A stretch of 64,000 nt of DNA from Ignavibacteria bacterium. GTDB lineage: Bacteria > Bacteroidota > Ignavibacteria > Kapaibacteriales > UBA2268. The stretch covers positions 1-64,000 of the forward strand of contig JAAYTD010000029.1 in the NCBI GenBank assembly GCA_012518115.1. Reading direction: 5' to 3'. Under the pieces are notes generated by a model that had not been told where the DNA came from, searched no databases, and worked only from the letters and a program-made list of their open reading frames with translations. The position numbers and the translations under genes were made by a program. This document shows positions 1 to 64,000 of the stretch, piece after piece; position 1 is the stretch's first letter; every line of letters begins with the position of its first letter.

Positions 1-1330
1 GAAGAAAAAAAGATAGTAAAAGACAATTATAAGCAGAACGTTGCTAATGACAATAAAACAAAAAATGTTGAAAATAAAGACAATAGATATCTAAATATAA
101 ACAAAAAGATAGATGAGGAAAACATACTAAGTATTGATAAAGAAAAGATAGGCATAAGCAACTACAAAGAAAACAAGAACGAAAGAAGCGATGAAAAAAA
201 GATAAACATAGAAAATAATAAACAAAATGTAGTTAGCAACGAGAAAACAAAAAGTATTGAAAAAATTGATACTAACTATGTAAATGTAAACAAAACGATA
301 GAAAATGAAAAGACACTAAATAGTGAAGAAGAAAAGGTAAACATAAACGCTAGCAAAGAAAGTAACATAACTGAGAATAAAAATGAAAGAAACGAAGAAA
401 AAAAGATAATAACAGAAAATAATAAACAAAACTTATTAAACAAAAATAAAATAAAAAATAGTGAAAATATAGATGAAAGCTATACAACTACAAATAAAAA
501 AATAGAATACAAAAATATAGTAAATCATGACGAAGAAAAAATAAACGTAAGCAACAACAAAGAAAGTAAAACAGCAGAAAATAAAAGTGGAAGAAACGAA
601 GAAAAAAAGATAATAACAGAAAATAATAAGCAAAACTTATTAAACAAAAATAAAATAAAAAATAGTGGAAATATAGATGAGCGAGAGATAAATACAAACA
701 AATATATTGACTATGAAAGTGTAATAAATCATGACGAAGAAAAGATAAACATAATCAACAGCAAAGAAAATAAGATAACAGAAAACAAATATGTAAGAAA
801 TGAAGAAAAAAAGATAATAACAGAAAATAATAAACAAAACGTATTAAACAATCATAAAACAAAAAATAGTGAAAATATAGATGAAAGCTATACAACTACA
901 AATAAAAAAATAGAATATGAAAATATAGTAAATCATGACGAAGAAAAAATAAACGTAAGCAACAACAAAGAAAGTAACAACGAAGAAAAAAAGATAATAA
1001 CAGAAAATAAGCAAAATGTATTGAATAACAAAACAAAAAATAGTGAAAATATAGATGAAAGCTATACAACTACAAATAAAAAAATAGAATACGAAAATAT
1101 AGTAAATCATAACGAAGAAAAAATAAACGTAAGCAACAACAAAGAAAGTAACAACGAAGAAAAAAAGATAATAACAGAAAATAATAAACAAAACGTATTT
1201 AATAACGAAAAATCAAAAAATATTGAAAAAATTAAAAACAGCTATATAAATACAAACAAACAGATAAACTATGAAAGTGTAGTAAACAATAACGAAGAAA
1301 AGGTAAACATAAATAACAACAAAGACATTA
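1..1330 (+). repeat. In-frame tandem repeats of about 58-68 codons in the FliK N-terminal/ruler region
   Basis: The anchor GA[AT]GAAAAAAAGATA recurs at 1, 190, 394, 598, 802, 982 and 1156 (spacings 189, 204, 204, 204, 180, 174, all multiples of 3). Long blocks such as GAAAATATAGATGAAAGCTATACAACTACAAATAAAAAAATAGAATA are identical between copies. Confidence 0.9.
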
Positions 1331-2058
1331 AAAAAATAAATAATGAAACGAAAACAAGCGAAATTAAAATCTTAGCTGATAATGAGTTTGAATTAAATAA
1401 TTTTAAGCAATCTGATGATCAAGAAGATAATAATTTTAGCCAAAATGATAATAATAACCTTAATACAAACGACAAGAATTTTCAAGGAACAAATTTTACA
1501 AAAGATGTTATCAACAATTTATCAAGTGGTTTAGATAATCGTTTTAATTTGTCTAATTCACCTGTTTATTTTAATAGTTTTAAAAATAAATCATTTACAA
1601 ATATAAAAATAACGGAATATCCTGATGCTATTGTACAATTTGCACATTCTTTATCTTCAGGAGAAATTGGTATAGCTAAGCTTATTTTACAGCCACAATC
1701 ACTTGGCACAGTCTTTGTAGAAATAAATATGAATGATACAGAGCCTGTAATTATTTTCAAGACAAATAATGAAGAGACATTAAAAATAATTGAAAATAAT
1801 ATTGGCAACTTAAAAGAAACTTTTAGTAAAACAAATCTTGAAAATATTGATTTTAGATTTGAAAAACAAGAACATTTACAACAAGATTTAACAGATAGAG
1901 ACAGACAACAAAACACTAATAAACAAGAGGAGCGTTTTAAATACGCTCAACTTCTAAATTCATTTGCCAATAACGTTCAGGAAGAACCTATTTTAGCAAT
2001 GGAAAATGAAGTAAAAACGCGACTGATACAAAGTCGAATTATAGAAAGATACATTTAA
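1..2058 (+). CDS. fliK: FliK-like flagellar hook-length control protein, 5' partial (ORF open from base 1; the ORF track starts it at an internal TTG at 1021)
   Basis: Frame 1 reads without a stop from base 1 to the TAA at 2056-2058. The C-terminal part (AIVQFAHSLSSGEIGIAKLILQPQSLGTVFVEINM) matches the Flg_hook/FliK C-terminal pattern, and flgD and flgE follow directly. Confidence 0.8.
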   Translation, partial: EEKKIVKDNYKQNVANDNKTKNVENKDNRYLNINKKIDEENILSIDKEKIGISNYKENKNERSDEKKINIENNKQNVVSNEKTKSIEKIDTNYVNVNKTIENEKTLNSEEEKVNINASKESNITENKNERNEEKKIITENNKQNLLNKNKIKNSENIDESYTTTNKKIEYKNIVNHDEEKINVSNNKESKTAENKSGRNEEKKIITENNKQNLLNKNKIKNSGNIDEREINTNKYIDYESVINHDEEKINIINSKENKITENKYVRNEEKKIITENNKQNVLNNHKTKNSENIDESYTTTNKKIEYENIVNHDEEKINVSNNKESNNEEKKIITENKQNVLNNKTKNSENIDESYTTTNKKIEYENIVNHNEEKINVSNNKESNNEEKKIITENNKQNVFNNEKSKNIEKIKNSYINTNKQINYESVVNNNEEKVNINNNKDIKKINNETKTSEIKILADNEFELNNFKQSDDQEDNNFSQNDNNNLNTNDKNFQGTNFTKDVINNLSSGLDNRFNLSNSPVYFNSFKNKSFTNIKITEYPDAIVQFAHSLSSGEIGIAKLILQPQSLGTVFVEINMNDTEPVIIFKTNNEETLKIIENNIGNLKETFSKTNLENIDFRFEKQEHLQQDLTDRDRQQNTNKQEERFKYAQLLNSFANNVQEEPILAMENEVKTRLIQSRIIERYI

Positions 2059-2102
2059 GTTTTTACGATTTTTTTATTTTAATTTTATAAACAGGAAGTT
2101 TT

Positions 2103-2807
2103 ATGGCATCATACATACCAGATGTAAGTTTAAAAAACAATAATTCTTTTGCTTCAACAGCATTAAAAAATAACACATTATCTGCATCGGAGCAAAAAAA
2201 CGAATTTTTACAATTATTAACTTATCAACTAAAAAATCAAAATCCAACAGCCCCCTATAACAATCAGGAATTTGCTGCTCAGTTAGCTACATTTTCTCAA
2301 TTGGAACAATTGACAAGTATCAAGCAGCTACTGACTAATCAATCTGATTTGTTTGGAACATTAGCTATGAGTATAGAAAATACTGCTATACCAGGCATGA
2401 TAGGAAAATACGCTAAAGCTATTACAAATCAAGTCAAACTTGACGGAACAAATGGTGCTGTTATAGGATTTGAAAACAAATTTAACGCTGCAAGTGGCAA
2501 CTTAGTAATAAGAAATAGTTCAGGCAATATTATTAGAACAATTGAATTAAACCATTCAGAATGTATGGCAGGTGAACATACGATAAAATGGGATGGAAAA
2601 GACAATAACGGTAATGTATTGCCAGCAGGTAATTATTTTATATCGGCAGAACTAAACGATGCAAATGGTGGAATTCTAAATTCAACTACATTTGTTGTCG
2701 GCAAAATAAGTTCCGTTAAATTTAAACAAGAAGGCACAATGTTGGTTGTTGGTGGCATCGAAATTTCTCTTGACAGAATTTCTGACATAAGAGAATCAGC
2801 ATTTTAA
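2103..2807 (+). CDS. flgD: Flagellar hook capping/assembly protein FlgD
   Basis: NEFLQLLTYQLKNQNPTAPYNNQEFAAQLATFSQLEQLTSI core; FlgD Ig-like region (IKWDGKDNNGNVLPAGNYFISAEL); located between fliK-like and flgE. Confidence 0.93.
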   Translation: MASYIPDVSLKNNNSFASTALKNNTLSASEQKNEFLQLLTYQLKNQNPTAPYNNQEFAAQLATFSQLEQLTSIKQLLTNQSDLFGTLAMSIENTAIPGMIGKYAKAITNQVKLDGTNGAVIGFENKFNAASGNLVIRNSSGNIIRTIELNHSECMAGEHTIKWDGKDNNGNVLPAGNYFISAELNDANGGILNSTTFVVGKISSVKFKQEGTMLVVGGIEISLDRISDIRESAF

Positions 2808-2856
2808 TAAAGACATATAAAAATCATTTTAAATAAATATAATTTGGAGAAATATA

Positions 2857-4176
2857 ATGAGTTTATCAAGATCATTATCAATTGGTACGAGCTCTTTACA
2901 AGCACACCAATCGAAATTTGACGTAATATCTAACAATCTTGCAAACGCAAGTACCGTTGGCTATAAAGCAAACAGAGCAAATTTTGCAGAACAATTTAAT
3001 CAAATTTATAATCGCGGTAAAGCGCCTGAAGCAAATACAGGCTACAGTAACGGGGGAACAAATCCTTTACAGTTTGGTTTAGGAGTAAAACTAGCTAGTA
3101 TTAGTCAAGATATGATGCAAGGAGTAATTGAATCAACAAATCGTCCATTAGATGCTGCACTACAAGGCGATGGTTTTTTTGTTGTCAATTATAATGGACA
3201 ACCTCAATATACTAGAGCAGGAGCTTTTACAAGAGATGAAGAAGGTTATCTTGTTGATACAAATACAGGTGCATTTATTCAAGGCTACAATACTGAAAAT
3301 GATGCAGACGGAAAACCTGTAAGAAATTCAGATGGCAGTAATCGTTTAGACAGAACATTAACTAACGTCAGAATACCTTGGGACACAGTGTCATTACCAC
3401 GTCAAACACAAAATATTACTATCGTAGGAAACTTGAACTCTGAAGCTCCTGAAGGCAGTGATAGTATCCGTAAAACAAGTATGACAATCTACGATAATAC
3501 AGGTGCAGCACGCGTACTCACTTTTACTTTCGAAAAAACTGCTGAAAAAGGTGAATGGAATTTATCTGCACAAATTGATGGAAAAGACACTGTAATAAGT
3601 GAAACTCTTATTCAATTTAAGACTGATGGAACTCTTGAATCACCTCTTGCTATCATGATTAACGCTGCAGATGCTAACACTACACTCGAAAGTGATGGAT
3701 TATTTGTACATCCTATAAAAATTCAACTTACTGACCCTAACAATCTAACATACGGTCTTAAAAATTACTCAGCTGATAGTACAGCAAATTTTGAAAAACA
3801 AGACGGCTTCCCTCTTGGAGATTTAATTAATTTAAATTTTGACGAACAAGGAAGATTATTAGGATCATTTACTAATGGACAAACGGAAATTCTATCGCAA
3901 ATTGCTATAGCTAAGTTCCCAAATAATGAAGGACTTGTACGAAATGGAAACAATTATTTTTCCGTATCTCCAAACTCAGGTGATGCTATTATTGGTACAG
4001 CTATTGAAATTTTTCCGACTACACAAGTTAAAGGATATGCATTGGAACAATCAAACGTTAATTTAGCTAATGAATTTACCGAAATGATTTCTACACAAAG
4101 AGCTTATGAATCTGCTTCAAGAGTCATAACTGTAAGCGATACAATGCTAGCTGAGTTAAATCAACTTAAACGATAG
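2857..4176 (+). CDS. flgE: Flagellar hook protein FlgE
   Basis: N-terminal SLSIGTSSLQAHQSKFDVISNNLANASTVGYKANRANFAEQ and C-terminal EQSNVNLANEFTEMISTQRAYESASRVITVSDTMLAELNQLKR are classic rod/hook family termini. Confidence 0.95.
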   Translation: MSLSRSLSIGTSSLQAHQSKFDVISNNLANASTVGYKANRANFAEQFNQIYNRGKAPEANTGYSNGGTNPLQFGLGVKLASISQDMMQGVIESTNRPLDAALQGDGFFVVNYNGQPQYTRAGAFTRDEEGYLVDTNTGAFIQGYNTENDADGKPVRNSDGSNRLDRTLTNVRIPWDTVSLPRQTQNITIVGNLNSEAPEGSDSIRKTSMTIYDNTGAARVLTFTFEKTAEKGEWNLSAQIDGKDTVISETLIQFKTDGTLESPLAIMINAADANTTLESDGLFVHPIKIQLTDPNNLTYGLKNYSADSTANFEKQDGFPLGDLINLNFDEQGRLLGSFTNGQTEILSQIAIAKFPNNEGLVRNGNNYFSVSPNSGDAIIGTAIEIFPTTQVKGYALEQSNVNLANEFTEMISTQRAYESASRVITVSDTMLAELNQLKR

Positions 4177-4193
4177 CCATAGCTAATAAAATG

Positions 4194-4231
4194 AAAAAAG
4201 CAAGTAGTTTGAAACAACTACTTGCTTTTTT
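4194..4231. terminator. Bidirectional terminator between convergent flgE and speB
   Basis: 16-bp perfect stem AAAAAAGCAAGTAGTT/AACTACTTGCTTTTTT with a 6-nt loop, flanked by A and T tracts on both sides. Confidence 0.85.
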
Positions 4232-4250
4232 CTGTTTAAAAAGAAACAAA

Positions 4251-5147
4251 CTACTTGCTAAATGCAAAGTTTAACAATTTATAAATAAGACGTGCAGCCG
4301 TCAAGTTTGGATGAGATAAATTCGCGATAGGTGCTAACTCTACTACATCAAATCCTATAATTTTCTTTTTTTGTTTTATAATTTCTCTAAAAATATCTAA
4401 AGTTTCGCTATATAAAAAACCGTCAGGCTCAGGTGTGCCTGTAGCGGGCATTATAGCTGGATCAAAATAATCAACATCAAAAGTTATATATATTTCTTCA
4501 GATAAAGTATCTACAATTTGTTTTTGCCAATTATCACCATGAATACCACGTCTTAAAGCCGAAGCATAGAAAGTATTAACTTTATTTTTTCGTATAAACT
4601 CTGCCTCTTCTGAACATTGAGCTCTTATCCCTACCTGCGTTAATTTACTTGGTGTTAGAAATTCACACACTCGAGCCGCAAAACTTGCATGAGAATATTT
4701 ACTATTTTGATACTCATCTCGCAAATCAGAATGTGCATCAAAATGCAATACAGACATATTAGGATATTTCTTCAAATGAGATTTTATAGGTGCTGTTGAA
4801 ATGGTATGTTCGCCACCAAGAGTAACAACAAATTTATCATCATAAAGAAGTTTATCTACTGTTGTCATTATTTTTTGCAACATTTTTTCATCGTAGCATT
4901 CAAAAAAATCAAGAGGTTGCAAAGTTGCAATTCCTATGTCAAAACAAAGTTCTCTGTCAAATTCATCATCATAAAATTCTACATATGCACTAGCTTCAAT
5001 GATAGCATTAGGTCCGTCGATAGTTCCACCACCATAGCTTACAGTATGTTCATAAGGTGCTGGAAGTATTACTATTTTTGAGTTACTATATTGAGAAAAT
5101 TCTTCATCAATAGCTAAAAAATTATTTTCTTCATTTAAGATTTTCAT
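4251..5147 (-). CDS. speB: Agmatinase / ureohydrolase family protein
   Basis: GGEHTIS, HFDAHSDLRDEY, TFDVDYFDPAIMPATGTPEPDG: Mn-binding motifs of the arginase/agmatinase family. Confidence 0.9.
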   Translation of the reverse strand: MKILNEENNFLAIDEEFSQYSNSKIVILPAPYEHTVSYGGGTIDGPNAIIEASAYVEFYDDEFDRELCFDIGIATLQPLDFFECYDEKMLQKIMTTVDKLLYDDKFVVTLGGEHTISTAPIKSHLKKYPNMSVLHFDAHSDLRDEYQNSKYSHASFAARVCEFLTPSKLTQVGIRAQCSEEAEFIRKNKVNTFYASALRRGIHGDNWQKQIVDTLSEEIYITFDVDYFDPAIMPATGTPEPDGFLYSETLDIFREIIKQKKKIIGFDVVELAPIANLSHPNLTAARLIYKLLNFAFSK

Positions 5148-5176
5148 TTTTCTTAATTAATAATAAATTTTTATTA

Positions 5177-6610
5177 CTACCATTCTGCCTGTTCAACTTC
5201 AATAGTTTCCCACTGCTTATTTTTTAAGTATTTATCTATCGCTCTGGCTGCCGCTCTACCTGCTCCCATTGCTAAAATAACGGTTGCACCACCTGTAACT
5301 ATATCACCGCCAGCAAATACTCCAGGTATATTTGTTTTCATAGTTTTCTTTTCAACTAATATATTCCCCCATTGATTGACATTTAGATTAGGTGAAGTTT
5401 GACTTATTATAGGATTTGAACCGTTTCCTATCGCAACAATTGCAGCTTCAATTTGTATATCTTCTATAGCATCAGGTATAGGAAGAGGTCTCCGTCGTCC
5501 CGAAGAGTCAGGTTCGCCAAGTTGCATGCGCTGAATAGTAACAGACTTTAACCAACCATTCTCATCACCGTTAAATTTAATAGGTGCAACAAGAAAATTA
5601 AATTCAATATCTTCTTCTTGAGCATGATGAATTTCCTCAATTCTTGCAGGCATTTCTGCTTCAGTTCTGCGATAAAATATTGTTGCATGCTTTGCTCCTA
5701 ATCTTTTAGCAGTCCTCACAGAATCCAGAGCTGTATTACCGCCACCGAATACTGCAACACTTTTATCTTTCATTGTTACTATAGGCGTATCATTCTCAGG
5801 GAACTTATAAGCTTTCATTAAATTAATGCGGGTTAGAAATTCATTTGCTGAATATATTCCATTTAGATGTTCGCCAGGTATATTTAGAAAATAAGGAAGT
5901 CCTGCACCTACACCGATAAATACTGAATCGAAACGCTCAAGTAATTCATCAAGAGTTTCAATAACACCAACAATATAGTTTCTTACAAATTTAACTCCTG
6001 CTTTTTCTAGCACTTCAATCTCTTTTTTTACAATTTCTTTAGGCAAACGAAATTCTGGAATACCATAAGTTAAAACTCCACCAAGTTCGTGTAAAGCTTC
6101 AAAAACTGTAACTTCATGTCCCATCTGTACTAAATCCCCCGCACAACTCAAACCTGCAGGACCGCTACCAACAACTGCAACTTTCTTACCTGTAGAAGTT
6201 TGTATTTCAGGAACTTGAATGCCGATATTTTCTCTTTGCCAATCTGCCACAAATCGCTCAAGATTTCCTATAGCTATAGGTTTAGATCTATGACTAAGCA
6301 CACATAAATTTTCACACTGCTCTTCTTGTGGACAAACTCTTCCACAAACTGCAGGTAAAGCATTGTCTTGTCTTAAAATATTAGCTGCATCTTCAAATCT
6401 ATCTTCGACAACAGCAGCTATAAACTCAGGAATTTTAACAGAAACAGGACAGCCTTCTACACATAATGGTTTTTTACACTGCAAACATCTTTCAGCTTCA
6501 AGTTTTGCCATTTCAACAGTATAGCCAAGATTTACTTCGTCAAAGTTTTTAATCCTATCTTCAGCTTTTTGACTTGGCATTGCAGGTCTAGCATTTATAT
6601 TTTTATACAT
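5177..6610 (-). CDS. GltD-like/NfnB-like NAD(P)H oxidoreductase large subunit (Fe-S, FAD)
   Basis: RCLQCKKPLCVEGCPV, CGRVCPQEEQCENLC cysteine motifs; GSGPAGLSCA FAD site; overlaps an NfnA-like gene by 8 bp. Confidence 0.88.
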   Translation of the reverse strand: MYKNINARPAMPSQKAEDRIKNFDEVNLGYTVEMAKLEAERCLQCKKPLCVEGCPVSVKIPEFIAAVVEDRFEDAANILRQDNALPAVCGRVCPQEEQCENLCVLSHRSKPIAIGNLERFVADWQRENIGIQVPEIQTSTGKKVAVVGSGPAGLSCAGDLVQMGHEVTVFEALHELGGVLTYGIPEFRLPKEIVKKEIEVLEKAGVKFVRNYIVGVIETLDELLERFDSVFIGVGAGLPYFLNIPGEHLNGIYSANEFLTRINLMKAYKFPENDTPIVTMKDKSVAVFGGGNTALDSVRTAKRLGAKHATIFYRRTEAEMPARIEEIHHAQEEDIEFNFLVAPIKFNGDENGWLKSVTIQRMQLGEPDSSGRRRPLPIPDAIEDIQIEAAIVAIGNGSNPIISQTSPNLNVNQWGNILVEKKTMKTNIPGVFAGGDIVTGGATVILAMGAGRAAARAIDKYLKNKQWETIEVEQAEW

Positions 6611-7457
6611 TGTTTTGCTCCATTTTTTTCTGCATTTCGTTAGCTTGTTTTTCTAAATTACATTCCAACTCTTTATCTCTATATATATTATTACGTTGCA
6701 TTAATATGGTAAAATCTACTTCATGAGCATCAAACTCAGGACCATCTACACAAACAAAAACATTCTTGCCACCAACAACTGCACGACATCCACCACACAT
6801 TCCGGTACCGTCAAGCATGATCGAGTTTAAACTAACTACAGTTTTTATACCATAAGGCTTAGTTAAACTAGCTACCGCTTCCATCATAGGAACAGGACCA
6901 ATAGCTAAAACAAAATCTATTTTTTGCTCTTCAATTACTTGCTTTAATTTTTCTGTAACTAAACCTTTCATTCCTTCACTACCATCGTCAGTTGTTATAT
7001 AAACTTCATCAGCAAAAGTAGAAACTTCATCTTTCAAAATAATATATTCTTTACTTTTAGCTCCTAATATTATCGTTACATAATTACCTATCTCTTTAAT
7101 AGCTTTAGCCGTTGGATATGCAATAGCCGCTCCAACACCTCCGCCAACAATTACACAATTACCAAATTTTTCTATATGTGTAGGTTTGCCAAGCGGACCA
7201 ACAATATCAAGAATAGTATCACCTGCTTCAAGTTTTTGCAACTCAGAAGTTGTCTTTCCTACAGATTGCACAATGATAGTTATTGTCCCCGTCTCTACAT
7301 TCGAATCTGCAATTGTCATTGGAATACGTTCGCCTTCTTCAGATATTCGTAACATTATAAATTGTCCCGGCTTACGTTTTCGTGCAATCAACGGACTTTC
7401 TATCTCAAAAAGTTTCACCCTCTCATTGAGAAATTTAGTTTTTATAATTTTATTCAT
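6603..7457 (-). CDS. Ferredoxin-NADP reductase subunit alpha-like (NfnA/SudB family, sulfide/dihydroorotate dehydrogenase-like)
   Basis: RKPGQFIMLRI FAD-binding region; C-terminal GTGMCGGCRAVVGGKNVFVCVDGPEFDAHEVDF 2Fe-2S motif. Confidence 0.88.
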   Translation of the reverse strand: MNKIIKTKFLNERVKLFEIESPLIARKRKPGQFIMLRISEEGERIPMTIADSNVETGTITIIVQSVGKTTSELQKLEAGDTILDIVGPLGKPTHIEKFGNCVIVGGGVGAAIAYPTAKAIKEIGNYVTIILGAKSKEYIILKDEVSTFADEVYITTDDGSEGMKGLVTEKLKQVIEEQKIDFVLAIGPVPMMEAVASLTKPYGIKTVVSLNSIMLDGTGMCGGCRAVVGGKNVFVCVDGPEFDAHEVDFTILMQRNNIYRDKELECNLEKQANEMQKKMEQNNV

Positions 7458-7529
7458 AAAATTTTCTAATAATTATTTTAAAAAATGATTGTTGTCTGCT
7501 GACATTATCTACTGATTTATGCCTAATTA

Positions 7530-7537
7530 CAAATATA
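7530..7537 (-). promoter_or_regulatory. TATATTTG (TAnnTTTG) -7-like element upstream of nfnA-like gene
   Basis: Plus strand CAAATATA 73 bp upstream of the ATG. Consistent with a Bacteroidota-type -7 consensus; no clear -33 TTG seen. Confidence 0.4.
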
Positions 7538-7613
7538 CGAATATTTTTGTAATTTAGATTAAAAATAGGAACAAGTATTTTTGCACTAATGATATTATTT
7601 AATTTCAACTTAT

Positions 7614-7704
7614 TATACCAAATTGAATTATATATGATTTTTGTGATTTTTTAAAATTCCCCTTCGGAACGAAGGGGTGGCAAGCGAAGCTTGACAGAGT
7701 AGTT
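7614..7704 (+). repeat. Dispersed intergenic repeat, copy A (half TIR plus double-hairpin core)
   Basis: TATACCAAATTGAATTATATA ... TTCCCCTTCGGAACGAAGGGGTGGCAAGCGAAGCTTGACAGAGTAG; shared with copies near 12360, 28240, 35214 and 56986. Confidence 0.85.
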
Positions 7705-7709
7705 AATAA

Positions 7710-7749
7710 AAAAAACATACATTTTGAAAAATCAAGATGTATGTTTTTT
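7710..7749 (-). terminator. Terminator for the downstream T9SS protein gene (minus strand)
   Basis: AAAAAACATACAT/ATGTATGTTTTTT 13-bp stem just past the stop at 7781. Confidence 0.75.
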
Positions 7750-7780
7750 TATTTTCTTTGAAAATATACACAGCAAAATC

Positions 7781-9244
7781 TTATAAACTTATCTTTTTTA
7801 TAATAGTTTGTTTGTTTTCTAAAATAACTATAACAAAATATATCCCTTTTGTCAAATGGTTTATATTCAACTTATTATCATAATTATGTGTATAATATTC
7901 ATCAATATCTTTTCCAGAATAGTCAATTATTTTTATTTTTTGTATCATATAATCAGAAGAAACAACATTTAAATTATATCTATCATAGCTTATACTAAGC
8001 CCATCTTGTTTTTCTTCTGTTATAGAGCTATTTACTTGTTTTTGTTCAAGTTTATTAATAACACCAGAATTCGAAATCCCATAGAAATCTTCAACTAAAA
8101 TATCACATGTATTTTCTATATCTTGAGATATTAATTTTTCAACAACAATATAGCAGACGGGATTTGCATAATAATTTTCTTCTAATCCCCTGTTTTTAGA
8201 AGTAATTACAAAATTTATCCACGAACTGTCTTTGTTTATATTATAAAAGATATTATTTTCTCTGAAAAAATTCGATTTTTCTATTCCTAATACTTTTAGC
8301 TTATCATTTATTCCTATTTTTTGTAGATTTAGACTAGCTGCTACTGCTATTAAATTTTGTTGGTTTTGCTTTATATATACTGGGAGATGTAGTATTTTAG
8401 AATCTTTCAGAAAACAGACATTTTCTTCAAAAAATTGTTTTTTTACTTTCGGCGGCGTTGCTCCCCACGTACTATCCATATTGTAAACAACCACTAAATG
8501 ATCAGAATTCGTTACAACTCCGTTACCGTCGCAATCACAATAAGTAGCTGCTAAGGTATCCCATGCAATAGCTTTTTGAGATTTCCATAAAGTACTTGTC
8601 GGATTACGCTTAAAAGCTCGCATTTTCTGTTTAGGTTCTTCCAAGTATTTAGAAATAATAGCAAAATCACGACTGTCCACAATATTGTTATTGTCAGCAT
8701 CGCCGGGCCAAACATCAACATAGCTATGTACTTTATAACTAAATTTCGGAGTAATAGGAATTAAAAGTTCAATTATCGTATCACGAAAAACAGTAGCACG
8801 CACTTTCTCTAAATGAAAATCAACAACTTCACCATGAATTGCATTCGGACATACAACAAATTCAAGATGAATAACTTTTGGATTATTGGGTGAGTTTGAA
8901 TCAGCCGGAAATCCTGTTCCCGCTTCAACGATTATTCTTGCAATATCAGCAATAGTATCAACAGCAGGTTGTACAATATGATGAACACCTGGGTCCCCCC
9001 AGTCAGTTGAGACCTTCATTTCTGAATACTTTATGTATTTTGTTTTATTATGAATTAACTCAAAAGCAACATTACTACAATTTTCAATACTATCTAATCT
9101 TATATCTATTCCAAATGTAAAAGTAGCTGTAACAAAATCAGCGCGTACACCTTCTACATCTGTTCTTTCAAAACTTACAACTTGTGAGTAGGCATTCAAC
9201 AATAATGTGAAATAGCAAAATATAAATATGAAAAATCGTTTCAT
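7781..9244 (-). CDS. Secreted protein with dockerin-like EF-hand repeats and a T9SS type A C-terminal sorting domain
   Basis: Signal peptide; GDADNNNIVDSRDFAII and CDCDGNGVVTNSDHLVV Ca-binding repeats; C-term IIDYSGKDIDEYY...LTKGIYFVIVILENKQTIIKKISL. Confidence 0.75.
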   Translation of the reverse strand: MKRFFIFIFCYFTLLLNAYSQVVSFERTDVEGVRADFVTATFTFGIDIRLDSIENCSNVAFELIHNKTKYIKYSEMKVSTDWGDPGVHHIVQPAVDTIADIARIIVEAGTGFPADSNSPNNPKVIHLEFVVCPNAIHGEVVDFHLEKVRATVFRDTIIELLIPITPKFSYKVHSYVDVWPGDADNNNIVDSRDFAIISKYLEEPKQKMRAFKRNPTSTLWKSQKAIAWDTLAATYCDCDGNGVVTNSDHLVVVYNMDSTWGATPPKVKKQFFEENVCFLKDSKILHLPVYIKQNQQNLIAVAASLNLQKIGINDKLKVLGIEKSNFFRENNIFYNINKDSSWINFVITSKNRGLEENYYANPVCYIVVEKLISQDIENTCDILVEDFYGISNSGVINKLEQKQVNSSITEEKQDGLSISYDRYNLNVVSSDYMIQKIKIIDYSGKDIDEYYTHNYDNKLNINHLTKGIYFVIVILENKQTIIKKISL

Positions 9245-9302
9245 TGCTTCACTAAAATATATTAATAATTTTAAAATGAATGCAATAATTGTACCAAATA
9301 AA

Positions 9303-9334
9303 AAAAACTTCTAAATATAATTTTAGAAGTTTTT
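9303..9334 (-). terminator. Terminator downstream of nuoD
   Basis: AAAAACTTCTAAA/TTTAGAAGTTTTT stem; minus strand continues into a T tract. Confidence 0.75.
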
Positions 9335-9358
9335 AATAAATATTTTACAACTGTTTTT

Positions 9359-10510
9359 TTATCTATCGACTTCGCCAAGCACAATATCAATACTTCCTAG
9401 TATTAATATCAAGTCTCCTATCATATATCCTTTAGTAATATATGGTAACACACTTAAATTAACGAAGCAAGATGAACGGCATCTTACTCGCGATGGTTTC
9501 AGTGTACCGTCACTTGTAATGTAGAAACCAAGTTCGCCTTTTGGACTTTCACATGAAAAATAGAATTCTCCAACTTCAGGTTTTATACGTTTCGGCAAGT
9601 TTGCTCTAACATCACCTTCAAACGGCATTTGTTCTAAAGCTTGTTCAATTATTTTACAACTTTCTTCCATCTCTGCCAGTCTAACCCATAATCTATCCCA
9701 ACAATCTCCCACAGTTCCTACTTCACCTTTACCAACAGGAACATTCCAATCAAACTTATCGTAATTCAAGTAATTTCTTGTCTTACGCAAATCAAAAGGC
9801 ACTCCTGAGGCACGCAATACAGGACCAGAACAAGCAAAATTAATTGCAACATCAGCCGGTAAGACTCCTATATTAGCAGTTCTTTCAATAAGAATTTTAT
9901 TATATAAAAATAATTTATCTGCTTCTTTGATTCTTTCACGCACTGCTTTTATAACAGCAAGACAATCGTCTTTAAATCCGGGATAAATATCGCGTTGCAA
10001 ACCACCTATCCAAAAATAATTATATAAAAGACGAGCTCCTGAACATTTTTCAAAAATGTCTATAATCATCTCGCGATCAATAAAGAAATAAAGAAACGGC
10101 GTATAAGCACCGGCATCCATAACAAATGTACCTGTTGCTATTTGATGATTTGCAATTCTATTAAGTTCACATAAAATTGTACGAATATAAGTTACTTTTT
10201 CAGGTACTTCTATCCCAAGCAATTTTTCCATACCTAAAACATAAGGTAGCTCATTATTCATTGACGAAATATAGTCTAATCTGTCAATAAAAGGAATAAC
10301 TTGCGGATAAGTTGAATTTTCAGCACATTTTTCAAAACATCTATGTAAATAACCTATACGTGGCCATATTTCCGATACAACTTCTCCTTCAAGTTCAGCT
10401 TCAAGTCGTAAAACTCCATGTGTAGAAGGATGTTGAGGACCGAAATTCATTACAACACGATCCGTGTCTATATTACCATATTCAAAATCAAGTATTCTTC
10501 TTTTTTGCAT
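9359..10510 (-). CDS. nuoD: NADH-quinone oxidoreductase subunit D
   Basis: MNFGPQHPSTHGVLRL, IGYLHRCFEK, CRSSCFVNLSVLP, DLILILGSIDIVLGEVDR. Confidence 0.96.
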   Translation of the reverse strand: MQKRRILDFEYGNIDTDRVVMNFGPQHPSTHGVLRLEAELEGEVVSEIWPRIGYLHRCFEKCAENSTYPQVIPFIDRLDYISSMNNELPYVLGMEKLLGIEVPEKVTYIRTILCELNRIANHQIATGTFVMDAGAYTPFLYFFIDREMIIDIFEKCSGARLLYNYFWIGGLQRDIYPGFKDDCLAVIKAVRERIKEADKLFLYNKILIERTANIGVLPADVAINFACSGPVLRASGVPFDLRKTRNYLNYDKFDWNVPVGKGEVGTVGDCWDRLWVRLAEMEESCKIIEQALEQMPFEGDVRANLPKRIKPEVGEFYFSCESPKGELGFYITSDGTLKPSRVRCRSSCFVNLSVLPYITKGYMIGDLILILGSIDIVLGEVDR

Positions 10511-10537
10511 AATTTATTTCTATACAGTTTATTTAGT

Positions 10538-11032
10538 TTATTTTAATTTATTAGGTGTAGCATCAATTCCATGATATTCTGTAGGAGCTACATAATCTTT
10601 GCGAAGTGGAAATCCCTCCCAGTCGTCCGGACAAAGTATACGTTGCAAGTCAGGATGATCTGAAAATATCACACCAAACATATCATATACTTCTCGTTCA
10701 TGCCAATTAGCTGTTTTCCAAACGCGTTCAACAGTAGGAAGCATTGGCTTTGTTCTATCTAAAGTTACTTTCAACACAAAATAATGGTTGTGTTTAATAG
10801 AATAAAGATGATATACGACACCCAAAGAATCTTTATAATCCATGCCTGTCAAATTAGCTAAATAATCAAACTCTAAACCAGATTCATCTCTTAAAAACAT
10901 ACAAATCTCTTTGATAGAATCAGGCAATATATTAACAAAAGGATCAATTTTATCACCTTCAAAAAAACCAAGAATTTTGTCGCCAAACTTCTCTTGTAAA
11001 ATAGAAAATATCTCTTTACTTGTCATTATCAC
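10538..11032 (-). CDS. nuoC: NADH-quinone oxidoreductase subunit C
   Basis: WKTANWHEREVYDMFGVIFSDHPDLQRILCPDDWEGFPLRKDY signature. Confidence 0.96.
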   Translation of the reverse strand: MIMTSKEIFSILQEKFGDKILGFFEGDKIDPFVNILPDSIKEICMFLRDESGLEFDYLANLTGMDYKDSLGVVYHLYSIKHNHYFVLKVTLDRTKPMLPTVERVWKTANWHEREVYDMFGVIFSDHPDLQRILCPDDWEGFPLRKDYVAPTEYHGIDATPNKLK

Positions 11033-11343
11033 TACTCCTTCAAATCTTTAATTTCATCAACCGAAATATGCTTGAAATTTTGATAAATATTTAAAAATAT
11101 AGCTAAAGCAACTGCAACCTCTGCAGCAGCCAATACGATTACAAATAAAGTAGCTACATGCCCTTCTATATCTAAACCAGCAAAACGAGCAAAAGCAACA
11201 AAATTTATATTAGCAGAGTTCAAAATTAGTTCTAATCCCATTAAAACTAAAATTGCATTCTTTCTCGTTAATATCGCAAACAAACCAAACGAAAAAAGTA
11301 TTGAACTCAAAATTAAAAAATGCGTTAATCCTATTTCCATCAT
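11032..11343 (-). CDS. nuoK: NADH-quinone oxidoreductase subunit K
   Basis: LMGLELILNSANINFVAFAR; VLAAAEVAVALAIFLNIYQ. Confidence 0.95.
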   Translation of the reverse strand: MMEIGLTHFLILSSILFSFGLFAILTRKNAILVLMGLELILNSANINFVAFARFAGLDIEGHVATLFVIVLAAAEVAVALAIFLNIYQNFKHISVDEIKDLKE

Positions 11344-11390
11344 AAATATTTTAATTAATAATATTTCCTTAAAAACAATTCAATAACAGT

Positions 11391-11963
11391 TTAATTCTTA
11401 CGACGTGCAATAAGTGCAGCTCCAATAAAAGCAACCAATAACAATATAGCAGCCGCAATAAAAGCAGCTATATAATTAGTAAACAATAAGTTTCCTATAT
11501 CTTGCAAGGTAGATTCGGGAAGTTCCTCTAAAGGAACTTGTTTCCAATCACCTAAAAGAAAAACTAAAACCAAACCTATACCTGAACATGCAGATATTAA
11601 AGCGCCAATAGCAGTCTTTGTACTGTCTAAAACCGCAGTACGTTCATTAGCTTCTGTCATACGAGTTGTAAGCATAACACCGAATATAATTAGCGTTAAT
11701 ATTCCACCTATGTAAACCATAATCTGAGTTACCGCTATAAAATCAGCTGCTAACATAGCATATATGCCAGCTACACCAAAAAAGCAAAACAATAAAGCTA
11801 CTGCTGAATGCATCAACTTGTTCGCTAGAATTGTAACCAACCCCGAAACAACAATAAGAAGAGCTAAAGCATAAAAAATTATTCCATAAAAATTTATAGA
11901 AGATTGCAGTTCATTTATAAATTTCGATATTTCCATAATATTTATCTTTTTTAAGTAGAACAA
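11391..11963 (-). CDS. nuoJ: NADH-quinone oxidoreductase subunit J (true start possibly the internal ATG of MEISKF)
   Basis: HSAVALLFCFFGVAGIYAMLAADFIAVTQIMVYIGGILTLIIFGVMLT; adjacent to nuoK. Confidence 0.93.
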   Translation of the reverse strand: MFYLKKINIMEISKFINELQSSINFYGIIFYALALLIVVSGLVTILANKLMHSAVALLFCFFGVAGIYAMLAADFIAVTQIMVYIGGILTLIIFGVMLTTRMTEANERTAVLDSTKTAIGALISACSGIGLVLVFLLGDWKQVPLEELPESTLQDIGNLLFTNYIAAFIAAAILLLVAFIGAALIARRKN

Positions 11964-12065
11964 TTTTTAAATTTTAAATATAGTTAAAAATCAAACTGCA
12001 AAATAACATTTTTTTCCCAAATAGCATAAGAATTTTTCATTTTTATGCCCAAAAAATTTTTTTTG

Positions 12066-12096
12066 TTGTTTTTTATAAAAAAAAAATGTATTTTTG
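12066..12096 (+). promoter_or_regulatory. Bacteroidota-type promoter upstream of tRNA-Arg: TTG-N20-TATTTTTG
   Basis: TTG at 12066-12068 and TATTTTTG (TAnnTTTG) at 12089-12096. Confidence 0.6.
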
Positions 12097-12198
12097 TACT
12101 TCATCTTTAAATTAAAATAAAGTGAATAAGATGAAAATTGTATTTCAATATATGAGAAATGCAAATTTATTAAGTCCAGAATTATTTTTATAAAATCA

Positions 12199-12272
12199 GC
12201 GCCGGTAGCTCAGCTGGATAGAGCATCAGCCTTCTAAGCTGAGGGCCACTGGTTCGAATCCAGTCCGGCGTG
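12199..12272 (+). tRNA. tRNA-Arg (anticodon TCT)
   Basis: Cloverleaf folds by eye: acceptor GCGCCGG/CCGGCGT, D-arm GCTC/GAGC, anticodon arm TCAGC-CTTCTAA-GCTGA, T-arm ACTGG-TTCGAAT-CCAGT; 74 nt. Confidence 0.95.
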
Positions 12273-12274
12273 CT

Positions 12275-12312
12275 AACCTCATTAAACAATAGTGCTTAAT
12301 GAGGTTTTTTTT
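12275..12312 (+). terminator. Rho-independent terminator after tRNA-Arg
   Basis: AACCTCATTAA/TTAATGAGGTT stem followed by T8. Confidence 0.85.
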
Positions 12313-12350
12313 ATTTTGTCTGAACTGTGATTTATTAGGTGGTTATTAAT

Positions 12351-12415
12351 TAATAACTACCCCATCAAGCTTCGCTTGCCACCCCTTCGTGCGAAAGGGA
12401 ATTTTAAAAATTACG
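12351..12415 (-). repeat. Dispersed intergenic repeat, copy B (inverted orientation)
   Basis: Reverse complement reads TTAAAATTCCCTTTCGCACGAAGGGGTGGCAAGCGAAGCTTGATGGGGTAGTTATTAATTAATAA. Confidence 0.8.
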
Positions 12416-12431
12416 GTAAGCATATGATCAC

Positions 12432-14051
12432 TTAAGAAAGTATTTGTTTAAAAAAATCATTCCCTTTGTCATCAACTAATATGAAAGCAGGAAAATCTTC
12501 TACTTCTATTTTCCATATAGCTTCCATTCCAAGTTCAGGATATTCTAAACACTCCACTTTTTTAATATTTTTTTCTGCTAAAATTGCTGCCGGTCCGCCT
12601 ATAGAACCAAGGTAAAATCCGCCATATTTTTTACAAGCATCAGTAACTTGCTGAGATCTATTACCCTTAGCTATCATTACCATACTTCCGCCATTAGATT
12701 GAAATAAATCTACGTAAGCATCCATTCTACCGGCAGTTGTAGGCCCAAATGATCCTGACGGCATTCCTTTCGGAGTTTTTGCCGGTCCTGCATAATATAT
12801 AGGATGATCTTTCATATATTGTGGCAAGCCTTTACCGGAATCTATGCGTTCTTTCAATTTAGCATGTGCAATATCACGTCCTACAATAATAGTTCCAGTA
12901 AGAGATAACCTTGTTGAAACAGGATACTTATGCAATTCTTCTAATATTTTATTCATCTGTTGGTTGAGATTGATTTTTACTGCATTCCCTTCTCCTTCAT
13001 TTCGTAATTCTACAGGTATCAATTTTCCCGGCTCTTTTTCCATTTTTTCAATCCAGATGCCATCTTTATTAATTTTTGCTTTAATATTTCTGTCTGCAGA
13101 ACACGAAACAGCCATTCCAATAAAACAAGATGCACCGTGTCGTGGTAAGCGTACTATTCTTATGTCGTGAGCAAAATACTTTCCACCAAATTGCGCGCCT
13201 AATCCTAATTTTTGTGAAGCTTTTAATATTTTTTCTTCAAGTACTATATCTCTGAAAGCTTGTCCAAACTCATTACCTTCTTTTGGTAATTCGTCGTAAT
13301 ATTTAGCAGAAGCTAATTTAACAGTTTTTATACAAATATCTGCTGATGTTCCGCCTATAACGAATGCGATGTGATAAGGCGGACAAGCAGCTGTTCCTAG
13401 TGTTTTCATTTTTTCTGTCAAAAACTTTTCTAAACTATCAGGATTCAACAGTGCTTTTGTTTCTTGAAATAAATATGTTTTATTAGAAGAACCACCACCC
13501 TTTGCTATAAATAGAAATTTATACTCATCACCATCAACTGCTTGAATATCTATTTGAGCCGGCAAATTTGTACCTGTATTCACTTCATCATACATATTTA
13601 AAGGTGCATTTTGTGAGTATCGTAAATTATTTTCAGTATATGTTTGATATACTCCTTTAGAAAGATATTCTTCATCACCACCATTAGTCCGTACATTCTC
13701 GCCTTTTTTAGCGATAATTGTAGCTGTTCCTGTATCTTGACAGAATGGCAAAACACCTTTAGCAGAAATTTCGGCATTACGAAGCATAGTTAATGCTACA
13801 TATTTATCGTTTTCACTTGCTTCAGGATCTAAAAGTATATTTGCTACTTGTTTTTGATGTGCCGGTCTTAGAAAGAAAGAACAGTTATACATAGCAGTAT
13901 TTGCTAATATTGTTAGTGCTTCAGGTTCGACACATAATATATCTTGCGAGTCAAATTTTTTCACAGATATATGTTCTTTTGTTAAAAGTTCATATTCCGT
14001 TTCATCCTTTCCTATCGGAAATGGGTTTTGATAGTTAAATTTTTTATTCAT
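12432..14051 (-). CDS. Fumarate hydratase class I (4Fe-4S)
   Basis: [62 protein letters not shown]. Confidence 0.92.
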
Positions 14052-14078
14052 AATAAAATTTTAGAAATTGAAAAAAAA

Positions 14079-14110
14079 CATCATCTACCTATTGTTAATG
14101 ATAGATGATG
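14079..14110 (-). terminator. Terminator downstream of fumarate hydratase start region / upstream side hairpin in fum-mdh gap
   Basis: CATCATCTA/TAGATGATG stem with an A8 tract on the plus strand (T8 on the minus strand). It lies upstream of mdh's stop, between fum (start 14051) and mdh (end 14143), so it terminates mdh. Confidence 0.65.
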
Positions 14111-14142
14111 CTATAATTTTTGTTTATCGTTTAATCATGTGT

Positions 14143-15078
14143 CTATCCAATTAATTTCATAGCTTCTTTTATTGTATTTGCAACATGGTTAGCAGATTTA
14201 TCAAACAGTTCTTTTTCGTCAACATTAAGATTTAGTTCTAAAATTTTTTCGACACCATTTTTACCGATAATTACGGGAACACCTACACAAACATCTTCAT
14301 AATCATATTCGCCTTCAAGTAATACGGTACAAGGTAAGAGCCGTCTTTGATTTTTCACAATAGCTTCTACTATTTCTGCCACTGCAGTTCCAGGAGCATA
14401 CCAAGCAGAACCAGTTTGCAAGAGTTGTACTATTTCTCCACCACCTTTTGCTGTTCTATCACAGATTGCATCAAGTCTATCTTGAGCAACAAGTTCTGTT
14501 ATAGGAATACCATTCACAGTAGTATAACGTGGCAAAGGAACCATTGTATCTCCATGTCCACCAAGGACAAGTGCATGAATATCTTTAACGGAAATATCTA
14601 ATTCCATTGCCAGAAAAGTTCTATATCTAGCAGTATCGAGAATACCTGCCATTCCTATAACTTTATTACGAGGCAAATTAGTTTTCTTTAATGTTACGTA
14701 AGTCATTACATCTAATGGATTAGATACAACTATAAAACAAGCATTTGGAGAAAACTTTATTGCTTGTTCAGTGCAAGTGCTAACAATACTTGCATTAATT
14801 CTAAGTAAGTCATCTCTTGACATGCCCGGCTTACGTGCTATGCCAGCTGTAATTACAACGATATCCGAGTTTGCAGTATCACTATAATCACTTGTACCGA
14901 ATATTTTTGAATTTGAACTAAAAATCGGCATAGATTGATACATATCTAACCCTTTGCCTTTTGATGTTCCCTCTGCAATATCACATAGCCATATTTCTTC
15001 CACTAATTCTTTGTTTGCCATTACTTGAGCACAAGTTGCCCCAACGTTTCCAGCGCCGCCAACAATTGTAACTTTCAT
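14143..15078 (-). CDS. mdh: Malate dehydrogenase (LDH-like family)
   Basis: KVTIVGGAGNVGATCAQ, ITAGIARKPGMSRDDLLRINASIV, VVSNPLDVMTYV, GGHGDTMVPLPRY. Confidence 0.93.
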   Translation of the reverse strand: MKVTIVGGAGNVGATCAQVMANKELVEEIWLCDIAEGTSKGKGLDMYQSMPIFSSNSKIFGTSDYSDTANSDIVVITAGIARKPGMSRDDLLRINASIVSTCTEQAIKFSPNACFIVVSNPLDVMTYVTLKKTNLPRNKVIGMAGILDTARYRTFLAMELDISVKDIHALVLGGHGDTMVPLPRYTTVNGIPITELVAQDRLDAICDRTAKGGGEIVQLLQTGSAWYAPGTAVAEIVEAIVKNQRRLLPCTVLLEGEYDYEDVCVGVPVIIGKNGVEKILELNLNVDEKELFDKSANHVANTIKEAMKLIG

Positions 15079-15223
15079 ATTAAAACCTCAATTAAATATA
15101 GTTCATAAAAAAAATTGAATAAAAAAAGAGTATTCTTCTTATTTATCAATAACTTTGGAAAAGTATTAAAGACGTTTGAAAAATAATTTATTGTATGTTT
15201 TTTTAATTATATTCTAAAAAATT

Positions 15224-16495
15224 CTAAAAAAAATTATCAGGAATAATAGAAGCAATTGCCCAATTGTTTTCACAAAAATATTTATTGCTTAGTGTATGTA
15301 TATCATCTAAAGTCACTTGGTCAATTTTTTGAATTATATCTACCGTTTGCTCATATTTTCCAAAAACAATTTCGTTTTTTAGTAAATTTTGCATACGTGA
15401 AGACAAGCTTTCTTGCTCTATAATTGTAGCGGTTTTTAGTTGTTCTTTGGCACGATTCAATTCTTTTTTTGTCGGCATTTTAAGCATTAACTTTTGCATT
15501 TCTTTATAAATCAAATCAATAGTTCTCTTATATTTTTTAGCATCTGTTGCAGCATAAATATACCATGAACCGCAATCTGTATAGCTATTGATTGATGAAT
15601 AGATAGAGTAAGCTAAACCGTGTTTTTCACGTAAATTTTGATACAAACGCGAGCTCATACCGTCTCCAAAAAGTGTATTCAGCACAGCTAGTGGATAATA
15701 TTCTGTACTTTGAAGTCCTTGCGTTTGTTTTCCTAAAACGATGTGCGCTTGTTGTATAGTTTTTTTTATTGTTTTATTAACATAGTTTATTGTAGGTTTT
15801 GTGCGTAATTTTATAGGTAAAGTACAATTTAATTCTTTTTCAGAAAAATACTTATTTACAAGTTTTACAACATTTTTATGATTAACATCACCTACAACAC
15901 ACACTACTATGTTTTCAGCTCTATAAAAAGTTTTATAAAAATTTTCAAGTTCCTTATAATCAATTTGCTTAACAGTATCTTGCCAGCCAGTTATAGGGTT
16001 AGCAAGATTATGATTTGAAAATGTAGCAATATCAGCTAAATCAAAAATATATTCTTCGGGATCATCTTCATAAGATTTAATTTCTTCCAATATAATAAGC
16101 TTTTCGCGTTCAATTTCATCTTCAATAAATATAGCATTCAAAACAATATCACAAAGTAGTTCAAATGTTTTTGCAAAATGGTTTTTAATTGCGCGCACAT
16201 AAAAACATGTTTGTTCTTTGGTTGTGAATGCATTAGAATAAGCACCTAAAGTTTCAAATTCATTTGCTATTTGTTTTGAATTACGTTTTTTTGTATGTCG
16301 AAAAACAGCATGCTCCATAAAATGAGCTATTCCTGATATTGAATCGTCGCGAGCTCCTATATTTACACATATTCCCGCCGAATATGAAGCAGTATTCTGC
16401 ACTTGTTCAGAAATTACAACTAAACCGTTTTCAAAAACACTTTTTTCGTAATTCCCGATCTTTAGTGTATCTATAATTTTCATTAAGCAACACAA
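15224..16495 (-). CDS. M16 family zinc peptidase (processing peptidase-like)
   Basis: HFMEHAVFRHTKKR (HxxEH), followed by LREKHGLAYSIYSSINSYTDCGSWYIYAATD. Confidence 0.92.
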   Translation of the reverse strand: MCCLMKIIDTLKIGNYEKSVFENGLVVISEQVQNTASYSAGICVNIGARDDSISGIAHFMEHAVFRHTKKRNSKQIANEFETLGAYSNAFTTKEQTCFYVRAIKNHFAKTFELLCDIVLNAIFIEDEIEREKLIILEEIKSYEDDPEEYIFDLADIATFSNHNLANPITGWQDTVKQIDYKELENFYKTFYRAENIVVCVVGDVNHKNVVKLVNKYFSEKELNCTLPIKLRTKPTINYVNKTIKKTIQQAHIVLGKQTQGLQSTEYYPLAVLNTLFGDGMSSRLYQNLREKHGLAYSIYSSINSYTDCGSWYIYAATDAKKYKRTIDLIYKEMQKLMLKMPTKKELNRAKEQLKTATIIEQESLSSRMQNLLKNEIVFGKYEQTVDIIQKIDQVTLDDIHTLSNKYFCENNWAIASIIPDNFF

Positions 16496-16498
16496 AAA

Positions 16499-17107
16499 TT
16501 ATTCTTGTTCTGTTTCTACTTCAGTTCCAATAGCTGCTGCTTTTTTGATTTCTTTTAATAAATTGATTTCATCGCCAGGAGCATAGCCATTATGTTCATA
16601 AACAATATTTTTATTCCCATCGAGAACATAAGTATGTGGTGGATTGTTTACGCCCATAGCGCGTTTGAAATCGCTATTCTGGTCAAGATAAACTTCATAA
16701 TTCCAACATCTAGCTTTAACAAAAGGAGCTACACGTTTGCTATTTCTTGAATCATCAATAGAGACAGCTATAAACTTAACGCCTGTTTCTTCTTGCCATT
16801 CTTCATAAACTTCATTGATTGTATTGAGCTCTTCCAAACAAGGTTTGCACCAAGTTGCCCAAAAACTTATGACAATAGGCTTGCCATCATTGTCAAAATC
16901 TGCAGTACTTACTGTTTTTCCTGCTAAATTTTTTAAATTAACATTAGCAATTTTTTTTGTCGTTTCCTGTGAAAATAATGTAGAATTTATTAAAAAAATT
17001 GCAAAAAATAGTGAAATTGCAAAAAAATTCTTTTTCATTTCGTATATCCTTCGTATTTTTGTAAAACAAGTTATTTCAAAACTAATAAAAATAATACGTA
17101 AAAACAA
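16499..17107 (-). CDS. TlpA/ResA-like thiol-disulfide oxidoreductase; likely start at the internal MKKNFFAIS
   Basis: VISFWATWCKPCLEELNTINEVYEEW thioredoxin-fold CxxC motif with upstream signal peptide. Confidence 0.88.
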   Translation of the reverse strand: MFLRIIFISFEITCFTKIRRIYEMKKNFFAISLFFAIFLINSTLFSQETTKKIANVNLKNLAGKTVSTADFDNDGKPIVISFWATWCKPCLEELNTINEVYEEWQEETGVKFIAVSIDDSRNSKRVAPFVKARCWNYEVYLDQNSDFKRAMGVNNPPHTYVLDGNKNIVYEHNGYAPGDEINLLKEIKKAAAIGTEVETEQE

Positions 17108-17134
17108 TAATTTTATTTCGTAGGAGCTAAAAAA

Positions 17135-17860
17135 ATGAAAAAAATCTTATTTATTATCACTTTAACAATGTTTGCTTTTTCTACTATATTGGCTGAAAAC
17201 AAATTAGAATCGGCAAGTTTTATCATTACAAATTTAGACGATATTGCTAAAGTAGAAAATGTCAATCAAAATGCTAAAATTAGTTTTGTTTTGCAAAACA
17301 AGTCTACAAAAGATGTAAATGTTGTAATGAATTTAAAGAAAATCTCTATGACAGATGGACATGCAGCAGAATTTTGTTTTGGTGAAAATTGTATGATATA
17401 CGACGGTTCAATACCTGAAACAAATACTGAACCTTTTGTTTTGAAAGCAGGTGCTGCAACAGATCCAATGTATGAAAGCTATATAAAAATGCAACCCTAT
17501 GGAGTAGAAGGCAAAGACACTTTATTGGTAACAATTTACAATAATGATAACAAGGACAATGATTTTGTACAGTTCAATGCTATTTGGGATTTTTCTAATG
17601 GTTCAATTAACATAAGCAACAGTAATCTAAAGATTTATCCTCAACCTGTTACAAACATTTTACATATTATTTCAACTTCTGATAATACTATAGAAACCGT
17701 TGAATTTTTTGATTTAAGTGGTAAATTTATTTATAAGGCAAATGTATCTAACGATACTAATATATTTACGGTTAACACTGAATTTTTGCCGTCAGGAGTT
17801 TTCATAGCTTATTTAACAAGTAATGGAAAAAAAACGACAACATTTAAAGTTGTAAAATAA
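17135..17860 (+). CDS. Secreted protein with T9SS C-terminal sorting domain
   Basis: Signal peptide MKKILFIITLTMFAFSTILA; C-term LKIYPQPVTNILHI...VEFFDLSGKFIYKANV...LPSGVFIAYLTSNGKKTTTFKVVK. Confidence 0.75.
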   Translation: MKKILFIITLTMFAFSTILAENKLESASFIITNLDDIAKVENVNQNAKISFVLQNKSTKDVNVVMNLKKISMTDGHAAEFCFGENCMIYDGSIPETNTEPFVLKAGAATDPMYESYIKMQPYGVEGKDTLLVTIYNNDNKDNDFVQFNAIWDFSNGSINISNSNLKIYPQPVTNILHIISTSDNTIETVEFFDLSGKFIYKANVSNDTNIFTVNTEFLPSGVFIAYLTSNGKKTTTFKVVK

Positions 17861-17889
17861 TTTTTTGTTATGTTCATCATAAATCTTGT

Positions 17890-17932
17890 AAAGACTGGAC
17901 GTTATTTTTTTCTCTTTGTTCAGTCTTTTTTT
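17890..17932 (+). terminator. Terminator after T9SS protein gene
   Basis: AAAGACTGGAC/GTTCAGTCTTT (one G-T pair), then T tract. Confidence 0.7.
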
Positions 17933-17985
17933 TGCTTATAATTTTTACTTATATTTACTTATATTTATTTTATACATTTTAAAAA

Positions 17986-19008
17986 ATGCTTCTTGCGATA
18001 GAATCTTCTTGTGATGAAACCTCAGCAGCAGTTATACATAATTCTGTTGCTTTAAGTAACATTATTTCGTCACAATATTTTCATAGTAAATATGGCGGAG
18101 TAGTTCCTGAGCTAGCTTCGCGCGCTCATTTGCAAACTATTTCAAAAATTATATCTGAGGCTCTAAGTAGCGCTGGGGTTAGTTTTTCTGACATAGAGGC
18201 ATTAGCTGTAACAAGTGAGCCGGGTTTAATAGGTTCGCTTGTTGTAGGTTCTAACTTTGGCAAGGGCTTAGCAATAAAGTATAATTTGCCTATTGTTCCT
18301 GTTAATCATATTGAAGGACATATTTTTTCTGGATTTTTACGAGATGAAACACCAAAATTTCCTGTAATTACTTTAGTTGTAAGTGGCGGACACACTGCAA
18401 TTTTTTATGTAAAATCTTATAATGATTATGAAATTGTCGGTTTAACTCGCGATGATGCAGCAGGCGAAGCTTTTGATAAAATTGCAAAACTTTGTAACTT
18501 GCCGTATCCTGGTGGTCCTGAAATAGACAGATTAGCAAAAAGTGGTAATTGTAAAAAATATAATTTCCCGCGTTCAATGATTAATTCGAAAGATTTTGAT
18601 TTTAGTTTTAGTGGATTAAAAACATCTGTACGGTATTTTGTCCAAAAAAACTTTCCAAACGGAATCCCAGACGATGTTATTCCTGATATTGCGGCATCCG
18701 TTCAAGCTGCAATAGTTGAAGTTCTTGTAACAAAAACAATTAATGCTGCAAAAAAATATAAAGTAAAAACTATATTTATAGCAGGCGGAGTAAGTGCTAA
18801 CTCTAGCTTGCGATATGAAATGAAACAACAAGCTGAAAAAAATAATATGATAGCACTAGCGCCTGAAATGTCGTACTGTATGGATAACGCTGCTATGATA
18901 GGATTTATAGCAGAAAAAAAGTTTTTGGAAAATAAAAACAAGTATAATGCTCTTACTTTTACAGTTTCATCAAATTCATTAAGATCTTCACAATATAAAA
19001 GAAAATAA
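17986..19008 (+). CDS. tsaD: tRNA N6-adenosine threonylcarbamoyltransferase
   Basis: MLLAIESSCDETSAAV, VNHIEGHIFSGF, VSGGHTAIF, GDDAAGEAFDK-like region, GGVSANSSLR. Confidence 0.96.
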   Translation: MLLAIESSCDETSAAVIHNSVALSNIISSQYFHSKYGGVVPELASRAHLQTISKIISEALSSAGVSFSDIEALAVTSEPGLIGSLVVGSNFGKGLAIKYNLPIVPVNHIEGHIFSGFLRDETPKFPVITLVVSGGHTAIFYVKSYNDYEIVGLTRDDAAGEAFDKIAKLCNLPYPGGPEIDRLAKSGNCKKYNFPRSMINSKDFDFSFSGLKTSVRYFVQKNFPNGIPDDVIPDIAASVQAAIVEVLVTKTINAAKKYKVKTIFIAGGVSANSSLRYEMKQQAEKNNMIALAPEMSYCMDNAAMIGFIAEKKFLENKNKYNALTFTVSSNSLRSSQYKRK

Positions 19009-19047
19009 AATAAGAAAACAGATTATAAATAATAACAATATAAGAAA

Positions 19048-20919
19048 TTGCATACTTCATATAAAAATACTGAACCGAAAAAAAGCACCTTTAATATCTT
19101 AAAACATACTTGGCAGTTTGTTTTGCCTGTCAAAGGGTTGTTTATTTTGTCTTTAATATTAAATTTCTTTTTTTCACTATTTTCAGTTTTATCAATTACT
19201 TTAATTAAGCCGATTATAGAAATTATTTTCGATACATCTGCTACTACAGAACAGAAAAAACAGCCAGAAAACTTAACTTTTTTAGAGCAACTAAAAGACG
19301 ATGTATTTTCGTATGTACAAGATGTAATAACGGTCTCAGATACTTCAGAAACATTATTTCGTTTTGGTGTTTTAGTTTTTTTAGTTTTTTTGCTTAAAAA
19401 TATTTTTAAGCTTAGTGGTAATATTGTTAACTGTAAATTTGAAGAGAGTGTAATTAAGGACGTTCGTGATACGATTTTTAAAAAAATCAGTTCGCTTTCT
19501 TTAGATTTTTTCAATCGGAGTAAACTTGGTAATTTGATGTCAATAATTACAAATGATGTAACAATAGTTAATCAAACTGTAATAAATGCTACTACTTCCA
19601 CTTTACGAGAAGGTTTGCAAATTTTACTTTTTCTTGCCGTTCTATTTTCTATTTCCGTAAAATTAACTTTAATCACTTTTGTAGCTGGTCTCGCTATTTT
19701 AGGAATAATCAGAATAGCTTTAAAATATCTAAAGCGTTATGCAAGCAGAATGCAAGAAGCTATGGCAGATTTTACAAGTACAATGTCTGAAATACTTTCT
19801 GGTATTCGTGTTGTAAAAGCATTTGTGGCGGAGAAGAATGCAAATGCACGTTTTAGAAATGACACTAAAAATTATGTTGTTTCTTCTGTTAAACATACAA
19901 AAATAACTTCGTTAGTTCCTATTTTAAGTGAACTTGCAGCAATTTGTGCGCTTGTTGTAGTTCTTGTTCAAGGTGGTTTATTAATCTCTCAAGGTGAAAT
20001 TCCGAGTGCAGATTTAATGCTATTTTTATTTGCACTGTTTTCTATAATGGCACCAATAATTGTAGTTACAAACAATATTGCAGGATTTCAGCGTGGAATA
20101 GTAGCTGGAAATAGAATTTTTAGAATTCTTGACTTAGAACCAAGTGTTCAAGATGGAGATATCGAATTTAGCCATTTTCAAAATAGTATTGAATTTAAGA
20201 ATGTTAGTTTTAAATATGATACTGAAAGAGAAGATTATGTTTTGAAAAATATTAATTTGAAGATAGAGAAAGGTAAGCAAATAGCTTTAGTAGGCGCTAG
20301 TGGAAGTGGAAAATCTACTATTTTAGATTTAATTGTTCGCTTTTATGATGTATGCGACGGTTCAATTCTCATTGATGGCATTGACTTACGAAAATTAAAA
20401 TTAAGTTCCTACAGAAAACTGTTTGGCATTGTTTCGCAAGAAAACATATTATTTAATGATACTATAAAAGCCAACATTACTTACGGCTTACAAGATTTTG
20501 ATGAACAAGATGTGATACAAGCATCTAAAAATGCTAATTGTTATAATTTCATACAAAACATGCCTAATAAATTTGAAACACATTTAGGTGATAGAGGCGT
20601 CAATGTCAGTGGCGGTGAAAGACAAAGAATAGCTATAGCTCGAGCGATTATCAGAAATCCGGATATTTTAATATTTGATGAAGCTACTTCAGCACTTGAC
20701 GCAGAATCGGAAAAAATTGTGCAAGAAGCTATAAACAATTCACTTAAAAATAAAACAGCAATTATTGTAGCTCATAGATTATCTACTGTTATTAATTGTG
20801 ATGAAATTATTGTGTTTGAAAACGGAGAAATTGTAGAACGCGGAACGCATCAACAACTTATTGATAAAGACGGAACTTATAAAAAATTATATGAACTACA
20901 GTTCAAAGCAAACAACTAG
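19048..20919 (+). CDS. ABC transporter ATP-binding/permease (MsbA-like exporter; TTG start as called)
   Basis: Walker A GASGSGKST, signature VSGGERQRIA, Walker B ILIFDEATSALD, plus N-terminal TM domain. Confidence 0.93.
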   Translation: MHTSYKNTEPKKSTFNILKHTWQFVLPVKGLFILSLILNFFFSLFSVLSITLIKPIIEIIFDTSATTEQKKQPENLTFLEQLKDDVFSYVQDVITVSDTSETLFRFGVLVFLVFLLKNIFKLSGNIVNCKFEESVIKDVRDTIFKKISSLSLDFFNRSKLGNLMSIITNDVTIVNQTVINATTSTLREGLQILLFLAVLFSISVKLTLITFVAGLAILGIIRIALKYLKRYASRMQEAMADFTSTMSEILSGIRVVKAFVAEKNANARFRNDTKNYVVSSVKHTKITSLVPILSELAAICALVVVLVQGGLLISQGEIPSADLMLFLFALFSIMAPIIVVTNNIAGFQRGIVAGNRIFRILDLEPSVQDGDIEFSHFQNSIEFKNVSFKYDTEREDYVLKNINLKIEKGKQIALVGASGSGKSTILDLIVRFYDVCDGSILIDGIDLRKLKLSSYRKLFGIVSQENILFNDTIKANITYGLQDFDEQDVIQASKNANCYNFIQNMPNKFETHLGDRGVNVSGGERQRIAIARAIIRNPDILIFDEATSALDAESEKIVQEAINNSLKNKTAIIVAHRLSTVINCDEIIVFENGEIVERGTHQQLIDKDGTYKKLYELQFKANN

Positions 20920-21054
20920 TAAAACACTATATAAAAAATTATAAATTTATGCTAAATTAACAATTTAACTTATTAACAAAAAACTCTGTAGATAATTTTA
21001 ACAAAGTTACATGTTTGTTATTAAATAGTTTTATGTAAATTAGTGTAAATTTAT

Positions 21055-21062
21055 TATATTTG
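21055..21062 (+). promoter_or_regulatory. TATATTTG -7-like element upstream of the GAF/GGDEF-like gene
   Basis: Matches TAnnTTTG; -33 element weak. Confidence 0.35.
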
Positions 21063-21099
21063 TTGTATTGTATACATAGTTATAATTAAATATTTAACT

Positions 21100-23505
21100 T
21101 TGGGTTGCTTAATTTTTAAAAAAACGTCTTCTTTTATGGAAAAAAACATAAAATTTATATTAAAACAGATAAGTTATCGAGAAATACTTTCGATACTTTT
21201 AATTATTGTCGGTATTTATTTTGCTATAGATTGTTCTGATGTTACGCTAAAAATAATTTCTGTCTTTGTAGCATTTTTCGGGCTTGTGAGCCTTATAAAC
21301 ATAATTGCACAAAAAATCACTTATTCCGTTAAACATGATAGATTTAAGATTAAATCTGCAACTCAACTGAAAACAACTGTTATATCAGATGTGCAAGCTA
21401 AACGTACTACTATCGATAACTTTGAAGTTAGTCAAAGTGATGATAATGCAATGCTTGATTTTATAGGAGCTGATGAAGGATTTGTCATTGTAAATAAATC
21501 TGCAAATATAAAACAATCCGAAACCATCACAACAAATGAAACTCAACAAAAACAACAAAAAATATTTGCTATAGATTTTGAAATTAAAGAAAAAGATATA
21601 CATAAAAAAGTAAATGAAGAACCTGAAATTATTATTGATATAAACAAAGAAGAAGAAAAGTCGAGTAATATTATTGCTGAAAAAATTGTAAAAGAAAGTG
21701 AAAATATACAAGTCAAGATTTTAGAAGCTGAAGATAATCAAGAAGAAGAAAAGATAGTTGATGAAGAAGCAACAGAAGAAAAAAAGATAATTGATGAAGA
21801 AAAAATAGAAGAAGAAAAAGTAGAGCAAAAAGAAATAGTAGAAGAGGAAAAAGAATATCTTGAAAAATTAGAGTTTAAAAACAATGATATATTAGATGAT
21901 GATACATCTGAAAAAGAAAACATAGAAGATGTATTGCAGAATGTAAAATTGCAAAAAGAAGATGAAGAAGAAACGCAAAAAGAGCAATCTAAATTAGAAA
22001 TCCCTCGTTCATTGATAGTTGATGATAAAGAGTTCAACAATCCTATGGAGGAATTTGGTTTTCTCGTCTCTCGTTTTCTCGTTATTATTCGCTCTGTTAT
22101 TGAAGCGAATACAGTTGCTTTTGTTTGGGTTAATTATGAAAATCAGAGTTTACTTTTTGATGTTTATATGAATTCACCAAAAGTAAAAGATAAAATTAGA
22201 AAAAACACAAAAATTCCTTTTGGTAACGATATTTTAAGTCAAATAGTACAAAATGCTAAACCGGAGATTTTAACAAATATAAATCCAATTGCAGAACTTG
22301 ATTTAATTCCTTATTATTCTGAGAATGTAAATACTGCTTCTTTCATTGGCATTCCAATACTGTTTGAAAATAAAGTTGTTGGAATTTTATGTGCCGATAC
22401 AGATAAAGTAGAGGCTTATGAAGAATCAACAGTAGCATTTTTAGGACAATTTACTCGATTGTTATCGACATTATTTTCTTCTTATACTAAAAAATTTGTT
22501 ACTCAAAATGCAACTAAGATATTAGAAGCTATCAATAATTTAACAAAAATTATTACAGAAAAAGATTATTCTTTTTCCAATGTTTGTGCTGCATTGTTAG
22601 AATTAATAGCAGAAATGTATGAGTGTTCTTCTGTAGGAATTTGTATCTATAACGAACAGACTAAAGAATGGCAAGTTAGTAACTATAAATCCACTGAAGA
22701 AGTTGTTGACGATTTGTTTTTTAGCACACCTATTGTTTTAGACAGATCTTTAGTAGGAATTAGCATTGCTGACTGTAGAAATATTTTTATAGCACAACTT
22801 CCTGATGAATATACACGAGTTAACAACTATGAACCACTTATTGAAAACGGCTCTTTTATTTCTATTCCTATTAAATCTGTAACAAATATTTACGGAGCTC
22901 TATTCTTAGAAGCTAGAGCTAGTTCCATTCTTAACGCTGTTGAATTTGAAGTACTTGAAGCGTTATGTAACCATATAGGTGAAATATATGAAAAAATTAA
23001 TATGGTTAGGTTGTTCAACGAAAATGTATCTATTGATAGACAAACTGGAATACTAAATAATAAAGCGTTGAAAAACAGGATACAAGAAGAGCTCGTTAGA
23101 AATCAAGAAGTTGAACAGAAATTATCTTTAGTGCTAATATCTTTAGATAAGTATTCTGCTTTTAATGATATTAATAAGAAAAATAAAATTATAAACTATC
23201 TCATAAAAGAAATTCGTAAGCATCTGAAAAAATATGAAATTATAGGTAGAATTAACGAAGATGTTATAGGAATTTTAAATATAAATCAAGATGCTGAACA
23301 AGTAAAACATTATGTAGAAAAAGTTAGACATCAAATAGCTACAAAATTTGTTGAAATAAATGGACACAAAATCGTTCTTACAATTAGCGCTGGAATTGTA
23401 ACTGCTGTCAAGAGTGATACTTTTGAATCATTTACAACAAATGCAACGATAGCTTTGCACAAAGCTCAAGAACGAGGCGGAAATGCTTTGCAAATATATC
23501 AATAG
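21100..23505 (+). CDS. Membrane protein with Glu-rich linker, GAF domains and degenerate GGDEF-like C-terminus (better start ATG 21136)
   Basis: Two N-terminal TM helices; long EEE/K segment; GAF-like FIGIPILFENKVVGILCADTD and FISIPIKSVTNIYGALFLEAR; C-term DRQTGILNNKALKNRI...IGRINEDVIGIL...LTISAGIVTA...ALHKAQERGGNALQIY. Confidence 0.7.
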   Translation: MGCLIFKKTSSFMEKNIKFILKQISYREILSILLIIVGIYFAIDCSDVTLKIISVFVAFFGLVSLINIIAQKITYSVKHDRFKIKSATQLKTTVISDVQAKRTTIDNFEVSQSDDNAMLDFIGADEGFVIVNKSANIKQSETITTNETQQKQQKIFAIDFEIKEKDIHKKVNEEPEIIIDINKEEEKSSNIIAEKIVKESENIQVKILEAEDNQEEEKIVDEEATEEKKIIDEEKIEEEKVEQKEIVEEEKEYLEKLEFKNNDILDDDTSEKENIEDVLQNVKLQKEDEEETQKEQSKLEIPRSLIVDDKEFNNPMEEFGFLVSRFLVIIRSVIEANTVAFVWVNYENQSLLFDVYMNSPKVKDKIRKNTKIPFGNDILSQIVQNAKPEILTNINPIAELDLIPYYSENVNTASFIGIPILFENKVVGILCADTDKVEAYEESTVAFLGQFTRLLSTLFSSYTKKFVTQNATKILEAINNLTKIITEKDYSFSNVCAALLELIAEMYECSSVGICIYNEQTKEWQVSNYKSTEEVVDDLFFSTPIVLDRSLVGISIADCRNIFIAQLPDEYTRVNNYEPLIENGSFISIPIKSVTNIYGALFLEARASSILNAVEFEVLEALCNHIGEIYEKINMVRLFNENVSIDRQTGILNNKALKNRIQEELVRNQEVEQKLSLVLISLDKYSAFNDINKKNKIINYLIKEIRKHLKKYEIIGRINEDVIGILNINQDAEQVKHYVEKVRHQIATKFVEINGHKIVLTISAGIVTAVKSDTFESFTTNATIALHKAQERGGNALQIYQ

Positions 23506-23795
23506 CTAACTATAAAAAATGAATATTGCAATTTTCATAAATAATTATCAATTTTAGAACTTGCATAATTGTCTTTAAATAAAATTATTTTTATAGTATT
23601 AAATCCAAAATAAATTAGTATCTTTAAGAAGATTTTTTCAATTGAGTGAAACTAATTGGTCAGACTGCATTACACACACAATAGCCAAATGTATGAACTA
23701 CAACTTTTTCAATAGAAAAAGATAAAAATTTGAAAACAAGTTGAATTTTAGTATAGTTATTTCCATAAAAATAGTATAAGAAGTATCAAATAAGC

Positions 23796-26306
23796 ATGGC
23801 AAAGAAAGAACAAATAACAATAACTGATTATATATCAGGCATTGAGATACCTGCAACACCAGAAGAGACTGAAGCAGTTCAAATCTTTTCACGTCAATTA
23901 GTTGAAGATTACGGCTATCCTGTTACTCACATTCAAACGCGACCGCAACACCGTGTAAAAGTTCGTCCTTCAGACACAAAAAAGGAGTACCCTGTGGACA
24001 TTGCTGTGTTTTCAGGTTCACTAAAAATGGACGAAACGCTTTACATTATTGTAGAATGTAAAAAGAAAAACCGCAAAGATGGCAGAACTCAGTTAGAAAA
24101 TTACTTAACACTTTCATCGGCTTATCTTGGTGTGTGGTTTAACGGTGAGGAACGCCTTTTTATTCGCAAATTTGTAAAGTCAAACGGTGAAGTATATTTT
24201 GAAGAAATACCCAATATTCCCAAATATAAGCAACGTATTGAAGATATCGGACAGTTCAAACGCTCTGATTTAAAACCAACTCACAATTTAAAAGCCATCT
24301 TCAAATCTATTCGCAATCATTTAGCAGCAAACACTGTTGGAGCAACTCGTGATGAAGTTTTAGCACAACAACTTATCAATATTATTTTTTGCAAAATTTA
24401 CGATGAAAAATATACTGCACCTGACAAGATTGTTCGTTTTCGTGCAGGAATTGACGAAAAACCACAGGAAGTAGAAGCACGAATTTTAGATCTTTTCAGT
24501 GAGGTAAAAACCAATTCGCCGGAAGTAATTGACAGTGAAGATAAAATAACATTAGATACAAAATCTTTAATGTTCATTGTTGGCGAACTGCAAAATTATT
24601 CCTTAATGGAAAGCGAGCGCGATGTTATTGCTGATGCTTTTGAAACCTTTATCGGACACGCCTTAAAAGGTGGACAAGGACAGTTTTTTACTCCACGAAA
24701 TGTAGTAAAAATGATTGTTGACATTATACAGCCTACCGAAAGCGATAAAATTATAGACCCCGCTTGCGGAAGTGGCGGTTTCTTAATCGAGGCATTAAGA
24801 TATGTTTGGCATAAAACAAATCAAAAATATACAAAATTGGGCTGGAATGATATTGAAATTACCAAGAAAAAAATAGAAATTGCCACGAAAAATTTCAGAG
24901 GAATTGACAAAGATTACTTTCTTTCAAAAGTTGCCAAAGCCTATATGAATTTGGTTGGAGACGGCACAACAGGGATTTTCTGCGAAGATAGTTTAGAAAA
25001 TCCTAAAAATTGGCGTTCCGAAGCCAAAACAAAAATTGAATTAGGAACTTTTGACGTGTTACTTACTAATCCGCCTTTTGGCGACAAAATTAAAGTGAAA
25101 GGCGAAGATAAACTCAAACAATTTGAACTTGCACATAATTGGCAATTAAAAGAAAATATTTATTCAAAAGGCAAACTTAAATCGGAACGACCACCTCAAA
25201 TTCTTTTCATAGAACGTTGTATGCAACTATTAAAAAATAATGGACGAATGGCAATGGTGTTACCCGAAGGCACTTTTGGCAATCCATCTGATCGTTATAT
25301 TTGGAATTATATATTGCAGAACTCACAAATAGAGGCTATTATTAGTATGCCAAGTGATACTTTTCAGCCACATACACACTTTAAAACGAGTGTAATGGTG
25401 CTTAGAAAAGGCAAGCCTAAAGTAAGCGATTATCCTATTTTTATGAGTATTCCTGCTACTTGCGGTCATAACAAAAACGGCAAAGAAATATACAAACTAA
25501 ACAACGATGGCTCTTTTATTTTTGACGAAAACAATAACCCTATAATTGATGATGAAATAGCTTTTGTAGCAGACCAATATCAGGAATTTATGAATGGAAA
25601 ATTAAACACGAAAAGTCACTTAGGATTTAGTTTAAATTTTTCACAAATAAAAAATTGGATTTTCATACCCGATTATTATGACCCCGAACTACGCCAAGAA
25701 ATTGACGACCTGAATAACACCGATAAGTTTGAGGTGAAAACTATCGGCAATTTACTTAAAGATAAAGAGTTACAAATAAAGCGAGGAAATGAAATAGGTT
25801 CACAGTTTTATGGAAAAGGCGAAATCCCATTTATCCGTACAAGCGACATTGTAAATTGGGAGTTGAAAATAGATCCAATAAAATGTGTACCAGAAGAAAT
25901 TTACGAACAATACAGAAAACAACAAGATGTAAAAGAAAACGATATCTTATTCGTTAAGGACGGCACCTTTTTAATTGGCAGAAGTGCAATAGTTACCAAA
26001 GCCGATGAGAAAATTATCATTCAAAGCCACTTGCTAAAAATGAGAGTATCCAAAGAGAGTAAAATAACACCTTTCTATCTTTTGTATTTGCTAAATACAC
26101 CCATTGTACAGAAACAGATTGAAAAATACACTTTTATTCAAGGTACTATTTCTACTATTGGAGACCGAGTAAATGAATTAAGTCTGCCTATTCATAAGGA
26201 CTTAAATAAGATAAAAGAAATTTCAGATGAAGTAAAAAGTATTATTGACACTAAACGAATATTAAAAGAAAGAATTGATAATTTAATCAACAATTCAAAA
26301 GTATGA
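23796..26306 (+). CDS. Fused restriction-modification protein: HsdR_N-like PD-(D/E)xK nuclease + gamma N6-adenine methyltransferase + HsdS-like TRD (type IIG-like)
   Basis: YPVDIAVFSG...YIIVECKKK...QLENYL (D...ExK, QxxxY); GQFFTPRNVVKMIVDI, DPACGSGGFLIEAL, LLTNPPFGD; C-term TRD FEVKTIGNLLKDKELQIKRGNEIGSQFYGKGEIPFIRTSDIVNW. Confidence 0.85.
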   Translation: MAKKEQITITDYISGIEIPATPEETEAVQIFSRQLVEDYGYPVTHIQTRPQHRVKVRPSDTKKEYPVDIAVFSGSLKMDETLYIIVECKKKNRKDGRTQLENYLTLSSAYLGVWFNGEERLFIRKFVKSNGEVYFEEIPNIPKYKQRIEDIGQFKRSDLKPTHNLKAIFKSIRNHLAANTVGATRDEVLAQQLINIIFCKIYDEKYTAPDKIVRFRAGIDEKPQEVEARILDLFSEVKTNSPEVIDSEDKITLDTKSLMFIVGELQNYSLMESERDVIADAFETFIGHALKGGQGQFFTPRNVVKMIVDIIQPTESDKIIDPACGSGGFLIEALRYVWHKTNQKYTKLGWNDIEITKKKIEIATKNFRGIDKDYFLSKVAKAYMNLVGDGTTGIFCEDSLENPKNWRSEAKTKIELGTFDVLLTNPPFGDKIKVKGEDKLKQFELAHNWQLKENIYSKGKLKSERPPQILFIERCMQLLKNNGRMAMVLPEGTFGNPSDRYIWNYILQNSQIEAIISMPSDTFQPHTHFKTSVMVLRKGKPKVSDYPIFMSIPATCGHNKNGKEIYKLNNDGSFIFDENNNPIIDDEIAFVADQYQEFMNGKLNTKSHLGFSLNFSQIKNWIFIPDYYDPELRQEIDDLNNTDKFEVKTIGNLLKDKELQIKRGNEIGSQFYGKGEIPFIRTSDIVNWELKIDPIKCVPEEIYEQYRKQQDVKENDILFVKDGTFLIGRSAIVTKADEKIIIQSHLLKMRVSKESKITPFYLLYLLNTPIVQKQIEKYTFIQGTISTIGDRVNELSLPIHKDLNKIKEISDEVKSIIDTKRILKERIDNLINNSKV
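26268..26301 (+). repeat. 34-bp direct repeat, left copy (3' end of the fused RM gene)
   Basis: GAAAGAATTGATAATTTAATCAACAATTCAAAAG; right copy differs at one base. Confidence 0.9.
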
Positions 26307-26509
26307 AACCGAAAATAATTAAGCGTGAGATAAAAATAACAGGACATTTAAGTTGTGAGGGACAACTGCATCTTTCTAACGGCTCTATTGTCCAATTTTC
26401 AGCAGATGAGGAGTTTGGCATACAACAGTGGGGAGCCTCAAAAGATGAACTGTGGATAACATTGCCTGTTGTTGAAAAATATTGGCAGAAATTATTAAAT
26501 CAAATATGA
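26303..26509 (+). CDS. 68-aa hypothetical protein, overlapping the RM gene stop (ATGA)
   Basis: ATG overlaps the preceding stop codon; closed ORF between the 34-bp repeats; no family recognised. Confidence 0.5.
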   Translation: MKPKIIKREIKITGHLSCEGQLHLSNGSIVQFSADEEFGIQQWGASKDELWITLPVVEKYWQKLLNQI

Positions 26510-26556
26510 ACTGATTTAGTTTTTTGTAAAACCACTTTAAAACTAAAAGTTAACCT

Positions 26557-26590
26557 GAAAGAATTGATAATCTAATCAACAATTCAAAAG
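26557..26590 (+). repeat. 34-bp direct repeat, right copy
   Basis: GAAAGAATTGATAATCTAATCAACAATTCAAAAG; encodes the same ERIDNLINNSK tail, then GEL-stop. Confidence 0.9.
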
Positions 26591-26675
26591 GTGAACTGTA
26601 AATTTCTTATCTGTCGTTGAAAAATATTGATACAAAATAGAATTTATTTGTTTTTAAATACCATTTTTTAAGCCA

Positions 26676-27731
26676 TTACTTGCATTTTATCACACCATTT
26701 TCAAGTAAAGTATCTATTAACGGTATAATATGTTCTTTAACACGCACAGGATTATTTCGATGTCCGCCCGGAACTTGCAAACAATTTTTCATACCAAAGA
26801 GATTTTGGAATTCAGTTTTATAGGAAAAGAGCTCGTCTTCGTCAGCAAACAAAGCCCACGTTTGTTCTTGTTCCTCTTTAGTAGGTGCAAGTTTTTGTTC
26901 TAATTCAGCGTATTTTGCAATATCTTCATCTGTTGTTGAAACCAATTCCAACTTATCAAATTGTTCAGACGGCTTCAGACAAGGATTGATAATAATTCTC
27001 GGTACCCCCTTAACTCGCAAAGTTGTAAATCCTCCCATACTTGAACCGACAACTAAGTCTATTCCTTCATAATCAATCAACGTTTGTGCTTGCCTAATAT
27101 TTGCCAAAATGTTTTCAAACCGTTCTACTCCATTAGAAAAAGCAGGAGCAAAAATAACAGCTCTCTTGCCTAACTGATGTTGCAATTCCGTAGCTGTAAA
27201 ACCAAATGCTCCACTGTTATAACCATGAACAAAAAGGATACGCAACTTTCGTAATTCCGCATATTTTGGTGTTAAATAGGCATGCTCAGACTGGTAACGT
27301 TTTACTCTGTTTAGGTCTTTCTCGGTCGGAGCAGACAAACGCGATAGCTCCATATTATTTTGTAAATCATTCAGTTTTACAGCTGTTGCCAAAAAGTGTT
27401 TACCAATAGCTACAATATATTCCTTGCGAGAGAGTGCAGTATTACAATCAAGAAGATAAAGAGCCTTCGCAAGTTCATCCTTCGCATACAAAGGAAGTTC
27501 TACACTTGCTTCTTGTTCAAGGAAATTCAACACTTCCTCAACAGAATGAGGCGTATCTTCACTTGCATCATGCAAATAACCAGCAATTTTTTCTAACCAA
27601 GTTCGCCCTTGACTAGCTACGGTAGTAAGATGTCCCTCGAAATAATCCGAACCAGATTTATCTTTTTGATTAGCATGTAAACGCTTTGCCACACTAGCGG
27701 CAGCAGAAATAAATAAATTATAGTTTATCAT
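26676..27731 (-). CDS. Fusion protein: N-terminal RelA/SpoT-like HD hydrolase domain + C-terminal YqiA-like alpha/beta hydrolase
   Basis: HANQKDKSGSDYFEGH, GYLHDASEDT, AVKLNDLQNNMEL (HD family); ILFVHGYNSGAFG, VVGSSMGGF, ADEDEL, GGHRNN (Ser-Asp-His hydrolase). Confidence 0.75.
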   Translation of the reverse strand: MINYNLFISAAASVAKRLHANQKDKSGSDYFEGHLTTVASQGRTWLEKIAGYLHDASEDTPHSVEEVLNFLEQEASVELPLYAKDELAKALYLLDCNTALSRKEYIVAIGKHFLATAVKLNDLQNNMELSRLSAPTEKDLNRVKRYQSEHAYLTPKYAELRKLRILFVHGYNSGAFGFTATELQHQLGKRAVIFAPAFSNGVERFENILANIRQAQTLIDYEGIDLVVGSSMGGFTTLRVKGVPRIIINPCLKPSEQFDKLELVSTTDEDIAKYAELEQKLAPTKEEQEQTWALFADEDELFSYKTEFQNLFGMKNCLQVPGGHRNNPVRVKEHIIPLIDTLLENGVIKCK

Positions 27732-27788
27732 AAATCAATCTGAATATATAACTTAAAGACAATTATAGACTTCCCCACTATAAAAATT

Positions 27789-28154
27789 TTATCCCTTAAA
27801 AATAAAATAAACTGCCAAAACTAAAAGCACAAACCCTATGATATGGTTAGGTTTTATCTGCGTTTTAAAAGCTATGTAGGAGAAAATTATAAAAACTACA
27901 AGCGTGATAACCTCTTGCAACACTTTGAGTTGCACTAACGAAAATGGTCCACCGTTATTAACAAACCCAATTCTGTTTGCTGGAACCTGAAAACAATATT
28001 CAAAAAAAGCAACACCCCAACTAAAAACAATAATTCCGAAAAGCGGCAGTTTGTTAAACCATGAATAATCAGTAAGTTTTAGATGTCCGTACCACGCAAA
28101 AGTCATAAAAATATTAGAGCAAATAAGCAGCCCGATAGTAAGTAATGCTTTCAT
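27789..28154 (-). CDS. DMT superfamily small membrane protein (DUF486-like)
   Basis: Four hydrophobic segments; FMTFAWYGHLK, WGVAFFEYCFQVPANRIG, FSLVQLKVLQEVITLVVF. Confidence 0.8.
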   Translation of the reverse strand: MKALLTIGLLICSNIFMTFAWYGHLKLTDYSWFNKLPLFGIIVFSWGVAFFEYCFQVPANRIGFVNNGGPFSLVQLKVLQEVITLVVFIIFSYIAFKTQIKPNHIIGFVLLVLAVYFIFKG

Positions 28155-28239
28155 AAAAAAACGTATTGTTAAAAAAACAGATACAAAAATAATAATTTTT
28201 ACTAGCCCAACAAACTTAAATTATTTAAGTAATTGTTTT

Positions 28240-28471
28240 TATACCAAATTGAATTATATATTAGTTCGTTTTTATTGTCAGAACTATGATTTATATGATT
28301 TTTGTGATTATGAGATGTTTTAAAAATTCCCCTTCGGCACGAAGGGGTGACAAACGAAGTTTGACGGGGTAGTAAATAAGCCACACCTCCCCCTGCTACG
28401 CGGGTACTCCTCTCAAGAGGAGAATTTGACTACTACATTATTTGGAACAAATTACTATTCAATTTGGTATA
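28240..28471 (+). mobile_element. MITE-like element / dispersed repeat copy C with terminal inverted repeats
   Basis: TATACCAAATTGAAT at 28240-28254 and its inverse ATTCAATTTGGTATA at 28457-28471 bracket the double-hairpin core (28329-28363). No ORF credible inside. Confidence 0.65.
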
Positions 28472-28582
28472 ATTAAGAATTAACTAAAAAGGACTGCATC
28501 TTAAAAATAGAAACAGCCCTAATTTATTATTTTGTAAGAAAATATTGGATGGTAGTAGTTTTGAATGAATTACTATTCAAAA

Positions 28583-29998
28583 CTACACCTTAGTCATTTT
28601 CGTTCCTTCTTCGATAAGTTCAATAACTTTGCCTATTGAATCAGCTTCAGCATAGAATCTTATTAAAGGCTCTGTTCCAGAGGGTCTAATGAGTAACCAA
28701 CCATTTTCTATAAAAAACTTATAACCATCTTTTGTAGATACATCTAAAACAGGATTTTTTCCTAATCTATCTGGTCGTTTTTCAGCAGCTGCCAAAATAG
28801 CTTTCTTTTGTGCTGGTGTTACTCTAATATCTTTTCGCATATATCTATGTTGTCCGAGTTCCTCTTCTAATTCTTTACATAGCTCTTGCAAAGTCATTTT
28901 ACGTGTTACCATAACTTCTAATAAAAGCATTGCATTAAACAATCCGTCACGTTCAGGAATATGTAAAATCGTTCCTAATCCACCCGACTCTTCGCCGCCA
29001 ATTAATACATTCTTTTCAGCCATAATTTCGGCAACATATTTAAAGCCAACAGGAGTTTCTATAAGTTCAAGACCTTTTGCATTACAATAAGCATCGACCA
29101 TAGAAGTAAGAGAAACTGTTTTAACAACTACACCTCTCTTTCTCTTTTTCTCATAAAGATACTTAAGCAGTATCATATAAATAAAGTGAGAGTCAACAAA
29201 CTCACCGTCGCTATCTATAACACCAAGTCTATCTGCGTCGCCATCTGTAGCTAGTCCAATATCAAATTTTTCATCAATAACTTTATCTTTCAACGGATAA
29301 AGGTGTTCAGCAATAGGTTCAGGATGATCTATTTCACCAAATCCTGGATTATAATGATTATGTATTTCTACAAGGTCAGGCAAAAGTGCTTGTAGAGTGT
29401 TCATTCCAGCACCATACATAGGATCAAGAATTATACGCAAATTTGCATCTCTAATAGCATCAACATTAATTTTTTTCTTTATTAATCTAATGTAGGATTC
29501 TCTAGGATTAAATAATCTTATTCTCTTAGATTTAACATAGTCTTCAAAAGGTTCTAATTTTAGTTGTGAAACTTTCCTTCTGCTAATTGTTGAAAGTTCT
29601 TTTTCTACCTCTGCAATTTGTTCAGGTGTTGCAGGTCCTCCAAAGTTCGCTTTGAGTTTATATCCATTATATTCAGGGGGGTTATGACTAGCTGTAATAA
29701 CTACTCCTATTTCAGCCCCTTTTTGTTTTGTATGGAAAGATACTTGCGGTGTTGAAGCAAATGTTTCAGTTAAATGAACTAGTACGCCTTGACTTGCAAA
29801 AATACGAGCAGCTTCATGAGCAAATTCTTTAGATAGAAACCGCGTATCATAACCTATAACTGTTGCAGCTTGCTTATGCGGTTTCAATTGATTTTTTATT
29901 ACATAGTTTGCAGTAGCTAGAGCTACCATAGATAAATTTTCAAATGTAAAATCTTTAGCTATAATTCCTCTCCAGCCATCCGTCCCAAATTTAATCAT
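28583..29998 (-). CDS. Phosphoglucomutase/phosphomannomutase family protein
   Basis: KFGTDGWRG, GVVITASHNPPEYNGYK, ATDGDADRLGVID, GGEESGG, RPSGTEPLIRFY. Confidence 0.95.
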   Translation of the reverse strand: MIKFGTDGWRGIIAKDFTFENLSMVALATANYVIKNQLKPHKQAATVIGYDTRFLSKEFAHEAARIFASQGVLVHLTETFASTPQVSFHTKQKGAEIGVVITASHNPPEYNGYKLKANFGGPATPEQIAEVEKELSTISRRKVSQLKLEPFEDYVKSKRIRLFNPRESYIRLIKKKINVDAIRDANLRIILDPMYGAGMNTLQALLPDLVEIHNHYNPGFGEIDHPEPIAEHLYPLKDKVIDEKFDIGLATDGDADRLGVIDSDGEFVDSHFIYMILLKYLYEKKRKRGVVVKTVSLTSMVDAYCNAKGLELIETPVGFKYVAEIMAEKNVLIGGEESGGLGTILHIPERDGLFNAMLLLEVMVTRKMTLQELCKELEEELGQHRYMRKDIRVTPAQKKAILAAAEKRPDRLGKNPVLDVSTKDGYKFFIENGWLLIRPSGTEPLIRFYAEADSIGKVIELIEEGTKMTKV

Positions 29999-30022
29999 AC
30001 TAACTCCTTCAAATTTATTTAA

Positions 30023-32185
30023 TTATTTATTTTTATTTTTTGTCTTTTCTTTTTCTCTTTCAGGTCTCGGCAGCAAAGCTTTTCTACTTAATCTATATTT
30101 GCCATCTCTTATCTCAAGCAATTTAACATCTACTTTATCGCCAACTTTCAGATATTTTGAAATATCTTCAACTCTTTCATGTGCTATAAGCGATATATGC
30201 AATAAGCCTTGTATTTTTGGTAAAAACTCTACAAATGCTCCGAGATTTTCACGTATTTCTTTGACAACGCAGTCTCTATAGATTTCACCTTCTTCAGGTT
30301 TTTGAGTTAATTTTAATATCATTTCTTTTGCTGCATCACTAGCTTCTTGTGTTGTAGCTGCAATAAGTACTGTACCATCTTCTTCTATACTAATCTCTGT
30401 ACCTGTTTCACGCGTAATCATTCGTATCGTTTCACCACCTGTGCCAATAACCGCTCCTATCGTATCTTGCGGAATTCTAAGAGTTTCAAATCGTGGTGCA
30501 TATTTAGATAACTCTTGTCGCGGCTCAGCTATACATTCGTTCATTATGCCAAGTATATGTAATCTACCAGCTTTTGCTTGTTCTAAAGCTTCACGCATAA
30601 ATTCTACAGATAAACCTTCATCAATCTTAATATCCATTTGACAAGCTGTTATACCATCAACTGTTCCCGTTACCTTAAAATCCATATCTCCTAAAAAGTC
30701 TTCATCACCCAATATATCGCTTAAAATAGCTACTTTTTCTTCTTCTTTAATTAAACCCATTGCAATTCCTGCTACTGGTTTCTTTAAAGGAACACCTGCA
30801 TCGAACATAGCTAAACTACCTGCACAAACTGTAGCCATAGAAGAAGAACCGTTAGATTCTAATATATCGGAAATTACTCTAATAGTATAAGGAAAATCTG
30901 ATTCGCTCGGCAAAAGAGTTTTTAATGCGCGCCACGCTAAATGACCATGCCCTATTTCACGTCTTCCTGTCATCAAACGACCTGTTTCACCAACACTGAA
31001 AGGGGGAAAATTATAATGTAAAATAAAACGCTCATTATAAGTCGGATTTAATCCGTCAATAATTTGTTCGTCACGACTTGTTCCAAGTGTTACAGAAGTT
31101 AAACTTTGTGTCTCGCCACGTGTGAAAAGTGATGAGCCATGTGAGCGTTTTAACAATCCAACCTCGCAATTTATAGGACGTATTTCATCTAATTTACGAC
31201 CATCTAAACGTATCTTGTCGTCAAGAATCATTGAACGCATGAATTTCTTTTCTAAGTTACCTGTTATATTATCAACCCAACGCTCTATATTTTCAGTATA
31301 CTCTTCATATTCCGGATTTGCTTCAGTTACCGCAAATCTTTCTTTTGTAGCTTCTAAAGATTTCTCACGAATAGCAAGACGACTTTCTCGTCTTTCATTC
31401 TTTGTAGTAATAGTATGAACATACTTTTTCATATCTTCATAACAAGTTTCTTCAACAAAAGCTACGAGCTCTTCAGGTAATTCTTCTTCCGTAAAAGCAC
31501 GCTTTTTAACTTCTACTTGCGATAGTAAATCTTCTTGCAATTTATTTAGAATTCTTATGTGCTCATGCCCGAAATCCAAAGCTTTAATGAAATCTTCTTC
31601 AGAAATTTCTTTCATTTCGCCTTCAACCATCAAAATTGCAACACTAGTACCTGCAACTGTGATGTCAATATCGCAGTCTTCCAATTCCGCATTAGAAGGA
31701 TTAATAATAAATTCACCTTGTTTGCGACCTACTCGCACTTCAGAAACTGGAACTTCAAACGGAATATCTGATATAAGTAAAGCTGCTGAAGCACCTACCG
31801 CCGCCAACGTGTCAGGATTAACATCAGGTTCATAAGAAAACACATTAGCTATTATTTGAGTATCATAATGCCAAGATTTTGTTATCATCGGTCTTATAGG
31901 ACGATCAATAAGACGAGCGCAAAGAATTTCATGATCGCTCGGTCGTCCTTCACGTTTTAAAAAACTGCCGGGAATCTTGCCCGCCGCAGATAGCTTTTCT
32001 CTATATTCAACTTGCAAAGGTAAAAAGTCTATGCCTTCTAACTCTTTCTCCGACGCTACAGCCGTTACTAAAACTTGCGTGTCCCCACAACTAACGAGAA
32101 CTGAACTAGCAAACTTTGCTAAACGACCTGTTTCTAAAATATAATCTTTACCGGCAAATTTAATAGCTGATGTGATTTTTTGCAT
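30023..32185 (-). CDS. pnp: Polyribonucleotide nucleotidyltransferase (PNPase)
   Basis: Two RNase PH domains, FPPFSVGETGRLMTGRREIGHG, KH GAVIGTGGETIRMITRETG, S1 domain. Confidence 0.97.
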   Translation of the reverse strand: MQKITSAIKFAGKDYILETGRLAKFASSVLVSCGDTQVLVTAVASEKELEGIDFLPLQVEYREKLSAAGKIPGSFLKREGRPSDHEILCARLIDRPIRPMITKSWHYDTQIIANVFSYEPDVNPDTLAAVGASAALLISDIPFEVPVSEVRVGRKQGEFIINPSNAELEDCDIDITVAGTSVAILMVEGEMKEISEEDFIKALDFGHEHIRILNKLQEDLLSQVEVKKRAFTEEELPEELVAFVEETCYEDMKKYVHTITTKNERRESRLAIREKSLEATKERFAVTEANPEYEEYTENIERWVDNITGNLEKKFMRSMILDDKIRLDGRKLDEIRPINCEVGLLKRSHGSSLFTRGETQSLTSVTLGTSRDEQIIDGLNPTYNERFILHYNFPPFSVGETGRLMTGRREIGHGHLAWRALKTLLPSESDFPYTIRVISDILESNGSSSMATVCAGSLAMFDAGVPLKKPVAGIAMGLIKEEEKVAILSDILGDEDFLGDMDFKVTGTVDGITACQMDIKIDEGLSVEFMREALEQAKAGRLHILGIMNECIAEPRQELSKYAPRFETLRIPQDTIGAVIGTGGETIRMITRETGTEISIEEDGTVLIAATTQEASDAAKEMILKLTQKPEEGEIYRDCVVKEIRENLGAFVEFLPKIQGLLHISLIAHERVEDISKYLKVGDKVDVKLLEIRDGKYRLSRKALLPRPEREKEKTKNKNK

Positions 32186-32236
32186 AAAAATCCTGTTTTA
32201 ATGTTTTTCTGTCTTGTTACTAAATATATTAATCTA

Positions 32237-32244
32237 CAAATATA
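32237..32244 (-). promoter_or_regulatory. TATATTTG -7-like element upstream of pnp
   Basis: Plus strand CAAATATA, 52 bp upstream of the pnp start. Confidence 0.35.
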
Positions 32245-32410
32245 CGTAAAAATAAACTAAAAAAAAAATGGATAAAACGAAATTATAAAATAATTGAATT
32301 GAATTTTAAGCAAGTAAGTTATAGTTCTATGCAAAGCTTAATGAAAATTATAGACATAGTTTTTATATAAATAAATTCGCACTTAAAACACTTATATCAA
32401 AAATAAAAAA

Positions 32411-35127
<2,717 letters not shown>

Positions 35128-35179
35128 TTATAAAAAATTAACGTTTCAAAAATACAAAAAAAGAAATAAAGAAACAAAA

Positions 35180-35204
35180 AAAGACTGCATTATTAGCAGT
35201 CTTT
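35180..35204 (-). terminator. Hairpin AAAGACTGC/GCAGTCTTT (terminator-like)
   Basis: 9-bp stem with flanking A/T tracts, between ligA and the 35355 gene. Confidence 0.5.
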
Positions 35205-35213
35205 ATTATTTTT

Positions 35214-35284
35214 ATACCAAATTGAATTATATAAATTCTCCTTTTGGACGAAGGAATGGCAAGCGAAGCTAGACGGGGTAGTTG
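35214..35284 (+). repeat. Dispersed intergenic repeat, copy D
   Basis: TATACCAAATTGAATTATATAAATTCTCCTTTTGGACGAAGGAATGGCAAGCGAAGCTAGACGGGGTAG. Confidence 0.8.
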
Positions 35285-35354
35285 TTTCTATGCTTGCCGA
35301 AGTGAACGGAATAAAAAACTCCGCAAAAATACATTTGCGAAGCTAGCTAAAAAA

Positions 35355-36842
35355 CTACTCTATTTCATACCAATAACAAGAAATATTTTTATCTGTCCAC
35401 CAATTAGACAATAATATCTTATTGTCTTTTATATAACTGACCTTACAAGGTAAATCTATTTTGATTTCTTTAACTCTATTTCCTTGCATATCAAAAACAT
35501 CTATACAATGATCAGACAATGCAGTACCCTTAGAATACCATACATAAATTAAGCCATTATCTATAAATAAACCTCTTGTCCTATAATAATTTGTATTATA
35601 TTCTAAAAACTCACGTTTATCTAATTTTTCAGAAAAGCTTTTCTTCAAAATTTTATATTGTGCTTGTAAACCTAAATGTATAGTTTCAAGATAGTCACCA
35701 TTCTTATCATATTTTTGCAAAGAAAATGAATTATTTTGTAAAAAATAAATATCAGAATTATATTCAACAACAAAAGGTTCAGCCATTATCTTGCCAAGTC
35801 TATAATGCTTAGCTAAAGTATCAGAAACACCAAAGTATTTAACTATATTATAATTTGTATCAGTAAGAGCTAACAATTTAAAAGTACTATCTAAATAAAT
35901 ATCATCAAAATGATATATCTTAAATATTAAACGACCATCTTCTAACATTGTAAAATCAATTGAAAAAGCTGTTTTGTCTTTAAGTATAGTATCAACACCA
36001 TGTTTATACTTGATAATTTCATTGGAATTAACATTTGTTTTGATAATATTGCGTTCATGTCTTTTCTTTTCTTTATTGTAAAGAGAATAGAAAGACCAAA
36101 TAAAAATACTATCAGAAGGAGTTTTCAAATCAATATTTGCAAAAAAATCTATTTTATCTCCTGTAGGTAATGTCGCGTAATCTGTTATAACCTCTTTTGT
36201 TAAATGTCCAGTAGTATCAAAAAGAAAAAACTGTAAAATATTAGTAGCTATCTTATATTTATCAATATCAGAGCAAAATGAAAAGGTATAGTAATCATAA
36301 GGAGTTTCAAAATTGTTATTTTCTTTATCCTTCAAGACTGTTTTTTTTAAGAATCTCAAACCTTTAATTTTACTACCATAAAATTTTTGCAAATCTATTT
36401 TTGAGTCTAAATCTTTTATAAAATTAATATATTTATCTATATCAATAATTTCTTCCTTCAAAAGAACTTCATTTTCAGCATTTACAATAATTATACTCGC
36501 AAAATAATCTACATTATAGTGTTTAGCATAAAAGCCTTTAGGATCATAAATAAAAGTTGAAGTATTCAGACCATAGTTCTTTTTAAACTCATCTAAATAA
36601 TCATTAGAATTAACATTACCTGAATAAAATACTTGCAAATCAAGAACAGAGTTAGAAAGTTCTAGACCCTGTAACTTTTTCATCTTATTAGGTTCTACAC
36701 AACCTATACAAGTCATATAGTTATCTATAAATATCCTACATTTTATAACAGGCTTAGCAGTACCGTCAACATTAGAAGAGGAAAATAAAGGGAAAAAACA
36801 AAGAAAAAAGATTAACAGGCTGAATTTAAGTAAGTTTTTCAT
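35355..36842 (-). CDS. Hypothetical exported protein, thioredoxin-like N-region plus beta-propeller-like C-region
   Basis: Signal peptide; CIGC motif near the N-terminus; repeated propeller-like strands in the C-terminal half. Confidence 0.4.
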   Translation of the reverse strand: MKNLLKFSLLIFFLCFFPLFSSSNVDGTAKPVIKCRIFIDNYMTCIGCVEPNKMKKLQGLELSNSVLDLQVFYSGNVNSNDYLDEFKKNYGLNTSTFIYDPKGFYAKHYNVDYFASIIIVNAENEVLLKEEIIDIDKYINFIKDLDSKIDLQKFYGSKIKGLRFLKKTVLKDKENNNFETPYDYYTFSFCSDIDKYKIATNILQFFLFDTTGHLTKEVITDYATLPTGDKIDFFANIDLKTPSDSIFIWSFYSLYNKEKKRHERNIIKTNVNSNEIIKYKHGVDTILKDKTAFSIDFTMLEDGRLIFKIYHFDDIYLDSTFKLLALTDTNYNIVKYFGVSDTLAKHYRLGKIMAEPFVVEYNSDIYFLQNNSFSLQKYDKNGDYLETIHLGLQAQYKILKKSFSEKLDKREFLEYNTNYYRTRGLFIDNGLIYVWYSKGTALSDHCIDVFDMQGNRVKEIKIDLPCKVSYIKDNKILLSNWWTDKNISCYWYEIE

Positions 36843-37056
36843 AGTATTAAATTTTGAATTGTAAAAAAAACTCTGCTTTTATATTTCAAGCAGAATTTTA
36901 TAAAGTTATATTATATGAAAGCTTGACGTTACGAAAATAATAATAAGCAAAAAGAAAAACAAATTGTTTACAAAAAAAAATATTTTCAGTAATACTATTT
37001 ACAATATTTTTCGTATATTGTAAAAGTTTTTTTCACTAATATTATTAAAATAAAAA

Positions 37057-37758
37057 ATGAGAAAGATTGTTTTTTTATTTGCATTAATTTTTGCAAGCAA
37101 TAGTATGTTTGCAGAAACTGCTTTAGATGTTTTAGAAAATTGTTCTAAAGCAATGAAATCAGAGAAACGCGCTGATTTCAAAACTATTAAACAAGTTATT
37201 GTAAACAAAGCTATGGGACAAGAATTTACAACGACTTTGTATCGGAAAGATGGCACTAAGTTCAGATTAGAGGTAAAAAGCCCGATGGGTGAACAAGTTA
37301 TAATCAAAAACGAAAATGATTGTGCTATTATCAAACCTGTTGTTCAAGATTTACCTGCTGAACAGTGGGACCAAGTTTTATCACAAATAAAATCTCAAGA
37401 TGTGGACATACGTCAATATATTGAAGAAGCTGCTGATTTCACTTTGGAATTAAAAGGAGTTGAAGAATTTAATGGAAAGTCTTGCAAACTTATTGAGATG
37501 AAACCTAAAGAAGCAATAGAAGATTTTATAAGCATGACTCTTTGCATTGATGCTCTAACTAATTGGTTAGTAGGTTATAAAATAAAAATCTCTGAAGGTG
37601 ATATTGAGATGTTATTTTCTGATATGAAAAAGGTAAAAGGAGTTATATATCCTGGAGTTATTACAACTAAATTTAATGGTACTGAATCTAGCACAACTAC
37701 CATTGAATCTTTTGAAGTTAACTTAGATTTAGATGATAATTTATTTAACAAGCCATAG
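37057..37758 (+). CDS. LolA-like outer-membrane lipoprotein-sorting protein
   Basis: Signal peptide; YRKDGTKFRLEVKSPMGEQVIIKN and FNGKSCKLIEMKPK...ALTNWLVGYKI pattern. Confidence 0.6.
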   Translation: MRKIVFLFALIFASNSMFAETALDVLENCSKAMKSEKRADFKTIKQVIVNKAMGQEFTTTLYRKDGTKFRLEVKSPMGEQVIIKNENDCAIIKPVVQDLPAEQWDQVLSQIKSQDVDIRQYIEEAADFTLELKGVEEFNGKSCKLIEMKPKEAIEDFISMTLCIDALTNWLVGYKIKISEGDIEMLFSDMKKVKGVIYPGVITTKFNGTESSTTTIESFEVNLDLDDNLFNKP

Positions 37759-37780
37759 ACTTTTGTAATTATTACATCTC

Positions 37781-37816
37781 AAAGGTTTGTTTCTTGTTAT
37801 GTAGAAACAAACCTTT
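37781..37816. terminator. Bidirectional terminator between convergent lolA-like and ptsN-like genes
   Basis: AAAGGTTTGTTTC/GAAACAAACCTTT 13-bp stem, 10-nt loop, then T tract. Confidence 0.85.
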
Positions 37817-37818
37817 TT

Positions 37819-38280
37819 TTATTCATCTTCTTCCATTTGCACAAAGAAATCAAGTATTGCTTGTTCTGTCCTACATTTATCTAATTCACTTATATTCTTT
37901 TCATTATGAAGAATACGAGATGCTCTACTTAATACTCTTAAGTGCATACCTGTATTGTTTTCTCTTCCTACTAGCAAGTAAACATATTTTACAGGTTTAC
38001 TATCAATAGAATTAAAATCTACATTTTCTTTAAGCTTAGCAAACGCGCCAACAATACCTTTAACAGCATTAGTTTTAGCGTGAGGTAAAGCAACACCTTG
38101 TCCGATCCCTGTTGTCATCAAGTTTTCTCTTTCGATAACTTTTTTCTTTACTTCTTCTAAATTTTCTATTTTTCCGCTTTTAGCAGCTAGTTCGCACATT
38201 TTTTTTAGAAGATCCTTTTTGTTATTTGCTTGTAATCCTATTCTTATATTTTCTATAGGAAGTATTTCATTTGTTTTCAT
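37819..38280 (-). CDS. PTS IIA-type nitrogen-regulatory-like protein
   Basis: ENLMTTGIGQGVALPHAKTNAVKGIVGAFAKL active-site His region. Confidence 0.88.
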   Translation of the reverse strand: MKTNEILPIENIRIGLQANNKKDLLKKMCELAAKSGKIENLEEVKKKVIERENLMTTGIGQGVALPHAKTNAVKGIVGAFAKLKENVDFNSIDSKPVKYVYLLVGRENNTGMHLRVLSRASRILHNEKNISELDKCRTEQAILDFFVQMEEDE

Positions 38281-38282
38281 AC

Positions 38283-39767
38283 TTATCTTCTCCTTTGTTT
38301 ACGTTTTAACTTCATAACTTCTTTTTCTTTTTCTAATTTCACTGCTGCAAGAGCTACGGATATTCTCCGAGAAGTATAAGGATTTGCATCATTCAACAAA
38401 TTTTTTCCGTTTACTACCATAGTCGTAGAACCTCCCCCGTCTAAATTTTGAGCATTATAGCATCCTATATATTCCATAATATCTGCAAGTTGAGTTAAGT
38501 TTACTCCTTCTGTTTCATACATTTTTCTTGAATCTGCAACAACAAGGAACATTTTTGTTTTGTCTTTATCAAATCCGATAGCTGTTCTTGGCAATTGTTT
38601 AGAAATAAAACGTCTTGACTTTGAACCTTCTTCATAAGCTTCATGCTGTGCTATTCCGTCTCGCACCAAACGTGGTGTACCCGAAACAGAACTTGCAAAA
38701 AGTTCACTTTCGTGTATATTTGTCCAAAAATGTATATTAACTTTTTCGCCAACTTTGGGAATTAAATTTGTATCTATATCTTTGCCGAAAGAAATTAAGC
38801 AGTGTCCGGGTTTAATAGGTACGGAACCGGTATCTATTGATACAACTTCGCATCTAACGAAAGCATTAACAAAAGGAATATCTATATATTTTAATGTTAC
38901 TTTTTTTAAGTTGTATTCAGAATTTGAAGCTCTTTGAGTTTCAAAGAGCTCTGCTCTATAAGCATCTAAAGTCATAGTTTGTTCTGTGGAATCGTCATAA
39001 GGTTCATCTTGCAAAACATCATCTAATCCTTTCAGCAACAGTTCTTCTGTTTTCTTAGAATTAATGTATGGAATAGTATCACCTCCAAATCTGTTATACA
39101 TTACCACCCCTGTTGTGTCTTTCCGTCTATTTACTGATGTTAAGCTTATTCGCTTTCCTGCAACTAATATCTCACCTTGTAGCTTAAAGTATCCCATAAA
39201 AGGCTCACCTACATCATTAAAAAAAGTACTTGTCCATTTTTTATGTGTAGGCATTTCAGCTACTTCTCCTTCAATAATAGTAGGACCTACTGGATAGTTT
39301 GTATAAACTCGCCAGAAATTTGCATTTACTCCTCCTATAACAGAATAGTTTTGTTTGTTATTTTCACTATCTTTTTGCAACATTTCAGGCAATTTCTCAA
39401 GTTCCATAATATTATTACCTGCTTTTATAGTTTTCAAAGTAGTTTTTTTATCTTTTAAATTGACCTGTAAAATATGGATATCATTTTTATATTTATTAAG
39501 TTTAATAAGAACTCTTTTATAAGCTATTCCTTCTGCAAGCAAAGTATCAATTAAAAAAGTATGTTCAGGTTTATAGTTTTTCTTTGTAGTTTTTTTCTTT
39601 GTACTTCTCTTCTTTGTACTTCTCTTCTTTGTAGTTTTTTTCTTTGTTTTCTTGGCTGCGTAAGTTTCTACTGGAAACACAGCAGGCAAAACGATATTGA
39701 AAGAAAAAAAGAATATCAGAAAACGAAGTATCAAACTATTAAATTTATTTTTTGAATATCCTTCCAT
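38283..39767 (-). CDS. Phosphodiester glycosidase (NAGPA-like) family protein with Lys/Thr-rich N-terminal repeat
   Basis: RTAIGFDKDKTKMFLVVADSRK...LADIMEYIGCYNAQNLDGGGSTTMVVNG. Confidence 0.85.
   Translation of the reverse strand: MEGYSKNKFNSLILRFLIFFFSFNIVLPAVFPVETYAAKKTKKKTTKKRSTKKRSTKKKTTKKNYKPEHTFLIDTLLAEGIAYKRVLIKLNKYKNDIHILQVNLKDKKTTLKTIKAGNNIMELEKLPEMLQKDSENNKQNYSVIGGVNANFWRVYTNYPVGPTIIEGEVAEMPTHKKWTSTFFNDVGEPFMGYFKLQGEILVAGKRISLTSVNRRKDTTGVVMYNRFGGDTIPYINSKKTEELLLKGLDDVLQDEPYDDSTEQTMTLDAYRAELFETQRASNSEYNLKKVTLKYIDIPFVNAFVRCEVVSIDTGSVPIKPGHCLISFGKDIDTNLIPKVGEKVNIHFWTNIHESELFASSVSGTPRLVRDGIAQHEAYEEGSKSRRFISKQLPRTAIGFDKDKTKMFLVVADSRKMYETEGVNLTQLADIMEYIGCYNAQNLDGGGSTTMVVNGKNLLNDANPYTSRRISVALAAVKLEKEKEVMKLKRKQRRR
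39581..39645 (-). repeat. 15-nt tandem repeats encoding (K/R)(T/S)TKK
   Basis: TTTGTAGTTTTTTTC / TTTGTACTTCTCTTC alternation; protein KTTKKRSTKKRSTKKKTTKK. Confidence 0.85.
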
Positions 39768-39852
39768 ATCATTTTATAAATCTAAATCATAACAAACTAA
39801 TCATTTTTTTAAATATAAACATTTTTTATCTATTTTCTGCAAAAAAAAATTA

Positions 39853-41451
39853 TTATATAGTTTGTATTAATCCTAAATCTGTCCAGAAATTGGGATAAGA
39901 TTTAGAAACACATTCGCTATTTTGTATTTTTACTTTTCCTTTAGCATTCATTCCAGCAATAGCTAGCGCCATAGCAATTCTATGGTCATTATGCGAAAAA
40001 ACTTCTCCGCCTTGAAGTTTAGAAGGATTAACAATAAATCTATCATTTTCTAAATCTATTTCAATTTTAGCGCCTAATTTTGAAAACTCTTGCAAAATAG
40101 CATCTCTCCTATTGCTTTCTTTATAAACAAGTCTGCTTATTCCTTGAATATAACAAGCTTGCTGTGCATTTAACGCTAGTACAATTAAAGGTGGAATAAG
40201 GTCGGGCGTATCTATTGCATTAAAATTAAAACCTGAAATTACACTTTTATACAATATCAAAGTATCGTTTTTCAATTCCATATTGATACCAATATCTAAG
40301 AAAAAATCATATATTCTTTTATCTGGCTGTTTAGAATGAAAATTAATTCCTTCAATACAAACTCCACCACGAATAGCACCTAAAACTAAGAAATTAGCAG
40401 CTGCACTCCAATCAAGTTCAATAGATATATTTTTAGCAGGAACATAGCTCTGTCCGCCGCTAATATAAAATCTTTGATATTTATCACATATTATATTAAC
40501 GCCAAAATGCCGTATAACATCAATAGTTAAGTCAACGTAATATTTAGAACTTAAGTTAATTACATCAATGACACTGTAGCCTTCGCATATCGGTAACGAC
40601 ATAAGTAAGCCCGATAATAGCTGTGAAGTTTTAGAAGCATCTATCTCGTAAGTACCAGATTTTATATTGTCATATAATTTCAAAAAAGTAAATTCTTTAT
40701 TCCCGGGCAAGTTATTTTCTATTGCTTTGAAGCTAGTAAAAACATCTTCTAAAATTTTAGAATTTCTACATTTTTCATTTTTATTATTTTCAAAAAGTAA
40801 TTCATGGTTATTAAGTATTTTTTGACAATGCTTCAATTCATTATATACGTCATTAATTTGTTCTGAATTACGTTTACTTTTTATTTCCAAATTTTGACGT
40901 GTTTCTTCGCATAGATTGGAAAAAGATTGTAGATTAGATTGATTTTTTTCTTCATCGTCAATTAACTCAAAGTATTTCATAGAATTTTCTTGTATTTTCA
41001 GAAATACTTTTTCAAGTTTATAGAATTTAGCGATCTTTTCTTCTATTTCCTTTTCACTTTTTATTTCTTCTATTTTTTTCGTTTCTATACTATATTTGAT
41101 ATTAGTTATATTTAGGATTTTTTGTAAATTTTCAGTTAATCTATTTTTCAAAGCATCGTCAATAAAGATATAGATAGGAATTTCATTAATATAATGAGGA
41201 GCTAGTAAAGAAATGGTACGTATTAGCAAAGCAGATTCATAACAAAATAATATATCATCTTTAATCAGTGCGTAAATAGCAGCAAGAGTGTTTTTTATAT
41301 CATCGCATAGCTGCTTTTCTTTTGCAATAATTTCTAATGTTTCAATATCATCAGCTAATAAAGCCGCCATAGCATATCTTATAGCATAACTCTTTGATAT
41401 CGGCGGCCTTACATTTATAATTTTCTCGTTATCTACTATCTCAACGAACAT
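39853..41451 (-). CDS. aroA: 3-phosphoshikimate 1-carboxyvinyltransferase with a long internal insertion
   Basis: RPPISKSYAIRYAMAALLAD, ESALLIRT, TSQLLSGLLMSLP, DTPDLIPPLIVLAL, YKESNRRDAILQEFSKLGA, SHNDHRIAMALAIAG, SECVSKSYPNFWTDL. Confidence 0.9.
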   Translation of the reverse strand: MFVEIVDNEKIINVRPPISKSYAIRYAMAALLADDIETLEIIAKEKQLCDDIKNTLAAIYALIKDDILFCYESALLIRTISLLAPHYINEIPIYIFIDDALKNRLTENLQKILNITNIKYSIETKKIEEIKSEKEIEEKIAKFYKLEKVFLKIQENSMKYFELIDDEEKNQSNLQSFSNLCEETRQNLEIKSKRNSEQINDVYNELKHCQKILNNHELLFENNKNEKCRNSKILEDVFTSFKAIENNLPGNKEFTFLKLYDNIKSGTYEIDASKTSQLLSGLLMSLPICEGYSVIDVINLSSKYYVDLTIDVIRHFGVNIICDKYQRFYISGGQSYVPAKNISIELDWSAAANFLVLGAIRGGVCIEGINFHSKQPDKRIYDFFLDIGINMELKNDTLILYKSVISGFNFNAIDTPDLIPPLIVLALNAQQACYIQGISRLVYKESNRRDAILQEFSKLGAKIEIDLENDRFIVNPSKLQGGEVFSHNDHRIAMALAIAGMNAKGKVKIQNSECVSKSYPNFWTDLGLIQTI

Positions 41452-41457
41452 TTAATT

Positions 41458-42063
41458 CTAAATAAATATATATTTTACTAAAACAAATCCTAGAATAATT
41501 AAAAGCAGAAAAGCTATTGTTATTTTGTCAAAATATTTTTCTAATATATCTTTTGCTTTTTCACCAAAGAAGTAAATAACAACAGCTTCAGCAAAGAATC
41601 GCAAACTTCTTCCTATGATACAAACTATAATAAATTGCAAGAACGGCATAGTCGTTGCTCCTGCTGCTATTGTCGCTATTTTAAAAGGTATAGGCGAAAA
41701 AGCAGCACCTGCAAGGAACCACACTCCTATTTCACTGTTATATTTTTCCACGATAACTTTCCATACTTCTTGCCCGTTGTATATTTCAACAATGTAACTT
41801 CCTATAGTTTCAAATAGTGCAAACCCGATAAAGTATCCTAACATAGCTCCAATAACAGAACCTATTGAAGTAACAGCTGCAATTTTAAATGCTTTTTTAG
41901 GAGTTGCTACTCCCATAGCTAGTAACAAAATGTCAGGAGGAATAGGGAAAAAAGAAGCTTCTGCTAATGAAAGTAAGAAGAGAAACCACATAGCTTGTCG
42001 TTTCTCTGCAAAACTTTCCATCCATATTCTTGACTTATGAAGAATATCTTTTATTTTTTTCAT
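41458..42063 (-). CDS. DedA/VTT-domain membrane protein (YqaA-like)
   Basis: SLAEASFFPIPPDILLLAMGVATPKKAF; AAFSPIPFKIATIAAGA. Confidence 0.85.
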   Translation of the reverse strand: MKKIKDILHKSRIWMESFAEKRQAMWFLFLLSLAEASFFPIPPDILLLAMGVATPKKAFKIAAVTSIGSVIGAMLGYFIGFALFETIGSYIVEIYNGQEVWKVIVEKYNSEIGVWFLAGAAFSPIPFKIATIAAGATTMPFLQFIIVCIIGRSLRFFAEAVVIYFFGEKAKDILEKYFDKITIAFLLLIILGFVLVKYIFI

Positions 42064-42085
42064 TTTTATTGTAGCAAGAAGAAGT

Positions 42086-43450
42086 TTATTTTGATTGAAT
42101 TACTATTTCAGTTCTACGATTCAAACTACGTCCGAAGTCCGTATCATTACTAGCTATAGGTCTTTTTTTTCCGAATCCTTTTACTTGTATTTTATCAGCA
42201 GAAATCCCACGTCCTATAAGATATGTTTTCACTGCATTAGCTCTTTTTAGTGATAAGTTATCATTAAAAGCATCTGAACCTACAGAATCTGTATGTCCTT
42301 CTACAAGAATTGCTATGTTTTTTTTGTTCAACATAAAATCAGCTAGTAAATTTAATTCGCTAACATTTTCAGGTAATTCATACTTTGCTGTTTGGAAAAG
42401 AAGGTTTTCGATAATTAACTTTCTCCCTAATTCCATTATTGGAATAGTTTTTTTAATTACTCTACTTAAATTTTTATCGAATAGTCCTATTTCTATGGAA
42501 TCAGGTATAGAAGTATGTTCTGATCTATATGTAACATAGAACAAGTTTGTAATTTGTTGAGTAAAGTTATCAAGAACTGTCGAAAAAGCATATTCTATAT
42601 TATAAGTTGTACCTCGTGTATTTTCAGACAATATAGCATAATTTTTCAATTTTGGAGGTGTAATAGAAAAGACTCTCAAATCGATTCTTTGTGCTCTTTC
42701 TATAACACTTTCTAAAGTTTCAAGCGTTCTACCGTCCCCGCCTTCATCACCTTTTTGATGATATGGAGCATCTGTTATAAGTATAGCTATACGGTTAGCT
42801 TCATCTCTAAATTGGATACGTTGAGTTACTGTTTTCAATGCTTCAAGCGCATTTTCCTTTTCGTCTCCACCGCCGAACGCTCTTACTTTTTTTATCCAGC
42901 TTAAGAAGTTATCTATATTTGAAGTAGGTTGATATACTCGTTCTATATTATCTGAAAAAAGTATTAATCCTAACCTATAATCTATTCCTCTTTCGCGTAA
43001 TTTCCCTGCAAAAGAAGTAACATTTTCAACAACTCCATCAATTTGCGGTTGCATAGAACCTGTAATATCAATTACGAAAATCAGATCCCAAGGTAAATTA
43101 TTAGCCATTGGAACTTTTTCAACTGTAAGTGCTTTAAACTCAATATTATTCTCATAAATTGTAATTTGTTCAGGCAACAATGTATCCAATGGTTCTCCTA
43201 ATTTATTATAAGCTTCTATCAGTAACTTAGTTTCTGGAAAACGTGTGATATCTACTCCTTTAACTGTAATATCTATTTCTTCTCTATCTGCTTCTATTTT
43301 AGCACGTTCTAACAGTTTTTGTTTCTTTTCTTTTTCTGCTTTCTTATCTTTCCATGTTCTTTCGGCAACTAATGAGTTGTTAGTTAAACTAAAAAATATA
43401 AATATATAACAGATTATTTTTTGTGGATTAAGTTTTATTTTTTTTAACAT
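42086..43450 (-). CDS. VWA domain + OmpA-like C-terminal peptidoglycan-binding domain protein
   Basis: DLIFVIDITGSMQPQIDG MIDAS motif; VEGHTDSVGSDAFNDNLSLKRANAVKTYLIGRGI...RSLNRRTEIVI. Confidence 0.9.
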   Translation of the reverse strand: MLKKIKLNPQKIICYIFIFFSLTNNSLVAERTWKDKKAEKEKKQKLLERAKIEADREEIDITVKGVDITRFPETKLLIEAYNKLGEPLDTLLPEQITIYENNIEFKALTVEKVPMANNLPWDLIFVIDITGSMQPQIDGVVENVTSFAGKLRERGIDYRLGLILFSDNIERVYQPTSNIDNFLSWIKKVRAFGGGDEKENALEALKTVTQRIQFRDEANRIAILITDAPYHQKGDEGGDGRTLETLESVIERAQRIDLRVFSITPPKLKNYAILSENTRGTTYNIEYAFSTVLDNFTQQITNLFYVTYRSEHTSIPDSIEIGLFDKNLSRVIKKTIPIMELGRKLIIENLLFQTAKYELPENVSELNLLADFMLNKKNIAILVEGHTDSVGSDAFNDNLSLKRANAVKTYLIGRGISADKIQVKGFGKKRPIASNDTDFGRSLNRRTEIVIQSK

Positions 43451-43483
43451 GTTATCAAATTTTTTATTTTATATTAACAAATT

Positions 43484-43529
43484 TCCCTACTAACCAATCC
43501 TATGGAAAACGATGATTAGTAGGGAAAAG
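43484..43529 (-). terminator. Terminator-like hairpin downstream of the 43573 gene
   Basis: TTTCCCTACTAA/TTAGTAGGGAAA 12-bp perfect stem. Confidence 0.55.
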
Positions 43530-43572
43530 TTAGTTTTGTTTAAAAAGATTAAATATTTAAATATAGTATTAA

Positions 43573-45006
43573 TTATATAGTTAATCTCAAAACCGGAGAA
43601 ATCATAAAGAAATTCTTTATTTCATAAGGTCTTGCTTCACGGATTGGCGTAGTGTATTTCATTTCTACGTATAACCAATCTCCTAAAAGTGGTATCCAAA
43701 CTCTACCTAAAAGATTATTATTAGATAGTTGAACACTAGCTCCAAAAGGAAAAGTAGCTTGATTACGGTATTCTATTTTAGCATATAACCAATCTAAAGG
43801 TTCGCTAGGTTTATATGTTTTTAATCCTTCAATATTTTCATTTGAAATATGAGCTACTTGATTAGGAGTATCTTTATCTGTATAATACAATCCCATTTCA
43901 GCTACTTCAGAATAACTAACACCTAAATCAAAGCGTAGATAATTTTCAGGATTTCGTGAATCTAACCACCAATTATAAAATAGCCCAAAATGACCTGATG
44001 CTTTAGAAACAGGAACTATAGATGTTATTTCATGTCCATATGCTGAAATATAATCAACTTCTGGATCTAAAGCATATGAACCCCATTTATGCTGCTCAAT
44101 ACCTGTTGTTCTTATATCTTCCACAGGTAAACGTACATCTACACTAAAACCTGCCTGCGGGTAAATAGGTAAATGGAAATCTAAACCTGCTATCAAACTA
44201 CCGCTTATTGCACCATTTAAAGTACGTTCTTTAACCCAAGTAAAGAAAGAATTAGAAGGATCTACTCCGCTTGTAACTCTATATCCACCACCTAGATAAG
44301 CATTCATTAAATATGGAATTGCACGTGAAGTATTAATATCTTTATTCAAATAAAGTGGACGTTGTAACTCTATACTACCTTCTCCCGATGACCAGAATTG
44401 ATAACCTATTTTATCGTTACCAAGTCTTGACGTTAGCCAAAAACCAGTATTGCCAATTTTGACGTTCTGCTCAAAAAGTGACAAAGAAAAGGCTTGATAA
44501 ACATCTGTCGGACGCAAATAATCTAATATAGCATCAGCTTGATATGTTGAAACAGGAACTTCTACAGGAATTTCTTTATAGCAATATGTTCTACCTGTTC
44601 CTGTACCGGAATAGCTAATTTCACCTGTAAGTTTCTTTTTCAAGGCTGAGGAAATATATTGTTCGATTTGATGAGTCTTCATAAAAGCATCCCCGCAAGA
44701 AATAAGCAGTATTTGAAAATGTCCATATTGAACATCAAATGCACCGGGAGCAGCAAGTACTTCTATGTTACTAAGATTCAACAAATTTCTATCAAAACCT
44801 GCACCTAAAAAAGCAGATTGAATATGTATTTGCAAGTCAGGTTCGCATATTTTCCAGCGCGGAAAATACTTTACTATATCTTGATCTAAGGTTGTAAGAG
44901 CGTCTAACATACCTTGTTCTTTTTCTGTATATTCTTGTGCAATTAAATTTGTTCCACATAAATAAAAAGTAATTGCAATCATTAAAATTAAATTTATTTT
45001 TTTCAT
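43573..45006 (-). CDS. Hypothetical outer-membrane/exported protein
   Basis: Signal peptide; beta-barrel-like strand pattern ending in an aromatic-rich region. Confidence 0.5.
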   Translation of the reverse strand: MKKINLILMIAITFYLCGTNLIAQEYTEKEQGMLDALTTLDQDIVKYFPRWKICEPDLQIHIQSAFLGAGFDRNLLNLSNIEVLAAPGAFDVQYGHFQILLISCGDAFMKTHQIEQYISSALKKKLTGEISYSGTGTGRTYCYKEIPVEVPVSTYQADAILDYLRPTDVYQAFSLSLFEQNVKIGNTGFWLTSRLGNDKIGYQFWSSGEGSIELQRPLYLNKDINTSRAIPYLMNAYLGGGYRVTSGVDPSNSFFTWVKERTLNGAISGSLIAGLDFHLPIYPQAGFSVDVRLPVEDIRTTGIEQHKWGSYALDPEVDYISAYGHEITSIVPVSKASGHFGLFYNWWLDSRNPENYLRFDLGVSYSEVAEMGLYYTDKDTPNQVAHISNENIEGLKTYKPSEPLDWLYAKIEYRNQATFPFGASVQLSNNNLLGRVWIPLLGDWLYVEMKYTTPIREARPYEIKNFFMISPVLRLTI

Positions 45007-45041
45007 TTCGTCTTTATATTTAATTTAGTTAAAAAAATGAA

Positions 45042-46877
45042 TTAAAAGTTGAATATTAAACGTACCATCGGCATAAACAAACCGTCTTTCTCCCAACTGC
45101 GTACCTGATCTTTAAATGCAGCTACGTATCCTTTTGCATCTAATCTTATATAAAACAATTCTCTCACTACAGGTATTTGTAACCATATGTTACCGGATAA
45201 AGCTTCATCAAAATACTGTACAGTAATTCCATAAGGTGTTGTTACATCAGAAGCCATAAATTCTGCTTTCATTGAAATTCCACCTATTGTTTCACTTGAT
45301 TCCTTTATATAATTCCAAACTGTTTCACCTTCAGAAGTCTCTTCTTGTTTATTGCGCCAAGCTTCAACACCAAAAACAGTTCCACCAATACCGAAACGCA
45401 TTAGATAGCCTGCATCAATAGAAATACCGAAAGTATAATGCATTTGTCCTGTAAATCTTACTAAATAATCATTATACAATACATCATTTTTAATGTAATT
45501 AAAAGTACCTTCATCCATTAATTTTTGGCGATTTTTATAAGTCGCTTCTTTTGCATCATCAAAAATATAAGAGCCGCCGAAACTAAATACTCCACTTTGT
45601 GGGATTATTTTTATTGGGAAATCGGCATTCAACGATAATCCAAAACCACCGCAAGTCATTGTTCTATCGATGTTAAACACATCTTTTGAAAAAGATGACC
45701 AACCTGAAGTAGGTAACACTAAACCAAATTTCATATTCTCCCAAATAGCTCTTACCGCAAGTCTTTCACTCCAAAAGCTTGGATAATTAATTTCATCTAT
45801 TCCATATCTAATCTCTGCACCATAACTCGGCAGATTAGCATTCGCATTACTATAAGGTGCTAATTTTATTGAGCCGTCTTCAGCGGTATATTCATAATAT
45901 TCAGTAGTATATTTTTTCCAACTAATTAAATCTGGGCTAATAAGTAGTTCATTTTCTTTCCAATAATCAGCCGGCTGCCCGTCACTTATTCTAATAAATT
46001 TTGCAACATCCATATCAGTTACATCATTTTCATTAGCTATCATAGAAGAAGTTTTTCCATAATTTTTCACAAAAACGAGTTCTGAACCTATACCTCTAAC
46101 CTCTGGAGTAATTAGATTGAAGTTCCCTTGTCTGAATTCAACAATAAGTTTGTCGTATAAGTTTGTTGTTTTTGTTGCATCATCTTCGTCTTCTATCATA
46201 AAGTTCATTAATTCATGATAAGTAAGTATGTTTTTTTCATTTGATACTGCATTTCCAATAACTTGGTTATAGTAAGCAATCAAATACTCTTCATACTCAT
46301 CTTTAGCAATTCTCTCTTTACAAAGAATAAGAGCTATGATGTCAGGTGGCGTTCCAGGCTCCTCTACGGGCTTAGTAATCATAAACATTTGATAGATGTC
46401 CGCCTTTTGCCTTCTTGTACCCCCTATTGCTTGTTGATACGCAAGTTGTAGTTCAACATCATTAACTTCAAGATCTTCAAGATATTCGAATTGATCAATA
46501 TCTCCGTTAAAAGCTCTTCTTATAGCAGGTAATGACCTAGTTCCAGTAGCCATAACTTTTCTAACTTCGTTAACAATATTTTCTAATCTTTCCGGATCTA
46601 CTACATTTTGGCTTGAAGCTATGTTTTCTTCCTCCGCAGCTGCTTCTTCTTCAAACTCTGTTTTCTTTTTTATAATTTCTTTTAATGAACGTACTTGTCT
46701 GTCATTCATTTCATAAAAAGAAACACTAGAAAATCTAAAGTTGTTAAAATTACTTAATATCTCTTTCAATTTGTTTTGTGAAGATATTCCGTCTTGCGCT
46801 TTTATATCACTATTTAGAGTAACTAATAAACCTAGTGCTAAAGCGAAGAAAATAAAATTACTTTTTCTTTTAAACAT
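45042..46877 (-). CDS. Hypothetical outer-membrane protein with helical N-terminal region
   Basis: Signal peptide; C-term FYIRLDAKGYVAAFKDQVRSWEKDGLFMPMVRLIFNF barrel-like end. Confidence 0.5.
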   Translation of the reverse strand: MFKRKSNFIFFALALGLLVTLNSDIKAQDGISSQNKLKEILSNFNNFRFSSVSFYEMNDRQVRSLKEIIKKKTEFEEEAAAEEENIASSQNVVDPERLENIVNEVRKVMATGTRSLPAIRRAFNGDIDQFEYLEDLEVNDVELQLAYQQAIGGTRRQKADIYQMFMITKPVEEPGTPPDIIALILCKERIAKDEYEEYLIAYYNQVIGNAVSNEKNILTYHELMNFMIEDEDDATKTTNLYDKLIVEFRQGNFNLITPEVRGIGSELVFVKNYGKTSSMIANENDVTDMDVAKFIRISDGQPADYWKENELLISPDLISWKKYTTEYYEYTAEDGSIKLAPYSNANANLPSYGAEIRYGIDEINYPSFWSERLAVRAIWENMKFGLVLPTSGWSSFSKDVFNIDRTMTCGGFGLSLNADFPIKIIPQSGVFSFGGSYIFDDAKEATYKNRQKLMDEGTFNYIKNDVLYNDYLVRFTGQMHYTFGISIDAGYLMRFGIGGTVFGVEAWRNKQEETSEGETVWNYIKESSETIGGISMKAEFMASDVTTPYGITVQYFDEALSGNIWLQIPVVRELFYIRLDAKGYVAAFKDQVRSWEKDGLFMPMVRLIFNF

Positions 46878-46910
46878 TATATATATTCCTATTATTATTT
46901 TTAAAATTTA

Positions 46911-49226
46911 TTATCTTCTCGGAGGTTGCCTTTTTGGTGTTTGTTGTTGCTGTCTACCTGGTGGTATTCTTAACCCTGTTGACGGCGTATAATCAACACT
47001 AAACATAATTTCCGTATCCATTTTCGAAGTTTTTGAATTAGTTGGGTGCTTAGCAGTAACAGATATCGGAATTGTTACCATACCTTGCGCTGATTTTACA
47101 TTCACGCCTGAATTTTTGGTTATTTCCATTTCTATCATATAGCCCGTTTCAGCATCACCACCTACTATTTCAGGTTGACTTGTAACAGAATATCCATTTA
47201 TATCTATATTTGCATCTCTTAAAGAAGGCTCGGATAATGTAGATTTTGCGTTTTTATCATCTAAACCTGTACTTGGTCCAAGAATAGAAACTCCTGAAAT
47301 TTCGATTTTAATTTTATTACCTGATTGCGTATATTTTGGCGCCAAATCAAAAGCTAGTATAGCTGGATCTTCTAATTTAATATCAGCTTCCGAAGAATAA
47401 AGCGGTATTTCTTGATAAGTATAAGGTTGTACCCATACAAGATTTACTTTTATTTTATTATTTTTAGCCAAACATTCTATATTGTCATCTCTAGTAATTT
47501 GATAGCCATTTATAGATTTAGGAGTTTCACCATCAAATGAAACATAAGTTTTAAATTGACTAGCAGAAATATCATTTTGAGAGTTTGGCAACATCTCAAC
47601 CGCAACTTTACTACCGTAATTAGCTCTTCTTGCTAATCTATCTGTAGTTCTCCTTTCATCAACAATTCCTGCTTCATAAACATATAAAGTGTCGTAAACA
47701 ACTTCTGACTTACCTGATATCTCATGCGTATACTCCATTATATACTTTCCTGCAGGCAATTCCTGATTTACCGTTCCTATTAAAGTATACTTTTTATCTC
47801 GTTCAGGATTTAGTTGATGAGGTGGTAGAGCAAATGTGACAGATGCACTATTTCCTAAAATTCTACCAGTAATTCTATTATTTCCTTTATAAGGTCCGGC
47901 TTCTATTTCGAAAGTATGTTTAGCATTTGTAAAACATCTATCGTCAGTAAGTGTAGAAATATAAGGTCTTGCAGTACTAGGTTTTGCAGTTTGAACACGT
48001 ATATTTATATCAAAATTACCTCTGTTTTGATCAAAATTCACCGATTGACCAGGACTTACTAATTTTGCTATATAGCTATAAAGTCTTAATTTTCCTATCA
48101 AATCAGCTGCATCAGGTTCGTTTTGAACTAATTTCATTGCTTCTTCAATACTAGCGTCAAATTTACGCGATGCCTCTAAAGTGTTTACTTTTGATTGAGC
48201 AACAAGTGCATCTATATCTTCAAGAGCATCTAATTGTGTATGTCGTCTTTTTAGTTCTCTGGCAACTTTTTTAAGATCGCGAACTGATAATTGTACTGTT
48301 CCTATATTAACCATAGCATCGTCAGATACTTCAGAAGCTTTACCTTCTAAAGATGCAACACCTAATATTCTATTTGTTTGAGAAGCAAAACGTAATTTAT
48401 AAATACCTGCCTTACTTCTATCGCTAGGTTCAAAATTCACAATAAATGCACGTTTTTGAGCTCCAGTTGTAAACTGTTTAGCAGCTTCCCTAGTTCTAAA
48501 ATCAGAATAGTAGAACGCTGAATCTTCACTCATTCCACGAGGAACAGAACCATTTCCTACTCTTCTAACAGGCTTATAAATAGGTTCAAAATCAAGAGTA
48601 CTTTGCAGAGAAGCTACATCAAGTTTATTATAAGCAGCATCCTTATCAAATTGAAGTTTATAAGCACCGACAAACTGCCAAGGCTCACCATTAGGACCAG
48701 GGAAACTCTGACCACTTTCAAAAGTCATAAAATCTATATCATTATTCCTTATGTATTCATCTGTCTGGAAAGTTGGCATAGAATCCGTAGTTTGAGAAGG
48801 AATATAAAATATTTGATATTCTAAATCTTCTACATTTGCAAGAGAAAGTAGTGTCGCAATTCTTTCGTCATATTCTTTTGAAGTCTCTCCCTCTCTTTTC
48901 TTTACATCTAAAGTTACATCTGTCACGCCAACTTCTATCAAGTATTCACGCGATGTCTTTAGTTCCGATCCAAAAATTTCTTTAATTGTTGCCATATCTG
49001 CTTCTGCAGGCAACGTAATTTCATCTTGTGGCTTTGTGTTTATACTTTCCGAGCCTGAACCGGAATACAATTGCGAAAGAATACTTTCAACGATTTTCAT
49101 CGTTTCATTATTCTGTTTCTGCAAATGCTCCTCTGCTTCATCTCGTTCAACGATAATGATCAGCAGCTCAAGCAATACAGCGAGATACAACACGAAATAG
49201 ACTTTAGCTACTCCACCTTTAGACAT
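46911..49226 (-). CDS. Large single-TM periplasmic protein, possible GldM/PorM-like component
   Basis: Single N-terminal TM (YFVLYLAVLLELLIIIV), long periplasmic beta-rich domains, Pro/Gln/Arg-rich tail; GldM assignment rests on topology only. Confidence 0.35.
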   Translation of the reverse strand: MSKGGVAKVYFVLYLAVLLELLIIIVERDEAEEHLQKQNNETMKIVESILSQLYSGSGSESINTKPQDEITLPAEADMATIKEIFGSELKTSREYLIEVGVTDVTLDVKKREGETSKEYDERIATLLSLANVEDLEYQIFYIPSQTTDSMPTFQTDEYIRNNDIDFMTFESGQSFPGPNGEPWQFVGAYKLQFDKDAAYNKLDVASLQSTLDFEPIYKPVRRVGNGSVPRGMSEDSAFYYSDFRTREAAKQFTTGAQKRAFIVNFEPSDRSKAGIYKLRFASQTNRILGVASLEGKASEVSDDAMVNIGTVQLSVRDLKKVARELKRRHTQLDALEDIDALVAQSKVNTLEASRKFDASIEEAMKLVQNEPDAADLIGKLRLYSYIAKLVSPGQSVNFDQNRGNFDINIRVQTAKPSTARPYISTLTDDRCFTNAKHTFEIEAGPYKGNNRITGRILGNSASVTFALPPHQLNPERDKKYTLIGTVNQELPAGKYIMEYTHEISGKSEVVYDTLYVYEAGIVDERRTTDRLARRANYGSKVAVEMLPNSQNDISASQFKTYVSFDGETPKSINGYQITRDDNIECLAKNNKIKVNLVWVQPYTYQEIPLYSSEADIKLEDPAILAFDLAPKYTQSGNKIKIEISGVSILGPSTGLDDKNAKSTLSEPSLRDANIDINGYSVTSQPEIVGGDAETGYMIEMEITKNSGVNVKSAQGMVTIPISVTAKHPTNSKTSKMDTEIMFSVDYTPSTGLRIPPGRQQQQTPKRQPPRR

Positions 49227-49747
49227 ATAGTTAAACCCTCCAACGACATTAAGTCGATAAAAATATTAAAATTTGTTTCTAAATCAATAATAAAATATAG
49301 TGAATTCAAAGTTGTTTATACTTAAAATATACTAAAAGTATAAACAATATTATGCACAAAAAACAATTTTTCTCTTTTTCATATTTTACGAAAAAGATAA
49401 ATATATTAGTTTTTTTTTAATTTACAAAGAAAAAAAAATTAAAAACCTCAAAGTATTTAAAAAAAACGACAAATATGAAACTTCATAGTGTTTTTGTAGT
49501 ATTTTTTTAATGCAAAATGTAATATTTTAAACAATAATTTAGTAAATTATATTTTGTCAATATAGAATTTTACTTGGCTAAAACACAGAGTATTGCAAAA
49601 TATTACGATAAAAAAACATCTTTTTCTTTTTCATTCATTTTCTTTTCTTTTAATTGATTAATATAACTATCTTTTGCTAATAAATTTATATATTTGCTAA
49701 AATTTTTTGTTTTTTTTCAATATTTAACTTTTTATCTTTGTTTAATT

Positions 49748-50074
49748 ATGCTCGAAACCTACTTGAAATCCATTGATGTTGCTATCACAATTTGCGATAT
49801 TAACCTTAATATTGTATATATGAACGAAAAATCTAAAGCAACTTTTCCTAATGCAAATATAGGCGATTCATTAATAGATTGCCATAAAGAAAGTTCAATT
49901 TTGTTAATGAAAAAATTAATAACTGAAGCTAAATCAAACTCTTACTCTATAGAAAAGAATGGAGTAAAAAAAATTATTCATCAAACACCTTGGATAGAAA
50001 ACGACAAAATATCTGGCTTGATTGAATTTTCTATCGTCGTTCCTTTAGAAATGTCACATTTTAAAAGAGATTAA
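49748..50074 (+). CDS. Small PAS-like domain protein (ORF track start 49694; ATG at 49748 preferred)
   Basis: LKSIDVAITICDINLNIVYMNEKSKATFPNANIGDSLIDCH resembles a PAS core; ends 2 bp before murF. Confidence 0.55.
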   Translation: MLETYLKSIDVAITICDINLNIVYMNEKSKATFPNANIGDSLIDCHKESSILLMKKLITEAKSNSYSIEKNGVKKIIHQTPWIENDKISGLIEFSIVVPLEMSHFKRD

Positions 50075-50076
50075 TT

Positions 50077-51471
50077 ATGAAAAATACAGCAACTTTTACT
50101 TTGTTAGAACTTAAATCCGCTCTCACTGCAATTGATTTTATAAATTTTGGAAATGAACTCAATGTTTCAGGCGTTTCAACAGATTCTCGCACTTTAGAAA
50201 AAAACAATATTTTTATTGCACTAAAAGGCGAAGTATTTGACGGACATGATAGTCTTACAGACGCATTCAAAAAGGAAGCTAGTGCAGCTATTATTTCAGA
50301 AAATTGGTTCAAAAATCATAAAAATAATATAGATTTTCCAGCGATAGTTGTAAAAGATACTTTAAAAGCACTTGCCGAACTCGCTTTTTTTCATAGAATT
50401 AGATTTAATTTCCCTGTAATAGCTGTAGCAGGTTCAAATGGAAAAACTTCAACAAAAGAGCTCATAGCATCAGTATTATCTCAGCGCTATAAAGTTTTGA
50501 AAACTTATAAAAATTTAAATAATCAAATAGGTGTTCCACTAACAATGTTACAATTTGATAGTACACATCAAGCTGCTGTAGTAGAAATTGGAACAAATTC
50601 ACCGGGTGAAATTTCATTACTCTCGGAGCTCCTAAAACCTGATTTAGGTGTTATAACTAATATCGGAAAAGAACACTTAGAACAACTGATCGACCTCGAA
50701 CAAGTTGAAATAGAAGAAACATTTCTATTCGGAAATTTAATGAAAACAGGTGGCGTTTGTTTTATTAATTGTGATGACCAAAGACTAGCTAAGTATAAAA
50801 ATATATTAAAGAACTCTATAACTTATGGAACAGATAAAAGTCAAAAAAATGATTTTAATGTAGAAATAGAGCTAAAAAACGATTTAAAACCAAGTCTATA
50901 TTTTAACATAAATGATGAAAATTTTGTTGCTAACTTAAATGCTGTCGGATATGCTATTGCCCTAAATGCTACTGCTGCAATACCAATAGGAGCTTATCTC
51001 GGACTTACAGGCTCAGAAATTAAAGCTGGTTTAGAAGCTTATAGAGAAAATTCAACGGAACAATCATACGCTAGAATGGCTTTGCAAAATATAGGAAAAT
51101 TCCTTTTCTTAAATGACTGCTATAACGCAAATCCTGATTCTATGCTAATGTCTATAAAAACACTCTTGGCGTATAAACAAGCTAAAAAACATATTGCTAT
51201 TTTAGGTGATATGTTTGAACTAGGCGAAGCAACGGAAGAAGAACATAGTAATGTTTTAGAAAATGCCTCTAATTCACTTTATAAAGTATTAGTTACAGGA
51301 AAAAACATGGAACAAGCTGCACAAAAAAATAAGCGAAATAATATCATCTACTTTGAAACATTAGAAGAGATTGCAAATTATATGAAAAAATTAGATGATA
51401 TTGAAAACACTGTGTTTTTACTTAAAGGCTCCAGAGGAATGAAAATGGAGAACATTTTTTTACATCTATAA
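50077..51471 (+). CDS. murF: UDP-N-acetylmuramoyl-tripeptide--D-alanyl-D-alanine ligase
   Basis: VSTDSRTLEKNNIFIALKGEVFDGHD, AVAGSNGKTSTKELI, NDCYNANPDSM. Confidence 0.95.
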   Translation: MKNTATFTLLELKSALTAIDFINFGNELNVSGVSTDSRTLEKNNIFIALKGEVFDGHDSLTDAFKKEASAAIISENWFKNHKNNIDFPAIVVKDTLKALAELAFFHRIRFNFPVIAVAGSNGKTSTKELIASVLSQRYKVLKTYKNLNNQIGVPLTMLQFDSTHQAAVVEIGTNSPGEISLLSELLKPDLGVITNIGKEHLEQLIDLEQVEIEETFLFGNLMKTGGVCFINCDDQRLAKYKNILKNSITYGTDKSQKNDFNVEIELKNDLKPSLYFNINDENFVANLNAVGYAIALNATAAIPIGAYLGLTGSEIKAGLEAYRENSTEQSYARMALQNIGKFLFLNDCYNANPDSMLMSIKTLLAYKQAKKHIAILGDMFELGEATEEEHSNVLENASNSLYKVLVTGKNMEQAAQKNKRNNIIYFETLEEIANYMKKLDDIENTVFLLKGSRGMKMENIFLHL

Positions 51472-51480
51472 ATCTTATGT

Positions 51481-52530
51481 ATGAAGTTCATTAAAAATCT
51501 ATCACTTAACGAATTAAATCAATACTTTGAACTATTAGAAGAAAAAAAATTTCGTACTAAGCAGCTATTAGAAGCGATCTATAAAAATAGAGTTAATAGC
51601 TTTGATGAAATATCTAATTTCCCTAAAGAACTACGACAAAAACTCAGCAATGATTTTTCGTTATCTTCTTTAGAATTTGTAGATTATGTGCTATCTCAAG
51701 ACAATTCTAAAAAAATTCTATACAAAGTAAAAAATTCTAATGATGATTTTGTTGAAACTATATTTTTGCCAAACTCCAAAAATTTATACACCGCTCCAAT
51801 AAATACTTTATGTATTTCAACTATGTTAGGTTGCCCTATCAATTGTGCGTTTTGTGCTACTGCAAAACTAGGATTTAATAGAAATTTAACAATAAGTGAA
51901 ATTCTTGACCAAATTTTACTTACTGAACAGATTTTTAATCAAAAAATAAACAATGTTGTTCTTATGGGAATGGGCGAACCTCTTCTAAATTATAACAATG
52001 TTTTGGAAGCTCTTAAAATATTAACCACATACAATATTATAAATCGTAAAAATATAACTTTATCTACCGTCGGTATTCCGCAGAAAATCATACAGTTAGC
52101 TGATTCAGATATAAAAATTAAACTAGCGCTATCTTTACATTCACCTTTCGATGAAGTAAGAAAACAACTAATTCCTAACGCTTATAAACTAAATGAAATT
52201 TTTAAAGCTTTGGATTACTATTATAAAAAAACTAAGCTAGCTATTACCTTTGAATATATATTATTTAAAACAATAAATAATCGTGAAGAAGACATACAAA
52301 AATTAGTCAAATTATCGCGACGTTTTCCGTCAAAAATTAATATTATTCCTTTCAACGATATTTCTTTTACAGGTACTTCTCAAAACTTTTCAGGAGCTAG
52401 TAACGACGAAATTAACTTGTTTGCAGAAAAGTTAAACAAAGAAAAAGTACTAGCTATTGTCCGAAATTCGCAAGGGCAAGACATTGCTGCCGCTTGCGGG
52501 CAACTTGCATATAATCTTCAAAAAAAATAA
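51481..52530 (+). CDS. rlmN: 23S rRNA (adenine-C2)-methyltransferase RlmN
   Basis: STMLGCPINCAFCATAKLGF radical SAM motif; VLMGMGEPLLNYNNV; SLHSPFDEVRKQLIP. Confidence 0.95.
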   Translation: MKFIKNLSLNELNQYFELLEEKKFRTKQLLEAIYKNRVNSFDEISNFPKELRQKLSNDFSLSSLEFVDYVLSQDNSKKILYKVKNSNDDFVETIFLPNSKNLYTAPINTLCISTMLGCPINCAFCATAKLGFNRNLTISEILDQILLTEQIFNQKINNVVLMGMGEPLLNYNNVLEALKILTTYNIINRKNITLSTVGIPQKIIQLADSDIKIKLALSLHSPFDEVRKQLIPNAYKLNEIFKALDYYYKKTKLAITFEYILFKTINNREEDIQKLVKLSRRFPSKINIIPFNDISFTGTSQNFSGASNDEINLFAEKLNKEKVLAIVRNSQGQDIAAACGQLAYNLQKK

Positions 52531-52568
52531 AAAAACATTGCACAATTTTTACCTTGTACAATGTTTTT
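52531..52568 (+). terminator. Terminator after rlmN
   Basis: AAAAACATTGCACAA/TTGTACAATGTTTTT stem with one mismatch. Confidence 0.7.
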
Positions 52569-52784
52569 ATGTCTGAACTATGATTAATCCCTAACTCCGT
52601 CTCTTTAGGTAGTCTATGTTTAATTTTTCCAATAGATCTCTTATTTTTTAGTTGTTTCAGTAGTATGCCACTGGTCACTGATTTTAATTTTGAATATGCT
52701 TTTAGAAATTTCTATAATGTCTTTTGGAGAATAATTGCTCAATAATTTTGCCTCTTTAATTTTTACGTATAGTTTATAAATATA

Positions 52785-53762
52785 TTAGAACAAAGTTTGT
52801 ACCTTGTTTCTATCTTCTAACCGCTTTTTTGCAATCGTAAAATAATCAACATCAAGTTCATAACCGATAAATTTTCTTTTTAGCTCTATACAAGCCAATC
52901 CTGTTGATCCGCTTCCCATAAAAGGGTCTAGAACAATTTGTTCATCAAATGTTGTTAGCTTTACTAAATGTTGCATCAATTCAACTGGTTTTACTGTTGG
53001 ATGGAAATTGAAGTATTCTTTACTTTGTCTAACTTTTGGTACTACAAAAAATTTATCATATCCATCTTCAAATTTATCAGTTCTTAATATATTTGCCGGC
53101 ACCCTACCTTTTTCGTGTGGATTATGTCCCACTTTACCTTCATTGTCATCATAAGGAAGTCTTGTTTCTTCAAAATTTAACGCACCTGTACCATATTTAA
53201 TTATATTTTGAGCTACATTTAAACCTTTTTCTAAAGGTTTTTGTATTAAAATTATCGGTTCGTATGCTGGTTTTAATCCCAATCCTGCTCCATCATATTT
53301 TTTCCCTAACTCTGAACTTGGAGATAATTTATGTTTTTTTTCTACCTTGTAATTATCGGCACCATTTTTTTTATATCCTTGAACGTATTTATATTCTCCA
53401 ACTTTTTCACTTTCAATATTGAGCTCTGAATCTATTAACAACCCAACATTTCTACTTTTGGGCATTCCATTCAGATAAGCCCAAAATAATACATCTTTAA
53501 TCAAAAAACCACTGTCTTCTAAGTCAACCATTAATCTATGCATTAATCTAACGGAACTAAAGATCAACCCAAAACCGCCCGGTTTAATTTTTTTTAAACT
53601 ATTTTCCCATATTTCCTTATCTGGCAAATCCTTATCCCAATAATTATTTTGATATGAAATACCATAAGGCGGATCAGTTATTATTGAATCAATATAGTTA
53701 TCTTCTATATCTTCTAATGAATATGAACTTTTATTATAAATTTGAAACATGTTAAACATCAT
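52785..53762 (-). CDS. Type II DNA methyltransferase (DPPY-type, beta-class)
   Basis: SIITDPPYGISYQ near N-terminus; C-terminal DPFMGSGSTGLACIELKRKFIGYELD. Confidence 0.9.
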   Translation of the reverse strand: MMFNMFQIYNKSSYSLEDIEDNYIDSIITDPPYGISYQNNYWDKDLPDKEIWENSLKKIKPGGFGLIFSSVRLMHRLMVDLEDSGFLIKDVLFWAYLNGMPKSRNVGLLIDSELNIESEKVGEYKYVQGYKKNGADNYKVEKKHKLSPSSELGKKYDGAGLGLKPAYEPIILIQKPLEKGLNVAQNIIKYGTGALNFEETRLPYDDNEGKVGHNPHEKGRVPANILRTDKFEDGYDKFFVVPKVRQSKEYFNFHPTVKPVELMQHLVKLTTFDEQIVLDPFMGSGSTGLACIELKRKFIGYELDVDYFTIAKKRLEDRNKVQTLF

Positions 53763-54378
53763 TAATAGTTAAAAGATCATCTATTGTTAAATATGTTGGT
53801 ATATTTCTTTTATAGTTTACTAATAATTTATATACGAAATCCTTTTTTTTGTCTGGTGGAACAATAACTTTAAAATTGTATTCCTGAATCATTTTTTCTA
53901 TTCCTACACTTTGCGTCGAACGAGTACTTGTATTTGCAACTGCTTTAACTCTTTTTAATAAGTATTGTCCTAATTTTTTATGCTGTCCATAAACAATAAA
54001 TTGTAAATCAGCTGCTCCCTTCCAAATTCCAACAGCCGTAAATAGTCTTTTATCACTAAAAGCCATAGCTTTTTCTTCATTAGTATCGTTCCATGTTCCG
54101 CCTAATCTTTTAGAAAAAATACTACACTGTTTAACTTCAAGAAATTTTCCAGTTTTTGAGTTTTTACAGTCAAATCCATGCTTGTTAATATTTAACAAAT
54201 CGTATCCTAAATAATTACCAACAATAGCATCTCTTATTTCATTAATTGTTGTGTCAGTATCATAAGATTGAAACTCATCTTGAAATTTCGTTAATTCTTC
54301 TAATGCAATAATTCCTTTAGTTTTAAAAGAATTTGGTATCGGTTTGTACTCACCTTTTTGAAAAATATCCATATTCAA
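53752..54378 (-). CDS. Candidate type II restriction endonuclease (PD-(D/E)xK)
   Basis: HGFDCKNSKTGKFLEVKQCS gives D-x10-EVK; overlaps the methyltransferase by 11 bp on the same strand. Confidence 0.65.
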   Translation of the reverse strand: MNMDIFQKGEYKPIPNSFKTKGIIALEELTKFQDEFQSYDTDTTINEIRDAIVGNYLGYDLLNINKHGFDCKNSKTGKFLEVKQCSIFSKRLGGTWNDTNEEKAMAFSDKRLFTAVGIWKGAADLQFIVYGQHKKLGQYLLKRVKAVANTSTRSTQSVGIEKMIQEYNFKVIVPPDKKKDFVYKLLVNYKRNIPTYLTIDDLLTINDV

Positions 54379-54403
54379 ATAGTTAAAATAATTTAATTAA
54401 TTG

Positions 54404-54530
54404 CAACATTTTTTTATCCCGTTAGGGATAAAATGTTGGTAAAAAGTTCATCTTTCTTTATGTTTCGTCCCGTATGGGACGAGATTAGTAGATTATATTT
54501 CTTTTACCGATATGTTGTACCTACGGTACA
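54404..54530. repeat. Cluster of three short palindromic hairpins
   Basis: CAACATTTT..TATCCC-GTTA-GGGATA..AATGTTG (54404-54438), TCGTCCCGTATGGGACGA (54465-54482), TGTACC-TAC-GGTACA (54516-54530). Confidence 0.8.
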
Positions 54531-54563
54531 TCTTTATGTTTTTATATTTCACTAAAACTTATC

Positions 54564-55166
54564 TTAATTTTCTAATACTTTGTTTTTGTCTTTTTTAGGA
54601 AAAACTTCATTCCATTCCGGTAATTTATTATGTAAAATAACAAGTAGAATAACGCCACAAGTTACGCAACTGTCGGCTACATTAAAGACAGGAAAATGTG
54701 AATAATATTTTCCGAATAAATTAATATCGGGAATATCTACTAATATAAAATCAACAACTCGTCCATAAAATAAAGGCGCTTCTCCGAACAAAACTCCATA
54801 AAAATTTCTATCTATAGCATTACCAAACGCTCCTGCTAAAATTAAAGCTATAGCAAGTTTAATAAGATTGTTTTTACTAACTTTACATAAAGAATGCAAA
54901 TAGTAAGCTAGAGCTCCTGAAGCTATGAGCGAAAAAAGACTCAAAAAAATTTTGCCCCAACCAAAAGATATACCAAACGCCATACCTTCGTTTTCAATAT
55001 AAGTTAATTGTAAAACATCACCGATAATTGGGATAACTTCACCGTAATACAAACCCGTATGTTCTATGCCACAAAAAGAAAATCCTTTTACAGCAAGTTT
55101 TGTACATTGATCTAATATAACTAACAAAAGTGCTATTATAAAAAATACTTTTGAATTGTTTTTCAT
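54564..55166 (-). CDS. lspA: Lipoprotein signal peptidase
   Basis: YIENEGMAFGISF, GAFGNAIDRNFYG, VVDFILVDI...FPVFNVADSCVTCGV. Confidence 0.93.
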   Translation of the reverse strand: MKNNSKVFFIIALLLVILDQCTKLAVKGFSFCGIEHTGLYYGEVIPIIGDVLQLTYIENEGMAFGISFGWGKIFLSLFSLIASGALAYYLHSLCKVSKNNLIKLAIALILAGAFGNAIDRNFYGVLFGEAPLFYGRVVDFILVDIPDINLFGKYYSHFPVFNVADSCVTCGVILLVILHNKLPEWNEVFPKKDKNKVLEN

Positions 55167-55172
55167 TACTTT

Positions 55173-56858
55173 TTATTTGATTAATTTTTTATATCTAATT
55201 CTAGTCGGCTCAATATCTTTTCCTAATCGTTGGCGACGATTTTCAAGATAGTCCGTATATCCGCCTTCAAAGAAATATACTTGACTATCGCCTTCAAATG
55301 CGAGCATATGCGTAGCAACTCTATCTAAAAACCATCTATCGTGTGAAATGATAACTGCACAGCCTGCAAAATTTTCCAAACCTTCTTCGAGAGCTCGCAA
55401 CGTGTTTACATCAATATCGTTTGTCGGCTCGTCAAGTAGCAACACATTAGCTTCGCGTTTCAAAGTAAGTGCCAAATGCAATCTATTTCTTTCACCGCCA
55501 GAAAGAATACCACATTTTTTTTGTTGGTCAGCACCACTGAAATTAAATTTTGCTACATAAGAACGAGAACTAACACTACGCCCACCAACTGTTATATAGT
55601 CATGCCCGCCAGAAACTACTTCCCATACGTTTTTTTCGGGGTCAATTTCTGCATGTTGCTGATCAACATATCCTATTGAAACCGTTTCACCTATTTTAAA
55701 AGTACCTTCGTCTGGTTTTTCTAATCCCATAATCATTCGGAAAAGAGTAGTTTTTCCCGCTCCGTTTGGTCCTATTACGCCAACTATTCCCGCAGGTGGC
55801 AGATTAAAATTCAAATCATCAAAAAGTAATTTATCACCGAATGCTTTTTTTACATTTACTGCTTCAATTACGTTATTCCCAAGTCTAGGTCCATTTGGAA
55901 TAAAGAGCTCTAATTTTTCTTCTTTTTCTTTAACGTCTTGATTAAGTAAGTTTTCGTAAGCGCTTAATCTAGCTTTAGATTTAGCGTGGCGAGCTTTAGG
56001 CGACATTCTCACCCATTCCAACTCACGTTCTAATGTTTTTTGTCGCTTAGATTCACCTTTACTTTCTTGTTCTAATCTTTTAGCTTTTTGTTCAAGCCAA
56101 GAGCTATAATTGCCTTCCCAAGGAATACCTTCGCCACGATCTAACTCAAGTATCCAACCTGCAACATTATCAAGGAAATAGCGGTCGTGAGTGATAGCTA
56201 TAACTGTTCCTTTATATTGTTGCAAATGTTGCTCCAACCACGCTACAGAATCAGCATCTAAATGGTTTGTAGGCTCATCAAGTAAAAGAATGTCAGGTTC
56301 TGTAAGTAACAGTTTACATAGAGCTACACGGCGTCTTTCACCTCCCGAAAGATTTTTTATTATAGCATCATTTGGCGGACAACGTAAAGCATCCATAGCT
56401 CTATCGAGTTTGTTATCTAAGTTCCATGCATCTTTAGCTTCTAAAACATCTGTTAGAGCTCCTTGACGTTCTATAAGTTTGTTCATTTCTTCGTCGGTCA
56501 TCGGTTCCGCAAATTTAGCACTGATTTCATCATATTCATTTAGCAAATCAACTATTTCTTGCATTCCTTGTTGAATTTCTTCCCGCACGGTTAATGTATC
56601 GTCTAACACCGGTTCCTGTTCTAAAATACCTACAGAATATCCCGGAGACATAACTAGCTCGCCCTGAAAAGATTTTTCAATTCCTGCAATAATTTTAAGT
56701 AAAGTTGATTTTCCCGAACCATTAAGTCCGATAATACCGATTTTAGCACCATAATAAAAAGAAAGATAAATATCTTTCAAAACTTGTTTATGAGGTGGAA
56801 AAATTTTATTCACTCCAATTAGTGAAAAAATTATTTTTTTGTCGTCAACTGTAGCCAT
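55173..56858 (-). CDS. ettA: Energy-dependent translational throttle protein EttA (ABC-F)
   Basis: Two ABC domains GLNGSGKST / GPNGAGKTT, linker, LSGGERRRVALCKLLL, LSGGERNRLHLALTL. Confidence 0.93.
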   Translation of the reverse strand: MATVDDKKIIFSLIGVNKIFPPHKQVLKDIYLSFYYGAKIGIIGLNGSGKSTLLKIIAGIEKSFQGELVMSPGYSVGILEQEPVLDDTLTVREEIQQGMQEIVDLLNEYDEISAKFAEPMTDEEMNKLIERQGALTDVLEAKDAWNLDNKLDRAMDALRCPPNDAIIKNLSGGERRRVALCKLLLTEPDILLLDEPTNHLDADSVAWLEQHLQQYKGTVIAITHDRYFLDNVAGWILELDRGEGIPWEGNYSSWLEQKAKRLEQESKGESKRQKTLERELEWVRMSPKARHAKSKARLSAYENLLNQDVKEKEEKLELFIPNGPRLGNNVIEAVNVKKAFGDKLLFDDLNFNLPPAGIVGVIGPNGAGKTTLFRMIMGLEKPDEGTFKIGETVSIGYVDQQHAEIDPEKNVWEVVSGGHDYITVGGRSVSSRSYVAKFNFSGADQQKKCGILSGGERNRLHLALTLKREANVLLLDEPTNDIDVNTLRALEEGLENFAGCAVIISHDRWFLDRVATHMLAFEGDSQVYFFEGGYTDYLENRRQRLGKDIEPTRIRYKKLIK

Positions 56859-56895
56859 ATTTCTCTCTATTTTTTTTAGTAATCAAAACTATTTG

Positions 56896-56903
56896 CAAAT
56901 ATA
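56896..56903 (-). promoter_or_regulatory. TATATTTG -7-like element upstream of ettA
   Basis: Plus strand CAAATATA, 38 bp upstream of the start. Confidence 0.4.
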
Positions 56904-56985
56904 CAAAAAAAATCTACAACTTTCTAATTATTCTAAATTCTGCAGTTGAAAAAGCATTATTTTTAATAAATTCTCTGCTTATATT

Positions 56986-57100
56986 GTCTGAACTATGATT
57001 TTTGTGATTAGTGTGATTTTGAGATATTTTTAAAATTCCCCTTTGGAACGAAAGGGTAGCAAACGAAGTTTACAGGGTATTTAATACCATTTTGAATAAC
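56986..57100 (+). repeat. Dispersed intergenic repeat, copy E
   Basis: GTCTGAACTATGATTTTTGTGATTAGTGTGATTTTGAGATATTTTTAAAATTCCCCTTTGGAACGAAAGGGTAGCAAACGAAGTTTACAGGGTA, then TTAATACCATTTTGAATA. Confidence 0.8.
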
Positions 57101-57104
57101 AATA

Positions 57105-57138
57105 AAAAAAGCAAGAGACAACAAGCCCTTGCTTTTTT
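57105..57138 (-). terminator. Terminator of the FN3 protein gene
   Basis: AAAAAAGCAAG/CTTGCTTTTTT 11-bp stem. Confidence 0.8.
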
Positions 57139-57161
57139 TATTTTACGTTCAACAAAATGTA

Positions 57162-60100
57162 TTATTTTGCAACAACAAATTGTGTAGCTGCAATCATTTT
57201 ACCATTATAATTCACATAACAGAAATAAGTTCCGTTACTATAGTTAGTAAGATCTAAGTTAATCATTGTGCTACCTTCATAAGAACCTACAATTTGTTTA
57301 ACTCTTGCTCCAGCTTCATTTACGATAACAATTTCTGCATTTTCAAGATGTTTCAAAGTTGTGAAGTTCAATGAAACAGTAGAAACTGCTGGAACAGGCA
57401 ATACTTTAAGTCCATCTATCAAAGTAATATCAAAAATTGAAAGTACATTTGAAGTTGTGAATGTCCATACATTTGACCATTCAGCAGCTCCAGCTTCATT
57501 TACAGCACATACACGCCAATAATAAGTCTTACTTGTATCAAGATAACGTAAAGTTGGGTAACGCGTACCTACTGTTTTTGATACATTAATCGCACATTTA
57601 TCGAAATTCTTATCTGTTGATACTTGCAACCTATAATATTCAGTATTTTCAGTTGGTAACCATTCTAAAGTTATTTCATCCCATACTAAATTTTGTGTTC
57701 CATCAGCTGGTAATTTAAGTTCAACTTTATCTTCTGGAATTGATTTTATTGTTCTAAATGACCAGATAGAGCTCCATTGACTTGTTGCCTCATAAGTTTC
57801 ACCATCGATTGTTTTTTCATTTATCGCACATACACGCCAATAATAAGTTTGATAGTTCTCTAATGGAGTTTCAATTTTATAGCTAGTGTCAATCAAGTTC
57901 TCAATTGCAACAACATCTTCTTCAAAATTAAGATCCTTAGAATACTCTAACTTATATTTAGTTGTAAATGCTCTCTTATGCCATCTAAGTTCTAATGTAA
58001 TTGGAGCCTTATACATTGAATTGTATGGTTCAATAAGAATAGGTGCATCTGGTAATTGCAAGCCTGTTGTAAATGAGAAAGTTTCCGACCATTCACTTAA
58101 AGTTTCCTTATTTGTAGCTCTTACTCGCCAATAATAAGTAGTATGTTCTTTTAAATATGTTTTTCTATATTGATTTTCTGTAACCCTTATTACTGTTTCA
58201 ACTTCTTCAGTGAAGTCAGCGTCTAAAGCAATTTGGAAATCATATAAAGTTGCATTAACTACATTTTCCCATTTGAAGTCTGCTACAGTATATTTTAGTG
58301 TATCATTATTTATAGGTAAAGTCAAAATAGGTGCCGCCAATTTTGTTCTGAAAGAATATACTTCTGAAAAATCACTTGGACATTCTGTATTGCTTTCATC
58401 TGTAACAGAAACTCGCCAAAAGTATTGTTTATTATTTGCTCCTAAAATCAAAGTAACATGATCTGCTCTTAATACTGTATCTATTAGTATTTCACTAAAA
58501 TCTTCCACTTCTGATACTTGCAAATTATATTCTGAATTGTTGCGGTAACTCCATTTAAATTCAACATCAGAAGGAACAGAAGTAGCATTGTTCTCAGGCG
58601 CCAATAAACTAGGCGGAGCTACTGCTGTACGAAATTCTGCAATTTCCGACCAAAAGCTATCGTTTAAAGAATCTAAAGCTTTTATTTTCCAGAAATACTT
58701 AGTTTCATAATTAGGTATATTAACTAAAATTGAATCAATATTTTTATCAACTACAACTGAATCATATTTAACAAATCTACTATCTGTTGAAAAATAAATC
58801 AAATAAGATAAAGCATCGGCTGATTTTTCCCATTTAAACTCTTTATTATTATTTCTAAAGCAAGTTTCTGAAATTGTTGGATAAAGGATTTTAGGTGTAT
58901 TATACGGCGTTTTAAATTGCCAAATTAAGCTCCAACCAGCTTCACAATTTCCTTCAATTATCTTAACTCGCCAAAAAATTGACTTGTTTGTAATATCAGG
59001 TATATTTAAATCAAATGTATAATGCAATTCGCTTGTTTCCTCCGATAAAATTATATCGCTTTCATTAAACTCATCAGTATAAGAAAGTTGAACTAAGTAT
59101 GTATAGTTAGCAACTGGATTATCATGATTCCAAGATAACTCTATTTCATTGTTACTAGTTAATGCTTCTGAGCCTTTCGCATTATTAGGAGGGGTTAGCA
59201 AAGTTACAGGTTCAGGACGTGTTGTAAACTCTCTTACTTCTGAATATTCGGATTCACATTGAGTTGAAGTATCGATAGCTTTAACTCTCCAATAGTATTT
59301 ATGATTAAATTCAGACAAAAAACCCTGTACACTATCTGCGTATGATTCAAAACTTCTAGTTATTGTTCGGAAATTAGCTGAATCTGAAACATCAACTACA
59401 TATTTATGTTTTGACCCATCAGGTTTAGTCCACCTAAACATCGGTGTAACAGAAACACAAGTATTTCCATCTTCTATTGAAAAATTTGAATATAAAGGAA
59501 TTGCAGGTGAATTAATCATAACTAAGTTAAGCACATTTGACCACTGACTTACACAATTAGCATAAGACGAAACAGCACGAACACGAAAATATAAATTTTC
59601 ATCTACAGGTAAGTCAATAAACCTACAAGATGATGTTTCTGTTGTAATAGTAAACAACGCAGTAGAAAAGTCAGAACGTTCGGATACCACTACTTCAAAT
59701 TTATAATAACCCTGACCATCATATTCCCAAGTTAACTCACATGATCCATCAGAAGTACAATAAGTACCAGCTGTAGTTTCTATATTTGGCAATAAATCCG
59801 GCTCTAATGCTGTATTAAAAATGTTAATAGCAGTGTCTGCAGTAATGGCTGTATTTACATAATTCGTTATAATACGCCAAGAATATTTTCTTGCAGGTAA
59901 TAATTCTTTGTCATAAGCTAAAACAGTTGAAGCTAATTGAATTTCATAAACCTTACTCGGAGTTTGAATACCCTCCTCATAAATTTCTAATTTATAATTA
60001 GCTACTGGCTCTGTACCAGCATATGACCAAGAGAAATGAACTGGATGTCTTACATCTACACAATCTGAACCATCAGCGGGTTCTAGTAGATTTGTTGTCG

Positions 60101-60164
60101 CATTTAAGTTAAACGACATGGCTAATAACAAGATTAAACTTGTAAAAATTTTTTTGTATATCAT
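57162..60164 (-). CDS. Large secreted multi-FN3-like repeat protein with T9SS C-terminal sorting domain
   Basis: About nine repeats ending in YYWRVxAxx-type motifs; C-term LPVPAVSTVSLNF...VNEAGARVKQIVG...NYSNGTYFCYVNYNGKMIAATQFVVAK. Confidence 0.85.
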   Translation of the reverse strand: MIYKKIFTSLILLLAMSFNLNATTNLLEPADGSDCVDVRHPVHFSWSYAGTEPVANYKLEIYEEGIQTPSKVYEIQLASTVLAYDKELLPARKYSWRIITNYVNTAITADTAINIFNTALEPDLLPNIETTAGTYCTSDGSCELTWEYDGQGYYKFEVVVSERSDFSTALFTITTETSSCRFIDLPVDENLYFRVRAVSSYANCVSQWSNVLNLVMINSPAIPLYSNFSIEDGNTCVSVTPMFRWTKPDGSKHKYVVDVSDSANFRTITRSFESYADSVQGFLSEFNHKYYWRVKAIDTSTQCESEYSEVREFTTRPEPVTLLTPPNNAKGSEALTSNNEIELSWNHDNPVANYTYLVQLSYTDEFNESDIILSEETSELHYTFDLNIPDITNKSIFWRVKIIEGNCEAGWSLIWQFKTPYNTPKILYPTISETCFRNNNKEFKWEKSADALSYLIYFSTDSRFVKYDSVVVDKNIDSILVNIPNYETKYFWKIKALDSLNDSFWSEIAEFRTAVAPPSLLAPENNATSVPSDVEFKWSYRNNSEYNLQVSEVEDFSEILIDTVLRADHVTLILGANNKQYFWRVSVTDESNTECPSDFSEVYSFRTKLAAPILTLPINNDTLKYTVADFKWENVVNATLYDFQIALDADFTEEVETVIRVTENQYRKTYLKEHTTYYWRVRATNKETLSEWSETFSFTTGLQLPDAPILIEPYNSMYKAPITLELRWHKRAFTTKYKLEYSKDLNFEEDVVAIENLIDTSYKIETPLENYQTYYWRVCAINEKTIDGETYEATSQWSSIWSFRTIKSIPEDKVELKLPADGTQNLVWDEITLEWLPTENTEYYRLQVSTDKNFDKCAINVSKTVGTRYPTLRYLDTSKTYYWRVCAVNEAGAAEWSNVWTFTTSNVLSIFDITLIDGLKVLPVPAVSTVSLNFTTLKHLENAEIVIVNEAGARVKQIVGSYEGSTMINLDLTNYSNGTYFCYVNYNGKMIAATQFVVAK

Positions 60165-60214
60165 AATGAATTTATAATAAAAAGTAAAACATAATATTCT
60201 AATTTGAATAATTA

Positions 60215-60222
60215 CAAATATA
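60215..60222 (-). promoter_or_regulatory. TATATTTG -7-like element upstream of the FN3 protein gene
   Basis: Plus strand CAAATATA, about 50 bp upstream of the start. Confidence 0.4.
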
Positions 60223-60404
60223 AATAAATTATTTCATATTATTTATAACGAGATATATTTTTTTCTTCGTTTTGCATAACATAAATAATATATTTACAAA
60301 TAACATGCCATTTTTATAAACTAAAAGCAAAATTTATTGTTTAATATCAAACTTTTTATAAAAATAAAAAATATGTAAATAATTGTTGACGATTATAGCA
60401 TTTA

Positions 60405-61403
60405 TTATAGTTTTTCTGCTACACGCATTTTTGCACTACGCGCTCGTGGATTACGTAATATCTCTTTTTCGCTTGGAACAATCGGTTTTTTAGTCAAAAT
60501 TTCCAAGTTTGGCACGTCATTTGATAGTGTTTCTATGTACTTATTTATCTTGGTCTTCCGAGCATTTGCCTTGAATATTTGTTTTACAACTCTATCTTCA
60601 AGAGAATGATAGGAAATAACGACTATTCGACCTGAAGTAGTTAGCACACTTATAATATCAGTTAGAGTTTTGGTTAAAACATCAATTTCTTGATTAACCT
60701 CTATTCTAATCGCTTGGAAGACCCTAGATAATGTTTTGAAATGTTGAGAGCTTGGCGTAATTTCTTCAATTATTTTACGCAAATCAAAAGTTGTATTAAA
60801 CGGTTGGATATTTCGCATTTCTACAATGCGTTTAGCTATGGAACGACTACGTGGCTCCTCGCCATAAGTATAAAGAATTGTTGAAATTGCTTCTTCTGAA
60901 TAAGTGTTGAGTATCTCGCGAGCAGTTATTCCATTTTCACCAAAACGCATATCAAGCGGTGAATCAACGCGATAACTTATACCACGCTGATCGGTATCTA
61001 ACTGCTGCGACGAAACGCCCAAATCCAACAGAATACCTGCTGGATTTATTCCTCTTTGTTGGCAAATGCTGCTTGCCTCTGAAAATGAAGTGTTAAACAG
61101 TACAAGCCTCGGCGGTAAAGAATTTATCTCTTCCTCAAATAAAGTTTGTGCCCGCAAAATAGCAGCTACATCCTTGTCGAATGCAAATAAATTTCCCCCA
61201 GAATCAAATCTTTGCATTATTACGCGTGCATGCCCTCCACCACCGAGCGTACCGTCTATATAAGTACCTTCTCTGTCAGTAACTAAAAAATCTACCGCCT
61301 CCTCTAATAAAACAGGAGAATGATAATCGTAGTCCCCCAACTGCGATTTGTCAATTCTTAACTTAGATGAAGCTGATTTTCTTCTACTCTTTCGTGCTGA
61401 CAT
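60405..61403 (-). CDS. rsmH: 16S rRNA (cytosine(1402)-N(4))-methyltransferase
   Basis: HSPVLLEEAVDFL, YIDGTLGGGGHARVI, GILLDLGVSSQQLD, RGISYRVDSPLDMRF, VISYHSLEDRVVKQ. Confidence 0.96.
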   Translation of the reverse strand: MSARKSRRKSASSKLRIDKSQLGDYDYHSPVLLEEAVDFLVTDREGTYIDGTLGGGGHARVIMQRFDSGGNLFAFDKDVAAILRAQTLFEEEINSLPPRLVLFNTSFSEASSICQQRGINPAGILLDLGVSSQQLDTDQRGISYRVDSPLDMRFGENGITAREILNTYSEEAISTILYTYGEEPRSRSIAKRIVEMRNIQPFNTTFDLRKIIEEITPSSQHFKTLSRVFQAIRIEVNQEIDVLTKTLTDIISVLTTSGRIVVISYHSLEDRVVKQIFKANARKTKINKYIETLSNDVPNLEILTKKPIVPSEKEILRNPRARSAKMRVAEKL

Positions 61404-61854
61404 TTTCTGGCTTGACCATTACTTTTGAAGCAATGCTTTCAAAAGATTCATCACAACTATTCATATATTCATCATAAGTAGCAGGATCCCAAAATTCAAT
61501 ATGATCTAAAATGCCAACTATAGTAACTTTACTTTCTATTCCCGCCCAATCAAGCAAATCTTTAGGGAGAGTTATCCGCTGCTGCGAATCTAAGGTTACA
61601 TCTTCACTGCATTCTAACATGCGACGCAAAAATTGACGATTTTGAGCATCATATTGATTGAGTTCCTCTAAACTTTTCTTATGCTTCTCTTCCCACTCAT
61701 TTATAGGATAAGCAAAGATACATTTGTCCAACCCGCGAGTAACGACAAAAGTATTCTCCGCTAACTCCGGAATACTTTTACGCATCTTCGCAGGTAAGCT
61801 CACACGACCTTTATTGTCAAGTGAAAACGTCTCTTTGCCTTTAAATGAAGCCAT
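61384..61854 (-). CDS. mraZ: Transcriptional regulator / division cluster protein MraZ
   Basis: SLDNKGRVSLPAKMRK...LDSQQRITLPKDLLDWAGI double SpoVT/AbrB motif; overlaps rsmH by 20 bp. Confidence 0.95.
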   Translation of the reverse strand: MASFKGKETFSLDNKGRVSLPAKMRKSIPELAENTFVVTRGLDKCIFAYPINEWEEKHKKSLEELNQYDAQNRQFLRRMLECSEDVTLDSQQRITLPKDLLDWAGIESKVTIVGILDHIEFWDPATYDEYMNSCDESFESIASKVMVKPENVSTKE

Positions 61855-61913
61855 AAAATTAATCTAAATTCTACTCTGATAAATATATTTTATAATGAAA
61901 ATGAAAATTTTTA

Positions 61914-61968
61914 TCCCATTTTCACCCATTTTCATACACAAAAATACATATTTTCCCATTAAATACAA
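61914..61968 (-). promoter_or_regulatory. mraZ promoter with MraZ-box-like TGGGN repeats
   Basis: Minus strand: TTG (61966-61968)-N19-TATTTTTG (61939-61946); TGGGT (61924-61928)-N5-TGGGA (61914-61918); extra TGGGA (61954-61958). Confidence 0.65.
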
Positions 61969-62251
61969 AATAAATTCCATTTTTATTGCAAAATTTTATA
62001 AAAATGTTGAAAATTTCTAACAAAAACAGAAATTAACGCTAAAAACACAATAAAATATGTTTTTTCATTTTCCCTTTTTTAAAATTTTTTTTATTCAGAT
62101 TTGGTTGTTTTTTAAAAAAATCTTATATTTAATATATTTAATACTATCATTTAATTTTAGATAGTTATAATTTAATTTTTGTCAAAATTGATTGACAAAG
62201 ACAAAAAATACAGGAAAAAATAATTTTTAAAATAATATCGGAAGGTGGATT

Positions 62252-63271
62252 ATGAATTCAGTAAGGAACTTAAAAAGAAACAGTTTATTAGTAGTTGCAT
62301 TTTTTATTGCAACATTTTTTACTTTTGCTACAACTAATTATGAAGCAAAAGCAAAAGTAGATTTTTCTCATACAGCCAAAGTAGATGGTATTGCTTATCA
62401 ACATTATCGTAATACTGATGATGTAACAGGAGTATTGTCTTTATTTACAGTATGGTTAGATTCAAACGGTAATTTACAGCGTAAAGATGGCTGGCTTTAT
62501 CCAAATACTAATAGTTTCTCTATAAACACAGAGAACTATGGGCAAGAATTGTTCAAAAATTTCAAGGGAATAGATACCAGTACTTGTGAGCCTGTTATTA
62601 CTCTGCCAGTTCCAAATATAAATATAAGTAAGGAAGATTGGCAAGGGTTTTACAAAAATTTCAAGGGAATAGACACTATTAATGTTAGTACAGCTCATCC
62701 TGTTATTACTCTGCCAGATTTGAACATAAGTAAAGAAGACTATGAAAAAACAAAGGAAGAACTCCAAAAACTTTTCAAAAACTTAGATACAAGCAATACC
62801 ATTAATCGCAGACACAAAAAATATTTTTCACCAAAACTGCTCACAATACCAAATACAAGCAAGAACAATTATTCAAAAATCGAAAAAGATTGTCAAAAAC
62901 TACTTAAGCAGCTAGAAACTATAGAGAAAGATTATTCAAAGTTAGAGAACGAATATTTAAAAATAGAAAAAGATTTACAAAAGCTTCTCAAACAGTTAGA
63001 AACAATAAAAAATTTTGTTGTACATACCAACGAAAACGAACTAATTATTTCAAATTCTAAAAAAGGTACTGTAAGCATTACAGACATACGAACAGGAAAT
63101 ATCATACTAAAAGATATTGAGGTTTCTTCTACGCCTGTAAGAGTTAAGCTACCTGCAGGAGTTGATACAAAAAGTGCTTATTCCATAACATTTACAGATG
63201 CAGAAACAGGAGCACAAACAACAGTTATTTCATTTCCTACTCCAGAAAACATAGAATTTCAAAAGAAATAA
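62252..63271 (+). CDS. Hypothetical exported protein with internal 33-aa duplication and coiled-coil repeats
   Basis: Signal-peptide-like N-terminus; NFKGIDT...PVITLP..NISKED twice; KIEKDxQKLLKQLETI twice. Confidence 0.6.
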   Translation: MNSVRNLKRNSLLVVAFFIATFFTFATTNYEAKAKVDFSHTAKVDGIAYQHYRNTDDVTGVLSLFTVWLDSNGNLQRKDGWLYPNTNSFSINTENYGQELFKNFKGIDTSTCEPVITLPVPNINISKEDWQGFYKNFKGIDTINVSTAHPVITLPDLNISKEDYEKTKEELQKLFKNLDTSNTINRRHKKYFSPKLLTIPNTSKNNYSKIEKDCQKLLKQLETIEKDYSKLENEYLKIEKDLQKLLKQLETIKNFVVHTNENELIISNSKKGTVSITDIRTGNIILKDIEVSSTPVRVKLPAGVDTKSAYSITFTDAETGAQTTVISFPTPENIEFQKK

Positions 63272-63334
63272 CAATAGAAAAATTCTTTTCAAACAGTAAT
63301 TTTATCTGAGCTAAATATAAACAATTAGATTTTG

Positions 63335-63367
63335 ACTTCCACTCATTTTTAAGTGGAAGTTTTTTTT
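63335..63367 (+). terminator. Terminator after the 62252 gene
   Basis: ACTTCCACT/AGTGGAAGT stem followed by T tract. Confidence 0.85.
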
Positions 63368-63395
63368 ATAAAACTATAAAATAAGATACTTTATA

Positions 63396-63426
63396 TTGAA
63401 GTTTTTTATTTTTTTTTGTATATTTG
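63396..63426 (+). promoter_or_regulatory. Bacteroidota-type promoter TTG-N20-TATATTTG
   Basis: TTG 63396-63398 and TATATTTG 63419-63426, 40 bp upstream of ORF 63466. Confidence 0.65.
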
Positions 63427-63465
63427 CAATTATCCAAATAATAGTTAATTATATTTTATAAAAAA

Positions 63466-63717
63466 ATGTATCTTCACATTATAAATTATGCAGTTCGAAT
63501 TATAATTATTATTCTTGGTATCATTATGGTTAGCGGAATTATAACGCCACCAAGAGAAAATGCAGAATTTTTTACCATTATGGGCGTTGTATTTATTCTA
63601 TTCGGGCTTTATCGTTTAGTTTTATACAGATTTAAATCGCAAAGATATGATTTTTCTTCGGGCAATATAATTAGTAAAGATGATGAAGATAAGGAGGAAG
63701 AAAATGACAAACAATAA
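63466..63717 (+). CDS. Small two-TM membrane protein
   Basis: IIIIILGIIMVSGII and GVVFILFGLYRLVLY hydrophobic segments; charged tail; promoter directly upstream. Confidence 0.6.
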   Translation: MYLHIINYAVRIIIIILGIIMVSGIITPPRENAEFFTIMGVVFILFGLYRLVLYRFKSQRYDFSSGNIISKDDEDKEEENDKQ

Positions 63718-64000
63718 ACTTTCATTTTTTAGCAAATTTTTATTTTTGGTATGTACATTCAGTCTTTTATTTTCTTGCAATAGCGACAAACCTAAACGTC
63801 CGATTAGCCATGAAACAATAGATTCGGGATCTGTTGAAATTTTTTGTGATGAAGCTTATTATCCTATTTTAGATAGCGTTTTCAATATGCATCGCGCACG
63901 ATATAAAAACGTTGAAATTACTGTCCAAAGTGTGAATGCAAGAAACGTGCTCGCTCATCTCTTAGCAGGCAAAACTCGCTTAGCTATTGTTGGACGCGAC
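63704..64000 (+). CDS. Lipoprotein, PstS-like periplasmic substrate-binding protein, 3' partial (not in ORF track)
   Basis: ATG 63704 after AAGGAGG (63691); MTNNKLSFFSKFLFLVCTFSLLFSCNSDKPK lipobox; SVEIFCDEAYYPILDSVFNMHRARYKNVEITVQSVNARNVLAHLLAGKTRLAIVGRD; runs open to the window edge. Confidence 0.7.
   Translation, partial: MTNNKLSFFSKFLFLVCTFSLLFSCNSDKPKRPISHETIDSGSVEIFCDEAYYPILDSVFNMHRARYKNVEITVQSVNARNVLAHLLAGKTRLAIVGRD

Follow-up and report, generated by a model that had tools for sequence, protein, structure and literature searches.

Tandem repeats in the FliK of an Ignavibacteria bacterium: a long natural variant of a flagellar ruler protein with a putative role in setting hook length

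We report that the central part of FliK in an uncultured, Kapabacteria-type Ignavibacteria bacterium has been lengthened by repeated in-frame tandem duplication of a 58-73-residue unit, giving a protein of approximately 1037 aa, roughly double the length usual for FliK, that unrelated arrays have arisen in the corresponding part of FliK in other lineages of the family, and that the C-terminal domain is an ordinary export-switch domain. FliK is a secreted protein that ends hook growth via FlhB, and the FliK described here is a natural variant of this known ruler protein. By analogy with Salmonella we consider it reasonably probable that the array acts as a ruler or spacer setting hook length. 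What is at stake is whether selection acts on hook length or whether it drifts as disordered segments grow throughout the genome.

Results

The fliK gene is distributed over two contigs

Base 1 of the window, i.e. of the whole stretch of 64,000 nucleotides that was analysed, is the first nucleotide of contig C5 in a genome of 2.48 Mb and 92 contigs. As described in the earlier note, no stop interrupts frame 1 between base 1 and position 2058, where a TAA ends it after 685 codons (open at the 5' end); because the contig end cuts the gene, no complete ORF was listed for it and the array was, as also pointed out there, missed by the ORF track. A DNA search located array repeats also at the start of contig C81 (minus strand), the last 127 bases of which, in the minus-strand reading, are identical to positions 1-127 of the window, and the frame is kept across the join. 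The 5' part of fliK occupies C81 1183-128 (minus strand, followed by the exact 127 bp overlap) and the 3' two thirds, 685 of approximately 1037 codons, positions 1..2058 of the window (plus strand). When the open frame was extended upstream and searched, neither a stop nor a frameshift was present in the joined 1037 codons (C81 plus C5), and with no stop in the joined frame the reading of fliK as a pseudogene was rejected. The start is either codon 1 or codon 6 of the joined frame, of which codon 6 is more likely given an AGGA shortly upstream.

Contigs that separate at an exact word usually do so because of a further path in the assembly graph. The longest exact repeat in the joined sequence is 100-104 bp, i.e. 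shorter than the 127 bp overlap, and an overlap of exactly 127 bases is present at a second pair of contig ends as well, indicating an assembler word length of 127. That C5 and C81 part within the array at an exact 127-mer, though no reconstructed repeat reaches 127 bp, would mark a copy number that is either unresolved in the assembly or polymorphic, and we infer that a loop of extra units or a strain variant was omitted by the assembly at this position. The break inside the array suggests that the copy number of the fliK repeats may be unstable, and it makes the length of 1037 aa provisional.

Extent and composition of the repeat array

At least seven anchors (of the 'GAAGAAAAAAAGATA...' type) start at positions 1, 190, 394, 598, 802, 982 and 1156, and their spacings (189, 204, 204, 204, 180 and 174 bp) match those given earlier exactly. 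The extent of the array first proposed stands for these seven anchors, but the true array is longer, with approximately three more units on contig C81. The joined gene has approximately ten units of 46-73 codons each, a degenerate first unit followed by nine, and their prevalent residues are N, K, E and I. Within the window, anchor segmentation and alignment define, all on the plus strand, unit 3 of the joined array (1..189, 63 codons), unit 4 (190..393, 68 codons), unit 5 (394..597, 68 codons), unit 6 (598..801, 68 codons), unit 7 (802..981, 60 codons), unit 8 (982..1155, 58 codons) and the final, diverged unit 9 (1156..1341, 62 codons).

The near-identity of the last two full units, 7 and 8, was reproduced (95% nucleotide identity over 58 aligned codons), units 5 and 7 are 96% identical, and units 5, 7 and 8 are mutually 94-96% identical at the DNA level. 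Unit 1, on C81, and unit 4 share 95% nucleotide identity and are offset by 588 bp in the joined sequence, from which it appears that a three-unit block (588 bp) was probably duplicated. TRF gave the array a score of 1008, whereas the best of 200 shuffles of the codons of this segment reached 131, which rules out chance likeness of A-rich codons as its source. Of 45 unit pairs, which are not independent of each other, 44 have a lower dN than dS, with averages of 0.27 and 0.55, respectively. Together, the near-identical units, the three-unit duplication and the independent arrays in relatives (see below) support the view that the array grew by recombination. The AlphaFold model of the array, run without an alignment, is a coil with pLDDT of approximately 30 and is uninformative.

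Identity and domain anatomy of FliK

Downstream of the array, on the plus strand, follow a non-repeated linker rich in N, D and S (1342..1665; model pLDDT approximately 30), the C-terminal Flg_hook, or export-switch, domain with its PxxLG motif (1666..1884) and a C-terminal tail modelled as a low-confidence helix and ending with IIERYI (1885..2055). The Flg_hook domain, HMM and fold searches, and the flagellar gene context agree on the FliK-family assignment that had been put forward from the sequence. The C-terminal domain is recognised by HMM as PF02120 (39.6 bits, cut-off 29.8; E 4.7e-10) and is the sole PF02120 match in the genome. The PxxLG motif is present as PQSLG, and its P, L and G do not vary among the 32 related C-terminal domains aligned (alignment A1), the profile of which gave Salmonella FliKC (2rrl) as the only match in the PDB (E 4.9e-14). 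In a Foldseek search with the domain model (mean pLDDT 79) 2rrl ranked first and the PscP switch domain (5cuk) second, with nothing else at E < 0.001. The PF02120, 2rrl profile and Foldseek matches overturn the reading that the protein is not a FliK.

A motif of the form [IVF]ExY[IVA] is present at the extreme C-terminus in 16 of 45 related FliKs from various genera and families (window 2041-2055). Near residue 52 there is a hydrophobic stretch, SFENLIQLA, which is similar in style to a gate recognition motif (PMC8983047) and may be a candidate for the N-terminal hook-type export signal.

Flagellar gene context

In the window fliK is followed on the plus strand by flgD (hook cap; 2103..2807; PF03963 and PF13860 over cut-off) and flgE (hook protein; 2857..4176; Pfam FlgE domains, and TIGR03506 over cut-off), while genes for an MgtE_N-domain protein and FliM are located upstream on C81, giving the joined order fliM, MgtE_N protein gene, fliK, flgD, flgE. 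The genome also encodes FlhB with an intact NPTH site, flagellins and further rod/hook-family proteins, and the named relatives of FlgE fall near Candidatus Kapabacteria and Ignavibacteria. The sole congener compared, G001, is without FliK, hook genes, all Flg_bbr_C proteins and CsrA, suggesting that its flagella were lost along with the regulator CsrA.

A CsrA-type hairpin at the start of fliK

A short GGA-loop hairpin is located just before or over the fliK start codon in 38 of 45 complete leaders, those of the relatives being taken at the fliK starts of L118-L172, and sometimes a second copy is present upstream. Here it reads TGC-AGGAC-GCA and overlaps the fliK Shine-Dalgarno sequence (L009 on contig C81, approximately 1183-1165, minus strand), and examples among the conserved leaders of relatives are GTGC-AGGAA-GCAC, GGC-AGGAT-GCC and GCGC-AGGAT-GCGC. 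Stem pairs have changed on both sides (compensatory changes) at three of four positions, a count biased towards structure since the sites were picked for pairing. When 607 other genes of the genome were scanned, just 2 had such a site, one being the flagellin gene on C8; flagellin is the classical CsrA target. A fliW-csrA operon is present in the genome (C8, 39.8-40.6 kb), and CsrA was found in 47 of 54 family genomes. The known CsrA site, a GGA in a hairpin loop, is similar to the fliK motif (PMC4894983), and in Campylobacter fliK was only weakly enriched with CsrA (4.1-fold and 1.2-fold). We infer that the translation of fliK is under the control of CsrA-FliW in the clade.

Arrays in the FliK of relatives

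A Flg_hook match was obtained in 46 of 54 family genomes. Thirty family FliKs without a clear array, a set that includes the longer frame of the split fliK of G009, are 442-745 aa long (median 549). Four FliKs have clear arrays in an intact frame and measure 846, 1037, 1106 and 1170 aa, three of these being from one other genus, g18. Among order-level relatives FliK varies between 1053 and 2414 aa, and some have arrays. The arrays of the other Kapabacteria-type genomes differ in period and copy number: 159 bp x 6.1 in G032, 126 bp x 7.4 in G067, 126 bp x 2 in G018, a small array of 111 bp x 1.9 in G016, and approximately 119 bp x 2 in G009. For arrays in intact FliK frames the period was a multiple of three in all eight measured. 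No sequence match between arrays was detected at 1e-3, including among the g18 arrays and against the window array, and with unit sequences and periods unrelated between lineages the arrays look independent; their presence across several relatives indicates that lengthening of FliK by tandem duplication is recurrent. Inheritance of the array was considered and rejected, since G001 is without FliK, leaving no congener array, and the arrays of other genera are unmatched. Congener pairs with 53-81% identity keep the length preceding FliKC within 0-6%, in a comparison with no neutral control, and this near-constancy is in line with selection on length.

In G009 fliK (L124) is in two frames, apparently owing to an 11-base direct duplication inside an array whose period, 119, is not a multiple of three; this is either a real phase change or an assembly error. 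A second kind of FliK-like protein of approximately 415-435 aa, with weak Flg_hook scores, is represented by G027 (L139), G064 (L161) and the second Flg_hook matches of G009, G012 and G015; the N-terminal region was read in G027 and G064, and there it contains LRVGEIVRxTIxDRI. Among open-licence papers none was found to describe variation of tandem repeats in FliK; one candidate report, PMC6127512, was set aside because its content is unrelated.

Other repeat arrays in the genome

As a baseline, TRF was applied to 875 kb of the 2.48 Mb genome, giving 16 long arrays, 15 of which are in open frames, and approximately ten other genes have long in-frame arrays. Most of the long arrays belong to T9SS-type LRR or WG-repeat proteins (named from sequence), and the remaining ones include TilS, the tail of RpsB and a protein with an 8-residue x 22 repeat. 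The tilS gene (tRNA lysidine synthetase, with an extension of approximately 500 aa) is on contig C78 (L010:903-3878, minus strand), and the repeat-DNA match on this contig was accordingly discarded as a second FliK. The repeated 27-residue acidic tail of RpsB is at L228:3997-4174 (minus strand) and the open frame with the 8-residue unit at L227:15958-16486 (minus strand). The lengths of FliK and TilS correlate over 31 species (rho 0.49, P 0.006), and for 20 genus medians rho was 0.43 (P 0.057). This correlation and the other in-frame array genes together indicate a genome-wide tendency, and part of the FliK length may reflect lineage-wide growth of disordered segments.

Discussion

The Salmonella ruler has been altered in length by engineering, and with FliK variants between 363 and 785 aa in length its hooks measure 42-135 nm, i.e. 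0.2 nm per residue, with poorer swimming for FliK above 520 aa (PMC6126814). If this holds for the FliK described here, the array would serve as ruler or spacer during FliK secretion through the growing hook, each unit would lengthen the hook by approximately 12-14 nm if the Salmonella slope applies, and a hook of approximately 181 nm would be predicted for the entire protein, which is an extrapolation past the tested 363-785 aa. By the same analogy a longer hook could result from the array. Unequal exchange between units would alter the copy number, and retuning of hook length by copy number, as the earlier note had proposed, is plausible; the case for retuning is weakened because in this clade disordered segments have grown in non-ruler proteins as well. 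Given the poorer swimming of Salmonella above 520 aa, a ruler of 1037 aa would need another swimming mode or incomplete stretching, and since the array is modelled as very-low-confidence coil, the value of 0.2 nm per residue may not apply. That the ruler retunes itself, with recombination between near-identical units in populations stepping hook length by approximately 12-14 nm and an occasional out-of-frame switch-off (perhaps in G009), we regard as unlikely; were it true, hook length would be a variable trait.

An explanation that we consider possible, if on the whole improbable, is that an AT-rich lineage expands disordered N/K/E segments by slippage and unequal exchange wherever these are tolerated, the FliK spacer being one such place with an untuned length, in which case some other feature may determine hook length or the length may be loosely controlled. 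In keeping with this, the N-terminal extension of TilS in this genome is K/E/N-rich and contains a 483 bp x 2 repeat, TilS open frames range between 457 and 1127 aa in the family, the lengths of FliK and TilS are correlated, and the RpsB tail is repeated. However, close congeners hold the length before FliKC within the narrow limits given above despite 19-47% residue change, dN is below dS among the FliK units, and expansion is compatible with function, since neutral expansion too would alter a ruler.

The array might also consist of repeated binding sites, e.g. for FlgE or FlgD in the channel, with copy number influencing the reliability of measuring and not the length of the ruler. Binding of FlgD and FlgE by FliKN is important for length control in Salmonella (PMC6972891), and the unit sequences are conserved here; the arrays of other lineages are, however, unrelated in sequence and most FliKs of relatives are free of repeats, and we judge such a role to be quite unlikely. 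An assembly artefact, in which the array or the C5-C81 join would be a strain chimera, is very improbable: an alternative graph path did exist, as witnessed by contigs that separate within the array with an overlap of exactly 127 bp, but seven in-frame units followed by an intact FliKC are present on the single contig C5, and the join preserves both the frame and the fliM to flgE gene order. With natural FliKs whose lengths span from 442 to more than 1100 aa in a single family, evolution has seemingly repeated the Salmonella ruler engineering via tandem duplications, and the hooks of two or three species could show whether the ruler rule holds in nature.

Comparison with known systems

The Kapabacteria-type FliKs (G032, G067, G018, G016 and G009) share with the present protein a tandem array between the N-terminal part and the switch domain, but their unit sequences and periods are unrelated to those of the window array. 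The YscP/PscP rulers of injectisome needle length (5cuk) have in common with it the C-terminal fold (second-best match) and the logic of ruler and switch, while the present protein is flagellar by its gene neighbourhood and the comparison concerns the switch domain only. Salmonella FliK (405 aa; 2rrl) shares the Flg_hook domain, the PxxLG motif, the fold and the flgD-flgE adjacency, and no recognisable similarity was found between the two proteins beyond the switch domain. Both have a long low-complexity region ahead of that domain, but the present FliK is approximately 2.5 times longer, and its central part is composed of approximately ten tandem units.
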